Shown: one piece after another, positions 1 to 64,000 of the stretch | How the letters are laid out: every line of letters starts with the position of its first letter | Numbering within the stretch: position 1 is the first letter of the stretch | Assembly: GCF_013377755.1 (NCBI RefSeq) | Contig: NZ_JABXWR010000001.1 | Coordinates: 1,313,104 to 1,377,103, forward strand | DNA length: 64,000 nucleotides | Direction: 5' to 3' | DNA from: Methanofollis tationis | Lineage (GTDB): Archaea; Halobacteriota; Methanomicrobia; Methanomicrobiales; Methanofollaceae | Made by a program: the position numbers and the translations under genes | Notes under the pieces: generated by a model | Databases searched by the model: none | The model's input: only the letters and a program-made list of their open reading frames with translations | What the model was told of the DNA's origin: nothing

Positions 1-329
1 TCTGCACCGCCTTCGGCGGCCGGGTCGTGCGGGCCGATCGGCTGATGCACGGCAAGACCTCACTGATCCGCCATGACGGTCAGGGGATCTTCAGCGGCGT
101 CGAGAACCCGTTTGTGGCGACGCGCTATCATTCCCTGATCGTCGATCAGGCGAGCCTGCCCGACGCTCTCGCCGTGACGGCGACGAGCCTGGACGACGGC
201 TACGTGATGGGGGTGCGCCACCAGGACTATCCCGTCGAGGGGATCCAGTTCCACCCGGAGAGCATCCTCTCCAGGGAGGGGGACCGGATCATCGGAAATT
301 TCCTCTTCAGCCAGGGGGTCGCCCGATGA
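1..329 (+). CDS. trpG: Anthranilate synthase component II (glutamine amidotransferase), 3' part only
   Basis: C-terminal part of the amidotransferase that supplies ammonia to TrpE in the first committed step of tryptophan synthesis. The gene is already open at the window edge (frame begins at base 3), so about 108 residues are visible. The class I amidotransferase C-terminal signature is present: YHSLIVD, then GIQFHPESIL, whose His and Glu complete the Cys-His-Glu triad; the nucleophilic Cys lies outside the window. Its TGA overlaps the ATG of trpD, which implies translational coupling. Its position in front of trpD makes TrpG much more likely than PabA, CarA or GuaA relatives. Confidence 0.93.
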   Translation, partial: CTAFGGRVVRADRLMHGKTSLIRHDGQGIFSGVENPFVATRYHSLIVDQASLPDALAVTATSLDDGYVMGVRHQDYPVEGIQFHPESILSREGDRIIGNFLFSQGVAR

Positions 330-1342
330 TCGCCGAAGCGATCACGGCGCTGGTCGGTCACCGCGATCTCACGGCCGAAGAGGCCGGTGCGGTGATGCGC
401 GAGATCCTTGAGGGTGGTGCGACCCAGGCGCAGATCGGGAGTTTTCTCACGGCAATGCGGATGAAAGGCGAGACGGTGCCCGAGATCGCCGGATGCGTGC
501 AGGCGATGCGGGCGGCTTCGGTCGCCATCGCCCCTCGGGCCGCCTCTCCCCTCGTCGACACCTGCGGCACCGGCGGCGACCGGGCCGGGACCTTCAACAT
601 CAGCACGGCAGCCGCTTTTGTCGCCGCCGGCGCCGGTGTCCCGGTCGTCAAGCACGGCAACCGGGGCGTATCGAGCGGGTGCGGCTCCGCCGACGTCCTT
701 GCGGCGCTCGGCATCGACCTCGCTCTCACGCCGGGGCGGGCGCAGGCCGTCCTGGAGGAGATCGGGATCGTCTTCCTCTACGCCCCCACCTACCACCCGG
801 CCCTCCGCCGGGCGGCCGGGCCCAGGGGCGAGATCGGGATCAGGACGATCTTCAACCTCCTCGGCCCGCTCGCAAATCCTGCCGGCGCACAGGCGCAGCT
901 CGTCGGGGTGTACGCCCCGGAACTGGTGACGACGGTGGCAGGGGTGCTCAGAGATCTCGGCGTGGAGCGGGCGATGGCCGTCCACGGCGGCGGGCTCGAC
1001 GAGATCAGCACCACGGGGCCGACGACCGTCGCCGAACTGCGGGACGGGACGGTCCTGACCTATGAAGTCCGGTGCGAGGACTTCGGGTTTTGCCCGGCCT
1101 CCCTGCACGACCTGCGGGGCGGGGACGCCGCCGTGAATGCGGCGATCCTCAGGGAGGTGCTGGCCGGGGCCCATGGCCCTGCCCGCGATACCGTTCTCCT
1201 CAATGCCGGAGCGGCGATATATCTCGGCGGAAAGAGCCGGACGCTGATCGACGGCGTCAGCGCTGCGGAACGCTCGATCGACTCGGGAAGGGCGTTCGGG
1301 AAACTCCAATCCCTGGTGCGGGCGAGCGGGGGCGCCCTATGA
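326..1342 (+). CDS. trpD: Anthranilate phosphoribosyltransferase
   Basis: Transfers the phosphoribosyl group of PRPP to anthranilate, second step of the tryptophan pathway; cytosolic. At 338 residues it has normal family length. The PRPP-binding glycine loop DTCGTGGD lies at about residues 78-85, followed by NIST (91-94) and KHGNR (109-113), all hallmarks of the family. The ATG at 326 overlaps the trpG stop, and the TGA at 1340 overlaps the trpC ATG at 1339, so the gene sits in a coupled trp operon. Nothing looks damaged. Confidence 0.97.
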   Translation: MIAEAITALVGHRDLTAEEAGAVMREILEGGATQAQIGSFLTAMRMKGETVPEIAGCVQAMRAASVAIAPRAASPLVDTCGTGGDRAGTFNISTAAAFVAAGAGVPVVKHGNRGVSSGCGSADVLAALGIDLALTPGRAQAVLEEIGIVFLYAPTYHPALRRAAGPRGEIGIRTIFNLLGPLANPAGAQAQLVGVYAPELVTTVAGVLRDLGVERAMAVHGGGLDEISTTGPTTVAELRDGTVLTYEVRCEDFGFCPASLHDLRGGDAAVNAAILREVLAGAHGPARDTVLLNAGAAIYLGGKSRTLIDGVSAAERSIDSGRAFGKLQSLVRASGGAL

Positions 1343-2103
1343 TCCTGGACGAGATCGTCGCCCGCACCCGCCACCGGGTCGCCGCCCTGCGGCCGGTGGA
1401 GGAGATGGATCTTCTTCCCCGGCACCGCACGCACCACAGCCTCTCCGGGGCGATCAGGTCGGCGGGCGAGCACAACGCCATCATCGCCGAGGTGAAATAC
1501 GCCTCGCCCTCCCGCGGGGCGATCCGGCGGTTCGACCCGCCGGAGACTCTCGCCGGAGACCTGATCAGGGGGGGCTGCGTCGCCCTCTCGGTGCTGACCG
1601 AGCCCTTCTATTTCGGCGGGAGCACGGAGAACATCGAGCGTATCAGGCCGGTCGCGGATGTCCCGATCCTCAGGAAGGACTTCATCGTCGACGAGCGGCA
1701 GATATACGAAACGGCCTCACTCGGCGCCGACGCCGTCCTCCTGATCGCCGGGGTGCTCGGCCCGGAACTGGGGGCATTCATCGACCTCTCCTCTGACCTG
1801 GGGCTCGAACCCCTCGTCGAGGTCCACAACGCCGCCGAGGCGAGATCGGCGCTCGCCACCGGGGCCGGGCTGATCGGGATCAACAACCGCGATCTCGCCA
1901 CGATGACGATCGACCTGAACACCACCGTCCGTCTCTCCCCCCTGTTTGCGGGCGAGGAACGGCTTTTGGTCTCGGAGAGCGGTGTCGTCTGGCCCTGCGA
2001 TATCCGGGCGCTGAGGGAATACTGCGATGCCTTCCTGATCGGCTCCTCGGTGATGGTTTCGGGCGATCCGGCCCGGCGGCTCGGGAGGCTCGTATGCGCC
2101 TGA
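1339..2103 (+). CDS. trpC: Indole-3-glycerol phosphate synthase
   Basis: Closes carboxyphenylamino-deoxyribulose phosphate to indole-3-glycerol phosphate. The frame is open much further upstream, but the ATG at 1339 gives the usual 254-residue TIM barrel and overlaps the trpD stop (ATGA), so it is the obvious start. Visible family motifs are IIAEVKYASPSRG with the conserved Lys at about residue 53, LRKDF with Lys113, and late barrel strands with GINNRDL and VSESGV. It is a stand-alone TrpC, not fused to TrpF as in enterobacteria; trpF follows as a separate gene. Confidence 0.97.
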   Translation: MILDEIVARTRHRVAALRPVEEMDLLPRHRTHHSLSGAIRSAGEHNAIIAEVKYASPSRGAIRRFDPPETLAGDLIRGGCVALSVLTEPFYFGGSTENIERIRPVADVPILRKDFIVDERQIYETASLGADAVLLIAGVLGPELGAFIDLSSDLGLEPLVEVHNAAEARSALATGAGLIGINNRDLATMTIDLNTTVRLSPLFAGEERLLVSESGVVWPCDIRALREYCDAFLIGSSVMVSGDPARRLGRLVCA

Positions 2104-2666
2104 AGATCTGCGGGATCACGAGTGTCCGTGACGCCCTCGCCGCCGAGGCGGCGGGTGCGGACGCCGTGGGCGTTGTCATGTTCTCGGACTCCCCCCGCTC
2201 GGTCACACCGGCGGAGGCGGCGGCGATCTTCGCCTCACTCGGGCCCTTCACCGCACGCGTCTGCGTCTCGGCCACCGACGACCAGGCCGATCTTGCGGCG
2301 ATGCTCGCTCTCCGTCCGACCGCCGTGCAGGTCTATTGCGACCTCGACGTCCCGGCCTGGGTGCGGGTGATCAGGGGGGTCGGGGACGCCCGTATCCCGG
2401 CGGGCCGGTTCGATGCCCTCCTCCTCGACGGGAGCAGGGGTTCTGGCATGCACTGCGACCTCCGGGAGGCAGAGGCCCTGGTGCGGGCCTCGCCCCTCCC
2501 GGTCATTCTCTCCGGCGGGCTGAACCCGGAGAACATCGGTGCGGCGGTTGCGGCAGTCAGGCCGTACGCCGTCGATGTCTCGTCCGGTGTCGAGGACAGC
2601 CCCGGCATAAAAAACGTTGATAAAATGAAGGCGTGTGTCATGGCGTGCAGGGGGGTCCCCCTGTGA
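2094..2666 (+). CDS. trpF: Phosphoribosylanthranilate isomerase
   Basis: Amadori isomerase converting phosphoribosylanthranilate to its deoxyribulose form. The 190-residue protein begins MRLKICGIT, with the catalytic general-base Cys at residue 6; the general acid Asp lies in LLDGSRG near residue 112, and the phosphate-binding ends LSGGLNPEN and VDVSSGVE are recognisable. It overlaps trpC by 10 bases and its TGA overlaps the GTG start of trpB. It is somewhat shorter than the usual 200-210 residues but has all barrel strands in order. Confidence 0.96.
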
Positions 2667-3835
2667 ACGCAGGATCGTTTGGCGGGTTTGGCGGGCAGTT
2701 CGTCCCGGAGAGCCTGATGGCCCCCCTGCAGGAACTGGCGTCGGCGTACGAAGCGGCAAAGGCAGATCCCGGGTTTCAGGAGGAGCTGCAGACCTATCTT
2801 GCGGAGTTTGCCGGGAGGCCGACCCCGCTCACCTTCTGCCGGAACCTCTCCGCCGACCTGGGGTGCCGGGTCTACCTGAAGCGCGAGGACCTCCTCCACG
2901 GCGGGGCGCACAAGACCAACAACGCCCTGGGGCAGGCCCTCCTTGCGAAGCATATGGGAAAGCGGCGGATCATCGCCGAGACCGGGGCAGGGCAGCACGG
3001 CGTCGCCACGGCGATCGCCGGGGCCGTCCTCGGCATCCCGGTCGAGGTCTACATGGGGGAGACCGATATGGCGAGACAGCGGCTGAACGTCTTTCGGATG
3101 GAACTGCTGGGGGCGCGGGTGATCCCGGTTGCGACCGGGCAGCGGACCCTGAAGGACGCCGTCAACGAGGCCCTCCGCGACTGGGTGACGAACGCCGGGG
3201 AGACCTACTACTGCCTGGGTTCGGTGGTCGGGCCGCACCCGTACCCGACGATCGTCAGGGACTTCCAGCGGGTGATCGGGGAGGAGACGAGATCGCAGAT
3301 CCTCCGCGCCGAAGGGCGCCTGCCCGACGCCATAATCGCCTGCGTCGGCGGCGGCTCGAACGCCATCGGGATCTTTCACCCCTTCTTGAACGACCCCGTC
3401 AGGCTGATCGGGGTCGAGGCTGGCGGGCGGGGGCTCGAGAGCGGAGAGCACGGGGCGACCCTCTGCGCCGGCACGAAAGGAGTGCTCCACGGGGCGCTCT
3501 CCTATCTCCTGCAGGACGCCGACGGCCAGGTGCTGGAGACGCATTCGGTCTCGGCCGGCCTCGACTATCCGGGCGTGGGGCCGGAGCACAGCATGCTCAA
3601 GGACGCGGGCCGGGTGGCGTACACCGCCGTCACCGACGACGAGGCCCTGGCGGCGTTCTCCCTCCTCTCCAGGCGCGAGGGGATCGTCCCGGCGCTGGAG
3701 TCGTCGCATGCGGTGGCGCAGGCAGTGAAGGCGGCGGAGGAGATGGAGAGGGACGACATTCTCGTCGTCAACCTCTCGGGCCGGGGGGACAAGGACGTCG
3801 AAGGGGTGGCGGCGATCATGGGGGGCCGGCGATGA
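2663..3835 (+). CDS. trpB: Tryptophan synthase beta chain
   Basis: PLP enzyme joining indole to serine; works as alpha2beta2 with TrpA. I place the start at GTG 2663, which overlaps the trpF stop (GTGA) and gives 390 residues, rather than at an in-frame start 30 bases upstream inside trpF. The PLP lysine is in [11 protein letters not shown] (Lys about 84) and the phosphate-binding loop is [10 protein letters not shown]. The N-terminus [11 protein letters not shown] and length are typical of the TrpA-dependent TrpB1 type rather than the longer TrpB2 type. The TGA overlaps the trpA ATG. Confidence 0.97.
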
Positions 3836-4638
3836 GCCGGATCGCGGGGGCCTTCGCCGGGGCGAAGCGCCCCTTCCTGGTCGCCTATCTCGTCGGCGGC
3901 GACCCCGATCCCGCGACCTCCCTGGCGGCGGCGATGGCGATCGTGGAAGGCGGGGCCGATATCCTGGAGATCGGCATCCCGTTCACCGACCCGATCGCCG
4001 ACGGCCCGGTGATCCAGGAGGCGAACGTGCGGGCGCTCGCCGGCGGGATGACGACCGATAAAATATTCGCCCTGGTGCGGGCGATCCGGGAGCGCTCCGG
4101 TGTCCCGATCGTGCTGATGACCTCGTACAACCCGGTCTATGTCCGCGGCGACGCACGCTTCTGCCATGAGGCGCGGGACGCCGGGGCGGACGCCGTCCTG
4201 ATCACCGACCTCCCGCCAGAGGAGTCCGGTGCCTTCGACGCCGCCGCACGGGAGCACGCTCTCGACCGGATCTTCCTGGTCGCCCCCAACACCCCGCCTG
4301 AGCGCCTCCCCCTCATCGCCGGTCTGGCGAGCGGGTTCCTCTACCTCGTCTCGGTGCAGGGAGTCACCGGCGTGCGGGAGAGCCTCGACCCGGCGATCGC
4401 CCGGCGGATCGCTGCCGTCCGTTCGGCCGCCTCACTCCCGGTCGCCGTCGGCTTCGGTATCTCCAGGCCCGAGCACGTGCGGGCGATCGCCGACGCCGGG
4501 GCCGACGCCGCGATCGTGGGCAGCGCCGTCGTCAGGATCATCGGGGAGCACGGCGGCGACGCGGCGGCGATGCAGGCGGCTTTGAGGGCGTATGTGGCCG
4601 GAATGGCTGTGGCGGCCCGGCGATCTGGGGCGCTTTAG
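3832..4638 (+). CDS. trpA: Tryptophan synthase alpha chain
   Basis: Cleaves indole-3-glycerol phosphate to indole, which is channelled to TrpB. The ATG at 3832 overlaps the trpB stop and gives 268 residues; the frame is open further upstream but only as antiphase of trpB. The signature [18 protein letters not shown] carries the two catalytic acids (Glu47, Asp57), and the phosphate-binding end [10 protein letters not shown] then GSAVV is intact. Last gene of the trp operon; about 85 bases later a gene on the opposite strand ends, so the operon stops here. Confidence 0.97.
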
Positions 4639-4722
4639 ATGCATTTATGGTGATCGGATCCACGCAAGAGAAGATGCAGAAGAGTCCATCGTTCTAAAAG
4701 AGAAATTGGTGTCGGGATCAGG

Positions 4723-6015
4723 TCACCACTGGATCTGCGCATGGGAGATCACCGTTCTCACCTTGCCGGTGGGATCCCGCGGGAGTTCGTCGACCGGGCT
4801 GACCGTGATCCTCACGTCATCGCCCAGCACGCCGACGATGTGCCTCCTGATCTCTTCGTCGATCCCCTCCCGGTAATTTTTGCCCCTGACGACCGGGACG
4901 GTGATGGCGTCTGTTCTCTCCTGTATCACCCTGAACTGTGCGATCTCTTCGGCGTGCGCAAACGTCCTCATGATCGCCCAGAAGGTCATCTGGGGATAGA
5001 TCCTCCCGTCAGGCGTCTGGATGAACGAGTCCGATCGCCCTTCGACCTCTTTCATCAGGGGCAGTCCCCGCCCGCAGGGACACTCCTCGTCGGTCGGGAC
5101 CCCGACATCGCCGACAGCGTACCTGATCCGCGGCATCGCATAGTGGTAGAGCCCGGTGTACACGATCTCTCCCCGCTCGCCCGAAGCGACCGGCTCGCCG
5201 TCCCGGAGAAACTCCATCACCACCGCATCGATGTCCATGTGGTAGCCCGCATGTTCGGGACACTCCCAGGCCGTCCGCCCCATCTCGACGCACCCGAACT
5301 GGTCGTACATCCTGATCCTGAATGTGGATTCGATCCCCTCCCGCATCTCGGGCGAGAGGTGTTCGGCCGTGCTGAAGATGATCTCCGGGTTGATCGTCTT
5401 TCTGCCGGTCCGCTTCATCTCCCGTGCCAGCAGGTAGAGCGCCGAGGGATATCCGTCGATGACCCGCGGCTGCATCTCTTCGAGAAGCCTGATCTGCTCT
5501 TGCAGGTCTGCGAATATATTGACAAAAGAGGGTGAGAGAAACCTGAGCTTCTGGAACCAGTGTTTTTTGTCAAGGATGTGGTGGGGCGCCGTGAGCACCG
5601 CCCAGGGATCCCGGAGATTCTGGCCGCACGCAAGGTTCGGCCTGAGTGCAATCGCCTTCTGATAATCTTCGTCTCTCTTCCCATAGGCCGCTTTGAGCGG
5701 TATCCCTGTCGATCCGCTGGTCCTGGGCATCCAGCACGAGGAGGGATCGACCCCGCGGGCGATCAGGTCGGAAAAATTCTCTTTGAGTTCTTTTTTTGTG
5801 GTTATCGGTATTTTCCGGAGATCTTCAACGGTCCGGATATCATCGGGGATCACTCCTGCCTCTCTGAACTTCCTGTGGTAGAAGGGCACGTTGTCATAGG
5901 CGTGCACGATCATCCCCCGCATCATGCGCCTCTGGATCTCTTCGATCTCCTTCCGTTTCAGCCACTGATTCCGCATCGCCCGTCTGAGATACAGGAGTTT
6001 TCTGACATTGCTCAC
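4723..6015 (-). CDS. PaaK/CapK-like adenylate-forming enzyme (phenylacetate-CoA ligase family)
   Basis: Member of the phenylacetate-CoA ligase branch of ANL adenylating enzymes. The ATP loop TSGSTGIPLK lies near residues 99-108, followed by MPRIRYAVGD and a C-terminal CPCGRG segment typical of PaaK and of CapK-like proteins in polysaccharide loci. I choose the GTG at 6015 because it is preceded by GAGGTGATC, an almost perfect Shine-Dalgarno, giving 430 residues; the frame stays open another 26 codons without such a site. Substrate unknown: true phenylacetate activation, coenzyme F390-type adenylylation and acyl/sugar modification are all possible. The neighbourhood argues for a role in surface glycan assembly, but that is inference. 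Confidence 0.85.
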   Translation of the reverse strand: MSNVRKLLYLRRAMRNQWLKRKEIEEIQRRMMRGMIVHAYDNVPFYHRKFREAGVIPDDIRTVEDLRKIPITTKKELKENFSDLIARGVDPSSCWMPRTSGSTGIPLKAAYGKRDEDYQKAIALRPNLACGQNLRDPWAVLTAPHHILDKKHWFQKLRFLSPSFVNIFADLQEQIRLLEEMQPRVIDGYPSALYLLAREMKRTGRKTINPEIIFSTAEHLSPEMREGIESTFRIRMYDQFGCVEMGRTAWECPEHAGYHMDIDAVVMEFLRDGEPVASGERGEIVYTGLYHYAMPRIRYAVGDVGVPTDEECPCGRGLPLMKEVEGRSDSFIQTPDGRIYPQMTFWAIMRTFAHAEEIAQFRVIQERTDAITVPVVRGKNYREGIDEEIRRHIVGVLGDDVRITVSPVDELPRDPTGKVRTVISHAQIQW

Positions 6016-6491
6016 GCTGATCACCTCTTCCCGGCCCCGATGCCGCCAGGATTGCGTGGTGGGGGGAAAAACCGTCCTGCGCCGAATGCTCATTTCGACA
6101 TAACCTGGAATGGTTTCTTCTGGGTCTATCAGGACGATATCTTCTGCCGTTTCAGGAGCATGTCCGGCCGTGCTCGCACCTGCCGCCCGTCGGCAGAGAT
6201 GCGTTCGGCACTCTCAATCATACCTCCCCGGCCCCGCGTCCCCCCCGCCAGACGATGAGCAGTAATATGCAATGAATATATAAAGGTATCTCATGTGCCG
6301 GATTATAGTCTGGATATATTCCGGGTATCCGGGGAAAATCAGAAGAATACTGGAGAAAAATCGGGCTGGCCATGATTTCGGGGCGTAACTGCTCCCGGCA
6401 TCCCGGCTCTGCAGTCATGCCCGGCCCTCTCAGGCAGAAAAAAATTGGTCTGGACCGGCCTGCTGTCCCGGGTGCAGGCCGGTATGGTGCT
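6016..6491. other. Intergenic region upstream of the PaaK-like gene
   Basis: No convincing gene in these 476 bases. The only clear signal is an AT-rich patch near 6270-6315 with a TATA-like TTTATATATT on the minus strand (6275-6284), which could start transcription of the PaaK-like gene with a leader of about 230 nt. The end of the beta-helix gene at 6492 lies just beyond. Confidence 0.5.
6275..6284 (-). promoter_or_regulatory. Possible archaeal TATA box
   Basis: TTTATATATT on the minus strand inside an AT-rich dip, in a context otherwise well above 55% GC. It would serve the PaaK-like gene starting at 6015. The long implied leader keeps confidence low. Confidence 0.35.
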
Positions 6492-9245
6492 TTAATTGCT
6501 GCGTTCGAAGGTCAGGGGACCGACGTTCATGTCTCCGCCTGCAAACGCCATGGTGAGGACATGCTCGCCTGCAGTCGGGAAGGTCACCTGTGCGGTCGGC
6601 TTCAGCGGCTTTGTCCAGGTTCCTCCTGCCGGGATTTCGACGGTGCATGCCTCTTCTCCGTCGATCGCAAGGCTGAGAGTTCTGCCTCCGATCTTCGTGT
6701 AGACGAGGAACTCGACGTCATATGTTCCGGCCGCCTCGACATATACGGTGTAGTTGATCCATTCGCCCTCGGCGATGTATCCGATGAGGTAGCCGTCGTT
6801 CCATGAGCGGGTGACGATATCGACGTCATCGGTCCTGAGGGTGTTTTCCTGGTTGCCTGCGGTGGTGTCGTGGTATGCGACGCCCTCGCCGCCGGCATCA
6901 TACTGCTCGACCGCGACGATGCCGGGCAGTACCATCATACCTTCTGGCGCCGGTTCGGGGATTGGCCCTGCGAGTGCAAACGACATGGGCCCGACGTTCA
7001 TGTCCCCGCCGGTGAATGTCAGGGTGACGACATGCTCGCCTGCGGTCGGGAAGATCACCTGTGCGGTCGGGTTCAGGGGTGTCGTCCAGGATCCTCCTGC
7101 CGGGACCACGACGGTGCATGCCTCTTCCCCGTCGATCGCAAGGGTGAGGATCCTTCCTGGGCTCTTTGCGTAGAAAAGGAACTCGACGTTATAGACGCCT
7201 GCCTCCTCGACGTTTACGGTGTAGTTGATCCACTCGCCCTCGGCGATGTATCCGATGAGGTAGCCGTCGTACCATGCACGGGTGACGATATCGACGTCAT
7301 CGGTCCTGAGGGTGTTTTCCTGGTTGCCTGCGGTGGTGTCGTGGTATGCGACGCCCTCGCCGCCGGCGTCATACTGCTCTACAGCGACGATGCCGGGTAG
7401 GGGTGTCGAAAGAGAAACCGGTTCGTCTTTTGGCACCGGCGTCGGTTCAGGCGTCGGTTCTGGTGTTGGTTCAGGCGTCGGCTCCGGGACCGGTCCTGCG
7501 AGTGCGAACGACATGGACCCGACGTTCATGTCCCCGCCTGCGAATGTCAGGGTGACGACGTGCTCGCCTGCGGTCGGGAAGGTCACCTGTGCGGTCGGTT
7601 TCAGCGGAATTGTCCAGCTCCCTTCTGCCGGGACCTCGACGGTGCATGCCTCTTCACCGTCGATCGCAAGGGTGAGGGTTCTTCCTGCGTTCTTTGCGTA
7701 GACAAGGAACTCGACGTCATAGACGCCTGCCTCCTCGACGTTCACGGTGTAGTTGATCCATTCGCCCTCGTCGATGTATCCGATGAGGTAACCGTCGTCC
7801 CATGGCCGTGTGACGATATCGACGTCATCGGTCCTGAGGGTGTTTTCCTGGTTGCCTGCGGTGGTGTCGTGGTATGCGACGCCCTCGCCGCCGGCGTCAT
7901 ACTGCTCTACAGCGACGATCCCCGGCACTGCCAGGGGCTCGGTTGGAACCGGCGTTGGTTCCGGCGTCGGTACAGGGGTTGGTACAGGGGTTGGTTCCTG
8001 ACCCGGGTTGTACTGGTAATTCTCATCGAAGATGAGGTTCACGCCGCTCCAGTCCTGTGAGTTTGCGACAACATTCTGGATGTAGACGCCCTTGACCCCC
8101 GCAGGGTTCACGAAATCGCAGTTGTTGAACGTGATGCCCCACGACTTGTAGTCATAGATCGCGTAGGTCTCCGAGTTTTCAAATACACAGTTTTCCAGCA
8201 CGCCTCTGCGTGCACCCAGCATGTAGAGGCCGATGTTGGAGCCGACATCATGGAAGTTGAAGAACTTCGGAGTGCCAGGGACGTCGACAAATACGCCGCC
8301 AGATACCCAGTGGCCGGTGTTGAAGAAGATCCCCTTCATGTTGTTCTCGGCCGTGCAGTTGATCAGGGTGACGTCACCGGAGACGGTGTAGCCGGCCATC
8401 CAGATCTTCTCATCGGTTGAGTACTGCTTTACCCTGCCGTTGTTTGTGGAAAGGCAGTTTTTGAATGTTACATTGGTCTTTTTGGGGAAGTACTCGATGT
8501 GGAAACCGGATTCCCAGTTGTTGTCCGCGACGCAGGAGTCAAGCAGGACATTCTCGATGTCGACGGTCTCCGTGATATCGAAGCCGGTCACCCAGGTGCC
8601 GTACTCTGACGCGATCCTGTTGTGAAGACCGCAGCTGAGCGCCTTGCAGCGTATAAACTGCATATCTTTTATCAGGCCACCGTTGGTCCCGTCGTTCACA
8701 AATCCGTGACGTGCAATGTAATCGGCGGTGCAGTCGATCAGCTTGATGTCTTCGGTGACATAACCGTCCGCTCTTACCTGGAAGGCGCCCCACTGGACAT
8801 TGGAGATGTCATACGCATAGATCCGCTCGGCCGTGATGTGCTTTGCGTTCTTGATGAAAATTGCTCCAGTCCCGAGGAGTTTGAAGTCACCGACGGTGAC
8901 ATACTGCACGCCTGAGATATCCACTCTGCCTGATGAGAATGTCAGGATCGTTTTTTCCTCTCCTGCTCCTCTCAAAACAGTGTTCGACTTTAACGTGACA
9001 GATGATCCGAGGCTGAATTTGCCTTCTGCCAGGACCACTTCGCCGCCGCTGGCTGGCAGTGCGTTGATTGCCGCCTGGATCTCTACCTGGTCATTATACC
9101 CGTCGCAGATATAATCAGCCTGACTTTTCAGTTCAGCCGTGCTGTCGCTTGCAGCGACATGGACCGTTGCCGCACTGGCTGCCTGTGCGAGACAGACGAG
9201 CATGAGTGCTGCAAACAACAGTTTTAGCGTTGGCCTGATCCCCAT
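6492..9245 (-). CDS. Secreted right-handed beta-helix protein with three CBM6-like modules
   Basis: About 917 residues. Start chosen at ATG 9245 because GAGGAATTGAT precedes it and it begins a clean signal peptide (MGIRPTLKLLFAALMLVCL... ending near ASA). Residues about 30-410 form a parallel beta-helix of short Asn/Gly-rich rungs. A PTPVP-rich linker follows, then three related modules at about 440, 618 and 773, each with AVEQYDAGGEGVAYHDT near the start and GEWINYTV in the middle, resembling family 6 carbohydrate-binding modules. Probable surface or sheath protein binding polysaccharide. The beta-helix is a paralogue of the minus-strand gene ending at 9905 (shared CDG..DQ.EIQ.AIN.LP motif). 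No catalytic residues assigned. Confidence 0.88.
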   Translation of the reverse strand: MGIRPTLKLLFAALMLVCLAQAASAATVHVAASDSTAELKSQADYICDGYNDQVEIQAAINALPASGGEVVLAEGKFSLGSSVTLKSNTVLRGAGEEKTILTFSSGRVDISGVQYVTVGDFKLLGTGAIFIKNAKHITAERIYAYDISNVQWGAFQVRADGYVTEDIKLIDCTADYIARHGFVNDGTNGGLIKDMQFIRCKALSCGLHNRIASEYGTWVTGFDITETVDIENVLLDSCVADNNWESGFHIEYFPKKTNVTFKNCLSTNNGRVKQYSTDEKIWMAGYTVSGDVTLINCTAENNMKGIFFNTGHWVSGGVFVDVPGTPKFFNFHDVGSNIGLYMLGARRGVLENCVFENSETYAIYDYKSWGITFNNCDFVNPAGVKGVYIQNVVANSQDWSGVNLIFDENYQYNPGQEPTPVPTPVPTPEPTPVPTEPLAVPGIVAVEQYDAGGEGVAYHDTTAGNQENTLRTDDVDIVTRPWDDGYLIGYIDEGEWINYTVNVEEAGVYDVEFLVYAKNAGRTLTLAIDGEEACTVEVPAEGSWTIPLKPTAQVTFPTAGEHVVTLTFAGGDMNVGSMSFALAGPVPEPTPEPTPEPTPEPTPVPKDEPVSLSTPLPGIVAVEQYDAGGEGVAYHDTTAGNQENTLRTDDVDIVTRAWYDGYLIGYIAEGEWINYTVNVEEAGVYNVEFLFYAKSPGRILTLAIDGEEACTVVVPAGGSWTTPLNPTAQVIFPTAGEHVVTLTFTGGDMNVGPMSFALAGPIPEPAPEGMMVLPGIVAVEQYDAGGEGVAYHDTTAGNQENTLRTDDVDIVTRSWNDGYLIGYIAEGEWINYTVYVEAAGTYDVEFLVYTKIGGRTLSLAIDGEEACTVEIPAGGTWTKPLKPTAQVTFPTAGEHVLTMAFAGGDMNVGPLTFERSN

Positions 9246-9904
9246 ATCAATTCCTCTATTTTCATCCTCCCCCCCCGTGCACATTTATTTTCATACAATC
9301 TTGATTTAAATATTTCTATTTCTATTCATTGATTTTAGCATTATATTTTGATTTTTTAACAGATAAAAGGCCAATAACAATTTAGTTTTACAAAAATATT
9401 GTTTAATATGGTCTTTTAACTCTAATTTGTCGATTTAATCATATGATTTGAAATTTTATTGGTTTTTGATGTCTTAATCCTTTAAAAATTTTTATTAATG
9501 TTCTATTATCTTGATATGTGTTTTTTTAAGGTCATTTTAGTTAATTAAATTGATATTATCTATTTGAATGCGTTATGGTACCAACCGTTCTTGTATCCTC
9601 TCGCGCAGGATAATAGAATCTATCTCATATTTTTTTTTTCATTTAATATAATTCGCCTATAGTGCTATAATGCGGTCTGCATATAATTTATATATTTGAA
9701 TTTATTTTTTAATGTTGCATCTCTGATATGCCCTCACAAATCATTGCAATGACGAAAATAGCACTTTTTCGTGTTATGATGTTTTTAGTATATTTTGACC
9801 ATTTCTGGATTTTTGTTTCTCTTTTCGCTTCTCAGGATATCATACATTCTAATAAGCAGTTAAATTTAGGCCATCTGTTGTTATTTGGGAATTTAAATGG
9901 GTAA
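9246..9904. other. AT-rich island between two beta-helix genes
   Basis: About 660 bases with no supportable gene and strikingly low GC, with long runs of A and T and stops in every frame. It holds the promoter of the gene at 9245 (TATA-like TTTAAATA-type stretches near 9300-9320). The rest is unexplained. Composition alone does not show whether it is decayed coding DNA, a regulatory spacer or imported material. Confidence 0.6.
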
Positions 9905-11269
9905 TCATATATTTTTAATCTTTTTTAATGTGCGGTACGCGAAATAAAGCACTATTGAGCCGATTATGGTTGCGATGACGCCCCTTCTGATCACGGATCC
10001 CGGCGTCCCTGGCTCTTCAGATTCGTTTCCTGCGATGGTTCCAGAAAACATCACATTTTTGCTCATTTCGACGCTTATGCCGCAACTGTACATCCCTCCA
10101 ATGTTCTGAAGTTCATAATATCCGGCTTCGGACTCCTGCAGGGGTATCCCGAGGGAATGACAGATGATATTCTCGTGTGCGGCGTTTTTAAGGGTAAAGT
10201 TGCTTATCGTGATATTTTTTGATCTGATGACTGAAATGCCCATGTTCGAGGCATCTATGCTTGAACTATTCTGGATACGGATCTCTGCCGTATCTTTCAG
10301 CACATAACTCTGGCCTGAACCCCGGTCCATGCAGTCTGTGATCACCGGATGTCCGGGCGTCCGGGCCGTTACCACATAATATCCCCGTCTGTTGTTCTCG
10401 GAGATGCAGTTCTTCAGGGTGACATCGCCCGATATCAGATAACCGGCACCGAAATCGGCGTTTTCCCTCTGTCCGTTGTTGCGGCTGATGCAGTTTTCGA
10501 TCAGAACATTGATCTTCGTGGGGTTGTTCTCGATATGGAACCCCGACTCCCAGGATCCCTCGGCCAGGCACCCGCTGACCACGCAGTCCTCGAGATCACT
10601 GTTCTCTGCAAGATCGAATCCGGTGGACCAGGGGTTGTAACGCTCGAACAGCCCGGAATTTATGGCTGTGCAGTTGATATACCTGACATTTTTCACCAGT
10701 TTCGTCGTCCCTTCGCCGTTGTTGATGAAACCGTGGCGTGAACAGTTGAGGGCGGTGCAGTTGACGAACTCGATATCTTCGACGACGGCGTTGTGCGCAT
10801 AAATCCAGAATGCCCCGTGTGCAGAGGTATCGGTGGTAGCGGAGACGTTGCGCACGCGAACGGCGTTGCTGTTGTAGATCCATACCGCTCCGCTACCGGT
10901 CGTGCCCAGGTCCCTGACCACCACGCCCCTGATGTCCCTGAGATAGATCGTTCCTCTGGTAAAGTTGAGCACGGTGATGCCGGCGCCCTTCCCCGAGAGC
11001 ACGGTGCCGGAGCGGAGCCTGATGGTCTCATCGCACCTGAAGTGTCCGGAGAGGAGAACGACCTCGCCTCCCTCTCCAGGAAGATCGTTTATCGCTTTCT
11101 GTATCTCGATCTGATCCCCGGCCCCGTCGCAGAGACGATCTGCATATCGTTTTTCTTCAGGCGAACTGTCAGCGGTGGCTACGTAGAGCGTCATGGCGCC
11201 TGTCACCTGGATCAAACAGATGCCTGCCGTGACGACGAGAAATATAACGGTTGCTATCGACCGGGTCAT
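9905..11269 (-). CDS. Membrane-anchored beta-helix surface protein
   Basis: About 454 residues from ATG 11269. Signal peptide at residues 1-25 (hydrophobic core IATVIFLVVTAGICLI), then a beta-helix with repeated Asn-rich rungs (for example INCTALNCSRHGFINN), and near the C-terminus a transmembrane helix (IATIIGSIVLYFAY) followed by RTLKKIKNI, as expected for a membrane-anchored, outward-facing protein. Many N-x-S/T sequons suggest glycosylation. Paralogous to the preceding minus-strand beta-helix gene but with an anchor instead of CBM6 modules. No strong Shine-Dalgarno is visible, so starts 36 or 78 bases upstream are possible. Confidence 0.82.
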   Translation of the reverse strand: MTRSIATVIFLVVTAGICLIQVTGAMTLYVATADSSPEEKRYADRLCDGAGDQIEIQKAINDLPGEGGEVVLLSGHFRCDETIRLRSGTVLSGKGAGITVLNFTRGTIYLRDIRGVVVRDLGTTGSGAVWIYNSNAVRVRNVSATTDTSAHGAFWIYAHNAVVEDIEFVNCTALNCSRHGFINNGEGTTKLVKNVRYINCTAINSGLFERYNPWSTGFDLAENSDLEDCVVSGCLAEGSWESGFHIENNPTKINVLIENCISRNNGQRENADFGAGYLISGDVTLKNCISENNRRGYYVVTARTPGHPVITDCMDRGSGQSYVLKDTAEIRIQNSSSIDASNMGISVIRSKNITISNFTLKNAAHENIICHSLGIPLQESEAGYYELQNIGGMYSCGISVEMSKNVMFSGTIAGNESEEPGTPGSVIRRGVIATIIGSIVLYFAYRTLKKIKNI

Positions 11270-11936
11270 GGGTGCCGTCTCTCTGGTATGACTCCCTATA
11301 CTCATGTCCTGATATATCCGGTTGGTGGTGGAACGGCCCTTCTCCACAGGTTCGCCTGCCTGATTGCGATAGGTGGGCGGATAATCCCGCTTTTCAGGTC
11401 GCTCCCGGGATCGGTCGGGAGATCGGACCCCAGACCCTCGGGGCCGTCGTCTGAACCGGCTGTGCAGAGAAGGGGTCGGGGATGAACGGAAAAACAGAAA
11501 CGCAGAGACTCTGGCTGGGGGAGAGATTGGACGGTCTCTCTCCCTTTCTGTCCGGTTCTATCTTCCCGGACTCCGGGCACATGGGAAACTATTATATGTT
11601 GGATGCCTGCACTGACACGCGGGCGTCTGTCGGTGGCTACGATGCCGGCGATCGTCGGGTTGCCGGCGGAAGGTAAACAGGGTCGCAAAGGATCGTCCAG
11701 CGGCATCATAGGATGGGGCGGGGTGGAATCCCTGTCGCCCCATCTGTCTGAAAAGTGGATGATGGCTGATAATTGAGCAGATACGGAGACCGAGTTCTAT
11801 GGTTTTGAGGCGTGGCAGTGCTCCGCAGATGGAGGAAGAGTGTGCTGGCTACCCGGACACCTCTCAGGGTTTTGCGGCAGCATGGGTTCATGAGGGGGGT
11901 ACCGCGACGGTGGAGAGGTGCCCGGGGTCCATTTAT
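11270..11936. other. Divergent intergenic region with two hairpins
   Basis: Roughly 670 bases between a minus-strand beta-helix gene and the plus-strand acetyltransferase. I find no convincing gene. Two inverted repeats stand out: GGGAGAGA paired with TCTCTCCC around 11517-11545, and GATGGGGCG paired with CGCCCCATC at 11712-11744. Short open frames here lack start signals and family features. Confidence 0.5.
11712..11744. repeat. GC-rich inverted repeat (hairpin)
   Basis: A perfect 9-bp stem, GATGGGGCG and CGCCCCATC, encloses a second short GGG/CCC stem, so the transcript of either strand would form a stable hairpin. There is no T-run, so it is not an obvious terminator. It could be a mobile-element end or a leader structure; no partner copy was seen in this window. 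Confidence 0.5.
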
Positions 11937-12560
11937 ATGCAGGATCTCCTGCCCTATCTCAGGCGACCGGAAACCGCCGCCTCCTATGGGCGCATACGGT
12001 CCGGGTATATCGTACTCAGATACGCCCTCATGCACAGGGGCTATAGGGCCGTTTTCTTTTACCGCCTGGCGAGGAAGACCAGAGAAAAAAATCCCGGGTT
12101 CTTCCTCCCGCTTCTGAACATACTCAACCGCATCTTAAACGCGATCTCCATCTCCACAGGTTCGGAGATCGGTGCCGGTCTCTTCATCCCCCATGCCCAG
12201 TGCATCGTCATCGGCTACTCCTCGAAGATCGGGCGAAATGTGACCGTGTACCAGGGCGTCACCCTCGGGCAGGTGCCCGGGAAGAGAAAGAACGGGAGAA
12301 CGTTCCCGACGATCGGCGACAACGTGATGCTCGGGGCCGGTGCGAAGATCCTGGGTCCGGTGACGATCGGGAACAATGCGATGATCGGTGCAAACGCCGT
12401 TGTGCTCTCTGACATCCCTGAAAACGCCGTCGCCGCCGGCGTCCCGGCGCGGGTGGTCGGGAGGGTGCACGACAATTATCCGACCCTGTTGAAAAAGGAG
12501 CGACAGCATGCATTCGAGCATTCGGGCGATAAAATAGGGAGAAAATCCGATGAATTTTAA
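11937..12560 (+). CDS. Serine-acetyltransferase-like hexapeptide acetyltransferase
   Basis: About 207 residues from ATG 11937. Left-handed beta-helix acyltransferase of the CysE/WcaB type: an alpha-helical N-terminus, then GLFIPHAQCIVIG and IGRNVTVYQGVTLG hexapeptide turns, the GDNVMLGAGAKILGPV coil and a C-terminal VPARVVG. The His of IPHAQ corresponds to the catalytic His of the family. It overlaps the following deacetylase gene by 11 bases. Sequence resembles serine O-acetyltransferase, but the location in a polysaccharide locus fits a sugar O- or N-acetyltransferase equally well. The frame is open 46 codons upstream; the start is not certain. Confidence 0.82.
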   Translation: MQDLLPYLRRPETAASYGRIRSGYIVLRYALMHRGYRAVFFYRLARKTREKNPGFFLPLLNILNRILNAISISTGSEIGAGLFIPHAQCIVIGYSSKIGRNVTVYQGVTLGQVPGKRKNGRTFPTIGDNVMLGAGAKILGPVTIGNNAMIGANAVVLSDIPENAVAAGVPARVVGRVHDNYPTLLKKERQHAFEHSGDKIGRKSDEF

Positions 12561-13308
12561 GATCAGGCACCTCCCGGGTCCGATCGTCATCATGTACCAT
12601 TCGATCACCGGGACCCCCCCTTCTGATCCTTTTGCCGTTTCACGGCAGGCTTTCTCCGGGCAGATCGAGTGGCTTCTGGATGCGGGCTACGATATCGTCC
12701 CGCTCCCCACGCTGGTGGAAGGGCTTAAAACCAGCGATCCGGGTGTCAGGATGCAGGCGGTCATCACCTTCGACGACGGTTACCTGGACTTTGTCGAGGA
12801 GGCGCTCCCGGTGCTGGAAGCGTTCGGTGTCCCGGCCACCGTCTTCCTCGTCACCGGGATGCTCGGGGAGAAGGCGAGGTTCAACGAGCACTCGCCCGAT
12901 ACACGGTTGATGGATGAAGACGACGTGCTCTCCATCCGGTCCCGTGGGATCGGGCTCGGGAGTCACACTCATTCGCATGCAAACCTTCCCACACTCGACA
13001 CCCTGGCGCTCCGCAGGGAGCTGGACGATTCAAGAGAGACGCTGATCAGGTTTGGAGAGACCTTTCTCTCCCTGTCGTACCCCTGGGGAAAATATTCTCC
13101 ACGAGAGGTTTTCGCCGCCAGGGAGGCAGGGTATGCCTGTGCCCTGGAAGTAAATCCCCGCACTGCCGCAGGGTCGGATCTCTACGGGATCAGCCGGTTC
13201 GGGGTTACAAGAGATCAGGACACAAAGGCGTTTTCCCGGATGATCGCCCCGCCGCTCAGTGACCGTCTCTCCAGAAAAGCACGTATGCTGTCTGGAATCA
13301 GGAACTAA
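12550..13308 (+). CDS. Polysaccharide deacetylase (NodB family)
   Basis: 252 residues with the NodB homology fold. Motif 1 is TFDDGY (Asp75, Asp76), motif 2 the metal-binding SHTHSH (His139, His141, His143), then LSYPWGKYS as motif 3. No signal peptide or membrane segment is evident, so it probably acts in the cytoplasm on a precursor or sugar nucleotide rather than on finished polymer. It starts inside the end of the acetyltransferase gene, which couples an acetyl-adding and an acetyl-removing enzyme. Substrate unknown. Confidence 0.88.
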   Translation: MNFKIRHLPGPIVIMYHSITGTPPSDPFAVSRQAFSGQIEWLLDAGYDIVPLPTLVEGLKTSDPGVRMQAVITFDDGYLDFVEEALPVLEAFGVPATVFLVTGMLGEKARFNEHSPDTRLMDEDDVLSIRSRGIGLGSHTHSHANLPTLDTLALRRELDDSRETLIRFGETFLSLSYPWGKYSPREVFAAREAGYACALEVNPRTAAGSDLYGISRFGVTRDQDTKAFSRMIAPPLSDRLSRKARMLSGIRN

Positions 13309-13371
13309 CCCTCTCTCAAAGCAAAATAATCTTCTCCCCGTTCCTCTGCCACTCCGGCAATGGCACAACAC

Positions 13372-13379
13372 TTAAATAT
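13372..13379 (+). promoter_or_regulatory. Probable TATA box of the flippase gene
   Basis: TTAAATAT in a locally AT-rich patch, about 75 bases before the flippase start. A transcript beginning some 25 bases downstream would have a leader of around 50 bases. Support is positional only. Confidence 0.4.
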
Positions 13380-13450
13380 CATCATCCTCTCTACTCTGCT
13401 CGAAACCTATCTGCCGGCGCCGACCCCTCTCTGGACGGCGTGCCGGAAGA

Positions 13451-14950
13451 ATGGTGCATGGGGGGGTTTTGATAAGTCTTGAAATCCAGACCGTCAGGGG
13501 GATCAGCTGGTCAGGCGTATCGCAGGTGGTATCCCAGGGATTACAGTTTCTCGTAAAGATCCTGCTGGCCCGCCTTCTCGTTCCTGAAGACTTCGGCCTC
13601 CTCGGCATGGCGCTCGTCTTCACGATGTTCATCGAGACCGTCAACGACATCGGTCTGAGCGCCGCCATCATCCAGAAAAAAGGGATCACAGAGAAGCACC
13701 TCTCCACCGCTTTCTGGGTGGGCCTCATGCTGGGGGGCATCCTCTTTGCCCTGGCCGTACTCGCATCTCCGTTCATCGCCGGGTTCTTCGGCGAACCCCT
13801 GCTGCGGTCGATCGTCGTCGTCCTCTCCCTGAGTTTTATCTTCGGCTCGTTCGGCATCGTCCACAGGACCATGCTGATGAAGAGGATCGATTTCAAGAAG
13901 GTCGCCATCACCGAGATCTGGACGGCCGGCATAGCCGGGATCGCCTCCCTGATCCTGGCCGTCCTCGGCTATGGTGTCTGGAGCCTTGTCCTGGGCTCGG
14001 TGATGGCGAGCCTTGGCAGTTCTGCTCTGTTGTGGGTGCTCTGCCCCTGGCGGCCGTCAAGGACCCTGGACCGGGAGAGTTTCCTGGATCTCTTCGGCTA
14101 CGGGAAGAACGCGATGGGATCGCAGATCCTCGGCTACATCGACACGAATATCGACTACCTCCTCATCGCAAAGTTTCTTGACGCAACCTCTCTTGGCCTC
14201 TACACTCTTGCCTTCCAGATGGCGGTCTTTCCGTTCAGGCGGATATCGCGGATCATCGGCCGGGTGACCTTCCCGGCCTTCTCGGCGATCCAGGACGACA
14301 ACGAACAGATCAGGCTTGGCTATCTCAAGACGGTCAGTTACACCTCCTTGATGACGTTTCCCATGCTCGCCGGCCTTGCCGTCGTCGCACCGGTCTTCAT
14401 CCCGGTCGCCATCGGAGAGAACTGGGTCCCGATGGTGCTGCCCCTGCAGATCCTCTCCGTGTACGGGATCCTCAAGTCCGTTGAAGCCAACGCGAACCCG
14501 GTCCTGATGGGCAAGGGCCGGCCCGACCTCTATGTGAGATATGAGATCCTCTCTGTCTCCATCATTTCTCTTGCGATATATCTGGGGATGACCTTCGGGA
14601 TCACCGGTGTTGCCGCCGCCATCACGCTGGCGTTCTGCGGTCTTTTCTTTGTCATTCAGACCATTGCCAACCGTCTCATCGGGCTGAAATATGCCGCTAT
14701 TGTCAGTGCGGTCCACCCGGCCGCCATAGGCTCCGGGGTGATGGTCGCCGCCGTCTGGCTCTTCCTGAGCTTCAGCGGGCGGTATATGTCAGAGAGCGTC
14801 TCCCTGGTCTCGTCGATCGTCCTCGGGGTCATGGTCTACACCGCTGTGATCATGGTGGTGGACAGCAGGTCTGTAGAAGAGATAAAATCGGTCATCCGGC
14901 ATATCGTCGGCGCCTCTGTCGGGCCGAACCAGATAAGGGCGCCGAAATGA
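13451..14950 (+). CDS. Wzx-type polysaccharide/oligosaccharide flippase
   Basis: 499-residue integral membrane protein of the polysaccharide-synthase/MOP exporter superfamily. It starts with an amphipathic segment and the family-like VSQVVSQGLQFLVKILLARLL, followed by about twelve to fourteen hydrophobic helices up to the C-terminal IVLGVMVYTAVIMVV. It probably flips lipid-linked oligosaccharide across the cytoplasmic membrane for the glycans built by the neighbouring transferases. An in-frame TTG at 13469 is an alternative start. No sign of damage. Confidence 0.9.
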   Translation: MVHGGVLISLEIQTVRGISWSGVSQVVSQGLQFLVKILLARLLVPEDFGLLGMALVFTMFIETVNDIGLSAAIIQKKGITEKHLSTAFWVGLMLGGILFALAVLASPFIAGFFGEPLLRSIVVVLSLSFIFGSFGIVHRTMLMKRIDFKKVAITEIWTAGIAGIASLILAVLGYGVWSLVLGSVMASLGSSALLWVLCPWRPSRTLDRESFLDLFGYGKNAMGSQILGYIDTNIDYLLIAKFLDATSLGLYTLAFQMAVFPFRRISRIIGRVTFPAFSAIQDDNEQIRLGYLKTVSYTSLMTFPMLAGLAVVAPVFIPVAIGENWVPMVLPLQILSVYGILKSVEANANPVLMGKGRPDLYVRYEILSVSIISLAIYLGMTFGITGVAAAITLAFCGLFFVIQTIANRLIGLKYAAIVSAVHPAAIGSGVMVAAVWLFLSFSGRYMSESVSLVSSIVLGVMVYTAVIMVVDSRSVEEIKSVIRHIVGASVGPNQIRAPK

Positions 14951-15284
14951 ATCTCTCTCACCTTCTCTCCCGGGTGATTGCGGCGTACGCGGCCCCTGAG
15001 GTAAAAATGCGTCCTCTTAACATCTGTTCATCTGGCGGCCCTATATCCTGTGCGGCAGGGTATTCCTGGCTGCCTCCTTTCGGGCACCGCATGCAGGATG
15101 TGTCCCCTCGCCGCTGGCGATCAGATTTTTCCCGGACACTCTGGAGTATTTCTGATAACACCCCATCTTTTAACGGCTCCTGCTTCATGACGGGAGCGGA
15201 TAGGAGAAGAACGTTCATATACGAGAAATGGCAATGGCAGGAGCACCGATACACCATATACCATACAGGGGGGTATTCACGCCA
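14951..15284. other. Intergenic region
   Basis: About 330 bases between the flippase and the fused oxidoreductase gene. A 113-codon open frame beginning at 14947 has no family features, a biased composition and runs into the next gene, so I do not call it. AT-rich TTCATATACG near 15210 may be promoter sequence for the downstream gene. Confidence 0.45.
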
Positions 15285-17521
15285 TTGAGACTAGCAGTCA
15301 TAGGGTGCGGTGCTGTTGCAGAGTTGAACCACCTTCCTGCGGTGTCCAGGTGCAGGAACGTCGAGGTGACGGTGCTGGTGGACCGAAATCTTCAGCGTGC
15401 CCGCAGCCTGGCCGAAAAATTCGGGGTCGGTGAGGTGATGGACGATTACCGCCTCATCAGGGGGAAGGCCGATGCGGCGATCATCGCTCTGCCTCACGCT
15501 CTCCATGCCCGTGCGGCTGTCGAACTGATGAGTCAGAGGATGGACGTCCTGGTGGAGAAGCCGATGGCCCTCACCGCGGCCGAATGCGACCTGATGATCG
15601 CGGCCGCACAGGAAAACGGCGTTAAACTCGCCGTCGGCCTGATGCGCCGTTTTCTCGACTCGCACCGCCTGGTGAAAAACCTGATCGACAACGGCGCCCT
15701 GGGAACGATCACCTCGTTCGACATCAGGGAGGGGCATGTCTTTGGCTGGCCTGCCGCATCGGACTTTTTCTTCAGGCGGGAGGCGGCAGGGGGCGGCGTG
15801 CTCATGGATGTCGGAGTTCATACGCTCGACTCCCTCCTCTGGTGGCTCGGGGATTACGAATCGGTGGAGTACCACGATGACTGCTATGGTGGGGTGGAGG
15901 CCAACTGCAGGCTCAACCTGAAGATGAGGTGCGGTGCCGAAGGAACGGTTGAAATTAGCCGTACGCGCAATCTTCGCAACACCGCGATCATCAGGGGCGA
16001 GAAGGGATGGGTGGAGATCGATCTGGAAGGCAACCGTCTCTCATTTTTCCCTGAGGGGGATGATATCGGCGTATCCGGCACAACGGTCAGGCAGGATCCC
16101 GCCGCGTCCGCCGCCCTCCCGATCCCGCACTGCCTCTTCTGCGACCAGCTCTCAGACTGGGTCGGGGCGACCAGAAACGGGCATAAACCGCTGGTGACCG
16201 GCGAGGAGGGGCGCCGGTCTGTTGCGCTGATCGAAGAGTGTTATCTCCGCCGGCAACCCCTCGATCTCCCCTGGGCGCCGCAGGTCTTCCTGAGGGCCGG
16301 AGATGCCTGCCTCCTTAAAAACAAAAAAGTTCTGGTCACCGGCGGCACCGGGTTTATCGGCGGGCGCCTGATCGAGTGCCTGGTCCGGGACTGCGGCGCC
16401 GATGTCAGGGCTCTTGTGCGCAATTTCACCAGGGCATCGCATATCGCACGCTTTCCGATCGAGATGGTCCCCGGCGATGTCACCGATTACAAGGCCGTTC
16501 TTCGGGCCGCCGAGGGCTTTGATGGGATCTTCCATTGCGCGAAGGGAAAGGGGGGGACGCCGGCACAGCGGCGGCAGGTGAACGTGCAGGGAACCGAGCA
16601 TGTGCTCAGGGCGGCGCGCGAGCGGGGTGTCGGGCGGGTGGTCCATGTCAGCACCCTCTCGGTGTACGGCCAGACCCCTGACGGCAGACTTGACGAACGA
16701 GCCCCCAGGCAACGCTCTGATGAGGTCTACGCCGATTCAAAACGCGAGGCCGAGGGTCTGGTCTTTGACCATGAACGAAGGCACGGTCTTTCGGTATCGG
16801 TTGTTCAGCCTGCGGTGGTCTACGGTCCGGGCGCCCCGGCATGGACCTGCGGGCCGATCCAGAAACTCTCCAGGGGGAAGATGATCCTGGTGAACAACGG
16901 CGACGGATTCTGCAATGCGGTGTATGTGGACGATGTCATACAGGCGATGATCCTTGCGGCTGTCAGGAAGGAGGCGGCAGGTGAGGCGTTTCTCGTTTCT
17001 GCCCGGCGTCCCGTCACCTGGAAGGACTTTTTCGGGTTCTACGAGAAGATGATCGGTGCGGCGGCAACGGTCTCCATGACCGCCGAAGAGGCCGGACGCT
17101 ACCTGAATAAATCCCGGAAAGACCAGAATCCTGTCAGGCTGGCATTGAGGGTTCCCGGGGAGATCGGTACCGCCCTCACGAAGCATCCCGGCCTGTTCCG
17201 CGATCTGATCTCTTCGCCTGCAACCGCCTGCCTGACCGGTCGGTGCCGCCCCTTCCTCCCCCGGTCCATCAGAACACGCGGGGAAAACTCGCCTCAGAGA
17301 GGCGACGGCCTGATCCCGGCGATCCTGTGTGCCGCGATCTGCCGGTGGTGCCGCTTTCGGAGAAGGAGATCAGGTATTATCAGGCAAAGACCGAGGTTTC
17401 GATCGATAAGGCACAGCAACTCCTCGGTTACGTCCCGGTCTTCGAACTCGCCGAGGGGATGGACCTCACGGAGCGCTGGCTGGAATTCACCGGTTTTGGA
17501 GGGCATCATGAGAGATCCTGA
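15285..17521 (+). CDS. Fused Gfo/Idh/MocA oxidoreductase and NAD-dependent epimerase/dehydratase (frameshifted near 17280)
   Basis: Two-domain sugar enzyme. Residues about 1-340 are a Gfo/Idh/MocA dehydrogenase: Rossmann start LAVIGCGAVAE, then LVEKPMAL with the conserved Glu-Lys-Pro. Residues about 345-680 are a short-chain epimerase/dehydratase: VLVTGGTGFIGG, the catalytic Tyr-Lys in YADSK, and VQPAVVYGPG. After about base 17280 the original frame turns to low-complexity nonsense ending at 17588, while the -1 frame continues with a family-like end (EKEIRYYQAKT, then LLGYVP, stop at 17521). One missing base in the GGGGAAAA run at 17279-17286 would explain it. Start uncertain: TTG 15285 follows a G-rich site; ATG 15228 is also possible. 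Confidence 0.8.
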
Positions 17522-17584
17522 GATCTGTTGCAGGGGGCGGGGAGAAACGGCAATGATGGGGACGGCACGCCCGGGGGTATTCCT

Positions 17585-18748
17585 GTGAAGATCTCGATAC
17601 TGGTGCCGAACCTGTCGCAGAACGTCCTTTCACGTGCGCATCTGCTCGGAAAGATGCTCATGCGCCATTATGAGGTTGAGATCGTCGGTCCGGTCCTCGA
17701 CGGCGGGATCTGGGAGCCGCTTGCCGATGATACAAGCGTCCCCCGCAGAGCGCTCCCGGTCAGGGGTGCGGTACACCTCCGCACCCATCTCCGCACCCTC
17801 GGGGAGATGGCCGACGGCGACGTCGTCTATGCGGTCAAACCCCTTTCTACGAGTTTCGGGGCTGGCCTTCTGGCCAGGATCGCCAGAAAGACGCCGCTGG
17901 TCCTCGACATCGACGACTGGGACACGGGGCTGATGAACGAGGAGATCCGCGCCCTCTCCGTGGGCGGAAGAGCGCGGCTTCTCGGCTACTCCGCCCTCTA
18001 CCCGTTTCAGATAGGTTCAGTCCTCGGGCGCGGCGTCTGCGAGCGCCTGATCGGAGCTGCGGACAGCATCACCGTCTCAAGTCCGTTTCTTCAGGAAAAA
18101 TACGGCGGTGAGATCGTCTGGCACGCCAGGGATGCTGATCTGTTCCAGCCGTCCGGGTATGACCGGGCTCGTATCAGGGAGGGCCTCGGGATCGATCCCG
18201 ACACCTCGGTCCTCCTCTTTCTCGGGAGTCCGAGGCCGCATAAAGGTATGGAGACTCTTGTCGAAGCGGTTCGCCGTCTCGATGACCGGAATGTGACGCT
18301 CGCCATCGTCGGGATGGACGCCACCCCGTACTGCCAGGCGCTGGCCGAGCACGCCAGCCAGGTCCTCGGCCCGCGATTTCTGGCATATGGCATGCAACCC
18401 TTTGCACGGATCCCGGAGTTTCTTGCGATGTCAGATATGGCGGTGATCCCGCAGCAGAAAAACGATGCGACGGCCGGGCAGGTTCCGGCAAAGATCTTTG
18501 ATGCGATGGCGATGGAGAAGAGCATCATTGCCACAGCGGTCTCGTCGCTCCCGCAGATCCTTGAGGGGTGCGGGTGGGTTGTGGAGCCTGAAAACCCGGA
18601 CAGACTGGCTGACGCCGTCCGTTTCATCGTGGACAACCCGGATATCGCGAAGAAGATGGGTATTTCGGCCAGAAAAAAATTCAACGAGTGTTTCTCGTAC
18701 GATGCGAACGCACTGACTCTTAAAAACGTGTTTGAACGCTTCAATTGA
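17585..18748 (+). CDS. GT4-like glycosyltransferase
   Basis: 387 residues, two Rossmann-like halves of the GT-B fold. The C-terminal half begins near VLLFLGSPRPHKGMETLVEA and ends with the sugar-nucleotide motif PAKIFDAMAMEKSIIAT, the usual place of the conserved Glu being occupied by an FDAMA segment. I choose GTG 17585, which follows GGGGGTATTCCT; an in-frame ATG lies 57 bases upstream. Donor and acceptor sugars cannot be predicted. It sits immediately after the fused oxidoreductase/epimerase, probably in one transcript. Confidence 0.87.
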   Translation: MKISILVPNLSQNVLSRAHLLGKMLMRHYEVEIVGPVLDGGIWEPLADDTSVPRRALPVRGAVHLRTHLRTLGEMADGDVVYAVKPLSTSFGAGLLARIARKTPLVLDIDDWDTGLMNEEIRALSVGGRARLLGYSALYPFQIGSVLGRGVCERLIGAADSITVSSPFLQEKYGGEIVWHARDADLFQPSGYDRARIREGLGIDPDTSVLLFLGSPRPHKGMETLVEAVRRLDDRNVTLAIVGMDATPYCQALAEHASQVLGPRFLAYGMQPFARIPEFLAMSDMAVIPQQKNDATAGQVPAKIFDAMAMEKSIIATAVSSLPQILEGCGWVVEPENPDRLADAVRFIVDNPDIAKKMGISARKKFNECFSYDANALTLKNVFERFN

Positions 18749-18799
18749 CTGTAACGGCAGAGAATGGCGCTTCTCTCTCCTCGCCGGCTGCGCGATGGG

Positions 18800-18807
18800 T
18801 ATAAATA
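18800..18807 (+). promoter_or_regulatory. TATA box of the beta-helix gene at 18848
   Basis: TATAAATA lies 41 bases before the ATG. The implied start of transcription near 18830 leaves a short leader containing GAGGAGGAAGC, a strong Shine-Dalgarno. Spacing and composition fit archaeal promoters well. Confidence 0.65.
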
Positions 18808-18847
18808 ATGTGATGCACAGGTGTATCCTCGGAGATGAGGAGGAAGC

Positions 18848-19930
18848 ATGAAAGCAATTGGGGGACTGCTTCTTGTCGGTGTGATGCTGCTCTTCTGCCT
18901 GACACCGGCGGCATATGCAGAGGATCTTCAGATTGTCGATGAAACTCTGGACCCGGCTCTTTTTGAGGAGAAGATCGTGGTGCGTACCCCCACGGTCCAC
19001 ATCGTCAACGAGAGCGGGAGTATCGGAGAGGCGGTGGCGCGGGCGAACCCCGGCGATCGGGTGCTGGTAGAGAGCGGCACCTATTATGAGACCCTGGATG
19101 TGGACAGGACGCTGGAACTCCGCGGGATCGATACCGGCGGTGGAATGCCGGTGGTGTGCGGCAACGGTTCCGGGAGTCTTTTCACACTCTCGGGCACCGG
19201 CATATCGCTGGACGGGTTTGTGATGAACGGCTCTGGCATCACGGTCCTCTCGGACAGGAATGTCATTTCAAACAACACGATCATCGGTGGGGATATCATG
19301 CTGCCGGTCCGCAACGGGGGCAATTCGATCTGCGACAACGTCCTGGAAGGCGGAAATATCACCATCATGTCCGGTACGGTCCTGACCGTTCGCGGGAATA
19401 CCCTCCTGAACGGGAGCTTTGCACTCTACCGCTCCTATGACCTGATGGTCAGGGACAATCTAGTCGCCGGGGGGGGGCTCACGCTGGTGAACGTCGTTGA
19501 CGGCGCCTTCTTCAACAATACGATCTCGGACAACCCTGACGGGTGCGCTTTCGATGTGCGGCGATCGTTCTGCAACATCATTGCGGGCAATGTCATCAGG
19601 GGCTGCGGGTGCGGGTTCAGGACAGGTGAGTCTGCCAACCAGGTCTATCTGAACACCTTCGTTAATAATACGCTACACGTTGCATCGGTTGATCTCTCCG
19701 GAGGCTGCGATCTCTGGTCGTCTCCGGATCCGGTGACGTACCTCTTCAACGGCTCCGCATTTGTCGGCACTCCTGGCAATTACTGGGATGACCACACCGG
19801 CACTGACATGGACGGGGACGGCGTTCTTGAAGATGCCTATATGGTAGGAGAATCATCAGGCGTCGATCAATTCCCGCTTGCATATCCAGGAGAGGAGTAT
19901 ACCGTCACATATGCCGATGAACGCCCGTGA
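18848..19930 (+). CDS. Secreted NosD-like beta-helix protein
   Basis: 360 residues. Signal peptide 1-25 (MKAIGGLLLVGVMLLFCL, cleavage near AYAED). The rest is a parallel beta-helix of the NosD/CASH type with rungs such as NVISNNTIIGG and NIIAGNVIRG, ending with the characteristic GNYWDDHTGTDMDGDG segment, an acidic turn that may bind calcium. No transmembrane anchor is seen at the C-terminus. GAGGAGGAAGC precedes the ATG. It is related to the N-terminal third of the giant protein downstream (shared GLPAI/GMPVV and GGNI/GGDI rungs). Likely a surface or matrix protein; function unknown. Confidence 0.88.
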   Translation: MKAIGGLLLVGVMLLFCLTPAAYAEDLQIVDETLDPALFEEKIVVRTPTVHIVNESGSIGEAVARANPGDRVLVESGTYYETLDVDRTLELRGIDTGGGMPVVCGNGSGSLFTLSGTGISLDGFVMNGSGITVLSDRNVISNNTIIGGDIMLPVRNGGNSICDNVLEGGNITIMSGTVLTVRGNTLLNGSFALYRSYDLMVRDNLVAGGGLTLVNVVDGAFFNNTISDNPDGCAFDVRRSFCNIIAGNVIRGCGCGFRTGESANQVYLNTFVNNTLHVASVDLSGGCDLWSSPDPVTYLFNGSAFVGTPGNYWDDHTGTDMDGDGVLEDAYMVGESSGVDQFPLAYPGEEYTVTYADERP

Positions 19931-19955
19931 AGGCGTGATCCGGCGCTCCGGTGGA

Positions 19956-20927
19956 TCATCTGAACGGTGACGGTAGAAATGTGCGGAAATACATCACCCT
20001 CCTATCCCTTTTCAGCAGTTCAGTCCTGCACCTGGATAGGATAGTGCGCGCTTCTCCGGTCTTGCCCGAGCGTATATAGTGCCATGCCATGCCGATCTGG
20101 TAGACGGCCAGATACTCCTGCACCTCGCTTATTTTTTCCACGGGCACCTCGCCGTTCCTGATCGCCTCCTCTACTCTCGTTATCAGGTTAAGTCTCCACG
20201 TTTTGTCCCTGGCCTGTTTATCGGTGCGGTTTTCAGCTTCCATGTGGTAGACCGCACCGATCTCCCTGCTGAAGGCGATCGGGTATTTCAGGGCGATATT
20301 GAACCATGTGATGAGGTCTTCCCCGATCCTGACCCCCGCCGGGAACCCTCCGACCTCTTCGAGCACCTGTTTTGGTATGCCAATCACAGAGGAGCAGATC
20401 GGCTGATCTGAAGACCCTGCGGTGATGAAATATCCTGGCAGCAATCCTTCCCAAGGAGCCGGCGGGATCCTGATATAGCGGCAGGGTTTCATCCTGCCGT
20501 CAGGTCTGCAGTTTATGCGGTCGGTTGCGTAGATCCCTGCTCCAGGATAGCGCATCCGCAGTCTCAGGATCGTTTCGAGGAAGGTGGGCCTCCACTCGTC
20601 GTCTGCATCCAGAAATGCAATAAAGTCTGAAGTTGCCTCGTGCACCCCGCGGTTTCTTGCGGCGGAGACGCCGCGGTTTTCCTGACTGATCAGGCGGATG
20701 CGCCGGTCGTCGATCGCTCTGACAATATCGGCGCCGTAATCCTGCGACCCGTCGTCGACGACGACGATCTCGAAGTCCTGAATGGTCTGGGAGAGGACGG
20801 AGCGGATTGTCCGTTCGATATAGGGGCGTTTGTTGTAGAGGGGGATGACCACAGAGACTTTTAACGACGTTTCTGAAAGATCCGATAACGCATTCTCGCA
20901 CCCTGCACTGTGCCCCTCCATACACAT
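19956..20927 (-). CDS. Family 2 glycosyltransferase
   Basis: 323 residues with a GT-A fold. Visible are VSVVIPLYNKRPYIERT (residues 24-40), EIVVVDDGS (53-61), ENRGVSAARNRG (83-94) and the metal-binding FLDADDEW (105-112). No transmembrane segment. I start at ATG 20927, preceded by GGAGAGGGAAGATAGC; the frame is open 20 codons further up. It is transcribed against its neighbours and shares a divergent promoter region with the gene at 21130. Donor and acceptor unknown. Confidence 0.9.
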   Translation of the reverse strand: MCMEGHSAGCENALSDLSETSLKVSVVIPLYNKRPYIERTIRSVLSQTIQDFEIVVVDDGSQDYGADIVRAIDDRRIRLISQENRGVSAARNRGVHEATSDFIAFLDADDEWRPTFLETILRLRMRYPGAGIYATDRINCRPDGRMKPCRYIRIPPAPWEGLLPGYFITAGSSDQPICSSVIGIPKQVLEEVGGFPAGVRIGEDLITWFNIALKYPIAFSREIGAVYHMEAENRTDKQARDKTWRLNLITRVEEAIRNGEVPVEKISEVQEYLAVYQIGMAWHYIRSGKTGEARTILSRCRTELLKRDRRVMYFRTFLPSPFR

Positions 20928-21129
20928 GCTATCTTCCCTCTCCGACTGCTGGAGCCCGCCGATTTCTGGCGGCATATCGCGTATCAACGGTCAATTCCCC
21001 GGATAGGACAGTGCCACTATATAACCATATCGCAGACTTTCAACCGGCCCGTTTTTGCACGAAGAGGAGAGGGCAGGCCCGACGATCCTGCCGCGAAGGC
21101 TTCATCGCTCCCCCGGGAGAGAGATAGGT

Positions 21130-22236
21130 ATGCTGGTCGGTTTTCTCCTCAACCCTGTTGCAGGTCTCGGCGGCACGGTCGCCCTGAAGGGCACCGACGG
21201 GATGGTCGCCGAAGCCGCCCGCCGCGGGGCCGTGCCGGTCTCCCGTGAGCGTGCGGTCGAAGCGCTGGCTCCTCTGCGGGGTTCAGGCATCCGCTTTGTC
21301 ACCTCTGCCGCGCCGATGGGTGCCGACGCCCTTGAGCAGGCCGGGATATACGACTATCAGGTCGTCTATCGGCCTGAAGCCGACGGGACCACTGCCGCCG
21401 ATACCATGGGCGCTGTCCGTGCCTTTGTGGCGCATGGCGCTGATATCATCCTTTTCTGCGGCGGGGACGGGACGGCACGGGACGTGGCGGCAGCCGCGGG
21501 TGAGACCCCGATCCTGGGCATTCCTGCCGGTGTAAAGATGTTCTCCGGGGTCTTTGCGCTCAGGCCCGGGGAGGTCGCCGCCATCCTCACCGGCGCCTTC
21601 GATCTGCGGGAGGCTGAGGTGATGGATATCGACGAGGATGCCTACCGCAGGGGAGAGCTGCGGGCCCGCCTCCATGCCGTGGTGCGCACTCCGACCCTGA
21701 GAGGGCTGGTGCAGGGTTCAAAGATGGTTATTTCCGGGGACGAGTCTGCGGCCATCGACGGCATCGCCCGGTTTATGGCCGACCTGATCCTGAGCGGCGG
21801 CACCACCGTTCTCGGTGCGGGCAGCACCACCGCGGCGATCGCCCGGGCCCTCGGCCTTCCAAAGACGCTCCTCGGCGTGGATGTGATCAGGGACGGCCGG
21901 GTTGTGGCCGCAGATGCAGACGAACGCACCCTTCTTGCCCATGTGGGTAGGGCCGGGCGCTGCCGGATCATCGTCAGCCCCATAGGGGCTCAGGGCTCGG
22001 TGCTGGGGCGGGGGACCCAGCAGATCAGCCCTGCGGTCGTCCGTGCCGCAGGCCCCAAAAACGTGATCGTGGTGGCGACCCCGCAGAAATGTGCAGCCAC
22101 TCCTCTTCTCTTTGTGGACACCGGGGATGCGGCGCTCGACGCCGCCTTTGGTGAGAGCATACAGGTGATCTGCGGCTACCATGCCGCCTGCCGCCTGCCC
22201 CTCGCCGGCCAGGGAGGACGGCGCGGCCTGAGGTGA
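21130..22236 (+). CDS. Predicted ATP-NAD/polyphosphate kinase-like protein (COG3199 type)
   Basis: 368 residues. The diacylglycerol/NAD-kinase-like signature CGGDGTARDV lies at about 110-119, with GIPAGVKMFSG after it, as in archaeal COG3199 proteins. The C-terminal half (LGAGSTTAAIARALG, then IGAQGSVLGRGTQQ) is typical of this family. Start at ATG 21130 after GGGAGAGAGATAGGT; the frame is open 25 codons upstream. Phosphorylation of NAD or a related nucleotide is predicted from the family, but the exact reaction is not established. It looks like a housekeeping gene lodged within the glycan region. Confidence 0.85.
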   Translation: MLVGFLLNPVAGLGGTVALKGTDGMVAEAARRGAVPVSRERAVEALAPLRGSGIRFVTSAAPMGADALEQAGIYDYQVVYRPEADGTTAADTMGAVRAFVAHGADIILFCGGDGTARDVAAAAGETPILGIPAGVKMFSGVFALRPGEVAAILTGAFDLREAEVMDIDEDAYRRGELRARLHAVVRTPTLRGLVQGSKMVISGDESAAIDGIARFMADLILSGGTTVLGAGSTTAAIARALGLPKTLLGVDVIRDGRVVAADADERTLLAHVGRAGRCRIIVSPIGAQGSVLGRGTQQISPAVVRAAGPKNVIVVATPQKCAATPLLFVDTGDAALDAAFGESIQVICGYHAACRLPLAGQGGRRGLR

Positions 22237-22365
22237 ACTGTCCATATTCTATGAAAAAATAAAAAACGTTGAATATTGTCAATTTTCTTGTTTTTCGGTC
22301 TGGCTCATGCAGGATCTGCATGCCTCAAAAAGCATATATATTGGCGAAAACAGGGAGGGAGGATG

Positions 22366-23661
22366 ATGGGTGATCGCCGCCGATTCTATCGGGGGTTTTT
22401 TCTGGCGGGTTTCATCATTGCCGTCGCCGGTATAGCCCCGGGTTTTGCCGGCACCTTCCCGCACCTGGATCTCTGCGGGATCGTTGTTTTGCTGCTGGTT
22501 CCCGGGACGATCCTCTTCGCTCTCGGGCTCCTGCTCATCGCTGCCAGGAAAAGATCTCTGGGGCAGGGGCCGGCCGGCCTCAGAAAGGTGGAAGCCGTGA
22601 TTCTTATCCTTCTGGTGGTATCTCTTGCCGGCATGCTGACCCTCACTTCGTATGCACTGATCCACCAGACGGCCCTGCTCCATACGAAATGGAGCGAGGA
22701 TCTGGAAACCGGGTATCTGATGATGGCCTCCATGGACCAGGACAACCCCTTTTATGCGAAGAAAGTCATCATACGGGACGACGATATCGGTGCCGATACC
22801 TCCCTGTCCTCTCTCCGGTGGATTGCCGATCTTGCAGAGGAGAAAGACATCAGCATCACCCTTTCTATAATCCCGGCGCACCTCTCTGAAAACCCTGATA
22901 CTGTCGATTTTTTGAATACGCTCGATCGAAACCGTGTGGAATTTGCGACCCACGGGTATGCGCATGAGGCGTTCTTTCCCCTGCCGTATGATGAGCAGTA
23001 CAGGCTGATCGAATGCAGCACCACCATCATGACGGAGACGCTGGACTACCGCCCGGTATCCTTCGTGCCCCCACAGGGGAGCGGGAATGCTGACACCTCC
23101 CGTGCCGCCAGAATGCTTGGCTATACCTCCATCACCGATATGATTGGTTATCCGTGTTATCTGACCAATTTTATCAGCAGTTTCGAGTATGAGACCGGAT
23201 ACACGATGGTGTCCCACCGGAGTTTCGAGGAGTTCACCCGGAGTTTCGAGGAGTTCGAGTCTTCTTCTGAGGAGTATTATCTCCTGTACCTGCATGACTG
23301 GACATTTCTTAACGATGACGGGACTCTCAATACCACCAGAACAGAGCAGTTCGAGAGGGTGATAGAATACCTCGGGGACAAAGGGGTAGCGTTTATGACC
23401 CTCGGGGAGGCGTCCGCCTGGCATCTCGACGGACCTGCGATCAGGACCGGACAGATCGACGAGACCACCTATTATGTCGACCTGCAGGCGTGCCGGTACA
23501 ACCATACCCTCACCTTCAGATCTGACCGGGCCGATGACGGAGCGGTGGTGGTGATCGATCTCTCCCCGGGAGAGACTGAGGTCAGGTGCGCCGTGGAGAA
23601 GATAGGCCCTCTATATAGATTTTATGGTGAGCGCGGCCATCTCTACGCCGTGGGATACTGA
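22366..23661 (+). CDS. Membrane-anchored polysaccharide-deacetylase-like protein (DUF2334 type)
   Basis: About 431 residues. Three hydrophobic segments span the first 100 residues (AGFIIAVAGIAPGFAG; IVVLLLVPGTILFALGLLLI; AVILILLVVSLAGML), placing the C-terminal domain outside. That domain has VIIRDDDIGAD and FATHGYAHE, the metal-binding elements of deacetylase-fold proteins related to DUF2334, and later SFVPPQGSGN. GGGAGGGAGG precedes two adjacent ATGs at 22363 and 22366. It may trim acetyl groups from exported glycans. Substrate not predictable. Confidence 0.8.
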   Translation: MGDRRRFYRGFFLAGFIIAVAGIAPGFAGTFPHLDLCGIVVLLLVPGTILFALGLLLIAARKRSLGQGPAGLRKVEAVILILLVVSLAGMLTLTSYALIHQTALLHTKWSEDLETGYLMMASMDQDNPFYAKKVIIRDDDIGADTSLSSLRWIADLAEEKDISITLSIIPAHLSENPDTVDFLNTLDRNRVEFATHGYAHEAFFPLPYDEQYRLIECSTTIMTETLDYRPVSFVPPQGSGNADTSRAARMLGYTSITDMIGYPCYLTNFISSFEYETGYTMVSHRSFEEFTRSFEEFESSSEEYYLLYLHDWTFLNDDGTLNTTRTEQFERVIEYLGDKGVAFMTLGEASAWHLDGPAIRTGQIDETTYYVDLQACRYNHTLTFRSDRADDGAVVVIDLSPGETEVRCAVEKIGPLYRFYGERGHLYAVGY

Positions 23662-23793
23662 ATGAATAAAGAGGGTTCTTTATCATCCCTGCCTCTATTG
23701 AACTCTTAGAGGAGTTTAGATTCGGGTATATGTTCTGCAGGATGTTTTATCAGGCATAGTTTTGCCGCATCCGGCCACCACATAATACAAATA

Positions 23794-23803
23794 TTTATAT
23801 ATT
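23794..23803 (+). promoter_or_regulatory. TATA box of the nucleotide-sugar dehydrogenase gene
   Basis: TTTATATATT in an AT-rich block, 37-46 bases before the ATG at 23840. A start near 23825 would leave a 15-base leader carrying GGGGGGACGAT. Position and composition are good for an archaeal promoter. Confidence 0.6.
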
Positions 23804-23839
23804 AATTTGAGTATCTCCCTGTTGGTCCGGGGGGACGAT

Positions 23840-25093
23840 ATGGTTCACGTACCAGATGATATCAGAGACAAAACTGTTTGCGTAGTCGGACTGGGATATG
23901 TAGGTTTTCCTCTTGCAGAAGCCTTTTCCCGACACTTAAAGACGATCGGTTACGACGTTGACGGAGCGAAGATCGCTTCACTCAAGAAAAAGAACGACGC
24001 CATCACCTTCACGACCGACCCCTCTCTTATCAGGGAGGCCGATTTTGTGTTGATCTGCGTCCCGACGCCGGTGAAAAAGTCCAGAGAACCGGATCTCTAT
24101 TATGTCGAGTCCGCTGCTTCGATTGTCGGGAAAAACCTGAAACCGGGAGCGATCGTGGTGCTCGAATCGACAGTGTATCCGGGTGTGACCGAGGAATTGG
24201 TCTGCGGGATCCTGGAAAAGGAGTCAGGGCTCAGGTGCGGTGTCGACTTTAAGATCGGTTACTCTCCTGAGCGGATAAATCCGGGCGACGAGGCCCACTC
24301 GCTCGACCGGATCACCAAGATCGTCTCCGGTATGGATGAAGAAACGACGGCCTCCCTATCAGCGTTATACGGACTGATCACCAATGTTTATCGGGCGAAG
24401 GACATCAGGACGGCAGAGGGCGCAAAGGTGATCGAGAACATCCAGCGGGACCTCAACATCGCCCTGATGAACGAACTCACGATCATCTTCCACAAAATGA
24501 ACATGGACACGCAGGCCGTTCTCGAAGCCGCTTCCACAAAATGGAACTTCATCAGGTTCAATCCCGGTCTTGTCGGCGGGCACTGCATCCCGGTCGACCC
24601 CTATTACCTTGTGTATAAAGCGAAAGAACTCGGGTATCACCCGCAGGTGATCCTTGCCGGGCGGGCGATCAACGATCATATGGCCGAATATGTGGCTGAT
24701 ATGGCGATAAGGGGCCTTAATGATGTTGGAAAGTTGATAAAGGGATCTGATGCCCTTATCATGGGCCTGACGTACAAGGAGGATGTTCCAGACACCCGCG
24801 AGAGCCCGGTCCGCGAGGTGGTGCAGGAACTGAAGAGTTTCGGCGTCAATGTCTATGGCTACGACCCTCTGCTGAGCAGGAAAGAGGTGGAAGCCTTCGG
24901 GGTCAGGGCGCTGGACGAGATGGAGGGGAAATTTGACTGCGTGATCGCTGCGGTCGCCCACGAGCAGTTCAGGAAGATGACTGTCCAGGACCTCAGCATC
25001 TATCTGAACGGTCGGTCGGTCCTGATCGATCTCAAGGGCCTCTTCCACGAGAGCGATCCCGATATGCAGAAGGTGTATTACCGGAGGCTGTAG
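23840..25093 (+). CDS. wecC: UDP-N-acetyl-D-mannosaminuronate/galactosaminuronate-type dehydrogenase
   Basis: NAD-dependent four-electron oxidation of a UDP-HexNAc to the uronic acid, giving acidic sugars for surface polysaccharide. 417 residues. Rossmann motif VVGLGYVGFPLA (residues 14-26) and the catalytic Cys at about 249 in GGHCIPVDPYYL; the HCIPVDP form is typical of the WecC/WbpA/TviB class and differs from the GGxCxPKD form of UDP-glucose dehydrogenase. The C-terminal MGLTYKEDVPDTRESP is also present. I start at ATG 23840, with GGGGGGACGAT upstream. Which HexNAc is used cannot be decided. Confidence 0.9.
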   Translation: MVHVPDDIRDKTVCVVGLGYVGFPLAEAFSRHLKTIGYDVDGAKIASLKKKNDAITFTTDPSLIREADFVLICVPTPVKKSREPDLYYVESAASIVGKNLKPGAIVVLESTVYPGVTEELVCGILEKESGLRCGVDFKIGYSPERINPGDEAHSLDRITKIVSGMDEETTASLSALYGLITNVYRAKDIRTAEGAKVIENIQRDLNIALMNELTIIFHKMNMDTQAVLEAASTKWNFIRFNPGLVGGHCIPVDPYYLVYKAKELGYHPQVILAGRAINDHMAEYVADMAIRGLNDVGKLIKGSDALIMGLTYKEDVPDTRESPVREVVQELKSFGVNVYGYDPLLSRKEVEAFGVRALDEMEGKFDCVIAAVAHEQFRKMTVQDLSIYLNGRSVLIDLKGLFHESDPDMQKVYYRRL

Positions 25094-25117
25094 TTCTCTC
25101 CTGTAGCGGCTGTTCAC

Positions 25118-25220
25118 GAAGAGAGCAGGCAGAAACTCATCCCCTTTTAGTGGGGGGAATATCGTCCGTGAATACTCTTTTATCTTGCGGGGGTAAGTGA
25201 CCCGTGGTCATTGCAGTCAC
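25118..25220 (+). mobile_element. IS605-derived mini-element (PATE-like), non-coding
   Basis: The first 50 bases closely match the left end of the tnpB element at 31433: both begin GAAG(A/G)(A/G)A(A/G)CAGGCAGAA and carry a hairpin ending AGTGGGGGG. Here it is preceded by TTCAC, there by TTTAC. The right side has a small CGGG/CCCG hairpin and ends GCAGTCAC, the same eight bases that end the tnpB element. The element is about 103 bp and carries no gene. This fits a palindrome-associated element moved in trans by an IS200/IS605 transposase. Confidence 0.6.
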
Positions 25221-25233
25221 GCGGGTGAATGCT

Positions 25234-25344
25234 ATTTTTGCGGCTCTGTTGAAAAGCTCTTGGTAGGGGTCATATCAAGTACTTCCGTCGATAATTGGGC
25301 AATATCTACGGGTTGTAGGAAGCATTCAACAGAGCCATTTTTGC
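25234..25344. mobile_element. 95-bp miniature inverted-repeat element with 8-bp target duplication
   Basis: GGCTCTGTTGAA at 25242-25253 is the exact inverse of TTCAACAGAGCC at 25325-25336. Immediately outside both ends is ATTTTTGC (25234-25241 and 25337-25344), a perfect 8-bp direct repeat. The element proper is 95 bp and has no coding capacity. Terminal sequence and duplication length resemble IS6-family insertions, but other 8-bp families such as the IS5/ISH1 group are possible. The intact duplication points to a fairly recent insertion. Confidence 0.85.
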
Positions 25345-25679
25345 ATATTGTCCTCCTGCCCGGACCCAGCGATATATTTAAATATTGTTGTATAGAGTTA
25401 CCCGGTGTAGATGGGGGGGGAGTATGAAGAAAAGGAGAAGATCGCTACCTGAGGGTGGATTTTTTTGCAGATTTTTGCCTGACGATTCCCGTTCTTTTTG
25501 AGGAGGGGGCATATGCAGAGAAAAATCCCGAACGAATTGCTTTTCAGGGCCTGCACAGTGGATGCGGGGTGTATGTGTATTGTCGTCGATGAGCGCGTAT
25601 GAAATAATTTACAGGAAAATCCGTGGATTTTATGGCGGTATATTCGGATATATTCGTATTTTGTCGGGCAGGTGTGCGG
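25345..25679. other. Upstream region of the giant surface-protein gene
   Basis: AT-rich stretch with no gene I can support. A TATA-like TATATTTAAATATTG begins near 25373, about 300 bases before the ATG at 25680, so a long leader is possible. A second AT-rich patch near 25590-25650 may hold another promoter. Confidence 0.45.
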
Positions 25680-31199
<5,520 letters not shown>

Positions 31200-31432
31200 A
31201 CCGTGAATGTCGAGACGCCCGGGACCTATACCGCCTCGTTCCGGGCCGCCTCGCGCTATAGTGGGAGTTCGATCAAACTCCGGGTTGACGGCTTCGACGC
31301 CTGCACGATCCCGATCCCGGCCACGGGATCCTGGAACACCTATACGACCGTGAGCGGGACGTGCACGCTCTCCGCCGGCGTCCATGTCCTGACCCTCGTA
31401 TTCACCGGCGATCCCGACCTCAACTACTTTAC
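31200..31432 (+). pseudogene. Disconnected 3' end of the giant gene (rest of CBM6 unit 7)
   Basis: In the same frame as the giant gene the translation continues TVNVETPGTYTASFRAAS and later [19 protein letters not shown], matching the second half of the other CBM6 units. It breaks off after LNYF at the TTTAC where the TnpB element begins. If the element (31433-32671) is removed, the bases after it complete the frame as F-T-I-S and a TGA, a sensible end for the module. The tail is separated by a nonsense codon and an insertion, so the native C-terminus is not made unless the stop is read through. Confidence 0.85.
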
Positions 31433-32671
31433 GAAGAAAACAGGCAGAATGCCCCCCACTTCAGTGGGGGGATGAATGCCGTCCCCCCGACACCATTATT
31501 ACGTATTAAGACACATAACCGCCCAATGCTTAAGGCATATCGGTATCGACTCTATCCCACAAAGTCTCAGGCTCCTCTCCTTGAGCAGACGCTTGAGATG
31601 TGTCGATGGGTCTATAACGATACGCTCGCATTGCGAAAAAAGGCGTGGGAACAGGAACAGCATTCCATTTCTCTCTATGAAACCAACAAGATCCTGACCC
31701 AATGGAAAAAGGAACGACCCGATCTAAGAACGACCCGATCTAAACCAGGTTCACTCTCAGGTTCTTCAGAATGTCCAGATGCGCGTTGATCTTGCGTTCA
31801 AAGCGTACTTCCGGCGGGTGAAGGCAGGGGAGAGCCCGGGATACCCGCGGTTCAAGGGGAAAGGCCGATACGACAGTATCACGTATCCGCAGTATGGATT
31901 CAAACTCGATGGCGATCGTCTTCATCTCTCAAAGATCGGAGATGTAAGGATCGTCCTCCACCGTCCGGTCGAAGGGACGATCAAGACCCTTACAATCCGA
32001 CGCTCAGCAACCGGAAAGTGGTATGCCTGCTTCTCGGTCGAGTACGATCCCACGCCTGCACCGCAGAAGGAGACCACAGTCGGGATCGATGTCGGGCTTG
32101 AGTCTTTTGCCACACTCTCAAGCGGAGAGAAGATCGAAAACCCGCGGTTCTTCCGCACCGACGAGAAGGCCCTTGCGAAAGCACAGAGGAAACTCTCGAA
32201 GGCAGAGAAAGGAACTCCTGAACGGAAGAAAGCCCGGAAGATCGTCGCACACGTCCACGAACGGATCGCCAATAGACGGCTCAATTTTGCTCATCAGACC
32301 TCCCGGAAGGTGGTGGATCGTTTTGGCACGATTGTGTTTGAGGATCTAAACGTCAAGAATATGCAGAATAACCACTATCTGGCAAAAAGCATTGCAGATG
32401 TTGCCTGGAATCTGTTTATCACGATCGCAGAGAGCAAAGCGGAGGATGCTGGCTCACGCGTGATCCTGGTGAACCCCAGAAACCCGTCTCAAATGTGCTC
32501 CAGATGTGGGATGATCGTCGCAAAGACACTTTCTGATCGTGTTCATTCCTGCCCGCATTGTGGGTTGGTGATGGATCGCGACCAGAACGCGGCGATCAAC
32601 ATTATGAGATTGGGGCTGCAATCTCAGGGGTAACCCAGGATGCCCCCGACGAGAGGAGGGGGAGCAGTCAC
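31433..32671 (+). mobile_element. IS605/IS1341-type insertion element (tnpB only)
   Basis: About 1239 bp. Left: inserted after TTTAC, with the subterminal hairpin CCCCCCACTTCAGTGGGGGG at about 31450-31469. Right: after tnpB a hairpin of CCCCC and GGGGG (32643-32662), then GCAGTCAC ending at 32671. There are no terminal inverted repeats and no target duplication, as expected for the single-strand mechanism of IS200/IS605. No tnpA is present, so movement would need help in trans. Boundaries are inferred from the host gene: excision rejoins its frame. Confidence 0.82.
31526..32633 (+). pseudogene. tnpB: TnpB RNA-guided nuclease, frameshifted by a 16-bp duplication
   Basis: Starts at ATG 31526 (MLKAYRYRLYPTKSQ). 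The frame breaks after KKERPDL because the 16 bases at 31712-31727 are repeated exactly at 31728-31743; deleting one copy gives an uninterrupted 363-residue TnpB continuing NQVHSQVLQNVQMRVDLAF. The downstream part keeps the RuvC residues (Asp in VGIDVGLES, Glu in FEDLNVK, Asp in MDRDQNAA) and the zinc finger CSRCG...CPHCG. The part from 31779 is open on its own but lacks the N-terminal domain. As it stands the nuclease is probably not made. Confidence 0.9.
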
Positions 32672-32744
32672 CATCTCGTGAAGATCCTGCATGGCTGGGC
32701 TTTCAAACCCCTCACGCCCCTCCCGTCCCTGTTCTTTCTTGGGT

Positions 32745-33971
32745 TCAATCCGGGAACGTCGCACTCCCTTTCTTCAGGTCCAGATACCGTTCCTCAAGGT
32801 GGCGTGCCATCGCCTCGTACGACCTGTTCTTCACCACCCACGCCCTCCCCCTCTCTCCCATCTCTCCTGCACGCACGGGGTCTTCGCACAACCTCAGCAT
32901 CCCGGCGGCGATCGATTCGGGATCGTATTTCACCAGAACGCCACCGCAACTTGCATCAACCGCCTCTTTTTGTTCGGGTATCTCTTCGTTCGCCACGACA
33001 GGCCTGCCCATCGCCATATATTCAAGCATTTTTATCGGGGAGCTGAGTTTATACACGTCCAGCGGGGGAATGATGGAGACTCCTGCATTTGCGGCGTCGA
33101 TATAGTCAGGGATCTCCTCAGGACGGACTCTCCCGGTGAAGACGATCCCGCCGTCAACACCGAGATCGCACGCGCACTCCTCGAGACGCCCCCTGTCAGT
33201 TCCGTCTCCTACCATCAGGAGCCTTGCCGAGGCTATCTGCCTTTGCACACGCGCAAACGACCTGATCAGGATAGTAAGATCCCGCTCCCGGTCCATCGTC
33301 CCGACATAGACGAATACTGCCTGCCCGCCGAGGCGGTGCTCTGCCCTGATCCTCTCTCCAGCACCGCAAGAAAACCGTTCGAGATCGACGCCGTTCGGGT
33401 ATGGCAGCATTTTCTCTCTCGCAATGCCCTTCGCGGAAAAATCATCTGCCATCCATTTTGTCGTCGGCAGCACCAGGTCCGCATTCTTGAGGATATGCAT
33501 CGTGAGATGCCGGTCAAGGATACCTGTGACCGCCCTGAAATGCGGAAACCTGGAATAGGTCCTGTGGATCAGCGCTCTCTGCTCTATCGGGTTTGACATC
33601 TCAAAAACGAGTGGAATATGGTGTCTCCTTTTAAGATAGAGGGCGAGGAGGCCATTGAATGTGCCGTCACGGACGAATATCAGGGAATAATTTTTGGATC
33701 TGACATTCTGCAGGACGAACCTGACGATCCTGAGGGCGTACAGCACTTTCGATAGAGGATGCATCACACCCGTTTTGAACCGGCATGGGATCACAAAGAG
33801 CCTGATGTTATGGTAGGAACGTTCCTGGAACTCGTCGCTCTCCTCAGAAGGGAGGATCCAGGTGACATGGTGCCCGAAGTGAGTAATATAACTGGCGATT
33901 TCGATCTGGGGGACGACCCTCATGATCCTGCTATATCTAAAGCCCAGCAGCATGCACACGTGCAGGTGCAT
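32745..33971 (-). CDS. GT4-like glycosyltransferase
   Basis: 408 residues, GT-B fold. N-terminal acceptor domain with HVTWILPSEESDEF; C-terminal donor domain from about residue 220 with VFVYVGTMDRERDLT, then KMLEYMAMGRPVVANEEIPEQ, the conserved sugar-nucleotide motif. Start at ATG 33971, preceded by ACCGGGAGT; nine more codons are open upstream. First (rightmost in transcription order, last) of a minus-strand block of glycosyltransferases, but separated from the next by gene debris at 34050-34226. Sugar specificity unknown. Confidence 0.87.
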   Translation of the reverse strand: MHLHVCMLLGFRYSRIMRVVPQIEIASYITHFGHHVTWILPSEESDEFQERSYHNIRLFVIPCRFKTGVMHPLSKVLYALRIVRFVLQNVRSKNYSLIFVRDGTFNGLLALYLKRRHHIPLVFEMSNPIEQRALIHRTYSRFPHFRAVTGILDRHLTMHILKNADLVLPTTKWMADDFSAKGIAREKMLPYPNGVDLERFSCGAGERIRAEHRLGGQAVFVYVGTMDRERDLTILIRSFARVQRQIASARLLMVGDGTDRGRLEECACDLGVDGGIVFTGRVRPEEIPDYIDAANAGVSIIPPLDVYKLSSPIKMLEYMAMGRPVVANEEIPEQKEAVDASCGGVLVKYDPESIAAGMLRLCEDPVRAGEMGERGRAWVVKNRSYEAMARHLEERYLDLKKGSATFPD

Positions 33972-34049
33972 ACTCCCGGTATCGTCCCTTAGTGACATAT
34001 ATGTCTTTCTATCTCTGCCTTCTCTCGCACGTCTCTCCCGACGAACTAA

Positions 34050-34226
34050 TCAGCATGTTTCGGCCAATTTTCTCCTTCTCAGCCCTCTAAGTCCTGCAAT
34101 GGTGAGTCCATCGTATAGATGGCTGATCTGATGATCCCCCTCACCCCGTACATATCCTGGAGTTACGTTCTTGAGGTATTTCAGGAACCGGTTTTTTCTG
34201 AATGGTACAGCCTGACCGAACGGGAG
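34050..34226 (-). pseudogene. Coding-like C-terminal fragment, possibly of a glycosyltransferase
   Basis: A 58-codon frame without any ATG, GTG or TTG, overlapping the end of the membrane-protein gene in another phase. The translation (for example RKNRFLKYLKNVTPGYV and DGLTIAGLRGLRRRKLAE) looks like real protein, with a basic tail reminiscent of family 2 glycosyltransferase ends. I read it as the residue of a decayed gene. Homology cannot be confirmed here. Confidence 0.4.
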
Positions 34227-35971
34227 TCATAGACCATGTCGAAGCCCTGCTGGCTGAGTCTGGGGCCGGGATCATACGTGATCCGATAGGGATACTTGTA
34301 AAGGATGAATGGTTCGTGGACGATGTAGTCCCTGATGAGGATCAGGTGAAGGCCGGTCACGAGGAAATCGCTGCTTTGCAGCGCACGGTCGATCGAGATG
34401 GTGCGGGCGTCAAGAAGAAGAGTACAGATACTGTTCCAGTAGAAATCCGTGCCGATCCTCCCCTCAGCCATGCCGGTGATCGTCATCGTCGATTGAAGTT
34501 CTGAATCGGTGAACGCAGCTCTTGTGGCACTGTTCGGGGAGAACAGGTTGTTGTCCACGTTTGCTGGCGGGCTCAGTATCATCATAAATGCCAGTCCACA
34601 GACCAGTGCGAACATGACGGTTTTCCCGACGATCCCCCCCCCTTTCTTCTCTGTCCCGGCCGCTACCAGCAGCACTGATACGGCGAGGGGTACGGCGAGC
34701 AGGATCTGGGAGAGATACCACCACCTGTGCTCTATGACCGAATGGCCCGATACAAGGGAGATAAAACCTATGAAGAGTGGCGTGAGTGCGATAAAAGCAA
34801 ATATCCAGGCATGATGGCTTTTTCTTGAGATAATATAGAAGATGCCTATGAAAGAAAGGGCGAAAAAGAGGAAGAGCCCGATATTATTGAATATCTGTTC
34901 TGAGAGCGGAACCATGGCGACATTCGTTGTCACACTGATCTCACCGACAAAAACGTCCCTGTTAAATCCCCACTCGAGAAGTTTTACGAGAGTGCCGAAT
35001 GTTTTTGAGGCGTACATCCACCATGAAAACATTCCGATGGTGAATGCACATGCGATACGCAAAAATACGGGGCCGCGGTCCTCCGGTCTGAGAATGTTAT
35101 AGAGATAGTACAATCCCTCCCCGAGCAGCAGCAGGATCACCAGCCCGAGCGCCCCGATCGTATGCGTGAGTATCAGGGGGACCATTGCCACGATCGAGAG
35201 AAGATAGGGAACTTTCGACTGTTCCCTCCGCGTCTTGAAGAGCAGAAAAAGGATGGTCAGGACGTATATCGCGGCGAGACCGTTCGGGATGGACCAGTAA
35301 CTCATATAAATCTGGTGATTCGCAAGCGTCGCCAGCAGTGCCGCCATCAAACCTACCTTACTGCTGGAGAAAAGGGATTTGCCCAGAAGAAAGAGAAAAA
35401 GCGGTATGCAGATGATCTGTCCGAGCCCGACAGAGAGCATCGTCGCGATCTTGTAGTCTGTGGCGGTGAGGATGGCATTTGTCCCGATGATCAGGTGGAA
35501 GACCGGCAGGCTTGAGTAACTGAACCCCGCGGGTATGGACGCCGATCCTATCAGATCCAGGGTAAAATAACGGTGGAACCAGGGATCGACGCCCAGAAGG
35601 CCGGGAAAGATCAGGAGTTGAGACCATGCGATGCTCAGGCCCAGAAGAACTGTCTGGATCAGTATCGGAGCCGTATATCGTTCCGGGGCGATGAGCGCTT
35701 CGAGGGCGATGATGCCGGCGATCGCCGCGGTCACGATGAAATAGAGGAGCGGTCTTTCATAGAGTTCAGGCCTGAAATGCAGGGCCAGGATGCTTGCCGC
35801 CAGAAGGATCGAGAAGAGGGAGAACAGGACGATCAAAGGCCGGCGATGCTCCTCCAGGTGCACGGGCAGGGCGGCGCGCTTTCGGATCACCAGCCATATC
35901 AGGCAGGATATCAGGGTGAATACGCCGACCAGTCCGTAAATCACCCTGCCGATGTTCTCCATGACGTACAC
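34181..35971 (-). CDS. Polytopic membrane protein, GT-C-like candidate
   Basis: About 596 residues with some twelve to fourteen predicted transmembrane helices over residues 5-440 and a soluble C-terminal part of about 120 residues. The loop GVDPWFHRYFTLDLI resembles the acidic first-loop motif of GT-C enzymes such as oligosaccharyltransferases, so a lipid-sugar-using glycosyltransferase or polymerase is possible; not a confident family assignment. GTG 35971 and ATG 35962 are the first ordinary starts, yet the frame upstream to 36060 is open and would add a further hydrophobic helix (NLAILGVVGSILLIVYVMEN). Lies between glycosyltransferase genes. Confidence 0.75.
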   Translation of the reverse strand: MYVMENIGRVIYGLVGVFTLISCLIWLVIRKRAALPVHLEEHRRPLIVLFSLFSILLAASILALHFRPELYERPLLYFIVTAAIAGIIALEALIAPERYTAPILIQTVLLGLSIAWSQLLIFPGLLGVDPWFHRYFTLDLIGSASIPAGFSYSSLPVFHLIIGTNAILTATDYKIATMLSVGLGQIICIPLFLFLLGKSLFSSSKVGLMAALLATLANHQIYMSYWSIPNGLAAIYVLTILFLLFKTRREQSKVPYLLSIVAMVPLILTHTIGALGLVILLLLGEGLYYLYNILRPEDRGPVFLRIACAFTIGMFSWWMYASKTFGTLVKLLEWGFNRDVFVGEISVTTNVAMVPLSEQIFNNIGLFLFFALSFIGIFYIISRKSHHAWIFAFIALTPLFIGFISLVSGHSVIEHRWWYLSQILLAVPLAVSVLLVAAGTEKKGGGIVGKTVMFALVCGLAFMMILSPPANVDNNLFSPNSATRAAFTDSELQSTMTITGMAEGRIGTDFYWNSICTLLLDARTISIDRALQSSDFLVTGLHLILIRDYIVHEPFILYKYPYRITYDPGPRLSQQGFDMVYDSRSVRLYHSEKTGS

Positions 35972-36059
35972 GATGAGGAGGATCGAGCCGACGACACCAA
36001 GGATCGCCAGGTTCCGGTCAACATGGTTGATGAATCGAGAGAGATCGAGCGCCGTGATA

Positions 36060-37220
36060 TCACCCGCACATTCGTTCCAGTGCCATGGAGCATTTCTGGA
36101 CTGCGGCTTCGAAACCGAACTCCTTTTCTATGTGATGCATGCCCTTTGCTGCGATTGTTTCGAGGTCGGGATGGCGAAAGGCCCTGATCACGTTCTTTGC
36201 GATGCACGCGGGGGAGTTGTCGTTCATGATAAAACCGGTCCGGCCGTCCTGTACAATCTCGGGTATCACGCCCACTGCATGGGCAACGACCGGCGTTCCG
36301 CACGCCATCGCTTCAAGCATCAGGTTGGGGAGCCCCTCGGTATAGGATGGCAGAGTGATTAGCCTGATCCTGTTTAAGTATTCCGGAAGTCTCTCATGCG
36401 GGATCCATCCCTCGAGCCGCACCCGGTCCTGGAGGTTCAGGGCCGCGATCTGCTCCTGGAGTTCGCTCTCGAGAGGGCCGCTCCCCCCGATCAGGATCCT
36501 GGCCTCAGGGAGTGCTTCCAGAATTGACGGAACGGCCAGGACGAAATTTCTCACCCCTTTCTCCTCGCTGAACCTTCCTATGAATGCGATCAGCGGTTCG
36601 CGCCCACCCATACTTTTTTCCAGGTGAAACCTCCCGAAGTCGATATAATGCTCGTGGGCGATATGCACTTTTGCCTCAAAGGGCTCCAGGTGGTATTCCT
36701 CGATGAGGCCGCGGGCGTACAGGACGACCCCGGTGGCGAGCGTCGATGTGAGGCAGGTCAGCGCCCTGATCGTATGCCCGAATCTGCCTCCCGAGCTCCG
36801 GGACTTTTCGATCGCCGATCCCGCAAACATGAGGAGCACTTTTTTGCGGAGGATTCGTGCGGTCAGCATCGGCAGCAGCAGGAGATCGCCGCCGATAAAG
36901 AAGATCCATACGTCCACGTCCCTGATCTGCATAACCTTGCGCGAGATCTTCATCTGGGTCGTGAGAAATCCGATCGTCCTTGCGATCGGTCCTTTCGCTT
37001 CTTCGTGGGATATACCGAATGTTCTGAACCGTTCATCGCCGGAAAATGCGGTGTAGCCGTCGTTGCCGGTGATCAGGGAGGGCCGACCCCCTGAGAGGGA
37101 GCAGGTGATCTCCATGAGGTGCGAGAGCGGAATGGTGCCGGCCTGTGCAATCGGGAAGGTGAGGACACCGATGGTGCGGCGTTCCACTGCTTCACCCGCC
37201 GATGAGTCCTGAATAGACAT
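36060..37220 (-). CDS. GT4-like glycosyltransferase
   Basis: 386 residues. GT-B fold with an N-terminal acceptor half and a donor half from about 205 (PLIAFIGRFSEEKGV), then YTEGLPNLMLEAMACGTPVV with the conserved E-x7-E type motif and GRTGFI. ATG 37220 overlaps the end of the upstream transferase gene by 29 bases; a GTG at 37187, four bases after that stop and behind GGCGGGTGA, is an alternative start. Co-transcribed with the two transferases upstream. Confidence 0.9.
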   Translation of the reverse strand: MSIQDSSAGEAVERRTIGVLTFPIAQAGTIPLSHLMEITCSLSGGRPSLITGNDGYTAFSGDERFRTFGISHEEAKGPIARTIGFLTTQMKISRKVMQIRDVDVWIFFIGGDLLLLPMLTARILRKKVLLMFAGSAIEKSRSSGGRFGHTIRALTCLTSTLATGVVLYARGLIEEYHLEPFEAKVHIAHEHYIDFGRFHLEKSMGGREPLIAFIGRFSEEKGVRNFVLAVPSILEALPEARILIGGSGPLESELQEQIAALNLQDRVRLEGWIPHERLPEYLNRIRLITLPSYTEGLPNLMLEAMACGTPVVAHAVGVIPEIVQDGRTGFIMNDNSPACIAKNVIRAFRHPDLETIAAKGMHHIEKEFGFEAAVQKCSMALERMCG

Positions 37221-38379
37221 CCTCTGTCATCTCCGCAACTTTCTCCCAGCGAAACGCCTCTGCTTTCTCCCTTGCATTTTTTCCTATGCGATCACGCACC
37301 TCATCGTTTTTCAGGAGAGAGAGGATCCGATCGGCAAGATCTGCCGGGTCACCGCAATGTGCGCACACCCCGTTATACCCTTCTTCAACGATCGCCCTGA
37401 AACATTCGAGATCGCTCACGACAAGAGGGAGGGATGCGGCCGACGCTTCGAGCAGAACGATGCCGAACGACTCCGAGGTCAGCACAGACGGAAGAACGAA
37501 TATCTCGGCTGCATTATAATAGAGGGTCTTCTCCTCTTCGGTGACGAACCCCGCGAACCTGACACGGTCCTCGACGCCGGAACTCCGGCATAGCCTGACG
37601 AGTTCTCCTTTCATCTGGCCGTCTCCGACGAAGACCAGGTATGCGTCGGGGAACTCCTCAACGACATACTTCATCGCCTTAATCAGCACGTCAGGTGCTT
37701 TCACCGGTGTCAGTCCTCCGACAAAAAGGACGATCCTGCCTGTTTCCGGGAGTCCGAGACGCTGTATGCATTCGGCCTTCGAGTACGGCGTACAGAAATC
37801 CTCGATGGCGACACCGTTCGGGATATGCCTGATCTTGCTGTGGAAATCCCTGAGGTAATCGGACTGGCCTGACTGCTCCTTTGAAAGGGCGATGATCGCG
37901 TCGGCCCTGGTGAGCAGTTTTTTACAGAGGACTGTGTTCTGCAGGTACACGCCGAGGCGGCGGCCTGGACCGCCAAAACCACCCGAGTAATCCCCGTGAT
38001 AGGTGACGACAAACGGCGTCTCTCTCCCGGCATAGAGGCATCCGATCAGGGGTGCAGGATGGTTGCCCATATGTGCGTGGACGATGTCCGGCCTCACCCC
38101 TGAAAAAAACGGCCTGTAAAGAATTCCCGGGGAGAATGGACTGTGCCCGATTGAAAAACGCCTGCCGTACCTGATGACGGTGATGCCGGGGTAGTCCTCG
38201 ACGACCGTATCGGACCCGATGGCGGTGGTGAAGATCGAGATTTCGTGCCCCCGTGCCGCCATCTGGCGGGCAAGATGGTAGGCCACCATCTCGACGCCGC
38301 CCCCGATATAGGGCTCTGTCAGATCCCCGGTCTCAAGGTTTTTGTACGGGAAGGTCTGGGTGAAATATCCGATTCTCAT
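37192..38379 (-). CDS. GT4-like glycosyltransferase
   Basis: 395 residues. Begins MRIGYFTQTFPYKN and has the glycine-rich acceptor loop YIGGGVEMVAYHLARQM; the donor half holds VLFVGGLTPVKAPDVLI and the motif SESFGIVLLEASAASLPLV. Preceded by GGAGGTTGCAGAG. Middle gene of three tandem transferases. The SxSFG/E motif suggests a typical retaining GT4 enzyme. Sugar specificity unknown. Confidence 0.92.
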   Translation of the reverse strand: MRIGYFTQTFPYKNLETGDLTEPYIGGGVEMVAYHLARQMAARGHEISIFTTAIGSDTVVEDYPGITVIRYGRRFSIGHSPFSPGILYRPFFSGVRPDIVHAHMGNHPAPLIGCLYAGRETPFVVTYHGDYSGGFGGPGRRLGVYLQNTVLCKKLLTRADAIIALSKEQSGQSDYLRDFHSKIRHIPNGVAIEDFCTPYSKAECIQRLGLPETGRIVLFVGGLTPVKAPDVLIKAMKYVVEEFPDAYLVFVGDGQMKGELVRLCRSSGVEDRVRFAGFVTEEEKTLYYNAAEIFVLPSVLTSESFGIVLLEASAASLPLVVSDLECFRAIVEEGYNGVCAHCGDPADLADRILSLLKNDEVRDRIGKNAREKAEAFRWEKVAEMTEDVYSGLIGG

Positions 38380-38422
38380 CTCTGCAACCTCCGGATAGGA
38401 TGAACTGACAGGAGCGGTTCCA

Positions 38423-39598
38423 TCATTCGTGTTCAGGAACGTGGTACCCGAAGATTCCCGGCAACTTCCTTCTTCTCCTCAGGTTTATCGACTCGAGGGT
38501 GTCTTCGTAGAGTTTGCAGGTCAACTCAACGGTTTTTCTCCATGAATAGTTGTTAATGACCTTGTACCTGCCGTTTCTGCCGAAATCTCTTGCCATGTTC
38601 TCGTCTTCGAGAACTGTTGCCACCGCCTCGACGAGGGCCCGGACGTCTCCCTTCGGGAACATCAGGCCGGCGTTCTGGACGATATCTTTCAGGTGAGGGA
38701 AATCCGAGAGGATCACCGGCAGCCCGCAGGACATCGCTTCGAGCATCGTCTTGGGCACACCTTCGTACAGGCTCGGCAGGACGAATATGGACGATTGCCG
38801 GTAGATCTCGGGCATCTCATGGTACCGGGAGAAATCTCTGAGCGAAACGCTCTCCCGCAGCCCGTAGTGTGCGATCAGGTTTTCTATCTCAGGTTTTCCC
38901 GGGCCGTCCCCCACCAGCACGAACTTCAGATCCGGGTAGCGCTCTCTCAGGATATGCGCCGCTTCGATGAGAAAATGAGCCCCCTTTCCGGGAACAAGGC
39001 GTCCGACAAAGAGGACCGTCCGTCCGTCGCCGGCCGGGTGTGGTGCCGGGGAGAACATCCCGGGATCGATCCCGTTCGGGATCAATTCGATCTTATCCTG
39101 GTCTATGCCGAACTCATCGACGAACCTCTGCTTCTCAAGCGGGGTATAGCAGATGATCCGGTCGGCGGCATTGAGGGTTGCCCGCCCGAGCGTTCTCATG
39201 TAGCCGTTGTTCACCCACTCCGGTGCGCTGCTGGACATGATGCCGTGATTTGTGATGATCAGCGGGGCGGACCCGAACTTTTTGACGGCCGCACAGAAAT
39301 TGGTTGATAAATACAGGTGCGAGTGCGCATGGATAATGTCGTAATGTTTTCTCCCCTTCATCAGGTCGACGAAGAGCCGCGGGTTGAATGAGTTGCCCAG
39401 CACCCTGAAGGAGACGGGGTACTCGACACGCACGTAGCCTTCGGCCAGCTCCGGTGCCGCTTTCTGGCGCGGCGGCAGGGTGAATACCGTCACCCGGTGT
39501 CCCATTTCAGCCTGCATTGCAGACATCTCATGGGCATGAATCGCATTTCCTCCTGTTATGTATGGATAGAGGTCGCTTGCAACCCGTAATATCTCCAT
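38423..39598 (-). CDS. GT4-like glycosyltransferase
   Basis: 391 residues. N-terminus MEILRVASDLYPYITGGNAIHAHEMS with the GG loop of the family; donor domain TVLFVGRLVPGKGAHFLIEA and YEGVPKTMLEAMSCGLPVI, the last with the E-x7-E pattern. GAGGGGGGGGAGTAC precedes the ATG. It begins the run of tandem minus-strand GT4 genes, 43 bases before the next. A PIG-A/WsaF-like role in building a lipid-linked glycan is likely; the substrate is not predictable. Confidence 0.92.
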   Translation of the reverse strand: MEILRVASDLYPYITGGNAIHAHEMSAMQAEMGHRVTVFTLPPRQKAAPELAEGYVRVEYPVSFRVLGNSFNPRLFVDLMKGRKHYDIIHAHSHLYLSTNFCAAVKKFGSAPLIITNHGIMSSSAPEWVNNGYMRTLGRATLNAADRIICYTPLEKQRFVDEFGIDQDKIELIPNGIDPGMFSPAPHPAGDGRTVLFVGRLVPGKGAHFLIEAAHILRERYPDLKFVLVGDGPGKPEIENLIAHYGLRESVSLRDFSRYHEMPEIYRQSSIFVLPSLYEGVPKTMLEAMSCGLPVILSDFPHLKDIVQNAGLMFPKGDVRALVEAVATVLEDENMARDFGRNGRYKVINNYSWRKTVELTCKLYEDTLESINLRRRRKLPGIFGYHVPEHE

Positions 39599-39650
39599 GT
39601 ACTCCCCCCCCCTCTTTTGTTCTGGTCACAAAGCCACTTTCAAAAAGAGA

Positions 39651-40625
39651 TCATGACTCCTTTGCCCTGATCATCTGGACGAGCGTATTGATGGTGAGCC
39701 CTGAGGTGATCAGGAGCAGCCCGGTGATGCTCAAAAATACGCTCAGCACCGACTGCAGATAGGGGAATATCAGGGTCGCCGAATACGTCGAGTATGCCCA
39801 CGCTCCCACGCCGATGCCGGCGCCGGCAAGTATGAGCCCGAAGAGGCAGAACGTGAGCATCGGCTGTTTGTAACAGATGATTCCCATCAGGTTGGTGAGC
39901 ACGCCGATACCGTGCACGACCGGGTTCTGTGAAGAGGTGTTTTCGAGATCATATCTGACGGTGATCGGGATCTCCACGCTTTTCAGGCCCTTCTCCGCCA
40001 TCTGTGTCAGGATCTCCGATCCGGCGCTCATATCGCCCCCGGTGATCTTGATCCGTTCGATCGCGCTGCGGCTGTACGCCCGGTAGCCGCTCTGCGAGTC
40101 GGTCACCCCGGTGCTCCCGGCCATTGCCGTGGCATGATCGAGGATTTTCATTCCCAGAACGCGGTAGCCCGGTATGTTCTGGCTCTTTTGCATGAAACGG
40201 GAGCCGATGACGATGTCTGCATTCTCCCCGGCAAGAGAGGCGAGGAACCCGGGTATCATGGCGGGATCGTGCTGCCCGTCACCGTCCAGGATCACCATCT
40301 GGTCGATGTTGTGCTCTTTTGCGTACTGGAAACAGGACCTGAGCGCCGCTCCGTAGCCCTTGTTTTTCTCGTGCGAGACGACAACTGCGCCGGCAGCTCT
40401 GGTGATCTCGGCGGTGTCGTCGGAGGAACCGTCATCGACCACCAGGACTTCGTCGACATATTTCCGGGCTTTCAGGATGATCGACCCGATGGTGACTGCC
40501 TCGTTGTAACAGGGAATCGCCGCAAGCGTACGTTTTGGGCCCTCCCAGGCAGATGATTTGTAGGTCGCCAGGTCTATGGGTATGCTGTCCCTATGAAACT
40601 GTATTGTCGCTTCTGTTTTCATCAT
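39651..40625 (-). CDS. Family 2 glycosyltransferase, dolichol-phosphate mannosyltransferase-like, with C-terminal membrane helices
   Basis: 324 residues. GT-A domain with LAAIPCYNEAVTIGSII (residues 34-50), VLVVDDGSSDDT (59-70) and the metal site ILDGDGQHDP, then the DPM1-like SQSGYRAYSRSAIERI. Two C-terminal helices (residues about 252-275 and 285-315) anchor it, as in archaeal AglD/AglJ-type enzymes that charge dolichol phosphate with a sugar. It starts the minus-strand transferase block. Two adjacent ATGs (40625, 40622) are possible starts. Confidence 0.9.
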   Translation of the reverse strand: MMKTEATIQFHRDSIPIDLATYKSSAWEGPKRTLAAIPCYNEAVTIGSIILKARKYVDEVLVVDDGSSDDTAEITRAAGAVVVSHEKNKGYGAALRSCFQYAKEHNIDQMVILDGDGQHDPAMIPGFLASLAGENADIVIGSRFMQKSQNIPGYRVLGMKILDHATAMAGSTGVTDSQSGYRAYSRSAIERIKITGGDMSAGSEILTQMAEKGLKSVEIPITVRYDLENTSSQNPVVHGIGVLTNLMGIICYKQPMLTFCLFGLILAGAGIGVGAWAYSTYSATLIFPYLQSVLSVFLSITGLLLITSGLTINTLVQMIRAKES

Positions 40626-41322
40626 TCGTGATCCCCCGACATGATACCAATCAATGATTTGACGATTTTCCGGGGGTACTGGCGGATGATGCGCTATGAT
40701 AGGGTTTTCCTGCGGTATATCTACGCATGAAACCGTATTCCGACAGCAGAGGTCCTTATTTTCCTCATAAGGCGCGAACTGCTGCCTCTGCTCATCAGCA
40801 TGATCTGTCCCCCCCGGACGATCTCAGCCGTAAGGTGTAGAGCCTGAACCCTAATCGACCATCTCGTATATAAATATTTGCACGTTATTGAATCTAAAAA
40901 TCGGTTCTGGAGCCGCATTGGGATTAAATCATTAATAATATAAATAATGCCTCATTATATCTCGATCAATGGCGATAACGGTTGAAATTTCCAGGATCTC
41001 GATTCTACCGCTCCTTGTTCGCATCTACCCGCTGCTTTTTTAGACAATCTCTCATTTGTGTGCTGATGCAATGTTTTAACTCTCTTATTTGATTAATCCG
41101 ACATCTCTGCTCTGATTGCTCTGATCCGTTCGCTGCAAACATTTTGTATTTTTTTTCACCCTGTCCATCGTCCTGTACGGTTCATCTGGGGAGTTTTCCC
41201 GGGTTCTGTCACTTCGTGTTCTGGAGAGTGGAACGCTCCAGAGCCCTGCCCCCTCCTCCCTTCAGGCAGAAGGGTAATGGGTGATGAGGGCTCATCTTTG
41301 AGGACAGACGGGGTTGTTCTGG
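40626..41322. other. Intergenic region between the glycan locus and core genes
   Basis: About 700 bases, fairly AT-rich in the middle, no gene I can support. A strong TATA-like TATATAAATATT at 40867-40878 could face either way; for the glycosyltransferase it would imply a 240-base leader. An inverted repeat TCTGGAG/CTCCAGA lies at 41220-41242, before the permease. A short 65-codon minus-strand frame near 40721-40918 has no recognisable features. Confidence 0.5.
40867..40878. promoter_or_regulatory. TATA-like element
   Basis: TATATAAATATT in an AT-rich patch of a GC-rich neighbourhood. It is nearly symmetric, so orientation is uncertain; the minus-strand glycosyltransferase operon is the likelier client because it starts nearest. 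Confidence 0.4.
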
Positions 41323-42255
41323 ATGGACGGGATGCTGATGGAGTTTCTGACCGTGGCCGACCAGATCTTTGTTCTGGTCCTGCTCATCGCCGCCGGCTAT
41401 ATCGCCCTTGCCGCCGGCATCCTGGACCGGCACTCAACCAGGAAGATCTCGGGGTTCCTCATCAACGTCACCATTCCGGCCCTTATCATCGCCTCCATGC
41501 AGGTGCCCTTCTCTTCGACCCGCCTCGCTGAAACCGGGGAGTTGCTGATCCTCACCGGCATTCTCTATATTTTTTCTTTCTCCTTTGCCTGGCTTGTTTC
41601 GCGGACACTCTCCAGATCACCACGCGAACAGGGGGTATACCTGTTCGCCGTCGTCTTCGGCAATGTCGGGTTTATGGGCTTCCCCCTTATTGGCGCCATC
41701 TACGGGCGCGATGCGCTCTTTTTTGTCGCCATCTTCAATCTGGTCTTCAACATCCTCGTCTTCTCGGTGGGCATCGCCATGATGACCAGAGGGCGGAGCG
41801 AGGGGTTCGACCCGCGGATGCTGCTCAACCCCGGCATCGTGGCGTCGGTGATCGGGTTTCTTCTCTTTCTTGGATCGGTGGAGATCCCCTCTCCCTTCAT
41901 CGACTCGATCGAGATCCTGGGGAACGTCACCACGCCCCTTGCGATGATTATCGTCGGGGCGCTGCTCGCCACCTTCCCTGCCAGCGAGATGATCGGGAAC
42001 TGGCGGACGGCTCTTGCGAGTTTCGTCCGCCTCCTCCTGGTTCCGGTGGTATTCTGGTTCCTTCTCCACCCCTTTGTCGCCGACCCCCTGATCTTCGGCG
42101 TGCTGATCACCCTGGCCGCCATGCCGGCCGCCGCAAACACCTCGATCTTCGCGGAGGAATACGGCGCCGACGCGCGGCTGGCGTCGCAGGTCGTCTTTGT
42201 CTCGACGATCTGCTCACTCGTGACGATTCCGCTGATCACGACGGTGCTGGTCTGA
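41323..42255 (+). CDS. AEC-family (auxin efflux carrier type) permease
   Basis: About 310 residues with ten hydrophobic helices in two halves, the AEC/BART pattern. Features are LINVTIPALIIASMQ in helix 2, VVFGNVGFMGFPLIGAIYG in helix 4 and the late AAMPAAANTSIFAEEYG, conserved in prokaryotic AEC proteins that move organic anions such as malate or malonate. Several in-frame starts (TTG 41314, ATG 41323, 41332, 41338) exist with no clear Shine-Dalgarno. It converges on the coenzyme M operon with only eight bases between stops. Substrate unknown. Confidence 0.9.
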   Translation: MDGMLMEFLTVADQIFVLVLLIAAGYIALAAGILDRHSTRKISGFLINVTIPALIIASMQVPFSSTRLAETGELLILTGILYIFSFSFAWLVSRTLSRSPREQGVYLFAVVFGNVGFMGFPLIGAIYGRDALFFVAIFNLVFNILVFSVGIAMMTRGRSEGFDPRMLLNPGIVASVIGFLLFLGSVEIPSPFIDSIEILGNVTTPLAMIIVGALLATFPASEMIGNWRTALASFVRLLLVPVVFWFLLHPFVADPLIFGVLITLAAMPAAANTSIFAEEYGADARLASQVVFVSTICSLVTIPLITTVLV

Positions 42256-42263
42256 AAAAAAGG

Positions 42264-43388
42264 TCAGGGCTTTTCCATCGCCGCCATGAACCGGTCCCTG
42301 ATCGCCTCAGGGGAGAGGGGGATGTTTGGCACGGCGGCGTTTCCCGGCCTGATGATCACATGGATGAAGTTCGGGCCGCCCCCTGCTGCGGCCGCCATCG
42401 CCTCTTCGATGCCCTGCTGGTCTGATACCTTCCATGTCCTCGTAAATCCCGCGGCCCGCGCCATGATTTCAAGGTCGACCCCGGCGGCGGCGCAGGTGGG
42501 CTGGTTGCCGGTGGACCCGAAGGCCCCGTTGTCCAGGCAGACGACCGTGAGGTTCTCAGGCGCTTCGGCGGCGATCACCGGGAGAACGGCGCTGCCGAGG
42601 AGACTCCCGTCGCCGTCCAGCACCACGACACCCCGTCCTGTCCCGAGGGCGATCCCGAGGCCGACGGCCGATGCCTGGGTGTAGGAGCCGAGCATATAGA
42701 AGGCGAGCGGTCTGTCGCCGGCCGCATAGAGTTCCTTGCTCGGGACGCCGATGTTGGCGACGACGGCGTCATCCTCAAGGTGCGGGACGATCGCCTGGAT
42801 TGCGTCGTACCTCGCTATCGAGGGTTCAGGGATCTCGCGCCGGTAGGTGAGGGCCGAGGTCCTGGCCCGGCCGGGCCCCTCCCTGCAGCCTGCGGTGCAC
42901 TTCTCCCCCTCCCAGACCCGCGGCGAGATCAGGGCGATATGCGGCCTCCCGTGTGCAAAGGCGTCCTCGATCACCTCTTCTATCCGCCCGAGGTCCGCGG
43001 CATCCATAATCTCGGTGTGCCTGATATCGAGGGCGTCGAGCAGGGCGGGCAGGCGGCTGTTGAACGGGACCTGCGCCGGGATCTGCTCCCTGTACACCCC
43101 CCGCCAGCTCGCAAGGACCGGCAGGGGAAGACCGAAGGTGACCGAAAGGGACATGACGGCGTTGAGCATGTTCCCGAGGCCTGAACTCTGGATGACGACG
43201 ACCGGCCTGAGCCCTGCCAGGACGGCCCCGGCGGCGATGCCGACCCCGTCCTCCTCGCGGTTCAGCCCGACGGTGCGGATCCGCCCGGGGAGGAGGAAGC
43301 AGAGGTCGCCGGCCCGGTCGCAGGGGAGGGTGAGGGCGAGGTCGATCCCGGACGCCTTCAGCAGGTCGCATACGCGCTCTTCATGCAT
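42264..43388 (-). CDS. comDE: Sulfopyruvate decarboxylase, fused alpha and beta subunits
   Basis: Decarboxylates sulfopyruvate to sulfoacetaldehyde in coenzyme M synthesis, using thiamine diphosphate. 374 residues in one chain: the ComD-like part (1 to about 165, starting MHEERVCDLLKASGIDLALTLPCD) and the ComE-like part (about 185 to end) with the TPP/Mg motif GVVVLDGDGSLLG then NGAFGSTGNQ. Some methanogens encode the two halves separately. The ATG overlaps the end of the cysteate synthase gene by eight bases. Last gene of the six-gene operon. Confidence 0.93.
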   Translation of the reverse strand: MHEERVCDLLKASGIDLALTLPCDRAGDLCFLLPGRIRTVGLNREEDGVGIAAGAVLAGLRPVVVIQSSGLGNMLNAVMSLSVTFGLPLPVLASWRGVYREQIPAQVPFNSRLPALLDALDIRHTEIMDAADLGRIEEVIEDAFAHGRPHIALISPRVWEGEKCTAGCREGPGRARTSALTYRREIPEPSIARYDAIQAIVPHLEDDAVVANIGVPSKELYAAGDRPLAFYMLGSYTQASAVGLGIALGTGRGVVVLDGDGSLLGSAVLPVIAAEAPENLTVVCLDNGAFGSTGNQPTCAAAGVDLEIMARAAGFTRTWKVSDQQGIEEAMAAAAGGGPNFIHVIIRPGNAAVPNIPLSPEAIRDRFMAAMEKP

Positions 43389-44652
43389 GGCGCTTCACCC
43401 ACGAGAGAACGTCGGTGACGATATCGTCTGCCCCTGTTCCTGCGGCGATGTGAAAAGCGGGCCTGACGACGACTTGATCGTGGTCCTCGGCCGCCCGTTC
43501 GTAGCCGCCGCCGGTGATGTTGAGCAGGACGGTCGAATGGGGATCGATCTCCCCGGTTTCCACCGCCTGAATAAGGGCGGCGACCGCAACGGCGGCGGCC
43601 GGATCGAGATCGATCTCCTCTTCCTCGACAAACCTCTTTTCCGCGTCGCGGGCATCCCGGTTCTCCACCGCATACATCGCCCCACCGGTCGCCGTGAGGG
43701 CGTCGAAGACGCCGCCGCCCACCCCGTACGGCGGGTTCCGGTTGGTCAGCACATCAGCGTACACGGCAGCGATCGCCGTTCGCGCATCCCGCATGTCGGT
43801 CTCAGGGATGATCTCCCGCCGTCCTGCCCGCCACGCCCTGACCATCGGGATGAAGGGGGCGTTCTGGGCGAGGTGGAGGCGGGGGAGGGCGCTGCCGTAT
43901 CTCCCGTCGCCGATCAGCCGCATCGCCGCTTCCCATGCGGCAATTCCGCCGGTCCCGCTCCCGACCGCCTGAACATAATGATCGGGGATCTGCCCGATCG
44001 TCACGGCGGCGTCGAGCATCACCGTGCCCATCCCGTCCCTGCGGGCGACGTTTTTCGCCCCGCCCTCGGGGACGAGGCCGGGATGCGTGCAGAGATCGTT
44101 TGCAGCCGCGATGGCGTCGGAATAGTCGCCGTCCGCCGTGACCAGGCAGACTTTCTCCGTCTCTCTCGTCGTCCAGAGCCTCTCCGCGGCGGCCGACGGC
44201 ACCACCACCACGACCGGGATCCCGGTGACGGCGGCGGTCTGGCAGAAGGCCCGCCCGGTGTTTCCGGCCGAGGCGATGACGAGCGTCCCCCTCCCGGTCT
44301 CCTTCATCCGCACCACCGTCGGCAGGGCCTCGAGCTCCTTGAACGAGCAGGTCGCTATCTGTGCGTTCCGCTCTGGCCAGTAGCCGGAAAACCCGATCCA
44401 GAGGTTCTCCATCCCGAGGTCCCGGGCAAGCCCCTCCGAGCGGTAGGTGACCGGTCCGGCCGGCGAGGCGATTGTCCCCTCGACCGGAAGCCAGTCTGCA
44501 AAGCGGAATATGCCGGGTTCGTTTCTGAGGTCGAGGGTCCGCCTCCGGTAGACGGTGCGGACCAGGGCATTGCACCCGGCCGGGCAGGACAGGGTGTAGT
44601 GGTCTTCCATTCTCTGCCCGCAGTCCGGGCAGAGCAGGGTATAGGGTCGCAT
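43381..44652 (-). CDS. Cysteate synthase (PLP, threonine-synthase-like)
   Basis: Makes L-cysteate from O-phosphoserine and sulfite, the entry to coenzyme M in Methanosarcinales and Methanomicrobiales, which lack the phosphosulfolactate route. 423 residues. A zinc-ribbon-like N-terminus (CPDCG, then CPAGC) precedes the PLP fold; FKELEAL gives the probable Schiff-base Lys105, SAGNTGRAF and GSGTGG bind phosphate. Distinguished from threonine synthase by the neighbours and by the GYWPERNAQIATCSF context. Start ATG 44652 after GGAGAGATGAT. Transamination of cysteate must be done by an enzyme encoded elsewhere. Confidence 0.9.
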   Translation of the reverse strand: MRPYTLLCPDCGQRMEDHYTLSCPAGCNALVRTVYRRRTLDLRNEPGIFRFADWLPVEGTIASPAGPVTYRSEGLARDLGMENLWIGFSGYWPERNAQIATCSFKELEALPTVVRMKETGRGTLVIASAGNTGRAFCQTAAVTGIPVVVVVPSAAAERLWTTRETEKVCLVTADGDYSDAIAAANDLCTHPGLVPEGGAKNVARRDGMGTVMLDAAVTIGQIPDHYVQAVGSGTGGIAAWEAAMRLIGDGRYGSALPRLHLAQNAPFIPMVRAWRAGRREIIPETDMRDARTAIAAVYADVLTNRNPPYGVGGGVFDALTATGGAMYAVENRDARDAEKRFVEEEEIDLDPAAAVAVAALIQAVETGEIDPHSTVLLNITGGGYERAAEDHDQVVVRPAFHIAAGTGADDIVTDVLSWVKRHA

Positions 44653-44664
44653 ATCATCTCTCCA

Positions 44665-45891
44665 TCATGGTATCGGGAATCTCTGGTCCAGGATCCTCTC
44701 CCTGAGGTCTGCACAGAGTGCCTCGGCGCGGTTCCGGTCTGACTGGCGGAGGGTGATCGGGACCCTCACACCGTCAACGGTGATCCCGCCGAGGTCGGCC
44801 TCTACGGCCCCGCCGGTGCAGGACGAGGCGCAGGCGCCGCAGGAGACGCACAGGCCGGGATCGATCCCCTTCCCGGTCACAAAGGCCCCGGTCGGGCAGA
44901 CCGCCCCGGCCGCACAGTGCTCGCAGAAGGCGCAGGCGGCGATATCGTAGGCTACGTGACGGTCGGTGCCCTGCCATATCTGGCCGTAATCGACAAGGGC
45001 GAAGGGCCGGCGGTCGTTGATGTCGGCCACCGGCAACGGGATCCCCTCGTCGAGCACGGAGAGCGCATCGAGGGCCGCCCGGTCGAGGACCGGGATCGCC
45101 GTTGCGATCGCCGTGATGCACTCGGGCCCTGCCGAGGTGACGAACCCGCCGCAGTAACGGGAATCCATCTCCCTGATCTCGGCGAAGGCCATGATGTTCG
45201 GGCGTTCCACCGACGAACGCGTGCCCTCTCCCATCACGAAGCCGGGCGCGCCGTTCACGAGCACGCGGCTCCCGGGCCTGATGAACCGCAGGGCGGGATC
45301 GTTCTCGATCGGGTTGATCTCCCCGCAACCGCTGACCGAGGCCTCCCTGCAGGGACCAAGGAGCCCCCCGGTCGAGAAGATTGTCCTGACAACGGAGTGC
45401 TCCCGGTTCACGTAGGCGGTATAGTTCTTGAAGGCGCTCCTCGTGGTAAACAGCCGTGCGGCATTGCACTCGTCGATGGTGACCGTTCTTGCGTACGCTG
45501 CTCCACCGGCGGCGACCTCGACCTCTATCGCCTTTCCCGCAGCAAGATCGGCGAAAAGATGCCCCCCGCCATAGCGGGGCCCGGCCTGCGCCGTCCCGTA
45601 GACGATCAGGTCGACAAGGCCGAGCCGTTCGTTCGGGCAGGGGCCGGGAAACGCCGGGACCCCGTTCAGGCGCACTGATTCAGCGCGGGAAAAGACTCCT
45701 GGTTCGGTCACCGGGAGGGAGAAGATCGCCGCGGTGCCCGACATCACCCCGCAGGTGCCGCAGGTGACCACGTCCACATCCCCGGGCGTCAACCGCTCCC
45801 CCTCCCGGATCCGTCTCTTGAGGTCAGCGGCGGTGAGCACGACGGCGTCTCCGCCCCTGATCCGCTCCCCGATCTCCCTGACTGTCTTCAT
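44665..45891 (-). CDS. DUF39 (COG1900) protein fused to a two-cluster ferredoxin domain
   Basis: 408 residues. The DUF39 domain fills 1 to about 300 with conserved Cys in TCGTCGVMSG (44, 47), at 85 and in DECNAARLF (142). The C-terminus has two ferredoxin motifs, CAFCEHCAAGAVCP and CVSCGACASSCT. In Methanosarcina a DUF39 protein with a ferredoxin partner was genetically linked to making homocysteine from aspartate semialdehyde, that is, aldehyde to thiol. In this operon the matching reaction would be sulfoacetaldehyde to coenzyme M; that is inference. Overlaps the Fe-S gene before it by four bases and lies 12 bases before cysteate synthase. Confidence 0.85.
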   Translation of the reverse strand: MKTVREIGERIRGGDAVVLTAADLKRRIREGERLTPGDVDVVTCGTCGVMSGTAAIFSLPVTEPGVFSRAESVRLNGVPAFPGPCPNERLGLVDLIVYGTAQAGPRYGGGHLFADLAAGKAIEVEVAAGGAAYARTVTIDECNAARLFTTRSAFKNYTAYVNREHSVVRTIFSTGGLLGPCREASVSGCGEINPIENDPALRFIRPGSRVLVNGAPGFVMGEGTRSSVERPNIMAFAEIREMDSRYCGGFVTSAGPECITAIATAIPVLDRAALDALSVLDEGIPLPVADINDRRPFALVDYGQIWQGTDRHVAYDIAACAFCEHCAAGAVCPTGAFVTGKGIDPGLCVSCGACASSCTGGAVEADLGGITVDGVRVPITLRQSDRNRAEALCADLRERILDQRFPIP

Positions 45892-46490
45892 AGTCTGATA
45901 TCCTCCACCCGGATCAAGAGCCCTTCTGGGCGCTCGATCACCATATTGGTAACGCCGGTGTGGGTGAGGGCCATCATGCAGAACCCCGGGAGAAAACGCT
46001 GGCGCATCCCGAAGGTCGGGGGGCGGCGCACGGTCCGGGCAATCCCTTCAAAACCGATCATATGGTAGGCCTGGACGTCGTGACAGGTGGCGCCCCGCGA
46101 GAAGGCCGGGCCGACGACATGGGTCGTCAGGACGCCGGTCACCGGGTTGGCGTCGATCACCCTCAGGACGTGCTGGACCGGGCACCCCGCCCCCATCGGG
46201 CGCCCGAGCACGATCTCGCCCTCTGCGATCCCCCATCTCTCGACGAGGTCGGGGCGGAACGGCAGGACGATCTTCCGCGCCGAGGGCTCGCCAGGGACGG
46301 GATCGAGGACGAAGTCATAGGCGTTGCCGAGGATATCGCGATGGTCCTGTGCCGCCTGTTCACCGCCCATCTCCTGATAGAACGGGCAGTCAGGATACGA
46401 CCGCTCTCCTGATGCGACCATCTCCAGAAACGCCCGGCAGGTCTTTGCACCGCAGAGCCCGCAGTTCTTGCCGGGGGGATGCCAGGCCAT
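45888..46490 (-). CDS. Small Fe-S protein of the coenzyme M operon
   Basis: 200 residues. The N-terminus NCGLCGAKTCRAF (Cys10, 13, 18) with Cys35 in YPDCPF is the four-cysteine 4Fe-4S module known from corrinoid iron-sulfur proteins and RnfB-like proteins. The rest (for example IVLGRPMGAGCPVQHVL) is conserved-looking but I cannot assign it. No signal or membrane segment, so cytosolic electron transfer or sulfur handling is likely. It starts directly after the GTPase stop and overlaps the DUF39 gene by four bases. Confidence 0.78.
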   Translation of the reverse strand: MAWHPPGKNCGLCGAKTCRAFLEMVASGERSYPDCPFYQEMGGEQAAQDHRDILGNAYDFVLDPVPGEPSARKIVLPFRPDLVERWGIAEGEIVLGRPMGAGCPVQHVLRVIDANPVTGVLTTHVVGPAFSRGATCHDVQAYHMIGFEGIARTVRRPPTFGMRQRFLPGFCMMALTHTGVTNMVIERPEGLLIRVEDIRL

Positions 46491-47198
46491 TCACTCCCCC
46501 CTGAAGATCCAGTCGGCGCCGTCGAGTTTCCTGACGACGCCGAAGTGGCGCTGCCACCCGATCTCCTTCTTCCCGACGCAGATCGTGCAGACTCCAAGAG
46601 GCGGGACGCCGCGGACCTCGATCGTATCTTCGTCCTCGATATCCCCGGTCTCCTCGATCCGGCGAATGAGATAGCGCATGCCGGTGCCCTGGAGGGCGTT
46701 TGTCTCGACGATCTCGATCCCCGGCGCCACTTCAAGGATACGCTCGCGGAAGACCTCCTTTTCGGCCTGCGAGACCAGGTCGATCCTGGTGACCACCGCC
46801 ACGTCGGCGAGGGCGATCATCGGGCCCATCTTGAGGGGGGCGTGCGTGCCCGAGACCGCACTGATGACGACGATTCCGAGGGACTGCGTGAGGTAGGGCG
46901 AGCAGCGGAGGCAGAGCCCGGCCGACTCGACGATCAGGATATCGGCGCCCTCGCCGGCGGCCCAGGCGATCGCGTCCCGCATCACCATGATGCCTGCATG
47001 GTCGGGGCAGAGGTCGCCTGAATAGACCTTCCGCGCCGGGATGCCGAACTCCTTCCTGAGTTCCTCGTCCTCGAAGGCGCGCACGACATCGATCTTCAGG
47101 TAGGCGATCGCCGCCGTCGCCTGAAGGTTGCGGACGATCTGCCTGACGACCGCCGTCTTGCCCGCCGAGGGGGGACCGGCGATGACGATCAGCTTCAT
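46491..47198 (-). CDS. HypB/CobW-like P-loop GTPase of the coenzyme M operon
   Basis: 235 residues from ATG 47198, which overlaps the ABC gene stop (ATGA); the frame is open 56 codons further but only as antiphase of that gene. Walker A is IAGPPSAGKTAVV (GPPSAGKT, residues 8-15), Walker B-like LIVESAGLCLRC, base-specificity region VVTRIDLVSQAEK. Cys pairs occur in LCLRC and in a C-terminal VCTICVGKKE. Relatives insert metals or act as maturation factors. Here it may load metal or an Fe-S cluster onto an operon partner; untested. Confidence 0.8.
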   Translation of the reverse strand: MKLIVIAGPPSAGKTAVVRQIVRNLQATAAIAYLKIDVVRAFEDEELRKEFGIPARKVYSGDLCPDHAGIMVMRDAIAWAAGEGADILIVESAGLCLRCSPYLTQSLGIVVISAVSGTHAPLKMGPMIALADVAVVTRIDLVSQAEKEVFRERILEVAPGIEIVETNALQGTGMRYLIRRIEETGDIEDEDTIEVRGVPPLGVCTICVGKKEIGWQRHFGVVRKLDGADWIFRGE

Positions 47199-47974
47199 GA
47201 GGCGAATGCGGCTTCGGTGATCGACTCGCCGGCGCGGATCCGCTCTCTCAGGGCAGAGAGGATCCCGTCCATTTTTCTGATGGCGGCAAGGGCCTTTTCC
47301 TCCTCTCCGTCGCGCTCGATGATCTTTGCCACGGTGCCGTTGCGCATCACGATCCGCCGGTCGCACATCAGGGAGACGAGAGGGTCGTGCGTGACGAAGA
47401 TGACCGCTTTTCCGTATGCCCTGAGCGTCTCGATCACCCGGTGCTTGAAGATACCGGCGTTCTCGACCTCGTCCAGGATGATGATCGGGGTGTTGCCGAT
47501 CGTGATGGCGTCGGCAACCATCAGCGAACGCGTCTGGCCGCCCGAGAGCGCGGTCATCCGTGCACCGGCGGTGATCTCTTCGCCGGTGAACTCGTTTGCG
47601 AGGGCGATCGTCTCGGCGACGATCCCCTCCCGCTCAATCCGTCTCGACCGCACATGCATCGAGAGGAACTCCTGCACCGAGAGATCCGCGAGGCACTTCG
47701 TATTCTGGGTGATCAGGGCGACCGGTTTTTTTGATGGATCTCGCACAAGGTCCTCGGGTGGCATCCCCCCGTTGACCAGCACGGTCCTGCCGGTGGCCGT
47801 GTCCTCCCTGGCAAAGATCTCGATGTCGCCGATAAGAGCGCTCTTGCCTGATCCGGTGGGGCCGACGATGGAGAGCGTTTCACCGGGTCTGATCACGATC
47901 CGATCGAAGGTCTCCTGCATGCCGTTCTTGTCCCTCCCCGGGAGAACGGTGATCTCGGTGATCTCCGGGTACAT
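47195..47974 (-). CDS. Soluble ABC-type ATPase of the coenzyme M operon
   Basis: 259 residues, one ABC domain: Walker A GPTGSGKS (38-45), signature ALSGGQTRSLMVADA, Walker B IIILDEVENAG, His switch VTHDP. The Walker B glutamate is present, so hydrolysis is likely. No permease or binding protein is encoded nearby, which argues for a soluble role like SufC or the methyl-reductase activation ATPase AtwA rather than transport. First gene of the operon; divergent from the ADP-ribosylglycohydrolase gene across about 180 bases. Confidence 0.82.
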   Translation of the reverse strand: MYPEITEITVLPGRDKNGMQETFDRIVIRPGETLSIVGPTGSGKSALIGDIEIFAREDTATGRTVLVNGGMPPEDLVRDPSKKPVALITQNTKCLADLSVQEFLSMHVRSRRIEREGIVAETIALANEFTGEEITAGARMTALSGGQTRSLMVADAITIGNTPIIILDEVENAGIFKHRVIETLRAYGKAVIFVTHDPLVSLMCDRRIVMRNGTVAKIIERDGEEEKALAAIRKMDGILSALRERIRAGESITEAAFAS

Positions 47975-48154
47975 GCACGCGGATGCGTGCCCTCTGCAGA
48001 TAAGTGTATCTTTTTGTCATATTTTTACGATACATTTGTGCTTAGTATTCACTATTATTGGACAAAAAGGGGAATTGAATCTCAAATTATGTATGGTGGT
48101 TTCCCTCCCGGTTTTTCGAAGGGCTTATCTTCTCCTCCACTCCATACGGGATTA

Positions 48155-49066
48155 ATGCTGGACCGCTTCAGGGGCTGCATGCTCGGGGCCGCTATCGGCG
48201 ACGCACTCGGCATGCCGGGAGAGAGTGCGGCGATGAACCTCTCCCACATGTACCAGGGCTATCGCCGGGCCTGGAAATGGCATCCGAACGCCCGCCTGGA
48301 GCCCGGACAGTACACCGACGACACCCAGATCATGCTCCTGGTCGCAGAACTCCTCGCCGCCGGAGAATATTCGGAGGAGCGTTATGCCGCCGATCTGGCG
48401 AGGCTCTGCATGGAGGACGACCTCCGCTTCCCGGACGGCTCGGTGATGTCGGCCTGCGAACATCTCCTCACCTGCGGGATCGAAAAAAGCGGCGTCAGCT
48501 CCGACACCTCGGGGTGCATCCCCCTTGCCGTGCCGTTCGCCCTCCGGTACAGCGACCCGGTGGAGCGCTCCGGCCGCCTGGTGAAGGCCTGCTCGGTCAC
48601 GCACACGAACCCGGTCGCCCACGCCGGGGCGGTGACAGTGGCCTCCCTCCTCGCCGGCGCCGTCCACGGCGAACGGGAACCTTTCGCCGCGGCGGTGCGC
48701 TGTGCGGCGGCCGAGGACCCCGAACTCGGGAGGCGGATCGGTCGTGCTCTCGGGCTCGAACAGGAGGGGATCAGCCTTGAAGGCGCCCTTCCCTCCATCG
48801 GGAGCGATGTCTCCATTTACCAGACCGTTCCGATTGCCTTTTTCCTGATGGGGCGGTACAGCGACCCTGCAAACCTCCTGTACGTGGCGGCGAACATCGG
48901 CGGGAACACCGACACGATCGCCTTCATCTGCGGGGCCTATATCGGTGCGAAATTCGGCGTGAGCGCGCTCCCTCCCGACCTGCTCGCAGGGCTTGAGAAC
49001 AGGGAGGGGATCGATCGCCTGGCCGGCCTGCTCTTCGACGCCGCATCGCATCCCGTACCTGCCTGA
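48155..49066 (+). CDS. ADP-ribosylglycohydrolase family protein
   Basis: 303 residues, all-helical DraG/ARH type. Metal-binding elements are GDALGMPGE near the start, YTDDTQIML at about residues 50-58, and NIGGNTDTIAFICGAYIGA near 255-273. In most family members the last reads GGDTDT; here Asn replaces the first Asp, which could weaken one magnesium ligand. I start at ATG 48155 (MLDRFRGCMLGAAIG), typical for the family, although the frame is open 56 codons upstream and no clear Shine-Dalgarno is seen. Target of de-ADP-ribosylation unknown. Confidence 0.88.
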   Translation: MLDRFRGCMLGAAIGDALGMPGESAAMNLSHMYQGYRRAWKWHPNARLEPGQYTDDTQIMLLVAELLAAGEYSEERYAADLARLCMEDDLRFPDGSVMSACEHLLTCGIEKSGVSSDTSGCIPLAVPFALRYSDPVERSGRLVKACSVTHTNPVAHAGAVTVASLLAGAVHGEREPFAAAVRCAAAEDPELGRRIGRALGLEQEGISLEGALPSIGSDVSIYQTVPIAFFLMGRYSDPANLLYVAANIGGNTDTIAFICGAYIGAKFGVSALPPDLLAGLENREGIDRLAGLLFDAASHPVPA

Positions 49067-49126
49067 GGTGGGTCTTCCCCCCCCGACCGGCAAAGCATTA
49101 AGTTTTTTCTCCGGTATATCTCCTGT

Positions 49127-50113
49127 ATGGATGTCGCAATCGTTGGGGCGTCGGGCTATGCCGGCGGTGAACTGATCCGCCTCCTCCAGACTCATTCTGA
49201 GGCTGAAGTGGTCACGGCGACCTCGCGTGCACTGGAGGGCCGTCCCGTCTCCTCCCAGCACCCGCACCTGCGGGGCTATACCGATCTCGCCTTCTCAAAC
49301 CCCGCGCCCGGGGATATCGACGCTGACTTCGTCTTTCTGGCGGTTCCGCACACGGCCGCAATGAACTACGCCGGCGCTCTCCTTGAGGGTGGGGCGCGGG
49401 TCGTCGACCTCTCGGCTGACTACCGGCTGCCAAAGGCGACCTTCGAGGCCGTCTACGGCGTCCCCCACACCGACTACTTCGAGGCGCCGTACGGCATCCC
49501 CGAGCTCCGCCGCGACGCGGTGCGTGGGACCCGTTTTGTCTCGAATCCCGGGTGTTTCCCTACGGGTGCGATCCTTGCGGCCGCGCCGCTCGCCAGGCAG
49601 GCGGCCTACGTGATCTACGACTCCAAGACCGGTGTCTCGGGCGCGGGAGACAACCCCTCGGCGACCACCCATTACCCGAACGTGGCCGACGGCGTGAACG
49701 CCTACAAATGGACGACGCACCGGCACCTCGCCGAGATGAAGCAGGAGCTCGCAGCCCTGGGATCGACGGCGCACTGCTTCTTCACGCCGCACCTTGTCCC
49801 GGTGAACCGCGGGATCCTGACGACGGCGCACATCATCCTGAAAGAGCCGATGGGGCAGGAAGAGGTGGAGGCGCTCTACCGCCGCTTCTATCAGGGCGAG
49901 TACTTCGTCCGCCTCCAGAAGCCCACGCTTTCCGCGGTGCGGGGGAGCAACTTCTGCGACATCGGGGTGGAGAGTGAGGGCGAACGGGTCGTCGTCGTCT
50001 CGGCGATCGACAACCTGGTCAAGGGCGCTGCAGGACAGGCGATCCAGAATATGAACATCATGTGCGGCTATACCGAAAATGACGGGCTGAAAGTGCCCCC
50101 GTGCCTCCCGTAA
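49127..50113 (+). CDS. argC: N-acetyl-gamma-glutamyl-phosphate reductase
   Basis: NADPH reduction of N-acetylglutamyl phosphate to the semialdehyde, third step of arginine synthesis. 328 residues. Starts [20 protein letters not shown] with the dinucleotide loop; the catalytic Cys is 143 in SNPGCFPTG; the late HLVPVNRGI region and the C-terminal [16 protein letters not shown] are intact. First gene of the argC-CBS-argJ-argB cluster, 13 bases before the CBS gene. Confidence 0.96.
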
Positions 50114-50126
50114 GGAGATGAATTAG

Positions 50127-50618
50127 ATGAAAGTGCGTGAAATCATGACTGTAGACCCGGTCACCGTCTCGCCCGAGGACACGGTGCGCCGGGCGGCGTC
50201 GCTCCTGCGGCGGCACAATGTGAGCGGACTCCCTGTCGTCGATGAGAACGGGGTGGTCGGTATGGTCACCGAGGCCGATATCCTCGCCCTGCTCAAGACC
50301 GGCGATCTCTCCAGCGATCTCTGGCTCCCCTCCCCCCTGGAGTTCATCGAGGTGCCGATCCGGGAGGCGATCAACTGGGAGAAGACGAGGGCGGCGCTCT
50401 CAGATGTCGGCGAGGTGAAGGTGCGGAGGGTGATGACGATGCCGGCGATCGTCATCTCCCCTGAGGAGGAGATCGACCGTGCGGCGGCCTTGATGCTGAA
50501 GGAGGGCGTCGCCCGCCTCCCAGTCGTCGAAAAAGGCCGCCTTGTCGGGATCGTCGCCCGCCGGGACATCGTGCAGGGTCTCGGCGCCTCGTTCTCAGAG
50601 GAAGGTGGGGCGGAATGA
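50127..50618 (+). CDS. CBS-domain pair protein in the arginine cluster
   Basis: 163 residues made of two CBS motifs: MKVREIMTVDPVTVSPEDTV with GLPVVDENGVVGMVTEADIL, and VRRVMTMPAIVISPEEEI with RLPVVEKGRLVGIVARRDIV. A loop of about 35 residues joins the pair. No other domain. Such proteins bind adenosine nucleotides and often regulate partners. It sits between argC and argJ and overlaps the argJ ATG by four bases, so it is made with the pathway and may sense energy state for it. That link is inferred from position only. Confidence 0.92.
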   Translation: MKVREIMTVDPVTVSPEDTVRRAASLLRRHNVSGLPVVDENGVVGMVTEADILALLKTGDLSSDLWLPSPLEFIEVPIREAINWEKTRAALSDVGEVKVRRVMTMPAIVISPEEEIDRAAALMLKEGVARLPVVEKGRLVGIVARRDIVQGLGASFSEEGGAE

Positions 50619-51766
50619 GGAGTATCTGCGCCATCGAGGGCGTCGAGGCGGCCGGCGTCAAAGAGGGGAAGTACGGCCTCGCCATCATCCGTGCGAGCGG
50701 CACGGCTGCGGCGACGTTTACGTCAAACCTCGTTTCTGCCGCCCCGGTGAACCTGATGCGCGAGCGTATTGCGGCCGGGCGGCTTGAGGCGATCGTCGTG
50801 AACTCCGGGTGTGCAAACGCCTACACCGGAAAGAAGGGTTACGAGGACGCTGTCGAGATGAGCCGGATCGCCGCCGGCGCCCTCGGGATCGAGGCCGACC
50901 GGATCGGGATCGCCAGCACCGGCGTGATCGGCCGGTACCTGGACCTCGACCGGATCGGGCGACAGTGCAAAGAGGTCGTCCCGCTCCTTGAACACTCGGC
51001 CGCGGCCGAGACAGCGGCGGCCCGCGCCATCATGACCACCGACCTGGTGGAGAAGCACGCCCTCATCGAGGCCGACGGCTTTTCGGTCGGCGGGATCTGC
51101 AAAGGGAGCGGGATGATCGCCCCGAATATGGGCACGATGATCGGCCTCATCTATACCGACGCCGAGGTCGGCGCCGCCGACCTGCAGGCGTCCCTTCGGC
51201 TGGCGGTGCGGCGGAGCTTCAACCGGGTGGTGGTGGACGGCGACGAGAGCACGAACGACTGCACCTTCTGCACAGCGACGGGTGCCGCCGGCAGGGTGCC
51301 GCAGGCTGAGTTCGCCGCCGCTCTCCAGGCATGCTGCGCCTCGCTTGCGCAGCAGATCGCCGCCGACGGCGAGGGTGCGACGAAGATGCTCGAGGTGCGG
51401 GTCTCGGGTGCGTCAGATGAGGAGGCGGCCGAGGCCGTCGCCAGGACGATTGTGGGATCGCCCCTCGTGAAGACGGCGATCTATGGCGAGGACCCGAACT
51501 GGGGCCGCGTGATCGCCGCGGCAGGGCGCGCCGGCGTCCGCTTCGACCCCGATACGGTCTCCCTCACCATCGGCGAGGGCGAGGCCGAGACGCCCCTTGT
51601 CAGGGACGGCGTCATCGTTTCAGACCTGGTGCGGGCGAAGGCGGCGATGCACGGGCGCAAGGTCGTTTTCACCCTCGCGATCGGGGAGGGCGAGGGTTCG
51701 GCCACGGCCTGGGGCTGCGACCTCACCGAGAAATACGTCGAGATCAACGGGAAGTACACCACATGA
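50615..51766 (+). CDS. argJ: Bifunctional ornithine acetyltransferase/N-acetylglutamate synthase
   Basis: Moves acetyl from N-acetylornithine to glutamate, recycling it in arginine synthesis. 383 residues. The self-cleavage site lies in [13 protein letters not shown], with nucleophile Thr174; the usual Ala before Thr is Gly here, a mild change. GDESTNDC and the C-terminal [19 protein letters not shown] are family hallmarks. Starts inside the CBS gene stop and its own stop overlaps argB. Whether it is bi- or mono-functional cannot be read from sequence. Confidence 0.96.
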
Positions 51767-52632
51767 AGCGCGAAGAAGTGTTGATGGAGGCACTGCCCTA
51801 TATCCAGCAGTTCCACGGGCAGACGATCGTGATCAAACTCGGCGGCCACGCAATGGTCGACGAGGAGGTGCTGATGAACGCGATCAAGGACGCGATCCTC
51901 CTCCACTACGTCGGGATGCGGGTCGTCCTGGTCCACGGCGGCGGCCCTGAGATCACCGAGAAGATGAAGGCCCTGGGCAAGGAGCCGAAGTTCGTCGGCG
52001 GGCTGCGGATCACCGACGACGAGACCCTGGAGATCGCCCAGATGGTGCTCGTCGGCAAGATCAACGACGGCATCGTCTCCCTGGTCGCCCGGTGTGGCGC
52101 CCTTGGCGTCGGGCTCTCGGGCAACGACGGCAACCTGATCATGGCGAAGAAGATCGGGATGCAGCGGGTGGTGATCGGCGACGAGGAGCACGAGGTCGAT
52201 CTCGGCTATGTGGGCGAGATCGAGCGGATCAACCCCGAGATCCTGGACACCCTGCTGAAGAACAACTATATCGGCGTGGTCGCCCCGATCGCCATCGACC
52301 GGGCCGGCCGCAGCCTCAACATCAACGCCGACACGGCGGCCGGCGAGATCGCCGTCGCCCTCGGCGCCTTCAAACTGATCAACCTCACCGACGTCGACGG
52401 CGTGATGGACAAGGAGCGCACGCAGGTCTTCCGCCGTCTCCGCGTCACCGAGACCGAGGACCTGATGGCCGACGGCACGATCTCCGAGGGGATGATCCCG
52501 AAGATCGGCTCCTGCGTCAGGGCGGTGCGCGGCGGGGTGCCCCACGCCCATATCGTCAACGGGAACAAGCCCCACACGATCCTCCTCGAACTCTTCACCG
52601 ACGCCGGCGTCGGGACGATGATCACCGAGTGA
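51763..52632 (+). CDS. argB: Acetylglutamate kinase
   Basis: Phosphorylates N-acetylglutamate. 289 residues, amino-acid-kinase fold: [11 protein letters not shown] (Lys and the first Gly loop), [10 protein letters not shown], and [18 protein letters not shown] for the acyl-substrate site; C-terminal [20 protein letters not shown]. The N-terminal helix present in arginine-inhibited forms appears to be there ([19 protein letters not shown]). Last gene of the arg cluster, followed by a likely terminator. Confidence 0.96.
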
Positions 52633-52636
52633 GGGA

Positions 52637-52662
52637 TGGGGGGAGATCCCCACCCTTTTTTT
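52637..52662 (+). terminator. Probable terminator after argB
   Basis: A short G/C-rich inverted repeat (TGGGG...CCCCA) is followed by seven T residues, right after the argB stop. The T-run alone would be enough for archaeal termination. Confidence 0.55.
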
Positions 52663-52867
52663 GCGTTTGCCTCTTCCTGGGCATCGGGCTGCATCATATT
52701 AGGCGGGAGACGTTGCCGGTCAGGTTCGGGAGGATCGCAAATCCTTTCCCCTCAGGGAGCATATCATAACGGTTATCGACGGGCGGCGCCCGCCCCATCC
52801 TGGTGATATCATTCGCAGGGAAACCGACAGATCCGATTCGATAAAACAGCGCACCGCCCGGCTTTCG

Positions 52868-53770
52868 GTGCTCTCGAACACCGTGCTGGTCGTGGCGAAA
52901 CTCGCCGTCGGCCTTGCGATAGGCTCGGTCGGGATCATCTCCGAGGCGATCCACTCGGGGATCGACCTCCTCGCCGCCGGTATCGCCTTCATCTCGATAC
53001 GCAAGGCCGAAGAGCCGGCCGACGACTGCCACCGGTTCGGCCACGGGAAGTTCGAGGACTTCTCCGGCTTTGTCGAGGCGATCCTGATCTTCGTCGCCGC
53101 CGCCCTGATCGTCAGGGAAGCGCTCGGAAAACTCCTCGGTGGAGAAGGAGGCCTTGCAGTCGAGTCTCTCGGGATCGGCATGGCGGTGATGGGCCTCTCC
53201 GCCGCGGTGAACTGGTACGTCTCCGCGAGGCTGATGCGGGTGGCGAAAGAGACCGGGTCCATCGCTCTCGAAAGCGACGCCTGGCACCTGCGGACCGACG
53301 TCTACACCTCCCTCGCCGTGCTCGGCGGGCTCCTGCTGATCAGGATCACCGGGCTCGTCTACCTCGACGCCGTCGTCGCCCTCGGCGTCGCCTTCATCAT
53401 CATGAAGGCGGCGTGGGACCTGACGCGGCGGGCCTTCGCCGACCTCACCGACCACGCCCTCCCGCCCGAGGAGGAGGAGCGGATCAGGCAGATCATCTGC
53501 GAGCATTATTCGGAGTGCGTCGATTTCCACGCCCTTCGGACCCGCCGCTCGGGTTCTGACCGCTTCGTGGACCTTCATCTCGTCGTGGCGAAGGGATCGA
53601 GCATTGAAGGGGCCTTCGATATCGTAAAACATCTCGAGTCCGATATCAGGACCGAGTTTACCGGAGCGAACGTGACGATCCGGGTCGAACCCTGCACGGC
53701 CGAGTGTGCGCACTGCTCCTCGATCTGCCGTCTGAACGGGCCGGAGGACGCCCGGAGAGAAAAAGGATGA
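52868..53770 (+). CDS. Cation diffusion facilitator transporter
   Basis: Divalent-cation/proton antiporter of the CDF family. From the first ordinary start (GTG 52868) there are 300 residues: six helices, HSGID in helix 2, the DAWHLRTDVYTS metal site in helix 5 and a C-terminal cytosolic domain with LHLVVAKG. Zinc, iron or manganese are possible. The frame is open upstream and reads RRETDRSDSIKQRTARLSV, which matches the usual N-terminus of the family; it follows GGTGATATC with ATT at 52811. The true start may therefore be non-canonical. The C-terminal CTAECAHCSSIC may bind metal. Confidence 0.9.
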   Translation: MLSNTVLVVAKLAVGLAIGSVGIISEAIHSGIDLLAAGIAFISIRKAEEPADDCHRFGHGKFEDFSGFVEAILIFVAAALIVREALGKLLGGEGGLAVESLGIGMAVMGLSAAVNWYVSARLMRVAKETGSIALESDAWHLRTDVYTSLAVLGGLLLIRITGLVYLDAVVALGVAFIIMKAAWDLTRRAFADLTDHALPPEEEERIRQIICEHYSECVDFHALRTRRSGSDRFVDLHLVVAKGSSIEGAFDIVKHLESDIRTEFTGANVTIRVEPCTAECAHCSSICRLNGPEDARREKG

Positions 53771-53789
53771 ACGGGATTTCGACGGTCGA

Positions 53790-54107
53790 TCAGACCATCT
53801 TCGATCCCCAGAGGGTGTTCTCGTAGCGTTGCGCTTTCTCCGCCCCTCTCGTGCAGAAGAACGAATATTTAAGGCCCATGTCCTTTGCCACCGGGCACGT
53901 CGGACAGATGCACTCCTTCTCGTAGGGAATGCACATGAAACTCTTCCCGGTGGCGCAGAACATCAGTTCGTTCCCATTCTTTGCGCAGGTCGTGTAGGAC
54001 GGGCAGGTCGGGCAGATGCACATCGCTTTCTTCTCTTCCATGACCGCCTTCTGCTCTTCCGGGGCCATCTTCTTCATTTCCTGGAGCGTCGTCTCAAAGG
54101 TGTCCAC
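53790..54107 (-). CDS. DUF2769 cysteine-rich protein
   Basis: 105 residues with two clusters, CICPTCPSYTTCAKN and CICPTCPVAKDMG, plus FCATGKSFMCIP and FFCTRG. This CxCPxCPxY/V pattern is characteristic of DUF2769, small proteins found mainly in methanogens, probably metal- or cluster-binding. Function unknown. An AATTATATTC patch about 35 bases before the ATG could be its promoter. Confidence 0.9.
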   Translation of the reverse strand: MDTFETTLQEMKKMAPEEQKAVMEEKKAMCICPTCPSYTTCAKNGNELMFCATGKSFMCIPYEKECICPTCPVAKDMGLKYSFFCTRGAEKAQRYENTLWGSKMV

Positions 54108-54168
54108 TTTCTTTCCCCCGGAAGAGAAACATTCATGGTCGAATATAATTGTTTCCCTATGCCTGCCT

Positions 54169-55341
54169 TTACCTGAGGAGCGCCGAGAGCACCCTCGCCA
54201 CCGGCCCCTGCCGCAGATCGATCGCCCCGAAGGTGCACATCTCGTGGCAGCAGTAGCAGCGGATGCACTTCGTATGGTCGATCTCCGCCTTTCCCCCCTC
54301 GATCCGCACGGCGGCGGCAGGGCAGGTGAGAGTGCACCGCCCGCACCCGGTGCAGCGGGAGGGGTCAGGGACCGGGAGCGGACGGAGGTCTGTGCCCCTC
54401 CGCTGCATGAACCTGAGGACCATCCTGTTGATCCACGACGCCCTCATCGGCCCCTTCCCGGTGGACGGGCGCCTGAAGTCCGGGACGGTCACCGCCGCCG
54501 GGTCGTCGCCGACGACCAGAACGTCGCCGAAGTCCGGTCTGATCAGTCCCCTCTCCACCGCCGCCGCCACCGTGGGGATGGATGCGGGGTCCATGCCCAT
54601 CAGCCTGATCGTCGCCACGTCCACGGCGGTCGGATCGGCGCCGGCGAGGATCGCCCCGATCGGCCGCGGCTCTCCTGACATCGGGCCGTCGCCCTCCATC
54701 CCGACGACGGCGTCCATGATCTGGAGCGCCGGCGTGACGCAGCCGTTGAGGTCCAGGAGCATCCCGGCGAAGTCCGCGGGGTTCCTGAACCTCGCGTGGA
54801 AGACCGGCTTTTCAAGCCCGGGCACGATCCCGAAGAGGTTTTTGGTCGCCCCGGTGTAGCCGGTGAAGAGGTGCGTCTTCGCCCTGGAGACGACGACGAC
54901 GGCGTCGGCCGCAAGCGCCTCCTCGATGATGGCGAAGCGTTTCATCACCGTTCCCTGTGGGTAGGAGACGGTGCGCGAGGCGGTGTCGGTCGAGAGGGTG
55001 ACCCCCGGGATCGCCGAGAGCGCCGCAAACCCGGACTTCTCGTAGGCCCGCCGGACGTTTTTCTCCGTATAACGCGTCCCGGCGCCCGGTGAATCGGCGA
55101 CGACGACAGTGCAGCCGTGGGCCGAGAGGAGGCGGGCGACGGCGCCGAGCACCGCCGGGTGGGTGGTGACCGCCTTTGCAGGTTCGGCCCCCATCAGCAT
55201 GTTCGGCTTGAGGAGCACCCGCTGGCCTGGCCGGACGAATGCGCCGATCCCGCCGACGAGCCCGATCGCCCGCTCCACCGCACGGTCGACCTCTTCAGGG
55301 TCGTAGCGGCGGCAGTGGACGAGACCCACCTGTTTCTCCAT
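54169..55341 (-). CDS. DUF362 protein with C-terminal two-cluster ferredoxin domain
   Basis: About 390 residues. DUF362 fills the first 290 or so (VLLKPNMLMG, VVSRAKTHLFTGYTGATKNLFG, AGADPTAVDVATIRLMG), then two 4Fe-4S motifs CTGCGRCTLTCP and CIRCYCCHEMC. Proteins of this kind are common in methanogens; their reaction is not established. I choose the third of three adjacent ATGs (55347, 55344, 55341) for its spacing from GGGAGGG; any of the three is possible. Stands alone between the DUF2769 gene and the por operon. Confidence 0.87.
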   Translation of the reverse strand: MEKQVGLVHCRRYDPEEVDRAVERAIGLVGGIGAFVRPGQRVLLKPNMLMGAEPAKAVTTHPAVLGAVARLLSAHGCTVVVADSPGAGTRYTEKNVRRAYEKSGFAALSAIPGVTLSTDTASRTVSYPQGTVMKRFAIIEEALAADAVVVVSRAKTHLFTGYTGATKNLFGIVPGLEKPVFHARFRNPADFAGMLLDLNGCVTPALQIMDAVVGMEGDGPMSGEPRPIGAILAGADPTAVDVATIRLMGMDPASIPTVAAAVERGLIRPDFGDVLVVGDDPAAVTVPDFRRPSTGKGPMRASWINRMVLRFMQRRGTDLRPLPVPDPSRCTGCGRCTLTCPAAAVRIEGGKAEIDHTKCIRCYCCHEMCTFGAIDLRQGPVARVLSALLR

Positions 55342-55440
55342 CATCATCCCTCCCTGTTTTTGCGCCGCTCTGATATATGCGATGGGGCGCAATCGGGGGC
55401 GGGGAGCATTTCAGGATGTTCTCGTGGTTCTCAGGGAAAA

Positions 55441-55515
55441 ATTTCACGCGAAGCCGCGAAAAGAGGCGAAGATGTAATCTTGACTCTCTTTCTTAGCGGC
55501 TTAGCGTGGGGAGAT
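55441..55515. repeat. Imperfect palindromic intergenic repeat (CGCGAAG type)
   Basis: CACGCGAAGCCGCGAA at 55445-55460 pairs with TTAGCGGCTTAGCGTG at 55493-55508; 14 of 16 positions are complementary. The spacer is about 32 bases. The look is that of short, widely scattered intergenic palindromes built of (A)CGCGAAG words in many bacterial and archaeal genomes. It lies between the DUF362 gene start and the porD stop. Confidence 0.65.
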
Positions 55516-55567
55516 CGCCCCGGCCTCCAGAGATTGCCCGCCTCAGAGAGTGAAGAACAAAAAGAGG

Positions 55568-55813
55568 TTATTTTTCTTCCCTGACCATTGCAATTGCCTT
55601 TTTCGGGCAGACGTTCGCGCAGACGCCGCAGCCCTTGCAGAAGTCGAGATCGATATTGAGCTCCTCGTCGATCACGCCGTCCGGGCAGTGGATCTGGCAG
55701 ATCCCGCACTGGTTGCACTTCTCCCGGTCCACGACCGGGCGGAACTCCCGCCAGGTCCCGGTGAACCCGCAGGCGCCTTTCGTCGGTTTGCTCAGGGCAA
55801 GCCTCTCTCTCAT
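55568..55813 (-). CDS. porD: Pyruvate:ferredoxin oxidoreductase delta subunit (2x 4Fe-4S)
   Basis: 81 residues. Two classical ferredoxin motifs, CNQCGICQIHCP and CKGCGVCANVCP, preceded by GTWREFRPVVDREK, typical of PorD. Carries electrons from the thiamine centre to external ferredoxin. Its ATG overlaps the porC stop. Last gene of the por operon. Confidence 0.94.
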   Translation of the reverse strand: MRERLALSKPTKGACGFTGTWREFRPVVDREKCNQCGICQIHCPDGVIDEELNIDLDFCKGCGVCANVCPKKAIAMVREEK

Positions 55814-56337
55814 ATGACCATCTCCTCGTAGGCGGCCTCTGCCACCTTCACGTTCCGCTCGTCCGAGAACATCTCTCTGATCGCCTGCTTCGCCGACTCC
55901 ACCGAGACAAGCCCGATCTTTGCTGCCGCCCCGAGGAAGGGCGTGTTCACGATCGGCGTCCCGGCGATGGCGAGGTTCTCCGCGAGGGCGATCCCGGTGA
56001 GATCGACGTGATAGGAGGCGAACCCCGGAAACTCATGCGGCTTTTCGCTGTTGATGATCACAGTGCCGCCTGGCTTGAGCCCCTGGAGGACGTCCACTGT
56101 GTCCATCACCGTGGCGTCCAGGACGACGACCATGTCCGGGCTCCTGATCTGCGAGTAGACCTTGATGGGTACGTCGTCGATCCGCACGAACGAGACGACC
56201 GGCGCTCCCCGGCGTTCGGCCCCGTAGAAGGGGCACGCAGTGGCGTATTTGCCGTCCCTGAATGCGGCGAGGGCGAGGAGGCGGGCTGCGGTCACGCCGC
56301 CCTGTCCACCGCGGGAATGAATCCTGATCTCGTACAT
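55810..56337 (-). CDS. porC: Pyruvate:ferredoxin oxidoreductase gamma subunit
   Basis: 175 residues. Starts MYEIRIHSRGGQGGVTAARLL, the hallmark of the gamma subunit, and continues ACPFYGAERRGAPV and GTPIVNTPFLGA. The ATG at 56337 overlaps the porA stop (TAATG); the frame is open further upstream only as antiphase of porA. Part of the cytosolic enzyme that reductively carboxylates acetyl-CoA to pyruvate in autotrophic growth. Confidence 0.95.
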   Translation of the reverse strand: MYEIRIHSRGGQGGVTAARLLALAAFRDGKYATACPFYGAERRGAPVVSFVRIDDVPIKVYSQIRSPDMVVVLDATVMDTVDVLQGLKPGGTVIINSEKPHEFPGFASYHVDLTGIALAENLAIAGTPIVNTPFLGAAAKIGLVSVESAKQAIREMFSDERNVKVAEAAYEEMVI

Positions 56338-57443
56338 TATTCGCTCACCCCGAACCACTGCTCTTCGCCGATCCGGCGGGTCCGCACGAACTCCGCAATA
56401 TCGTCGTAGGTGACCTCCTGCCCGCCGAGCCCGGCGATCACGTTGTAGCACTCGACCCCGGTCTTCGCCCGGATCGAGGCCGCCACCACGCCGCCGAAAC
56501 CGAAGGAGTAGTCGCGGTCGATGACCACGACTTCCCTGCCCTTCAGGTCGAGGTCAGGGAAAGGCCTGAACCAGCGCAGCCGCATGGACCCGGCCTTCAC
56601 GCCCTCTTTTCTCAGGACGTCGACCGCCACCTCGGCCTCCTTGCCCAGGGTGCCCATCGAGACCACGACGACCTCGGCGTCCTCGCAGCAGTAGTCCTCG
56701 GTCGGGCCGTATTTCCGGCCGAACCGCGCTGCGAACTCGGCCTCGGTCTCCTCGATCACCGCTCTCGAATCGCGCATCGAGCGCTCGATGTCCCAGCGGA
56801 AGCGGAAGTAGTCCTTCGGCCCGGTCATCGGGCCGTAGCCCATCGGGTTCTCGACGTCGAGGGCGTGCGTGAGGTGGTGCGGCGGGATGAAGTCTCCGAT
56901 CTCGACGGTCTCGAGGGACTGCATGATATGCGAGAGCGAGAACCCGTCCAGGTTCACCATCACCGGCAGCACCACCCGCTCGTCCTCGGCGATCCGGAAG
57001 GCCATCAGGGTGGCGTCGTAGGCCTCCTGCACCGTCCCGACGAAGACCTGGAGCCAGCCGGTGTCCCGCTGCGAGAAGGCGTCGGTGTGCTCGGCCCAGA
57101 TGTTCCAGCCGGGCCCGAGGGAGCGGTTCACGTTCGCCATTACGATAGGGAGGCGGGCGCCGGCCGCCCAGTGGACCATCTCGTGCATGTAGAGCAGGCC
57201 GTGGGAACTCGTAGCGGTGAAGGTCCGCACCCCCGCAGCCGCCGCCCCGATACAGGCGGCCATCGCCGAGTGCTCGCTCTCCACCGGGATGTACTCGGTA
57301 TCGAGTTCCTTTGTGGCGACGTAGTTTGCGATCTGCTCGATGATCTCGGTCTGCGGCGTGATCGGGTAGGCGGCGACGACCGCAGGCTTCGCCTCCTTTA
57401 CCGCCGCGGCGACGGCCTTGTTTCCGGTTGCGATCGTCAGCAT
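56337..57443 (-). CDS. porA: Pyruvate:ferredoxin oxidoreductase alpha subunit
   Basis: 368 residues. AAYPITPQTEIIEQIANY near residue 25-42, VESEHSAMAACIGAAAAG, and SSHGLLYMHE are typical of the alpha subunit, which carries the pyrimidine side of the thiamine site. Start at ATG 57443 after AAGGAGGAGGAAGGGAT; it overlaps porB by seven bases. The frame upstream is antiphase. The same family serves 2-oxoglutarate and 2-oxoisovalerate, but pyruvate is favoured by the separate gamma and delta subunits and the PorB type. Confidence 0.94.
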   Translation of the reverse strand: MLTIATGNKAVAAAVKEAKPAVVAAYPITPQTEIIEQIANYVATKELDTEYIPVESEHSAMAACIGAAAAGVRTFTATSSHGLLYMHEMVHWAAGARLPIVMANVNRSLGPGWNIWAEHTDAFSQRDTGWLQVFVGTVQEAYDATLMAFRIAEDERVVLPVMVNLDGFSLSHIMQSLETVEIGDFIPPHHLTHALDVENPMGYGPMTGPKDYFRFRWDIERSMRDSRAVIEETEAEFAARFGRKYGPTEDYCCEDAEVVVVSMGTLGKEAEVAVDVLRKEGVKAGSMRLRWFRPFPDLDLKGREVVVIDRDYSFGFGGVVAASIRAKTGVECYNVIAGLGGQEVTYDDIAEFVRTRRIGEEQWFGVSE

Positions 57444-58327
57444 ATCCCTTCCTCCTCCTTTCTGATCCGTTCGATGTTCTTCTCGACCGCCTGCTGGAGT
57501 TCGGCGATCTGTGCCGGGGTTGCGGCCTTGAACCGTCCCTGCGCCCTGATGTACTCGTCGATGGGCTGCGGTTTCTTCATGGCGGTCTTCGACGGGCCGG
57601 AGACCGTGAGTTTCCCGTACTCGCGCTCCCAGAGCACCCACATCCCGGTCTTCACGGCGAGTTTCCCGATCTCTATCGTCCGGTCCGAGTCATAGCGCCA
57701 GCCCGGCGGGCAGGGCGCCAGGATGTGGATGAACTTCGGGCCCGGTATGGAGAGGGCTTTTTTCACCTTCTTATACAGGTCGAGGGGATAGGCGCTCGAC
57801 GCCGTCGCCATGTACGGCGGGTTGTGGGCGGCGACGATGGCGTCGATGTCCTTTTTGAACTCGGTCTTCCCGACCGGCGTCGTCGTGGTCAGCGCGCCGA
57901 GCGGCGTCGCTCCTGAGCGCTGCATGCCGGTGTTCCCATAGGCCTCGTTGTCGTAGCAGATGTACAGGAAGTCGGTACCCCGCTCTAATGCGCCTGAGAG
58001 CGCCTGGATGCCGATATCGATCGTCCCGCCGTCGCCGGCATAGGCGATGACGTTCGTCTTCTTCCCCTGGCTCCGGAACGCCCTGCTCATGCCTGAGGCG
58101 CACGCGGCGGCGGCTGCAAAGGCGATATTGTACACCGGCACGTTGAAGGCGGTGTTCGGGTACATCCCCTGGATCACGCTCGTGCAGCAGGCCGGTATGA
58201 CCAGCACGGTGTCGGGTCCTGCAGCTTTCAGGACGTAGCGGAGGCAGAGAGACGAACTGCACCCCGCACACGCCGCTGTGCACGGTTTGAGGTACTCCTC
58301 TTTTGGAATTTCAGAAATGGTGCTCAA
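57437..58327 (-). CDS. porB: Pyruvate:ferredoxin oxidoreductase beta subunit
   Basis: 296 residues. Cluster-binding cysteines in PCTAACAGCSSSLC, thiamine-diphosphate motif AYAGDGGTIDIGIQALSG, and YDNEAYGNTGMQRSG, all diagnostic. TTG 58327 is the only ordinary start before the conserved region; GAGGAG lies directly on top of it, so the start is less certain. First gene of the operon. The order beta-alpha-gamma-delta differs from the gamma-delta-alpha-beta order familiar in other methanogens. Confidence 0.94.
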   Translation of the reverse strand: MSTISEIPKEEYLKPCTAACAGCSSSLCLRYVLKAAGPDTVLVIPACCTSVIQGMYPNTAFNVPVYNIAFAAAAACASGMSRAFRSQGKKTNVIAYAGDGGTIDIGIQALSGALERGTDFLYICYDNEAYGNTGMQRSGATPLGALTTTTPVGKTEFKKDIDAIVAAHNPPYMATASSAYPLDLYKKVKKALSIPGPKFIHILAPCPPGWRYDSDRTIEIGKLAVKTGMWVLWEREYGKLTVSGPSKTAMKKPQPIDEYIRAQGRFKAATPAQIAELQQAVEKNIERIRKEEEGIC

Positions 58328-58436
58328 CTCCTCGGGTGTAAATTAATCATTATCGATCATTACATTTGCCGATGTGCTCTTCTAGATTACTATGTAACCA
58401 GAGAGACTTGGCTTTGTTGGTCCGGCGGTCCCCTGA

Positions 58437-59243
58437 TCATTTCTGGAAATCCCGGCTCAGCTCGAGCAAGGCGCCGTTCACGCGCTCTTTCAGCCTGAAT
58501 TCCTCCCATCGGGCCTCGAGGGCCGACGTCGCCTTCGGCGAGGGGGGGAGCGGAGTGAAGGGGAAGCCGTAATCGACATCCGTGAGGATCAGCCCCTCCG
58601 GCCGTGCGGCCGGCACCCGCCGCTCTCCCTGACGCTGGAGGAGGATCCCGATCTCCTCCCCCCTCATCTCACCCCGCCCGACCGCCGCAAGGCTCCAGGC
58701 CATGCACCGCACCATGTTCCAGAGAAAACTCTCCGCGGTCACCTCGAAGACGCAGAAACCGTCCTCTTCCCGGACACCGGCGGAGATCACCCGTCTGATC
58801 GGGCTGCGCTCGCTCTGCCTGGAGAACCGCGTGAAGTCGTGCTCCCCGACAAACTCCTGTGCGGCCTCGTCCATCGCCGGGACGTCCCCGAACTCTTCGG
58901 AAAAATAGTAGCGGTAGGTCCGGGACCGCGCCTCTTTTCGCGGGCTGAACCCGTCGTGGACCGCCGCCCACCCGGTAGTCCAGATATCGCCCGGGAGTTC
59001 GAACCCCAGGGCGGTCACCGCCCGTTCGGGCTCTTCGGTCGAGAAGGCGCAGACCTGCCCGACGGCGTTGACCCCTCGGTCGGTCCGCCCGGCAAAAGCA
59101 AAGCGGGCAGCTCTTGGATCGTCGAAGAGCCCGACACGGCGGCAGGTGGCGATCACCTCGCCTTCGACGGTCCTCACCTCGGCCTGGACCTGTGAGCCGA
59201 AAAAATTCTCCCCGTAGTAGCCGAGCCGAAACGCCAGCCTCAT
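58437..59243 (-). CDS. truA: tRNA pseudouridine synthase A
   Basis: Isomerises uridines 38-40 in the tRNA anticodon arm. 268 residues. MRLAFRLGYYGENFFGSQVQ start, FAGRTDRGVNAVGQVCAF with the catalytic Asp, SRTYRYYF and the late WNMVRCMAW are recognisable. ATG 59243 overlaps the stop of the PHP gene (ATGA), so the two are coupled; the open frame above it is antiphase. Confidence 0.94.
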   Translation of the reverse strand: MRLAFRLGYYGENFFGSQVQAEVRTVEGEVIATCRRVGLFDDPRAARFAFAGRTDRGVNAVGQVCAFSTEEPERAVTALGFELPGDIWTTGWAAVHDGFSPRKEARSRTYRYYFSEEFGDVPAMDEAAQEFVGEHDFTRFSRQSERSPIRRVISAGVREEDGFCVFEVTAESFLWNMVRCMAWSLAAVGRGEMRGEEIGILLQRQGERRVPAARPEGLILTDVDYGFPFTPLPPSPKATSALEARWEEFRLKERVNGALLELSRDFQK

Positions 59244-59905
59244 TTCGGCATCCGCGCCTGGATCCTCTTCCAGGAACTCTTCAGGGACTGCCTGGTGTAC
59301 GAACTGATCGGCGTCATCTGCCCGCCGGCCGAGGTCCGCCGTTCCCTGATCGCCCTGAGGATCGAGGCTGCGTCCGGTTCGGCATCGACCAGGGTGTAGC
59401 CGTAGCCGACGAAGCGGGCGTGGTGTGCGTCGCTCCCGCCGACGCCGGGTTTTCCGAGTTTTCGGGCGACCAGCGCCGCTTTCTGGTTCGCTGTTCCCGT
59501 GATGTAGCGGCTGTTGAAGACCTCGATCGCATCGACCATGGAGAGCCCGGCCTTCAGCTTCCGCCCGACGCCGTGCCGCCACATGTGGAAGGGATGGGGG
59601 AGGATGAGGACGGCCCCCTCTGATCGCGCCCGCCGCACTGCCTCGAAAAAGTCCAGCCCTTTCGGGAAGGCCGTGGTGACTCCGAGGGCGAGGAGGTGCC
59701 CCTGTTTTGTCGAGATCTCCGTTCCCGGAATGACGATCACCCGGCTCCTGCAGGCGAGGGCGTGCAGGGCCCCGTCGGTGGTGTCGTGGTCGGTGATCGC
59801 GATGGCGTCGAGCCCGACCGCTTCGGCTCTCCTGAGCACGTCCTCGACACTGCTCTCCCCGTCGCGGGAGAACGAGGTGTGGATATGGAGATCGCACCGC
59901 AACAT
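59240..59905 (-). CDS. PHP-domain phosphoesterase
   Basis: 221 residues, metal-dependent PHP fold. DLHIHTSFSRDG gives the HxH pair near residues 7-9, ITDHDTTDG the second metal site, then LPHPFHMW and GGSDAHH. No polymerase or other domain is attached. Such stand-alone proteins hydrolyse small phosphates (for example histidinol phosphate, cyclic AMP-type or nucleoside diphosphates). ATG 59905 begins the conserved region. Overlaps truA by four bases. Confidence 0.92.
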   Translation of the reverse strand: MLRCDLHIHTSFSRDGESSVEDVLRRAEAVGLDAIAITDHDTTDGALHALACRSRVIVIPGTEISTKQGHLLALGVTTAFPKGLDFFEAVRRARSEGAVLILPHPFHMWRHGVGRKLKAGLSMVDAIEVFNSRYITGTANQKAALVARKLGKPGVGGSDAHHARFVGYGYTLVDAEPDAASILRAIRERRTSAGGQMTPISSYTRQSLKSSWKRIQARMPK

Positions 59906-60004
59906 TCTGGATAGACATTCAGCCTCAGAAGGTGAAGAGGTTGACGGATCCGGATGCCACCCCGGTCCCCCAAGACTTATGCCCTCTCCGGTGAAGGAAA
60001 CTGC

Positions 60005-61414
60005 ATGCGTATCCTCCTCCCTACAGGCTCCCTGACCGCCGATATCGTCAGAAAGGCCGCCGCAGGCTATGATGCCGAGGTTGTGGTCGCCGGCGAGATC
60101 GCCGCCTTTCTGACCCCGGCCGACCTGAAAAGGATGATCTCGATGGGAGATTACGACATGGTGATCGTCTCCGGGATGTCGACGGCCTCGTTCGCCTCTG
60201 TGGAGGAGGAGACCGGGGTGCCCGTCTACCGCGGGCCCAGGCACGCCGCCGACCTCGGGATGATTCTCCCCCTCGCCGGAAAGGTCCCGCTCTCCAGGAC
60301 GGTCCCGGCCGACGAACTCTTCGCCGCCGAACGGCGCGAGGCCGCGTTCGGGCGCCTTGCCGAAGTCGAGGAGAAGGTGGAGCCAGAGTTCGTGATCAGG
60401 GGCACAAAGATCGGCGGCGGGTCCAGGATCAAGGTGCTCGCCGAGATCATGGACGCCCACCGCCACCCGGCCCTGCGGGAGACGGTCGAGGCGTATTTCA
60501 GGCGGGGCGCCGACATCGTCGACCTGGGCTTCGGCTTCGACGCCACCCCTGAAGATGTGGAACGGTGTTTTGCGGCGCTCGACGGGATCGACCGGCCCCT
60601 TGCGGCCGACACTCAGGACCCGGCCCTGATCGGCGCCGCCCTCTGCCGGGCCGACCTGATTCTCTCCCTCCACGAGGGCAACATCCCCGCCATCGGCCAT
60701 GACGTGGCGGCGGCCGGCGCCGCGGCGGTGATCGTCCCGGGCGAGGCCGGGCTTGACGCCAACCTGAAGGCGGCCGAGAAGGCCGGGATAGCCGCCCTGA
60801 TTGCCGATCCGCTCCTCCAACCAGCGGGCTCGGGATTTGTCGCCTCTCTCGGGAACTTCTCAGGCGCTTCCCGCCCCCTCTTCTTCGGGGCCGGAAACGT
60901 CGTCGAACTCCTGGACGCCGACTCGGTCGGGGCGAACGCCCTTCTCGCCGCCTGCGCCCATGAGGTCGGGGCGGCGGTGATCTTTACAAGCGAGCACTCT
61001 GACAAGACGCGGGGCTCGGTCGCCGAGATGCGGCGGGCAACCGAGATGATGGCCGTGATGGGCGACCACCCGTACCCAAAAGACCTCGGGATCGATCTCT
61101 TCGTGCTCAAGGAGAAACGCCGCCGCCGCGAGCCCGGTCCCGAAGGGGAACGCCTGGACGTCCTCCCGGCGCCGGAGGGGTTCATTCCCGACCCGGCAGG
61201 AAACCTCAGGATCGCGATCGAAGGCGGCTGGATCCTGGTCGGGCATAAAGGAAGGGTTTTCTGGGGCCGGACGGCGGCCGATCTTGCTGCGGCGCTCATC
61301 GAGAACGGATGCGTCTCCCGTCTCGACCACGCCGCCTACCTGGGCCGGGAACTCGCCCGCGCCGAGACCGCTCTCCTCCTCGGGCGAAGTTACGTGCAGG
61401 ACGGCCGGTTCTGA
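60005..61414 (+). CDS. Dihydropteroate-synthase-like protein (archaeal, TIM barrel)
   Basis: 469 residues from ATG 60005. An N-terminal segment of about 145 residues precedes a DHPS-like barrel: RIKVLAEIMDAHRHPAL, DIVDLGFGFDATPEDV, LAADTQDPALI, SLHEGNIPAIGHD. A C-terminal region of roughly 100 residues follows. The family is typical of methanogens and has been discussed for pterin chemistry in methanopterin synthesis; the exact reaction is not settled to my knowledge. Divergent from the PHP gene with about 100 bases between starts. Confidence 0.82.
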   Translation: MRILLPTGSLTADIVRKAAAGYDAEVVVAGEIAAFLTPADLKRMISMGDYDMVIVSGMSTASFASVEEETGVPVYRGPRHAADLGMILPLAGKVPLSRTVPADELFAAERREAAFGRLAEVEEKVEPEFVIRGTKIGGGSRIKVLAEIMDAHRHPALRETVEAYFRRGADIVDLGFGFDATPEDVERCFAALDGIDRPLAADTQDPALIGAALCRADLILSLHEGNIPAIGHDVAAAGAAAVIVPGEAGLDANLKAAEKAGIAALIADPLLQPAGSGFVASLGNFSGASRPLFFGAGNVVELLDADSVGANALLAACAHEVGAAVIFTSEHSDKTRGSVAEMRRATEMMAVMGDHPYPKDLGIDLFVLKEKRRRREPGPEGERLDVLPAPEGFIPDPAGNLRIAIEGGWILVGHKGRVFWGRTAADLAAALIENGCVSRLDHAAYLGRELARAETALLLGRSYVQDGRF

Positions 61415-61467
61415 GCGGGGTGCGATCCAATCATTCATTGCGCATGGCCCACAACATGGATGCACAC

Positions 61468-61839
61468 ATGAAGATCAGGGGCATCTCCGCCGACCTCCTC
61501 GACCTCCTCCTCAGGCTCGGGGCAGAAAACCACCCGTACGAGTTTGCGGCGATCCTCAGGGAGGTGGACGGCGTCATCAGCGAGATCGACCTGGTCCCGG
61601 GCACGACAAGCACCGAAGAGAGCGCGAGCATCTTTGTCGACATGCTCCCGCTCGGCACCCACAAAGCCGGCAGCGCCCACTCGCACCCGAACGGCGTGCT
61701 GTGGCCATCGGACGCCGACCTCAATTTTTTCCCCCGCACCGGGCGCTACCACCTGATCATCGGGGCGCCCTACGGCCCGGATGACTGGGCCTGCTTTACG
61801 GCGAACGGCGAGCCCTACGAGATCGAGGTGATCGGATGA
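61468..61839 (+). CDS. JAMM/MPN+ metalloprotease-like protein
   Basis: About 123 residues: one MPN+ domain with the JAMM zinc signature HSHPNGVLWPSDAD and an upstream Glu in PYEFAAILRE. Bacterial and archaeal JAMM proteins remove ubiquitin-like modifiers or process small peptides. Start is ambiguous (61444, 61456, 61468); I prefer 61468 since MKIRGI begins the conserved region. The stop overlaps ribL by four bases. No SAMP-like partner gene is nearby. Confidence 0.85.
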   Translation: MKIRGISADLLDLLLRLGAENHPYEFAAILREVDGVISEIDLVPGTTSTEESASIFVDMLPLGTHKAGSAHSHPNGVLWPSDADLNFFPRTGRYHLIIGAPYGPDDWACFTANGEPYEIEVIG

Positions 61840-62258
61840 AGCGGGTCGTCGCCACCGGCACCTTCGACATCCTCCACCCCGGCCACCTCTTCTACCTCGA
61901 GGAGTCGAAGAAACTCGGCGACGAACTCCACGTGATCGTGGCGCGGGACGCCAATGTCCGCCATAAACCGCGGCCGGTGATCCCCGAGGAGCAGCGCCTC
62001 GCCATGGTGGCGGCCTTAAAACCCGTTGACCACGCCCGTCTCGGCGACAGTGCCGACATCTTTGCGCCGATCCGGGAGATCGACCCGGACGTGATCACCC
62101 TGGGCTTCAACCAGTTCTTTGGAGAGGACGACCTGCGGCGTGCCCTGGAGATACGCGGCCTTCGCGCCGGGGTGGTCAGGATTGGCAGTTACGAAGGCCC
62201 TCTTTCGAGTTCGTCCAGGATCGTGGCGGAGATCCTCGCCCGGCGCCGTCAGCCCTGA
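61836..62258 (+). CDS. ribL: Archaeal FAD synthetase-type cytidylyltransferase
   Basis: Nucleotidyltransferase, 140 residues: ATGTFDILHPGHLFYLEESKKLG with the HPGH motif (14-17), and the late GSYEGPLSSSSRIV in place of the usual ISTTxI. Length and sequence fit archaeal RibL, which makes FAD from FMN; a glycerol-3-phosphate- or ethanolaminephosphate-type activity is the alternative. It contains no cysteine, which is worth noting because the Methanocaldococcus enzyme is described as air-sensitive with conserved cysteines. Confidence 0.85.
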   Translation: MKRVVATGTFDILHPGHLFYLEESKKLGDELHVIVARDANVRHKPRPVIPEEQRLAMVAALKPVDHARLGDSADIFAPIREIDPDVITLGFNQFFGEDDLRRALEIRGLRAGVVRIGSYEGPLSSSSRIVAEILARRRQP

Positions 62259-62305
62259 TCCAAAATCTTATCCTCTCCTCTGCCGTAAGGGCGGTGTGGT
62301 TTGAC

Positions 62306-62947
62306 ATGGGGGAGGGGCTGAAGGCTGAGATCGAGAAACTCACGCGGTGTGCAGAAGGGCGAGGTGCGGCGGCGGCGCCGATCCGTGCGTCAGAGGTAGT
62401 GGTCGCCGACTGGGTCAGGTTCAAGTGCCGTTACGGCTGCAAGGGGTATGGTAAACATCTCTCCTGTCCGCCCTATGCCCCGACGCCCGACGAGACGCGA
62501 AAGATGCTGTCCGGCTACGAGACCGGGCTCCTCCTTCGCTTCGACGGCGACCCTGCGCACCCTGACCTGGGGCCGGGCGATATCCCTGACGATTTCCACG
62601 CCTTTTTCCGCGACCTGATCGTCTGGGTGAACGGCACCGTCCACGCCCTTGAGAAGGTCGCCTTCTTCGACGGCTATTACAAGGCCTTCGGGTTCGGCGC
62701 CTACCCCTGCATCTTCTGCGAGACCTGCATCCCCGAGGAGACCGAGGGCCCGGTCGACGCCGCCGCGAAACGCTTCTGCAGGCATGCGGACGTGATGCGC
62801 CCGAGCATGGAGGCCGCGGGCATGGACGTCTTTGCGACCGCCCGCAGCGTCGGATGGCTGCTCTCCACGATCCCCTGCGAGAACATGGCCTACGGCAAGA
62901 TCGTCCACGGGAAGATCACCTCGGTGGCTCTGGTCCTCATCGAGTAG
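62306..62947 (+). CDS. DUF2284 metal-binding protein
   Basis: About 213 residues. CRYGCKGYGKHLSCPPYAP in the first quarter and CIFCETCIPEETEGP further on form the cysteine-rich signature of DUF2284. Common in methanogens and anaerobes; the cysteines probably hold a metal or Fe-S cluster. Function unknown. An in-frame GTG at 62294 is another possible start. Stands alone behind ribL. Confidence 0.88.
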   Translation: MGEGLKAEIEKLTRCAEGRGAAAAPIRASEVVVADWVRFKCRYGCKGYGKHLSCPPYAPTPDETRKMLSGYETGLLLRFDGDPAHPDLGPGDIPDDFHAFFRDLIVWVNGTVHALEKVAFFDGYYKAFGFGAYPCIFCETCIPEETEGPVDAAAKRFCRHADVMRPSMEAAGMDVFATARSVGWLLSTIPCENMAYGKIVHGKITSVALVLIE

Positions 62948-63023
62948 AAGCGGCCGCTTTTTCCCAGATCGACGGCATCGGATACGCTGCTTGATATGGG
63001 AACGAAGCGAAAAATCATCTGAG

Positions 63024-63710
63024 ATGATCAGACCCCCCGCCCTTCAGGAAACCCTGTTCCATGCCGACCCCACGCTTGACCGGGCGGCCAGGCTCGGTAT
63101 TCCTGTCGGGCTCGCCGTCCTCTTCTTTCTCGCCCTGTTCCTGACCAGGCCGTACCCCGAGTTCCTCCTGCTCGGCGGCCTGATCCTCGCCTACCTCCTC
63201 CCGCCGGCCGGCAAGGAATCGGTGATCCCGGCAGGGCTCCTCCTGGGCGAACCCTGGTGGCTGATCGCATCGAGCACGCTCGTCATGGACCTCTGCTGCT
63301 CCCTCTTCGTCGCCCTCAACCTCGACCTTGTCCTCCGCATCCCGCTTCTCGGGCCGTTCGTCGGCCGTTTCATGGAGGGAGGCCAGGCCTTCGTCAAGGC
63401 GCGCCCCTGGCTCGAACGCCTCTCCTTCGTCGGCCTCATCATCTTTGTGATCGTCCCCTTCCAGGGATCGGGCGGGGTAAACGCCACCATACTCGGGCGG
63501 ATCCTGGGCATGGGCATCCCGGGCGCGGTGGGGTGCGTCCTGATCGGCAGCGCCATCAGCAGCTTCGGGATCGCCCTGGGCGCCGGCACCGTCCTCGCCC
63601 TCTTCAGGCAGAGCCCGGCCCTGGGCGCCGGTGCGCTGGCGGCGGTGGCGCTGGCAATCGTCGTGATGGTGCAGATCTGGCGGCGGTATCTGCAGTATAT
63701 GCGTCTTTGA
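63024..63710 (+). CDS. Small-multidrug-export-type membrane protein (COG2426)
   Basis: 228 residues, about six hydrophobic helices. Recognisable are WLERLSFVGLIIFVIVPFQGSGG and ILGRILGMGIPGAVGCVLIGS, the conserved centre of the COG2426 group annotated as small multidrug export proteins; transport substrate not proven. Start at ATG 63024 (MIRPPALQETLF); the frame is open far upstream as antiphase of the DUF2284 gene. Confidence 0.85.
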   Translation: MIRPPALQETLFHADPTLDRAARLGIPVGLAVLFFLALFLTRPYPEFLLLGGLILAYLLPPAGKESVIPAGLLLGEPWWLIASSTLVMDLCCSLFVALNLDLVLRIPLLGPFVGRFMEGGQAFVKARPWLERLSFVGLIIFVIVPFQGSGGVNATILGRILGMGIPGAVGCVLIGSAISSFGIALGAGTVLALFRQSPALGAGALAAVALAIVVMVQIWRRYLQYMRL

Positions 63711-63784
63711 GCCGATCGAATGGAGAACTCCGGGGTTCAGAATATTCATATCTCCCCGGGCTCAGAGAGATGTTCGGTGATGAG

Positions 63785-64000
63785 ATGATGAAGCGGACAG
63801 CGGCGCTGATTTTGATCGTCCTCCTCCTGGCGAGCCCTGCATATGCGGCAGCGGCGGGCGACCAGGGCAAGAGCGGACGTATAGTGGACGGTAATGGCAG
63901 TGCGGGCGGAAACGGCGGAGCGACTCCTGACGATGCGGCCGGGCCGGTCCAGAACCGGACGGCTGAAAAAGAGCAGAAGCATCTCCACGAGCAGGTGCGA
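63785..64000 (+). CDS. Secreted protein, 5' part only
   Basis: Two adjacent ATGs (63785, 63788) after GGTGATGAG begin MMKRTAALILIVLLLASPAYA, a clean signal peptide, followed by a low-complexity Gly/Asn/Asp-rich segment (GNGSAGGNGGATPDDAAG). The frame is open to the window end, at least 72 residues. No domain can be seen yet. Probably an exported protein with a disordered N-terminus. Confidence 0.7.
   Translation, partial: MMKRTAALILIVLLLASPAYAAAAGDQGKSGRIVDGNGSAGGNGGATPDDAAGPVQNRTAEKEQKHLHEQVR

Follow-up and report, generated by a model that had tools for sequence, protein, structure and literature searches.

The coenzyme M operon of Methanofollis tationis contains a three-gene module, encoding an ABC-type ATPase, a HypB/UreG-type GTPase and a COG2000-type Fe–S protein (hereafter the trio), that is conserved in methanogens and bacteria, is linked to sulfite-consuming enzymes of sulfonate biosynthesis and occurs independently of the coenzyme M synthase ComF. 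We consider it quite possible, though by no means assured, that the trio acts where sulfur enters the sulfonate and not in thiolation, by producing the sulfur nucleophile consumed by cysteate synthase (by ComA in other organisms) or bringing it to that enzyme; the nucleophile is probably sulfite. The step served by the trio likely differs from the thiolation step that had been proposed first.

The operon comprises six open reading frames on the minus strand of the stretch of DNA that was analysed (the window; 64,000 nucleotides), and the junctions of -4, 0, -4, +12 and -8 bases reported in a preliminary description were all confirmed. The first gene (47195..47974, minus strand, as are all of the following) encodes a soluble, single-domain ABC-type ATPase of 259 amino acids (PF00005, 51.5 bits). 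The second encodes the GTPase, a HypB/UreG-type protein of 235 amino acids with a C-terminal CxxC...H extension of its own (46491..47198; PF02492, 49.8 bits), the start of which lies at 47198 (MKLIVIAG). It is followed by the COG2000-type Fe–S protein of 200 amino acids (45888..46490; PF04060, 43.6 bits) and, across the second of the -4 overlaps, by MMP16/ComF, a DUF39–ferredoxin protein of 408 amino acids (44665..45891) whose identity is given by TIGR03287 (516.8 bits against a cut-off of 363.95) and which also matches the Pfam HcyBio model; its function as coenzyme M synthase is taken from published work (PMC12068725). The MMP16 gene lies directly upstream of the sulfoacetaldehyde-forming genes. 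These encode cysteate synthase (423 amino acids, 43381..44652; TIGR03844, 655 bits against a cut-off of 324.9), which converts O-phosphoserine and sulfite to cysteate, and a fused sulfopyruvate decarboxylase ComDE (374 amino acids, 42264..43388), for which both subunit models score above cut-off (TIGR03845, 191.8 against 147.95 bits; TIGR03846, 243.6 against 221.5 bits). At the level of sequence, the curated models name ComDE, cysteate synthase and MMP16 beyond doubt, and the operon is a type-2 coenzyme M biosynthesis operon that also includes the three-gene module. The same gene order was found in dozens of Methanomicrobiales, and the arrangement is therefore not a matter of chance.

The coenzyme M operon itself is ordinary and published; the accompanying trio is a genuine but uncharacterised module. 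Chadwick et al. (2025) showed that Methanosarcina acetivorans relies primarily on MMP16 (ComF) as its coenzyme M synthase and that loss of the protein leads to coenzyme M starvation there, and reported that Escherichia coli with a plasmid-borne MMP16 homologue from M. jannaschii turns sulfoacetaldehyde into coenzyme M (PMC12068725). The earlier suggestion that the DUF39–ferredoxin protein thiolates sulfoacetaldehyde to coenzyme M is thus correct, but was already in print. The same authors noted, without assigning them a role, three genes that often adjoin MMP16, for an ATPase, for a Ni-binding GTPase and for the COG2000 Fe–S protein (PMC12068725, Fig. 2); beyond that paper, the open-access literature searched contained no mention of COG2000 in this sense. 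The methanogen cluster described there has the same genes, the same co-localization and the same coenzyme M synthase as ours. However, its text places the helper genes neither in bacteria nor with ComA, whereas we find the trio without ComF and beside other sulfonate synthases.

When genome contigs were scanned with a COG2000 alignment, the matches came from methanogens and many Clostridia. Intact trios occur in Clostridia, in Heliobacterium and in two further lineages of bacteria, with MMP16, cysteate synthase and ComDE not adjoining. Its three genes occur together in 35–37 of 37 bacterial loci, nearly always in the order ATPase–GTPase–COG2000, and every neighbour family beyond the trio is confined to at most 9 of these loci. 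No permease recurs beside the ATPase across the 37 loci, which agrees with the initial observation that the ATPase has no membrane partner at the locus. A tree of the concatenated proteins places the bacterial trios in one clade, separate from that of the Methanomicrobiales, and the Methanosarcinaceae-like trios in a further, divergent clade. An apparent fusion of the ComA and ATPase genes (L069, in genome G050) was produced by a masked stretch of N and is not real, and the epimerase encoded between COG2000 and the ATPase at two loci (L057 and L058) was rejected as a UDP-sulfoquinovose synthase (score 24 bits; cut-off 575).

In the ATPase, the Walker A motif, the LSGGQ signature, the catalytic Glu169 and the H-loop are invariant among about 95 homologues from all clades. 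Like SufC of the SUF system and PhnK of C–P lyase, it is a soluble ABC ATPase without a permease, but the trio locus contains neither SufB/D nor Phn proteins. The AlphaFold model of the GTPase best matches HypB (2hf8, E = 2e-11) and UreG (4hi0, E = 6e-11), nickel-insertion GTPases with which it shares the P-loop GTPase fold and invariant Cys/His residues; its sequence scores below the HypB cut-off (TIGR00073, 65.4 against 121.2 bits) and also below the curated cut-off for UreG. It differs from both in its extra C-terminal CxxC...H, in having no hydrogenase or urease alongside and in being always accompanied by the ABC ATPase and COG2000. Seven residues (Cys63, His66, Cys95, Cys98, Cys203, Cys206 and His217) are invariant in 99 of 99 homologues, a pattern compatible with nickel or zinc binding. 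COG2000, whose AlphaFold model is confident (pLDDT 90), has an N-terminal PF04060 4Fe–4S domain that resembles by sequence the large subunit of the corrinoid/iron–sulfur protein, AcsC/CdhE (PDB 4djd and 2h9a), and its cluster cysteines Cys10, Cys13, Cys18 and Cys35 are invariant across all clades. In contrast to AcsC/CdhE, it lacks a corrinoid-binding or TIM-barrel domain and continues into an unrelated, β-rich C-terminal domain with a second set of residues invariant in all clades, Cys103, His107, Cys171 and His177. For the fold of the C-terminal domain, Foldseek gave no significant match (the best, E = 0.07, was the Fe–S domain; an FNR-like barrel had a probability of 0.33).

Cysteate synthase and ComA both consume sulfite, not sulfide. 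They are the shared partners of the trio, and the simplest common factor is therefore sulfite. Of the genomes that contain the trio, 51 of 53 from archaea and 32 of 36 from bacteria encode one or the other; ComA is present in 31 of these 36 bacteria. The genes also form operons, in the order ComA–ComB–ATPase–GTPase–COG2000 at two loci (L052 and L059) and as ComA followed by the trio at three (L085, L094 and L069); altogether, ComA lies within 10 kb of the trio at 9 of 37 bacterial loci. Within the class that includes Heliobacterium, 7 of 9 genomes with ComA have COG2000, as against 0 of 74 without ComA (P ≈ 9e-9 in a Fisher test that, like all those used here, is not corrected for relatedness). 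In the UBP3 genome G044, contigs overlap at their ends by exactly 20 bases inside a NeuB-like gene; joined on that basis, they contain a single nonulosonate cluster where the trio is followed by cysteate synthase, ComD, ComE and a SafD-like (sulfoacetaldehyde-dehydrogenase-like) aldehyde dehydrogenase. The pathway there probably ends in sulfoacetate, yet the trio is present. The Methanosarcinaceae-like loci read cysteate synthase–ATPase–GTPase–COG2000–ComD–ComE, with MMP16 outside the operon. Among 31 Methanomicrobiales, 21 have both COG2000 and ComDE, 9 have neither and 1 (G014) has a decayed operon with a stop within the ATPase gene and a deletion junction between the GTPase and ComDE genes: where coenzyme M synthesis is lacking in this group, trio and pathway have been lost together. 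The expected non-random occurrence of the helper genes relative to comDE therefore holds in Methanomicrobiales. It does not extend to bacteria, most of which have the trio without ComDE (absent in 17 of 18 tested, the exception being the UBP3 genome). Among the archaea surveyed, COG2000 follows MMP16 as closely as it follows cysteate synthase or ComA, so it is the bacteria that carry the argument for sulfur entry.

We favour the supply of a sulfur nucleophile because sulfite is the common factor, because its source in methanogens is open, and because Bacillus subtilis offers a precedent and Pelotomaculum a lead. The yitBA-yisZ genes of B. subtilis are sulfate-activation and PAPS-reductase genes and are not known to be homologous to the trio. 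They lie beside yitCD (ComBA), and both sets have been inferred to serve phosphosulfolactate synthesis (PMC517825); as with the trio, sulfonate synthase genes thus stand next to a set presumed to serve the same product. Where methanogens obtain the sulfite for coenzyme M is acknowledged to be an open question; Dsr-like proteins that oxidize sulfide have been considered, but some methanogens lack them (PMC3448663). Pelotomaculum is described as likely incapable of complete sulfate reduction, while Desulfotomaculum carries dsrAB (PMC4161757). Such a limitation in Pelotomaculum would fit a need for another source of sulfite, and we take this as a lead only.

A mechanism can be envisaged in which COG2000 would be a metalloprotein that does sulfur redox chemistry with its 4Fe–4S cluster and a second metal site formed by Cys103, His107, Cys171 and His177. 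The GTPase would load or gate this metal, the ABC ATPase would drive a conformational or activation cycle, and sulfite would be the product. In its strongest form, which we regard as unlikely, the proposal makes the trio a new anaerobic machine for forming sulfite or delivering a sulfur oxyanion, common to methanogens, Clostridia and the UBP3 bacterium, in which COG2000 would be a new metalloenzyme with a dedicated GTPase and ABC ATPase at its service; this would answer where sulfide-grown methanogens obtain the sulfite for coenzyme M.

Several observations count against sulfur supply. COG2000 was undetected in Methanosarcina-like (g66) and other (g29) genomes despite their cysteate synthase. 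Two genomes (G154 and G155) have ComA and no trio, and inspection by eye revealed no PAPS reductase beside their ComA genes. The complete genome G315 has the trio but neither cysteate synthase nor ComA nor MMP16, and in two f10 genomes the trio adjoins MMP16 only. In the class of Pelotomaculum, where ComA is nearly universal (93 of 113 genomes), its association with COG2000 is not significant (15/17 against 78/96, P = 0.38).

Next in rank, though somewhat unlikely, comes a general role in which the trio matures or reactivates a metal centre, with a HypB/UreG-like GTPase, an ABC ATPase and an Fe–S scaffold acting on a client encoded elsewhere, so that the sulfonate link would be indirect. This would suit the fold of the GTPase with its seven invariant Cys/His residues, the likeness of the COG2000 Fe–S domain to that of the corrinoid/iron–sulfur protein, the many bacterial loci that share no neighbour except the trio, and a trio paralogue that adjoins NifS and nitrogenase-like genes. 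However, no single client family was found, and in distant lineages the trio repeatedly shares an operon with cysteate synthase or ComA, which suggests a direct tie.

The paralogues also bear on whether the trio relays sulfur as sulfide or persulfide instead of sulfite, drawing on cysteine in the NifS clade and on free sulfide in the methanogen operon. Trio paralogues that include the cysteine desulfurase NifS were found at three loci (L196, L197 and L207), and Heliobacterium and G164 share the paralogous operon ATPase–GTPase–NifS–COG2000. A second trio copy lies by CysE–CysK–ThiS–ThiF (L205), and divergent paralogues occur near O-acetylhomoserine sulfhydrylase or ThiF/NifU. The module has wider uses, and its NifS-type and CysE–CysK–ThiS–ThiF groups are again associated with sulfur assimilation, which speaks for a role in sulfur supply. 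These paralogues keep company with sulfide-using, not sulfite-using, enzymes, which counts against sulfite as the product and agrees with a relay. Two further copies (L204 and L206) stand beside surface-protein-like genes. We nevertheless judge a general relay to be quite improbable: cysteate synthase and ComA require sulfite, not sulfide, and free sulfide requires no relay.

Equally doubtful is the model of the preliminary description, in which the ATPase, the GTPase and the Fe–S protein mature or energize the DUF39–ferredoxin coenzyme M synthase. It accords with the operon shared in Methanomicrobiales, including the -4 overlap of the COG2000 and MMP16 genes, with the co-occurrence of COG2000 and MMP16 (49/53 against 49/164, in 217 archaeal genomes) and with two loci (L212 and L213) at which the trio adjoins MMP16 without cysteate synthase. 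Yet COG1900/MMP16 proteins are not constant companions of the trio. Among 45 trio-bearing genomes, COG1900 is absent from those of Heliobacterium (G066 and G075), from UBP3 G044 and from several MAGs, all with the trio retained (intact in the three named); in the remaining trio-bearing Clostridia, it is of the L-ASST type only (PF01837, ~440–537 bits against ~305–328 bits for MMP16). In the closed methanogen genome G025, the trio is accompanied by cysteate synthase and ComDE, and MMP16 is absent. Conversely, COG2000 was undetected in Methanosarcina-like genomes (g66) and others (g29) that have cysteate synthase and MMP16. The production of coenzyme M by E. coli with the plasmid-borne MMP16 homologue also speaks against such a need. 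The presence of the trio without a COG1900 protein argues against its powering thiolation, and activation of ComF as its sole role was rejected because of the genomes that have the trio without any such protein.

All known biological methane formation requires coenzyme M. The sulfur of its sulfonate group derives from sulfite, which is poisonous to methanogens (PMC3448663). Even if the sulfite reading proves wrong, the data turn attention away from the thiolation step. If the trio does supply sulfite, three genes without a role would gain a function and a gap in an essential pathway would close, and the same module would account for sulfonate synthesis in non-methanogenic anaerobes.

In the closed methanogen genome G025 (locus L214), the trio of genes for the ABC ATPase, the HypB/UreG-type GTPase and the COG2000 Fe-S protein is present together with cysteate synthase and ComDE, and no MMP16, the DUF39-ferredoxin coenzyme M synthase, was found there. 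The last step of coenzyme M synthesis in this genome must therefore use L-ASST, another type of COG1900 protein, or something else. In Methanogenium G031 and G032 (L201 and L202), one operon holds the trio and cysteate synthase, and MMP16 lies at a separate site, adjoining a second ComDE copy. The coenzyme M operon of G014 (L199:6879-8264) is in decay: an internal stop interrupts the ATPase gene, and the start of the GTPase gene is fused to the end of ComDE, the intervening genes having been deleted.

Trios also occur in other gene settings. Large surface-protein-like genes adjoin those at L204:6145-8546 (G315, a genome in which no cysteate synthase, ComA or MMP16 was detected) and L206:7349-9699 (the second copy in G329). 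The second copy in G334 (L205:331-7753) is divergent from a CysE-CysK-ThiS-ThiF-NMT1-like cluster. Divergent paralogues of the trio with the order ATPase, GTPase, NifS cysteine desulfurase, COG2000 were observed at L196:2291-10139 and L197:7543-11059, each in a Heliobacterium-type genome, and at L207:7286-10628 (G164); the L196 paralogue is followed by O-acetylhomoserine sulfhydrylase and nitrogenase-like D/K genes.

An NAD-epimerase-like gene is conserved between the COG2000 and ATPase genes at both L057:9963-10955 and L058:1572-2564. In the UBP3 bacterium G044 (L058 and L198), the genes for cysteate synthase and for both sulfopyruvate decarboxylase subunits, ComD and ComE, lie in a pseudaminate/nonulosonate gene cluster, together with one for a SafD-like aldehyde dehydrogenase; the product of this cluster may be a bacterial sugar decorated with sulfoacetate.
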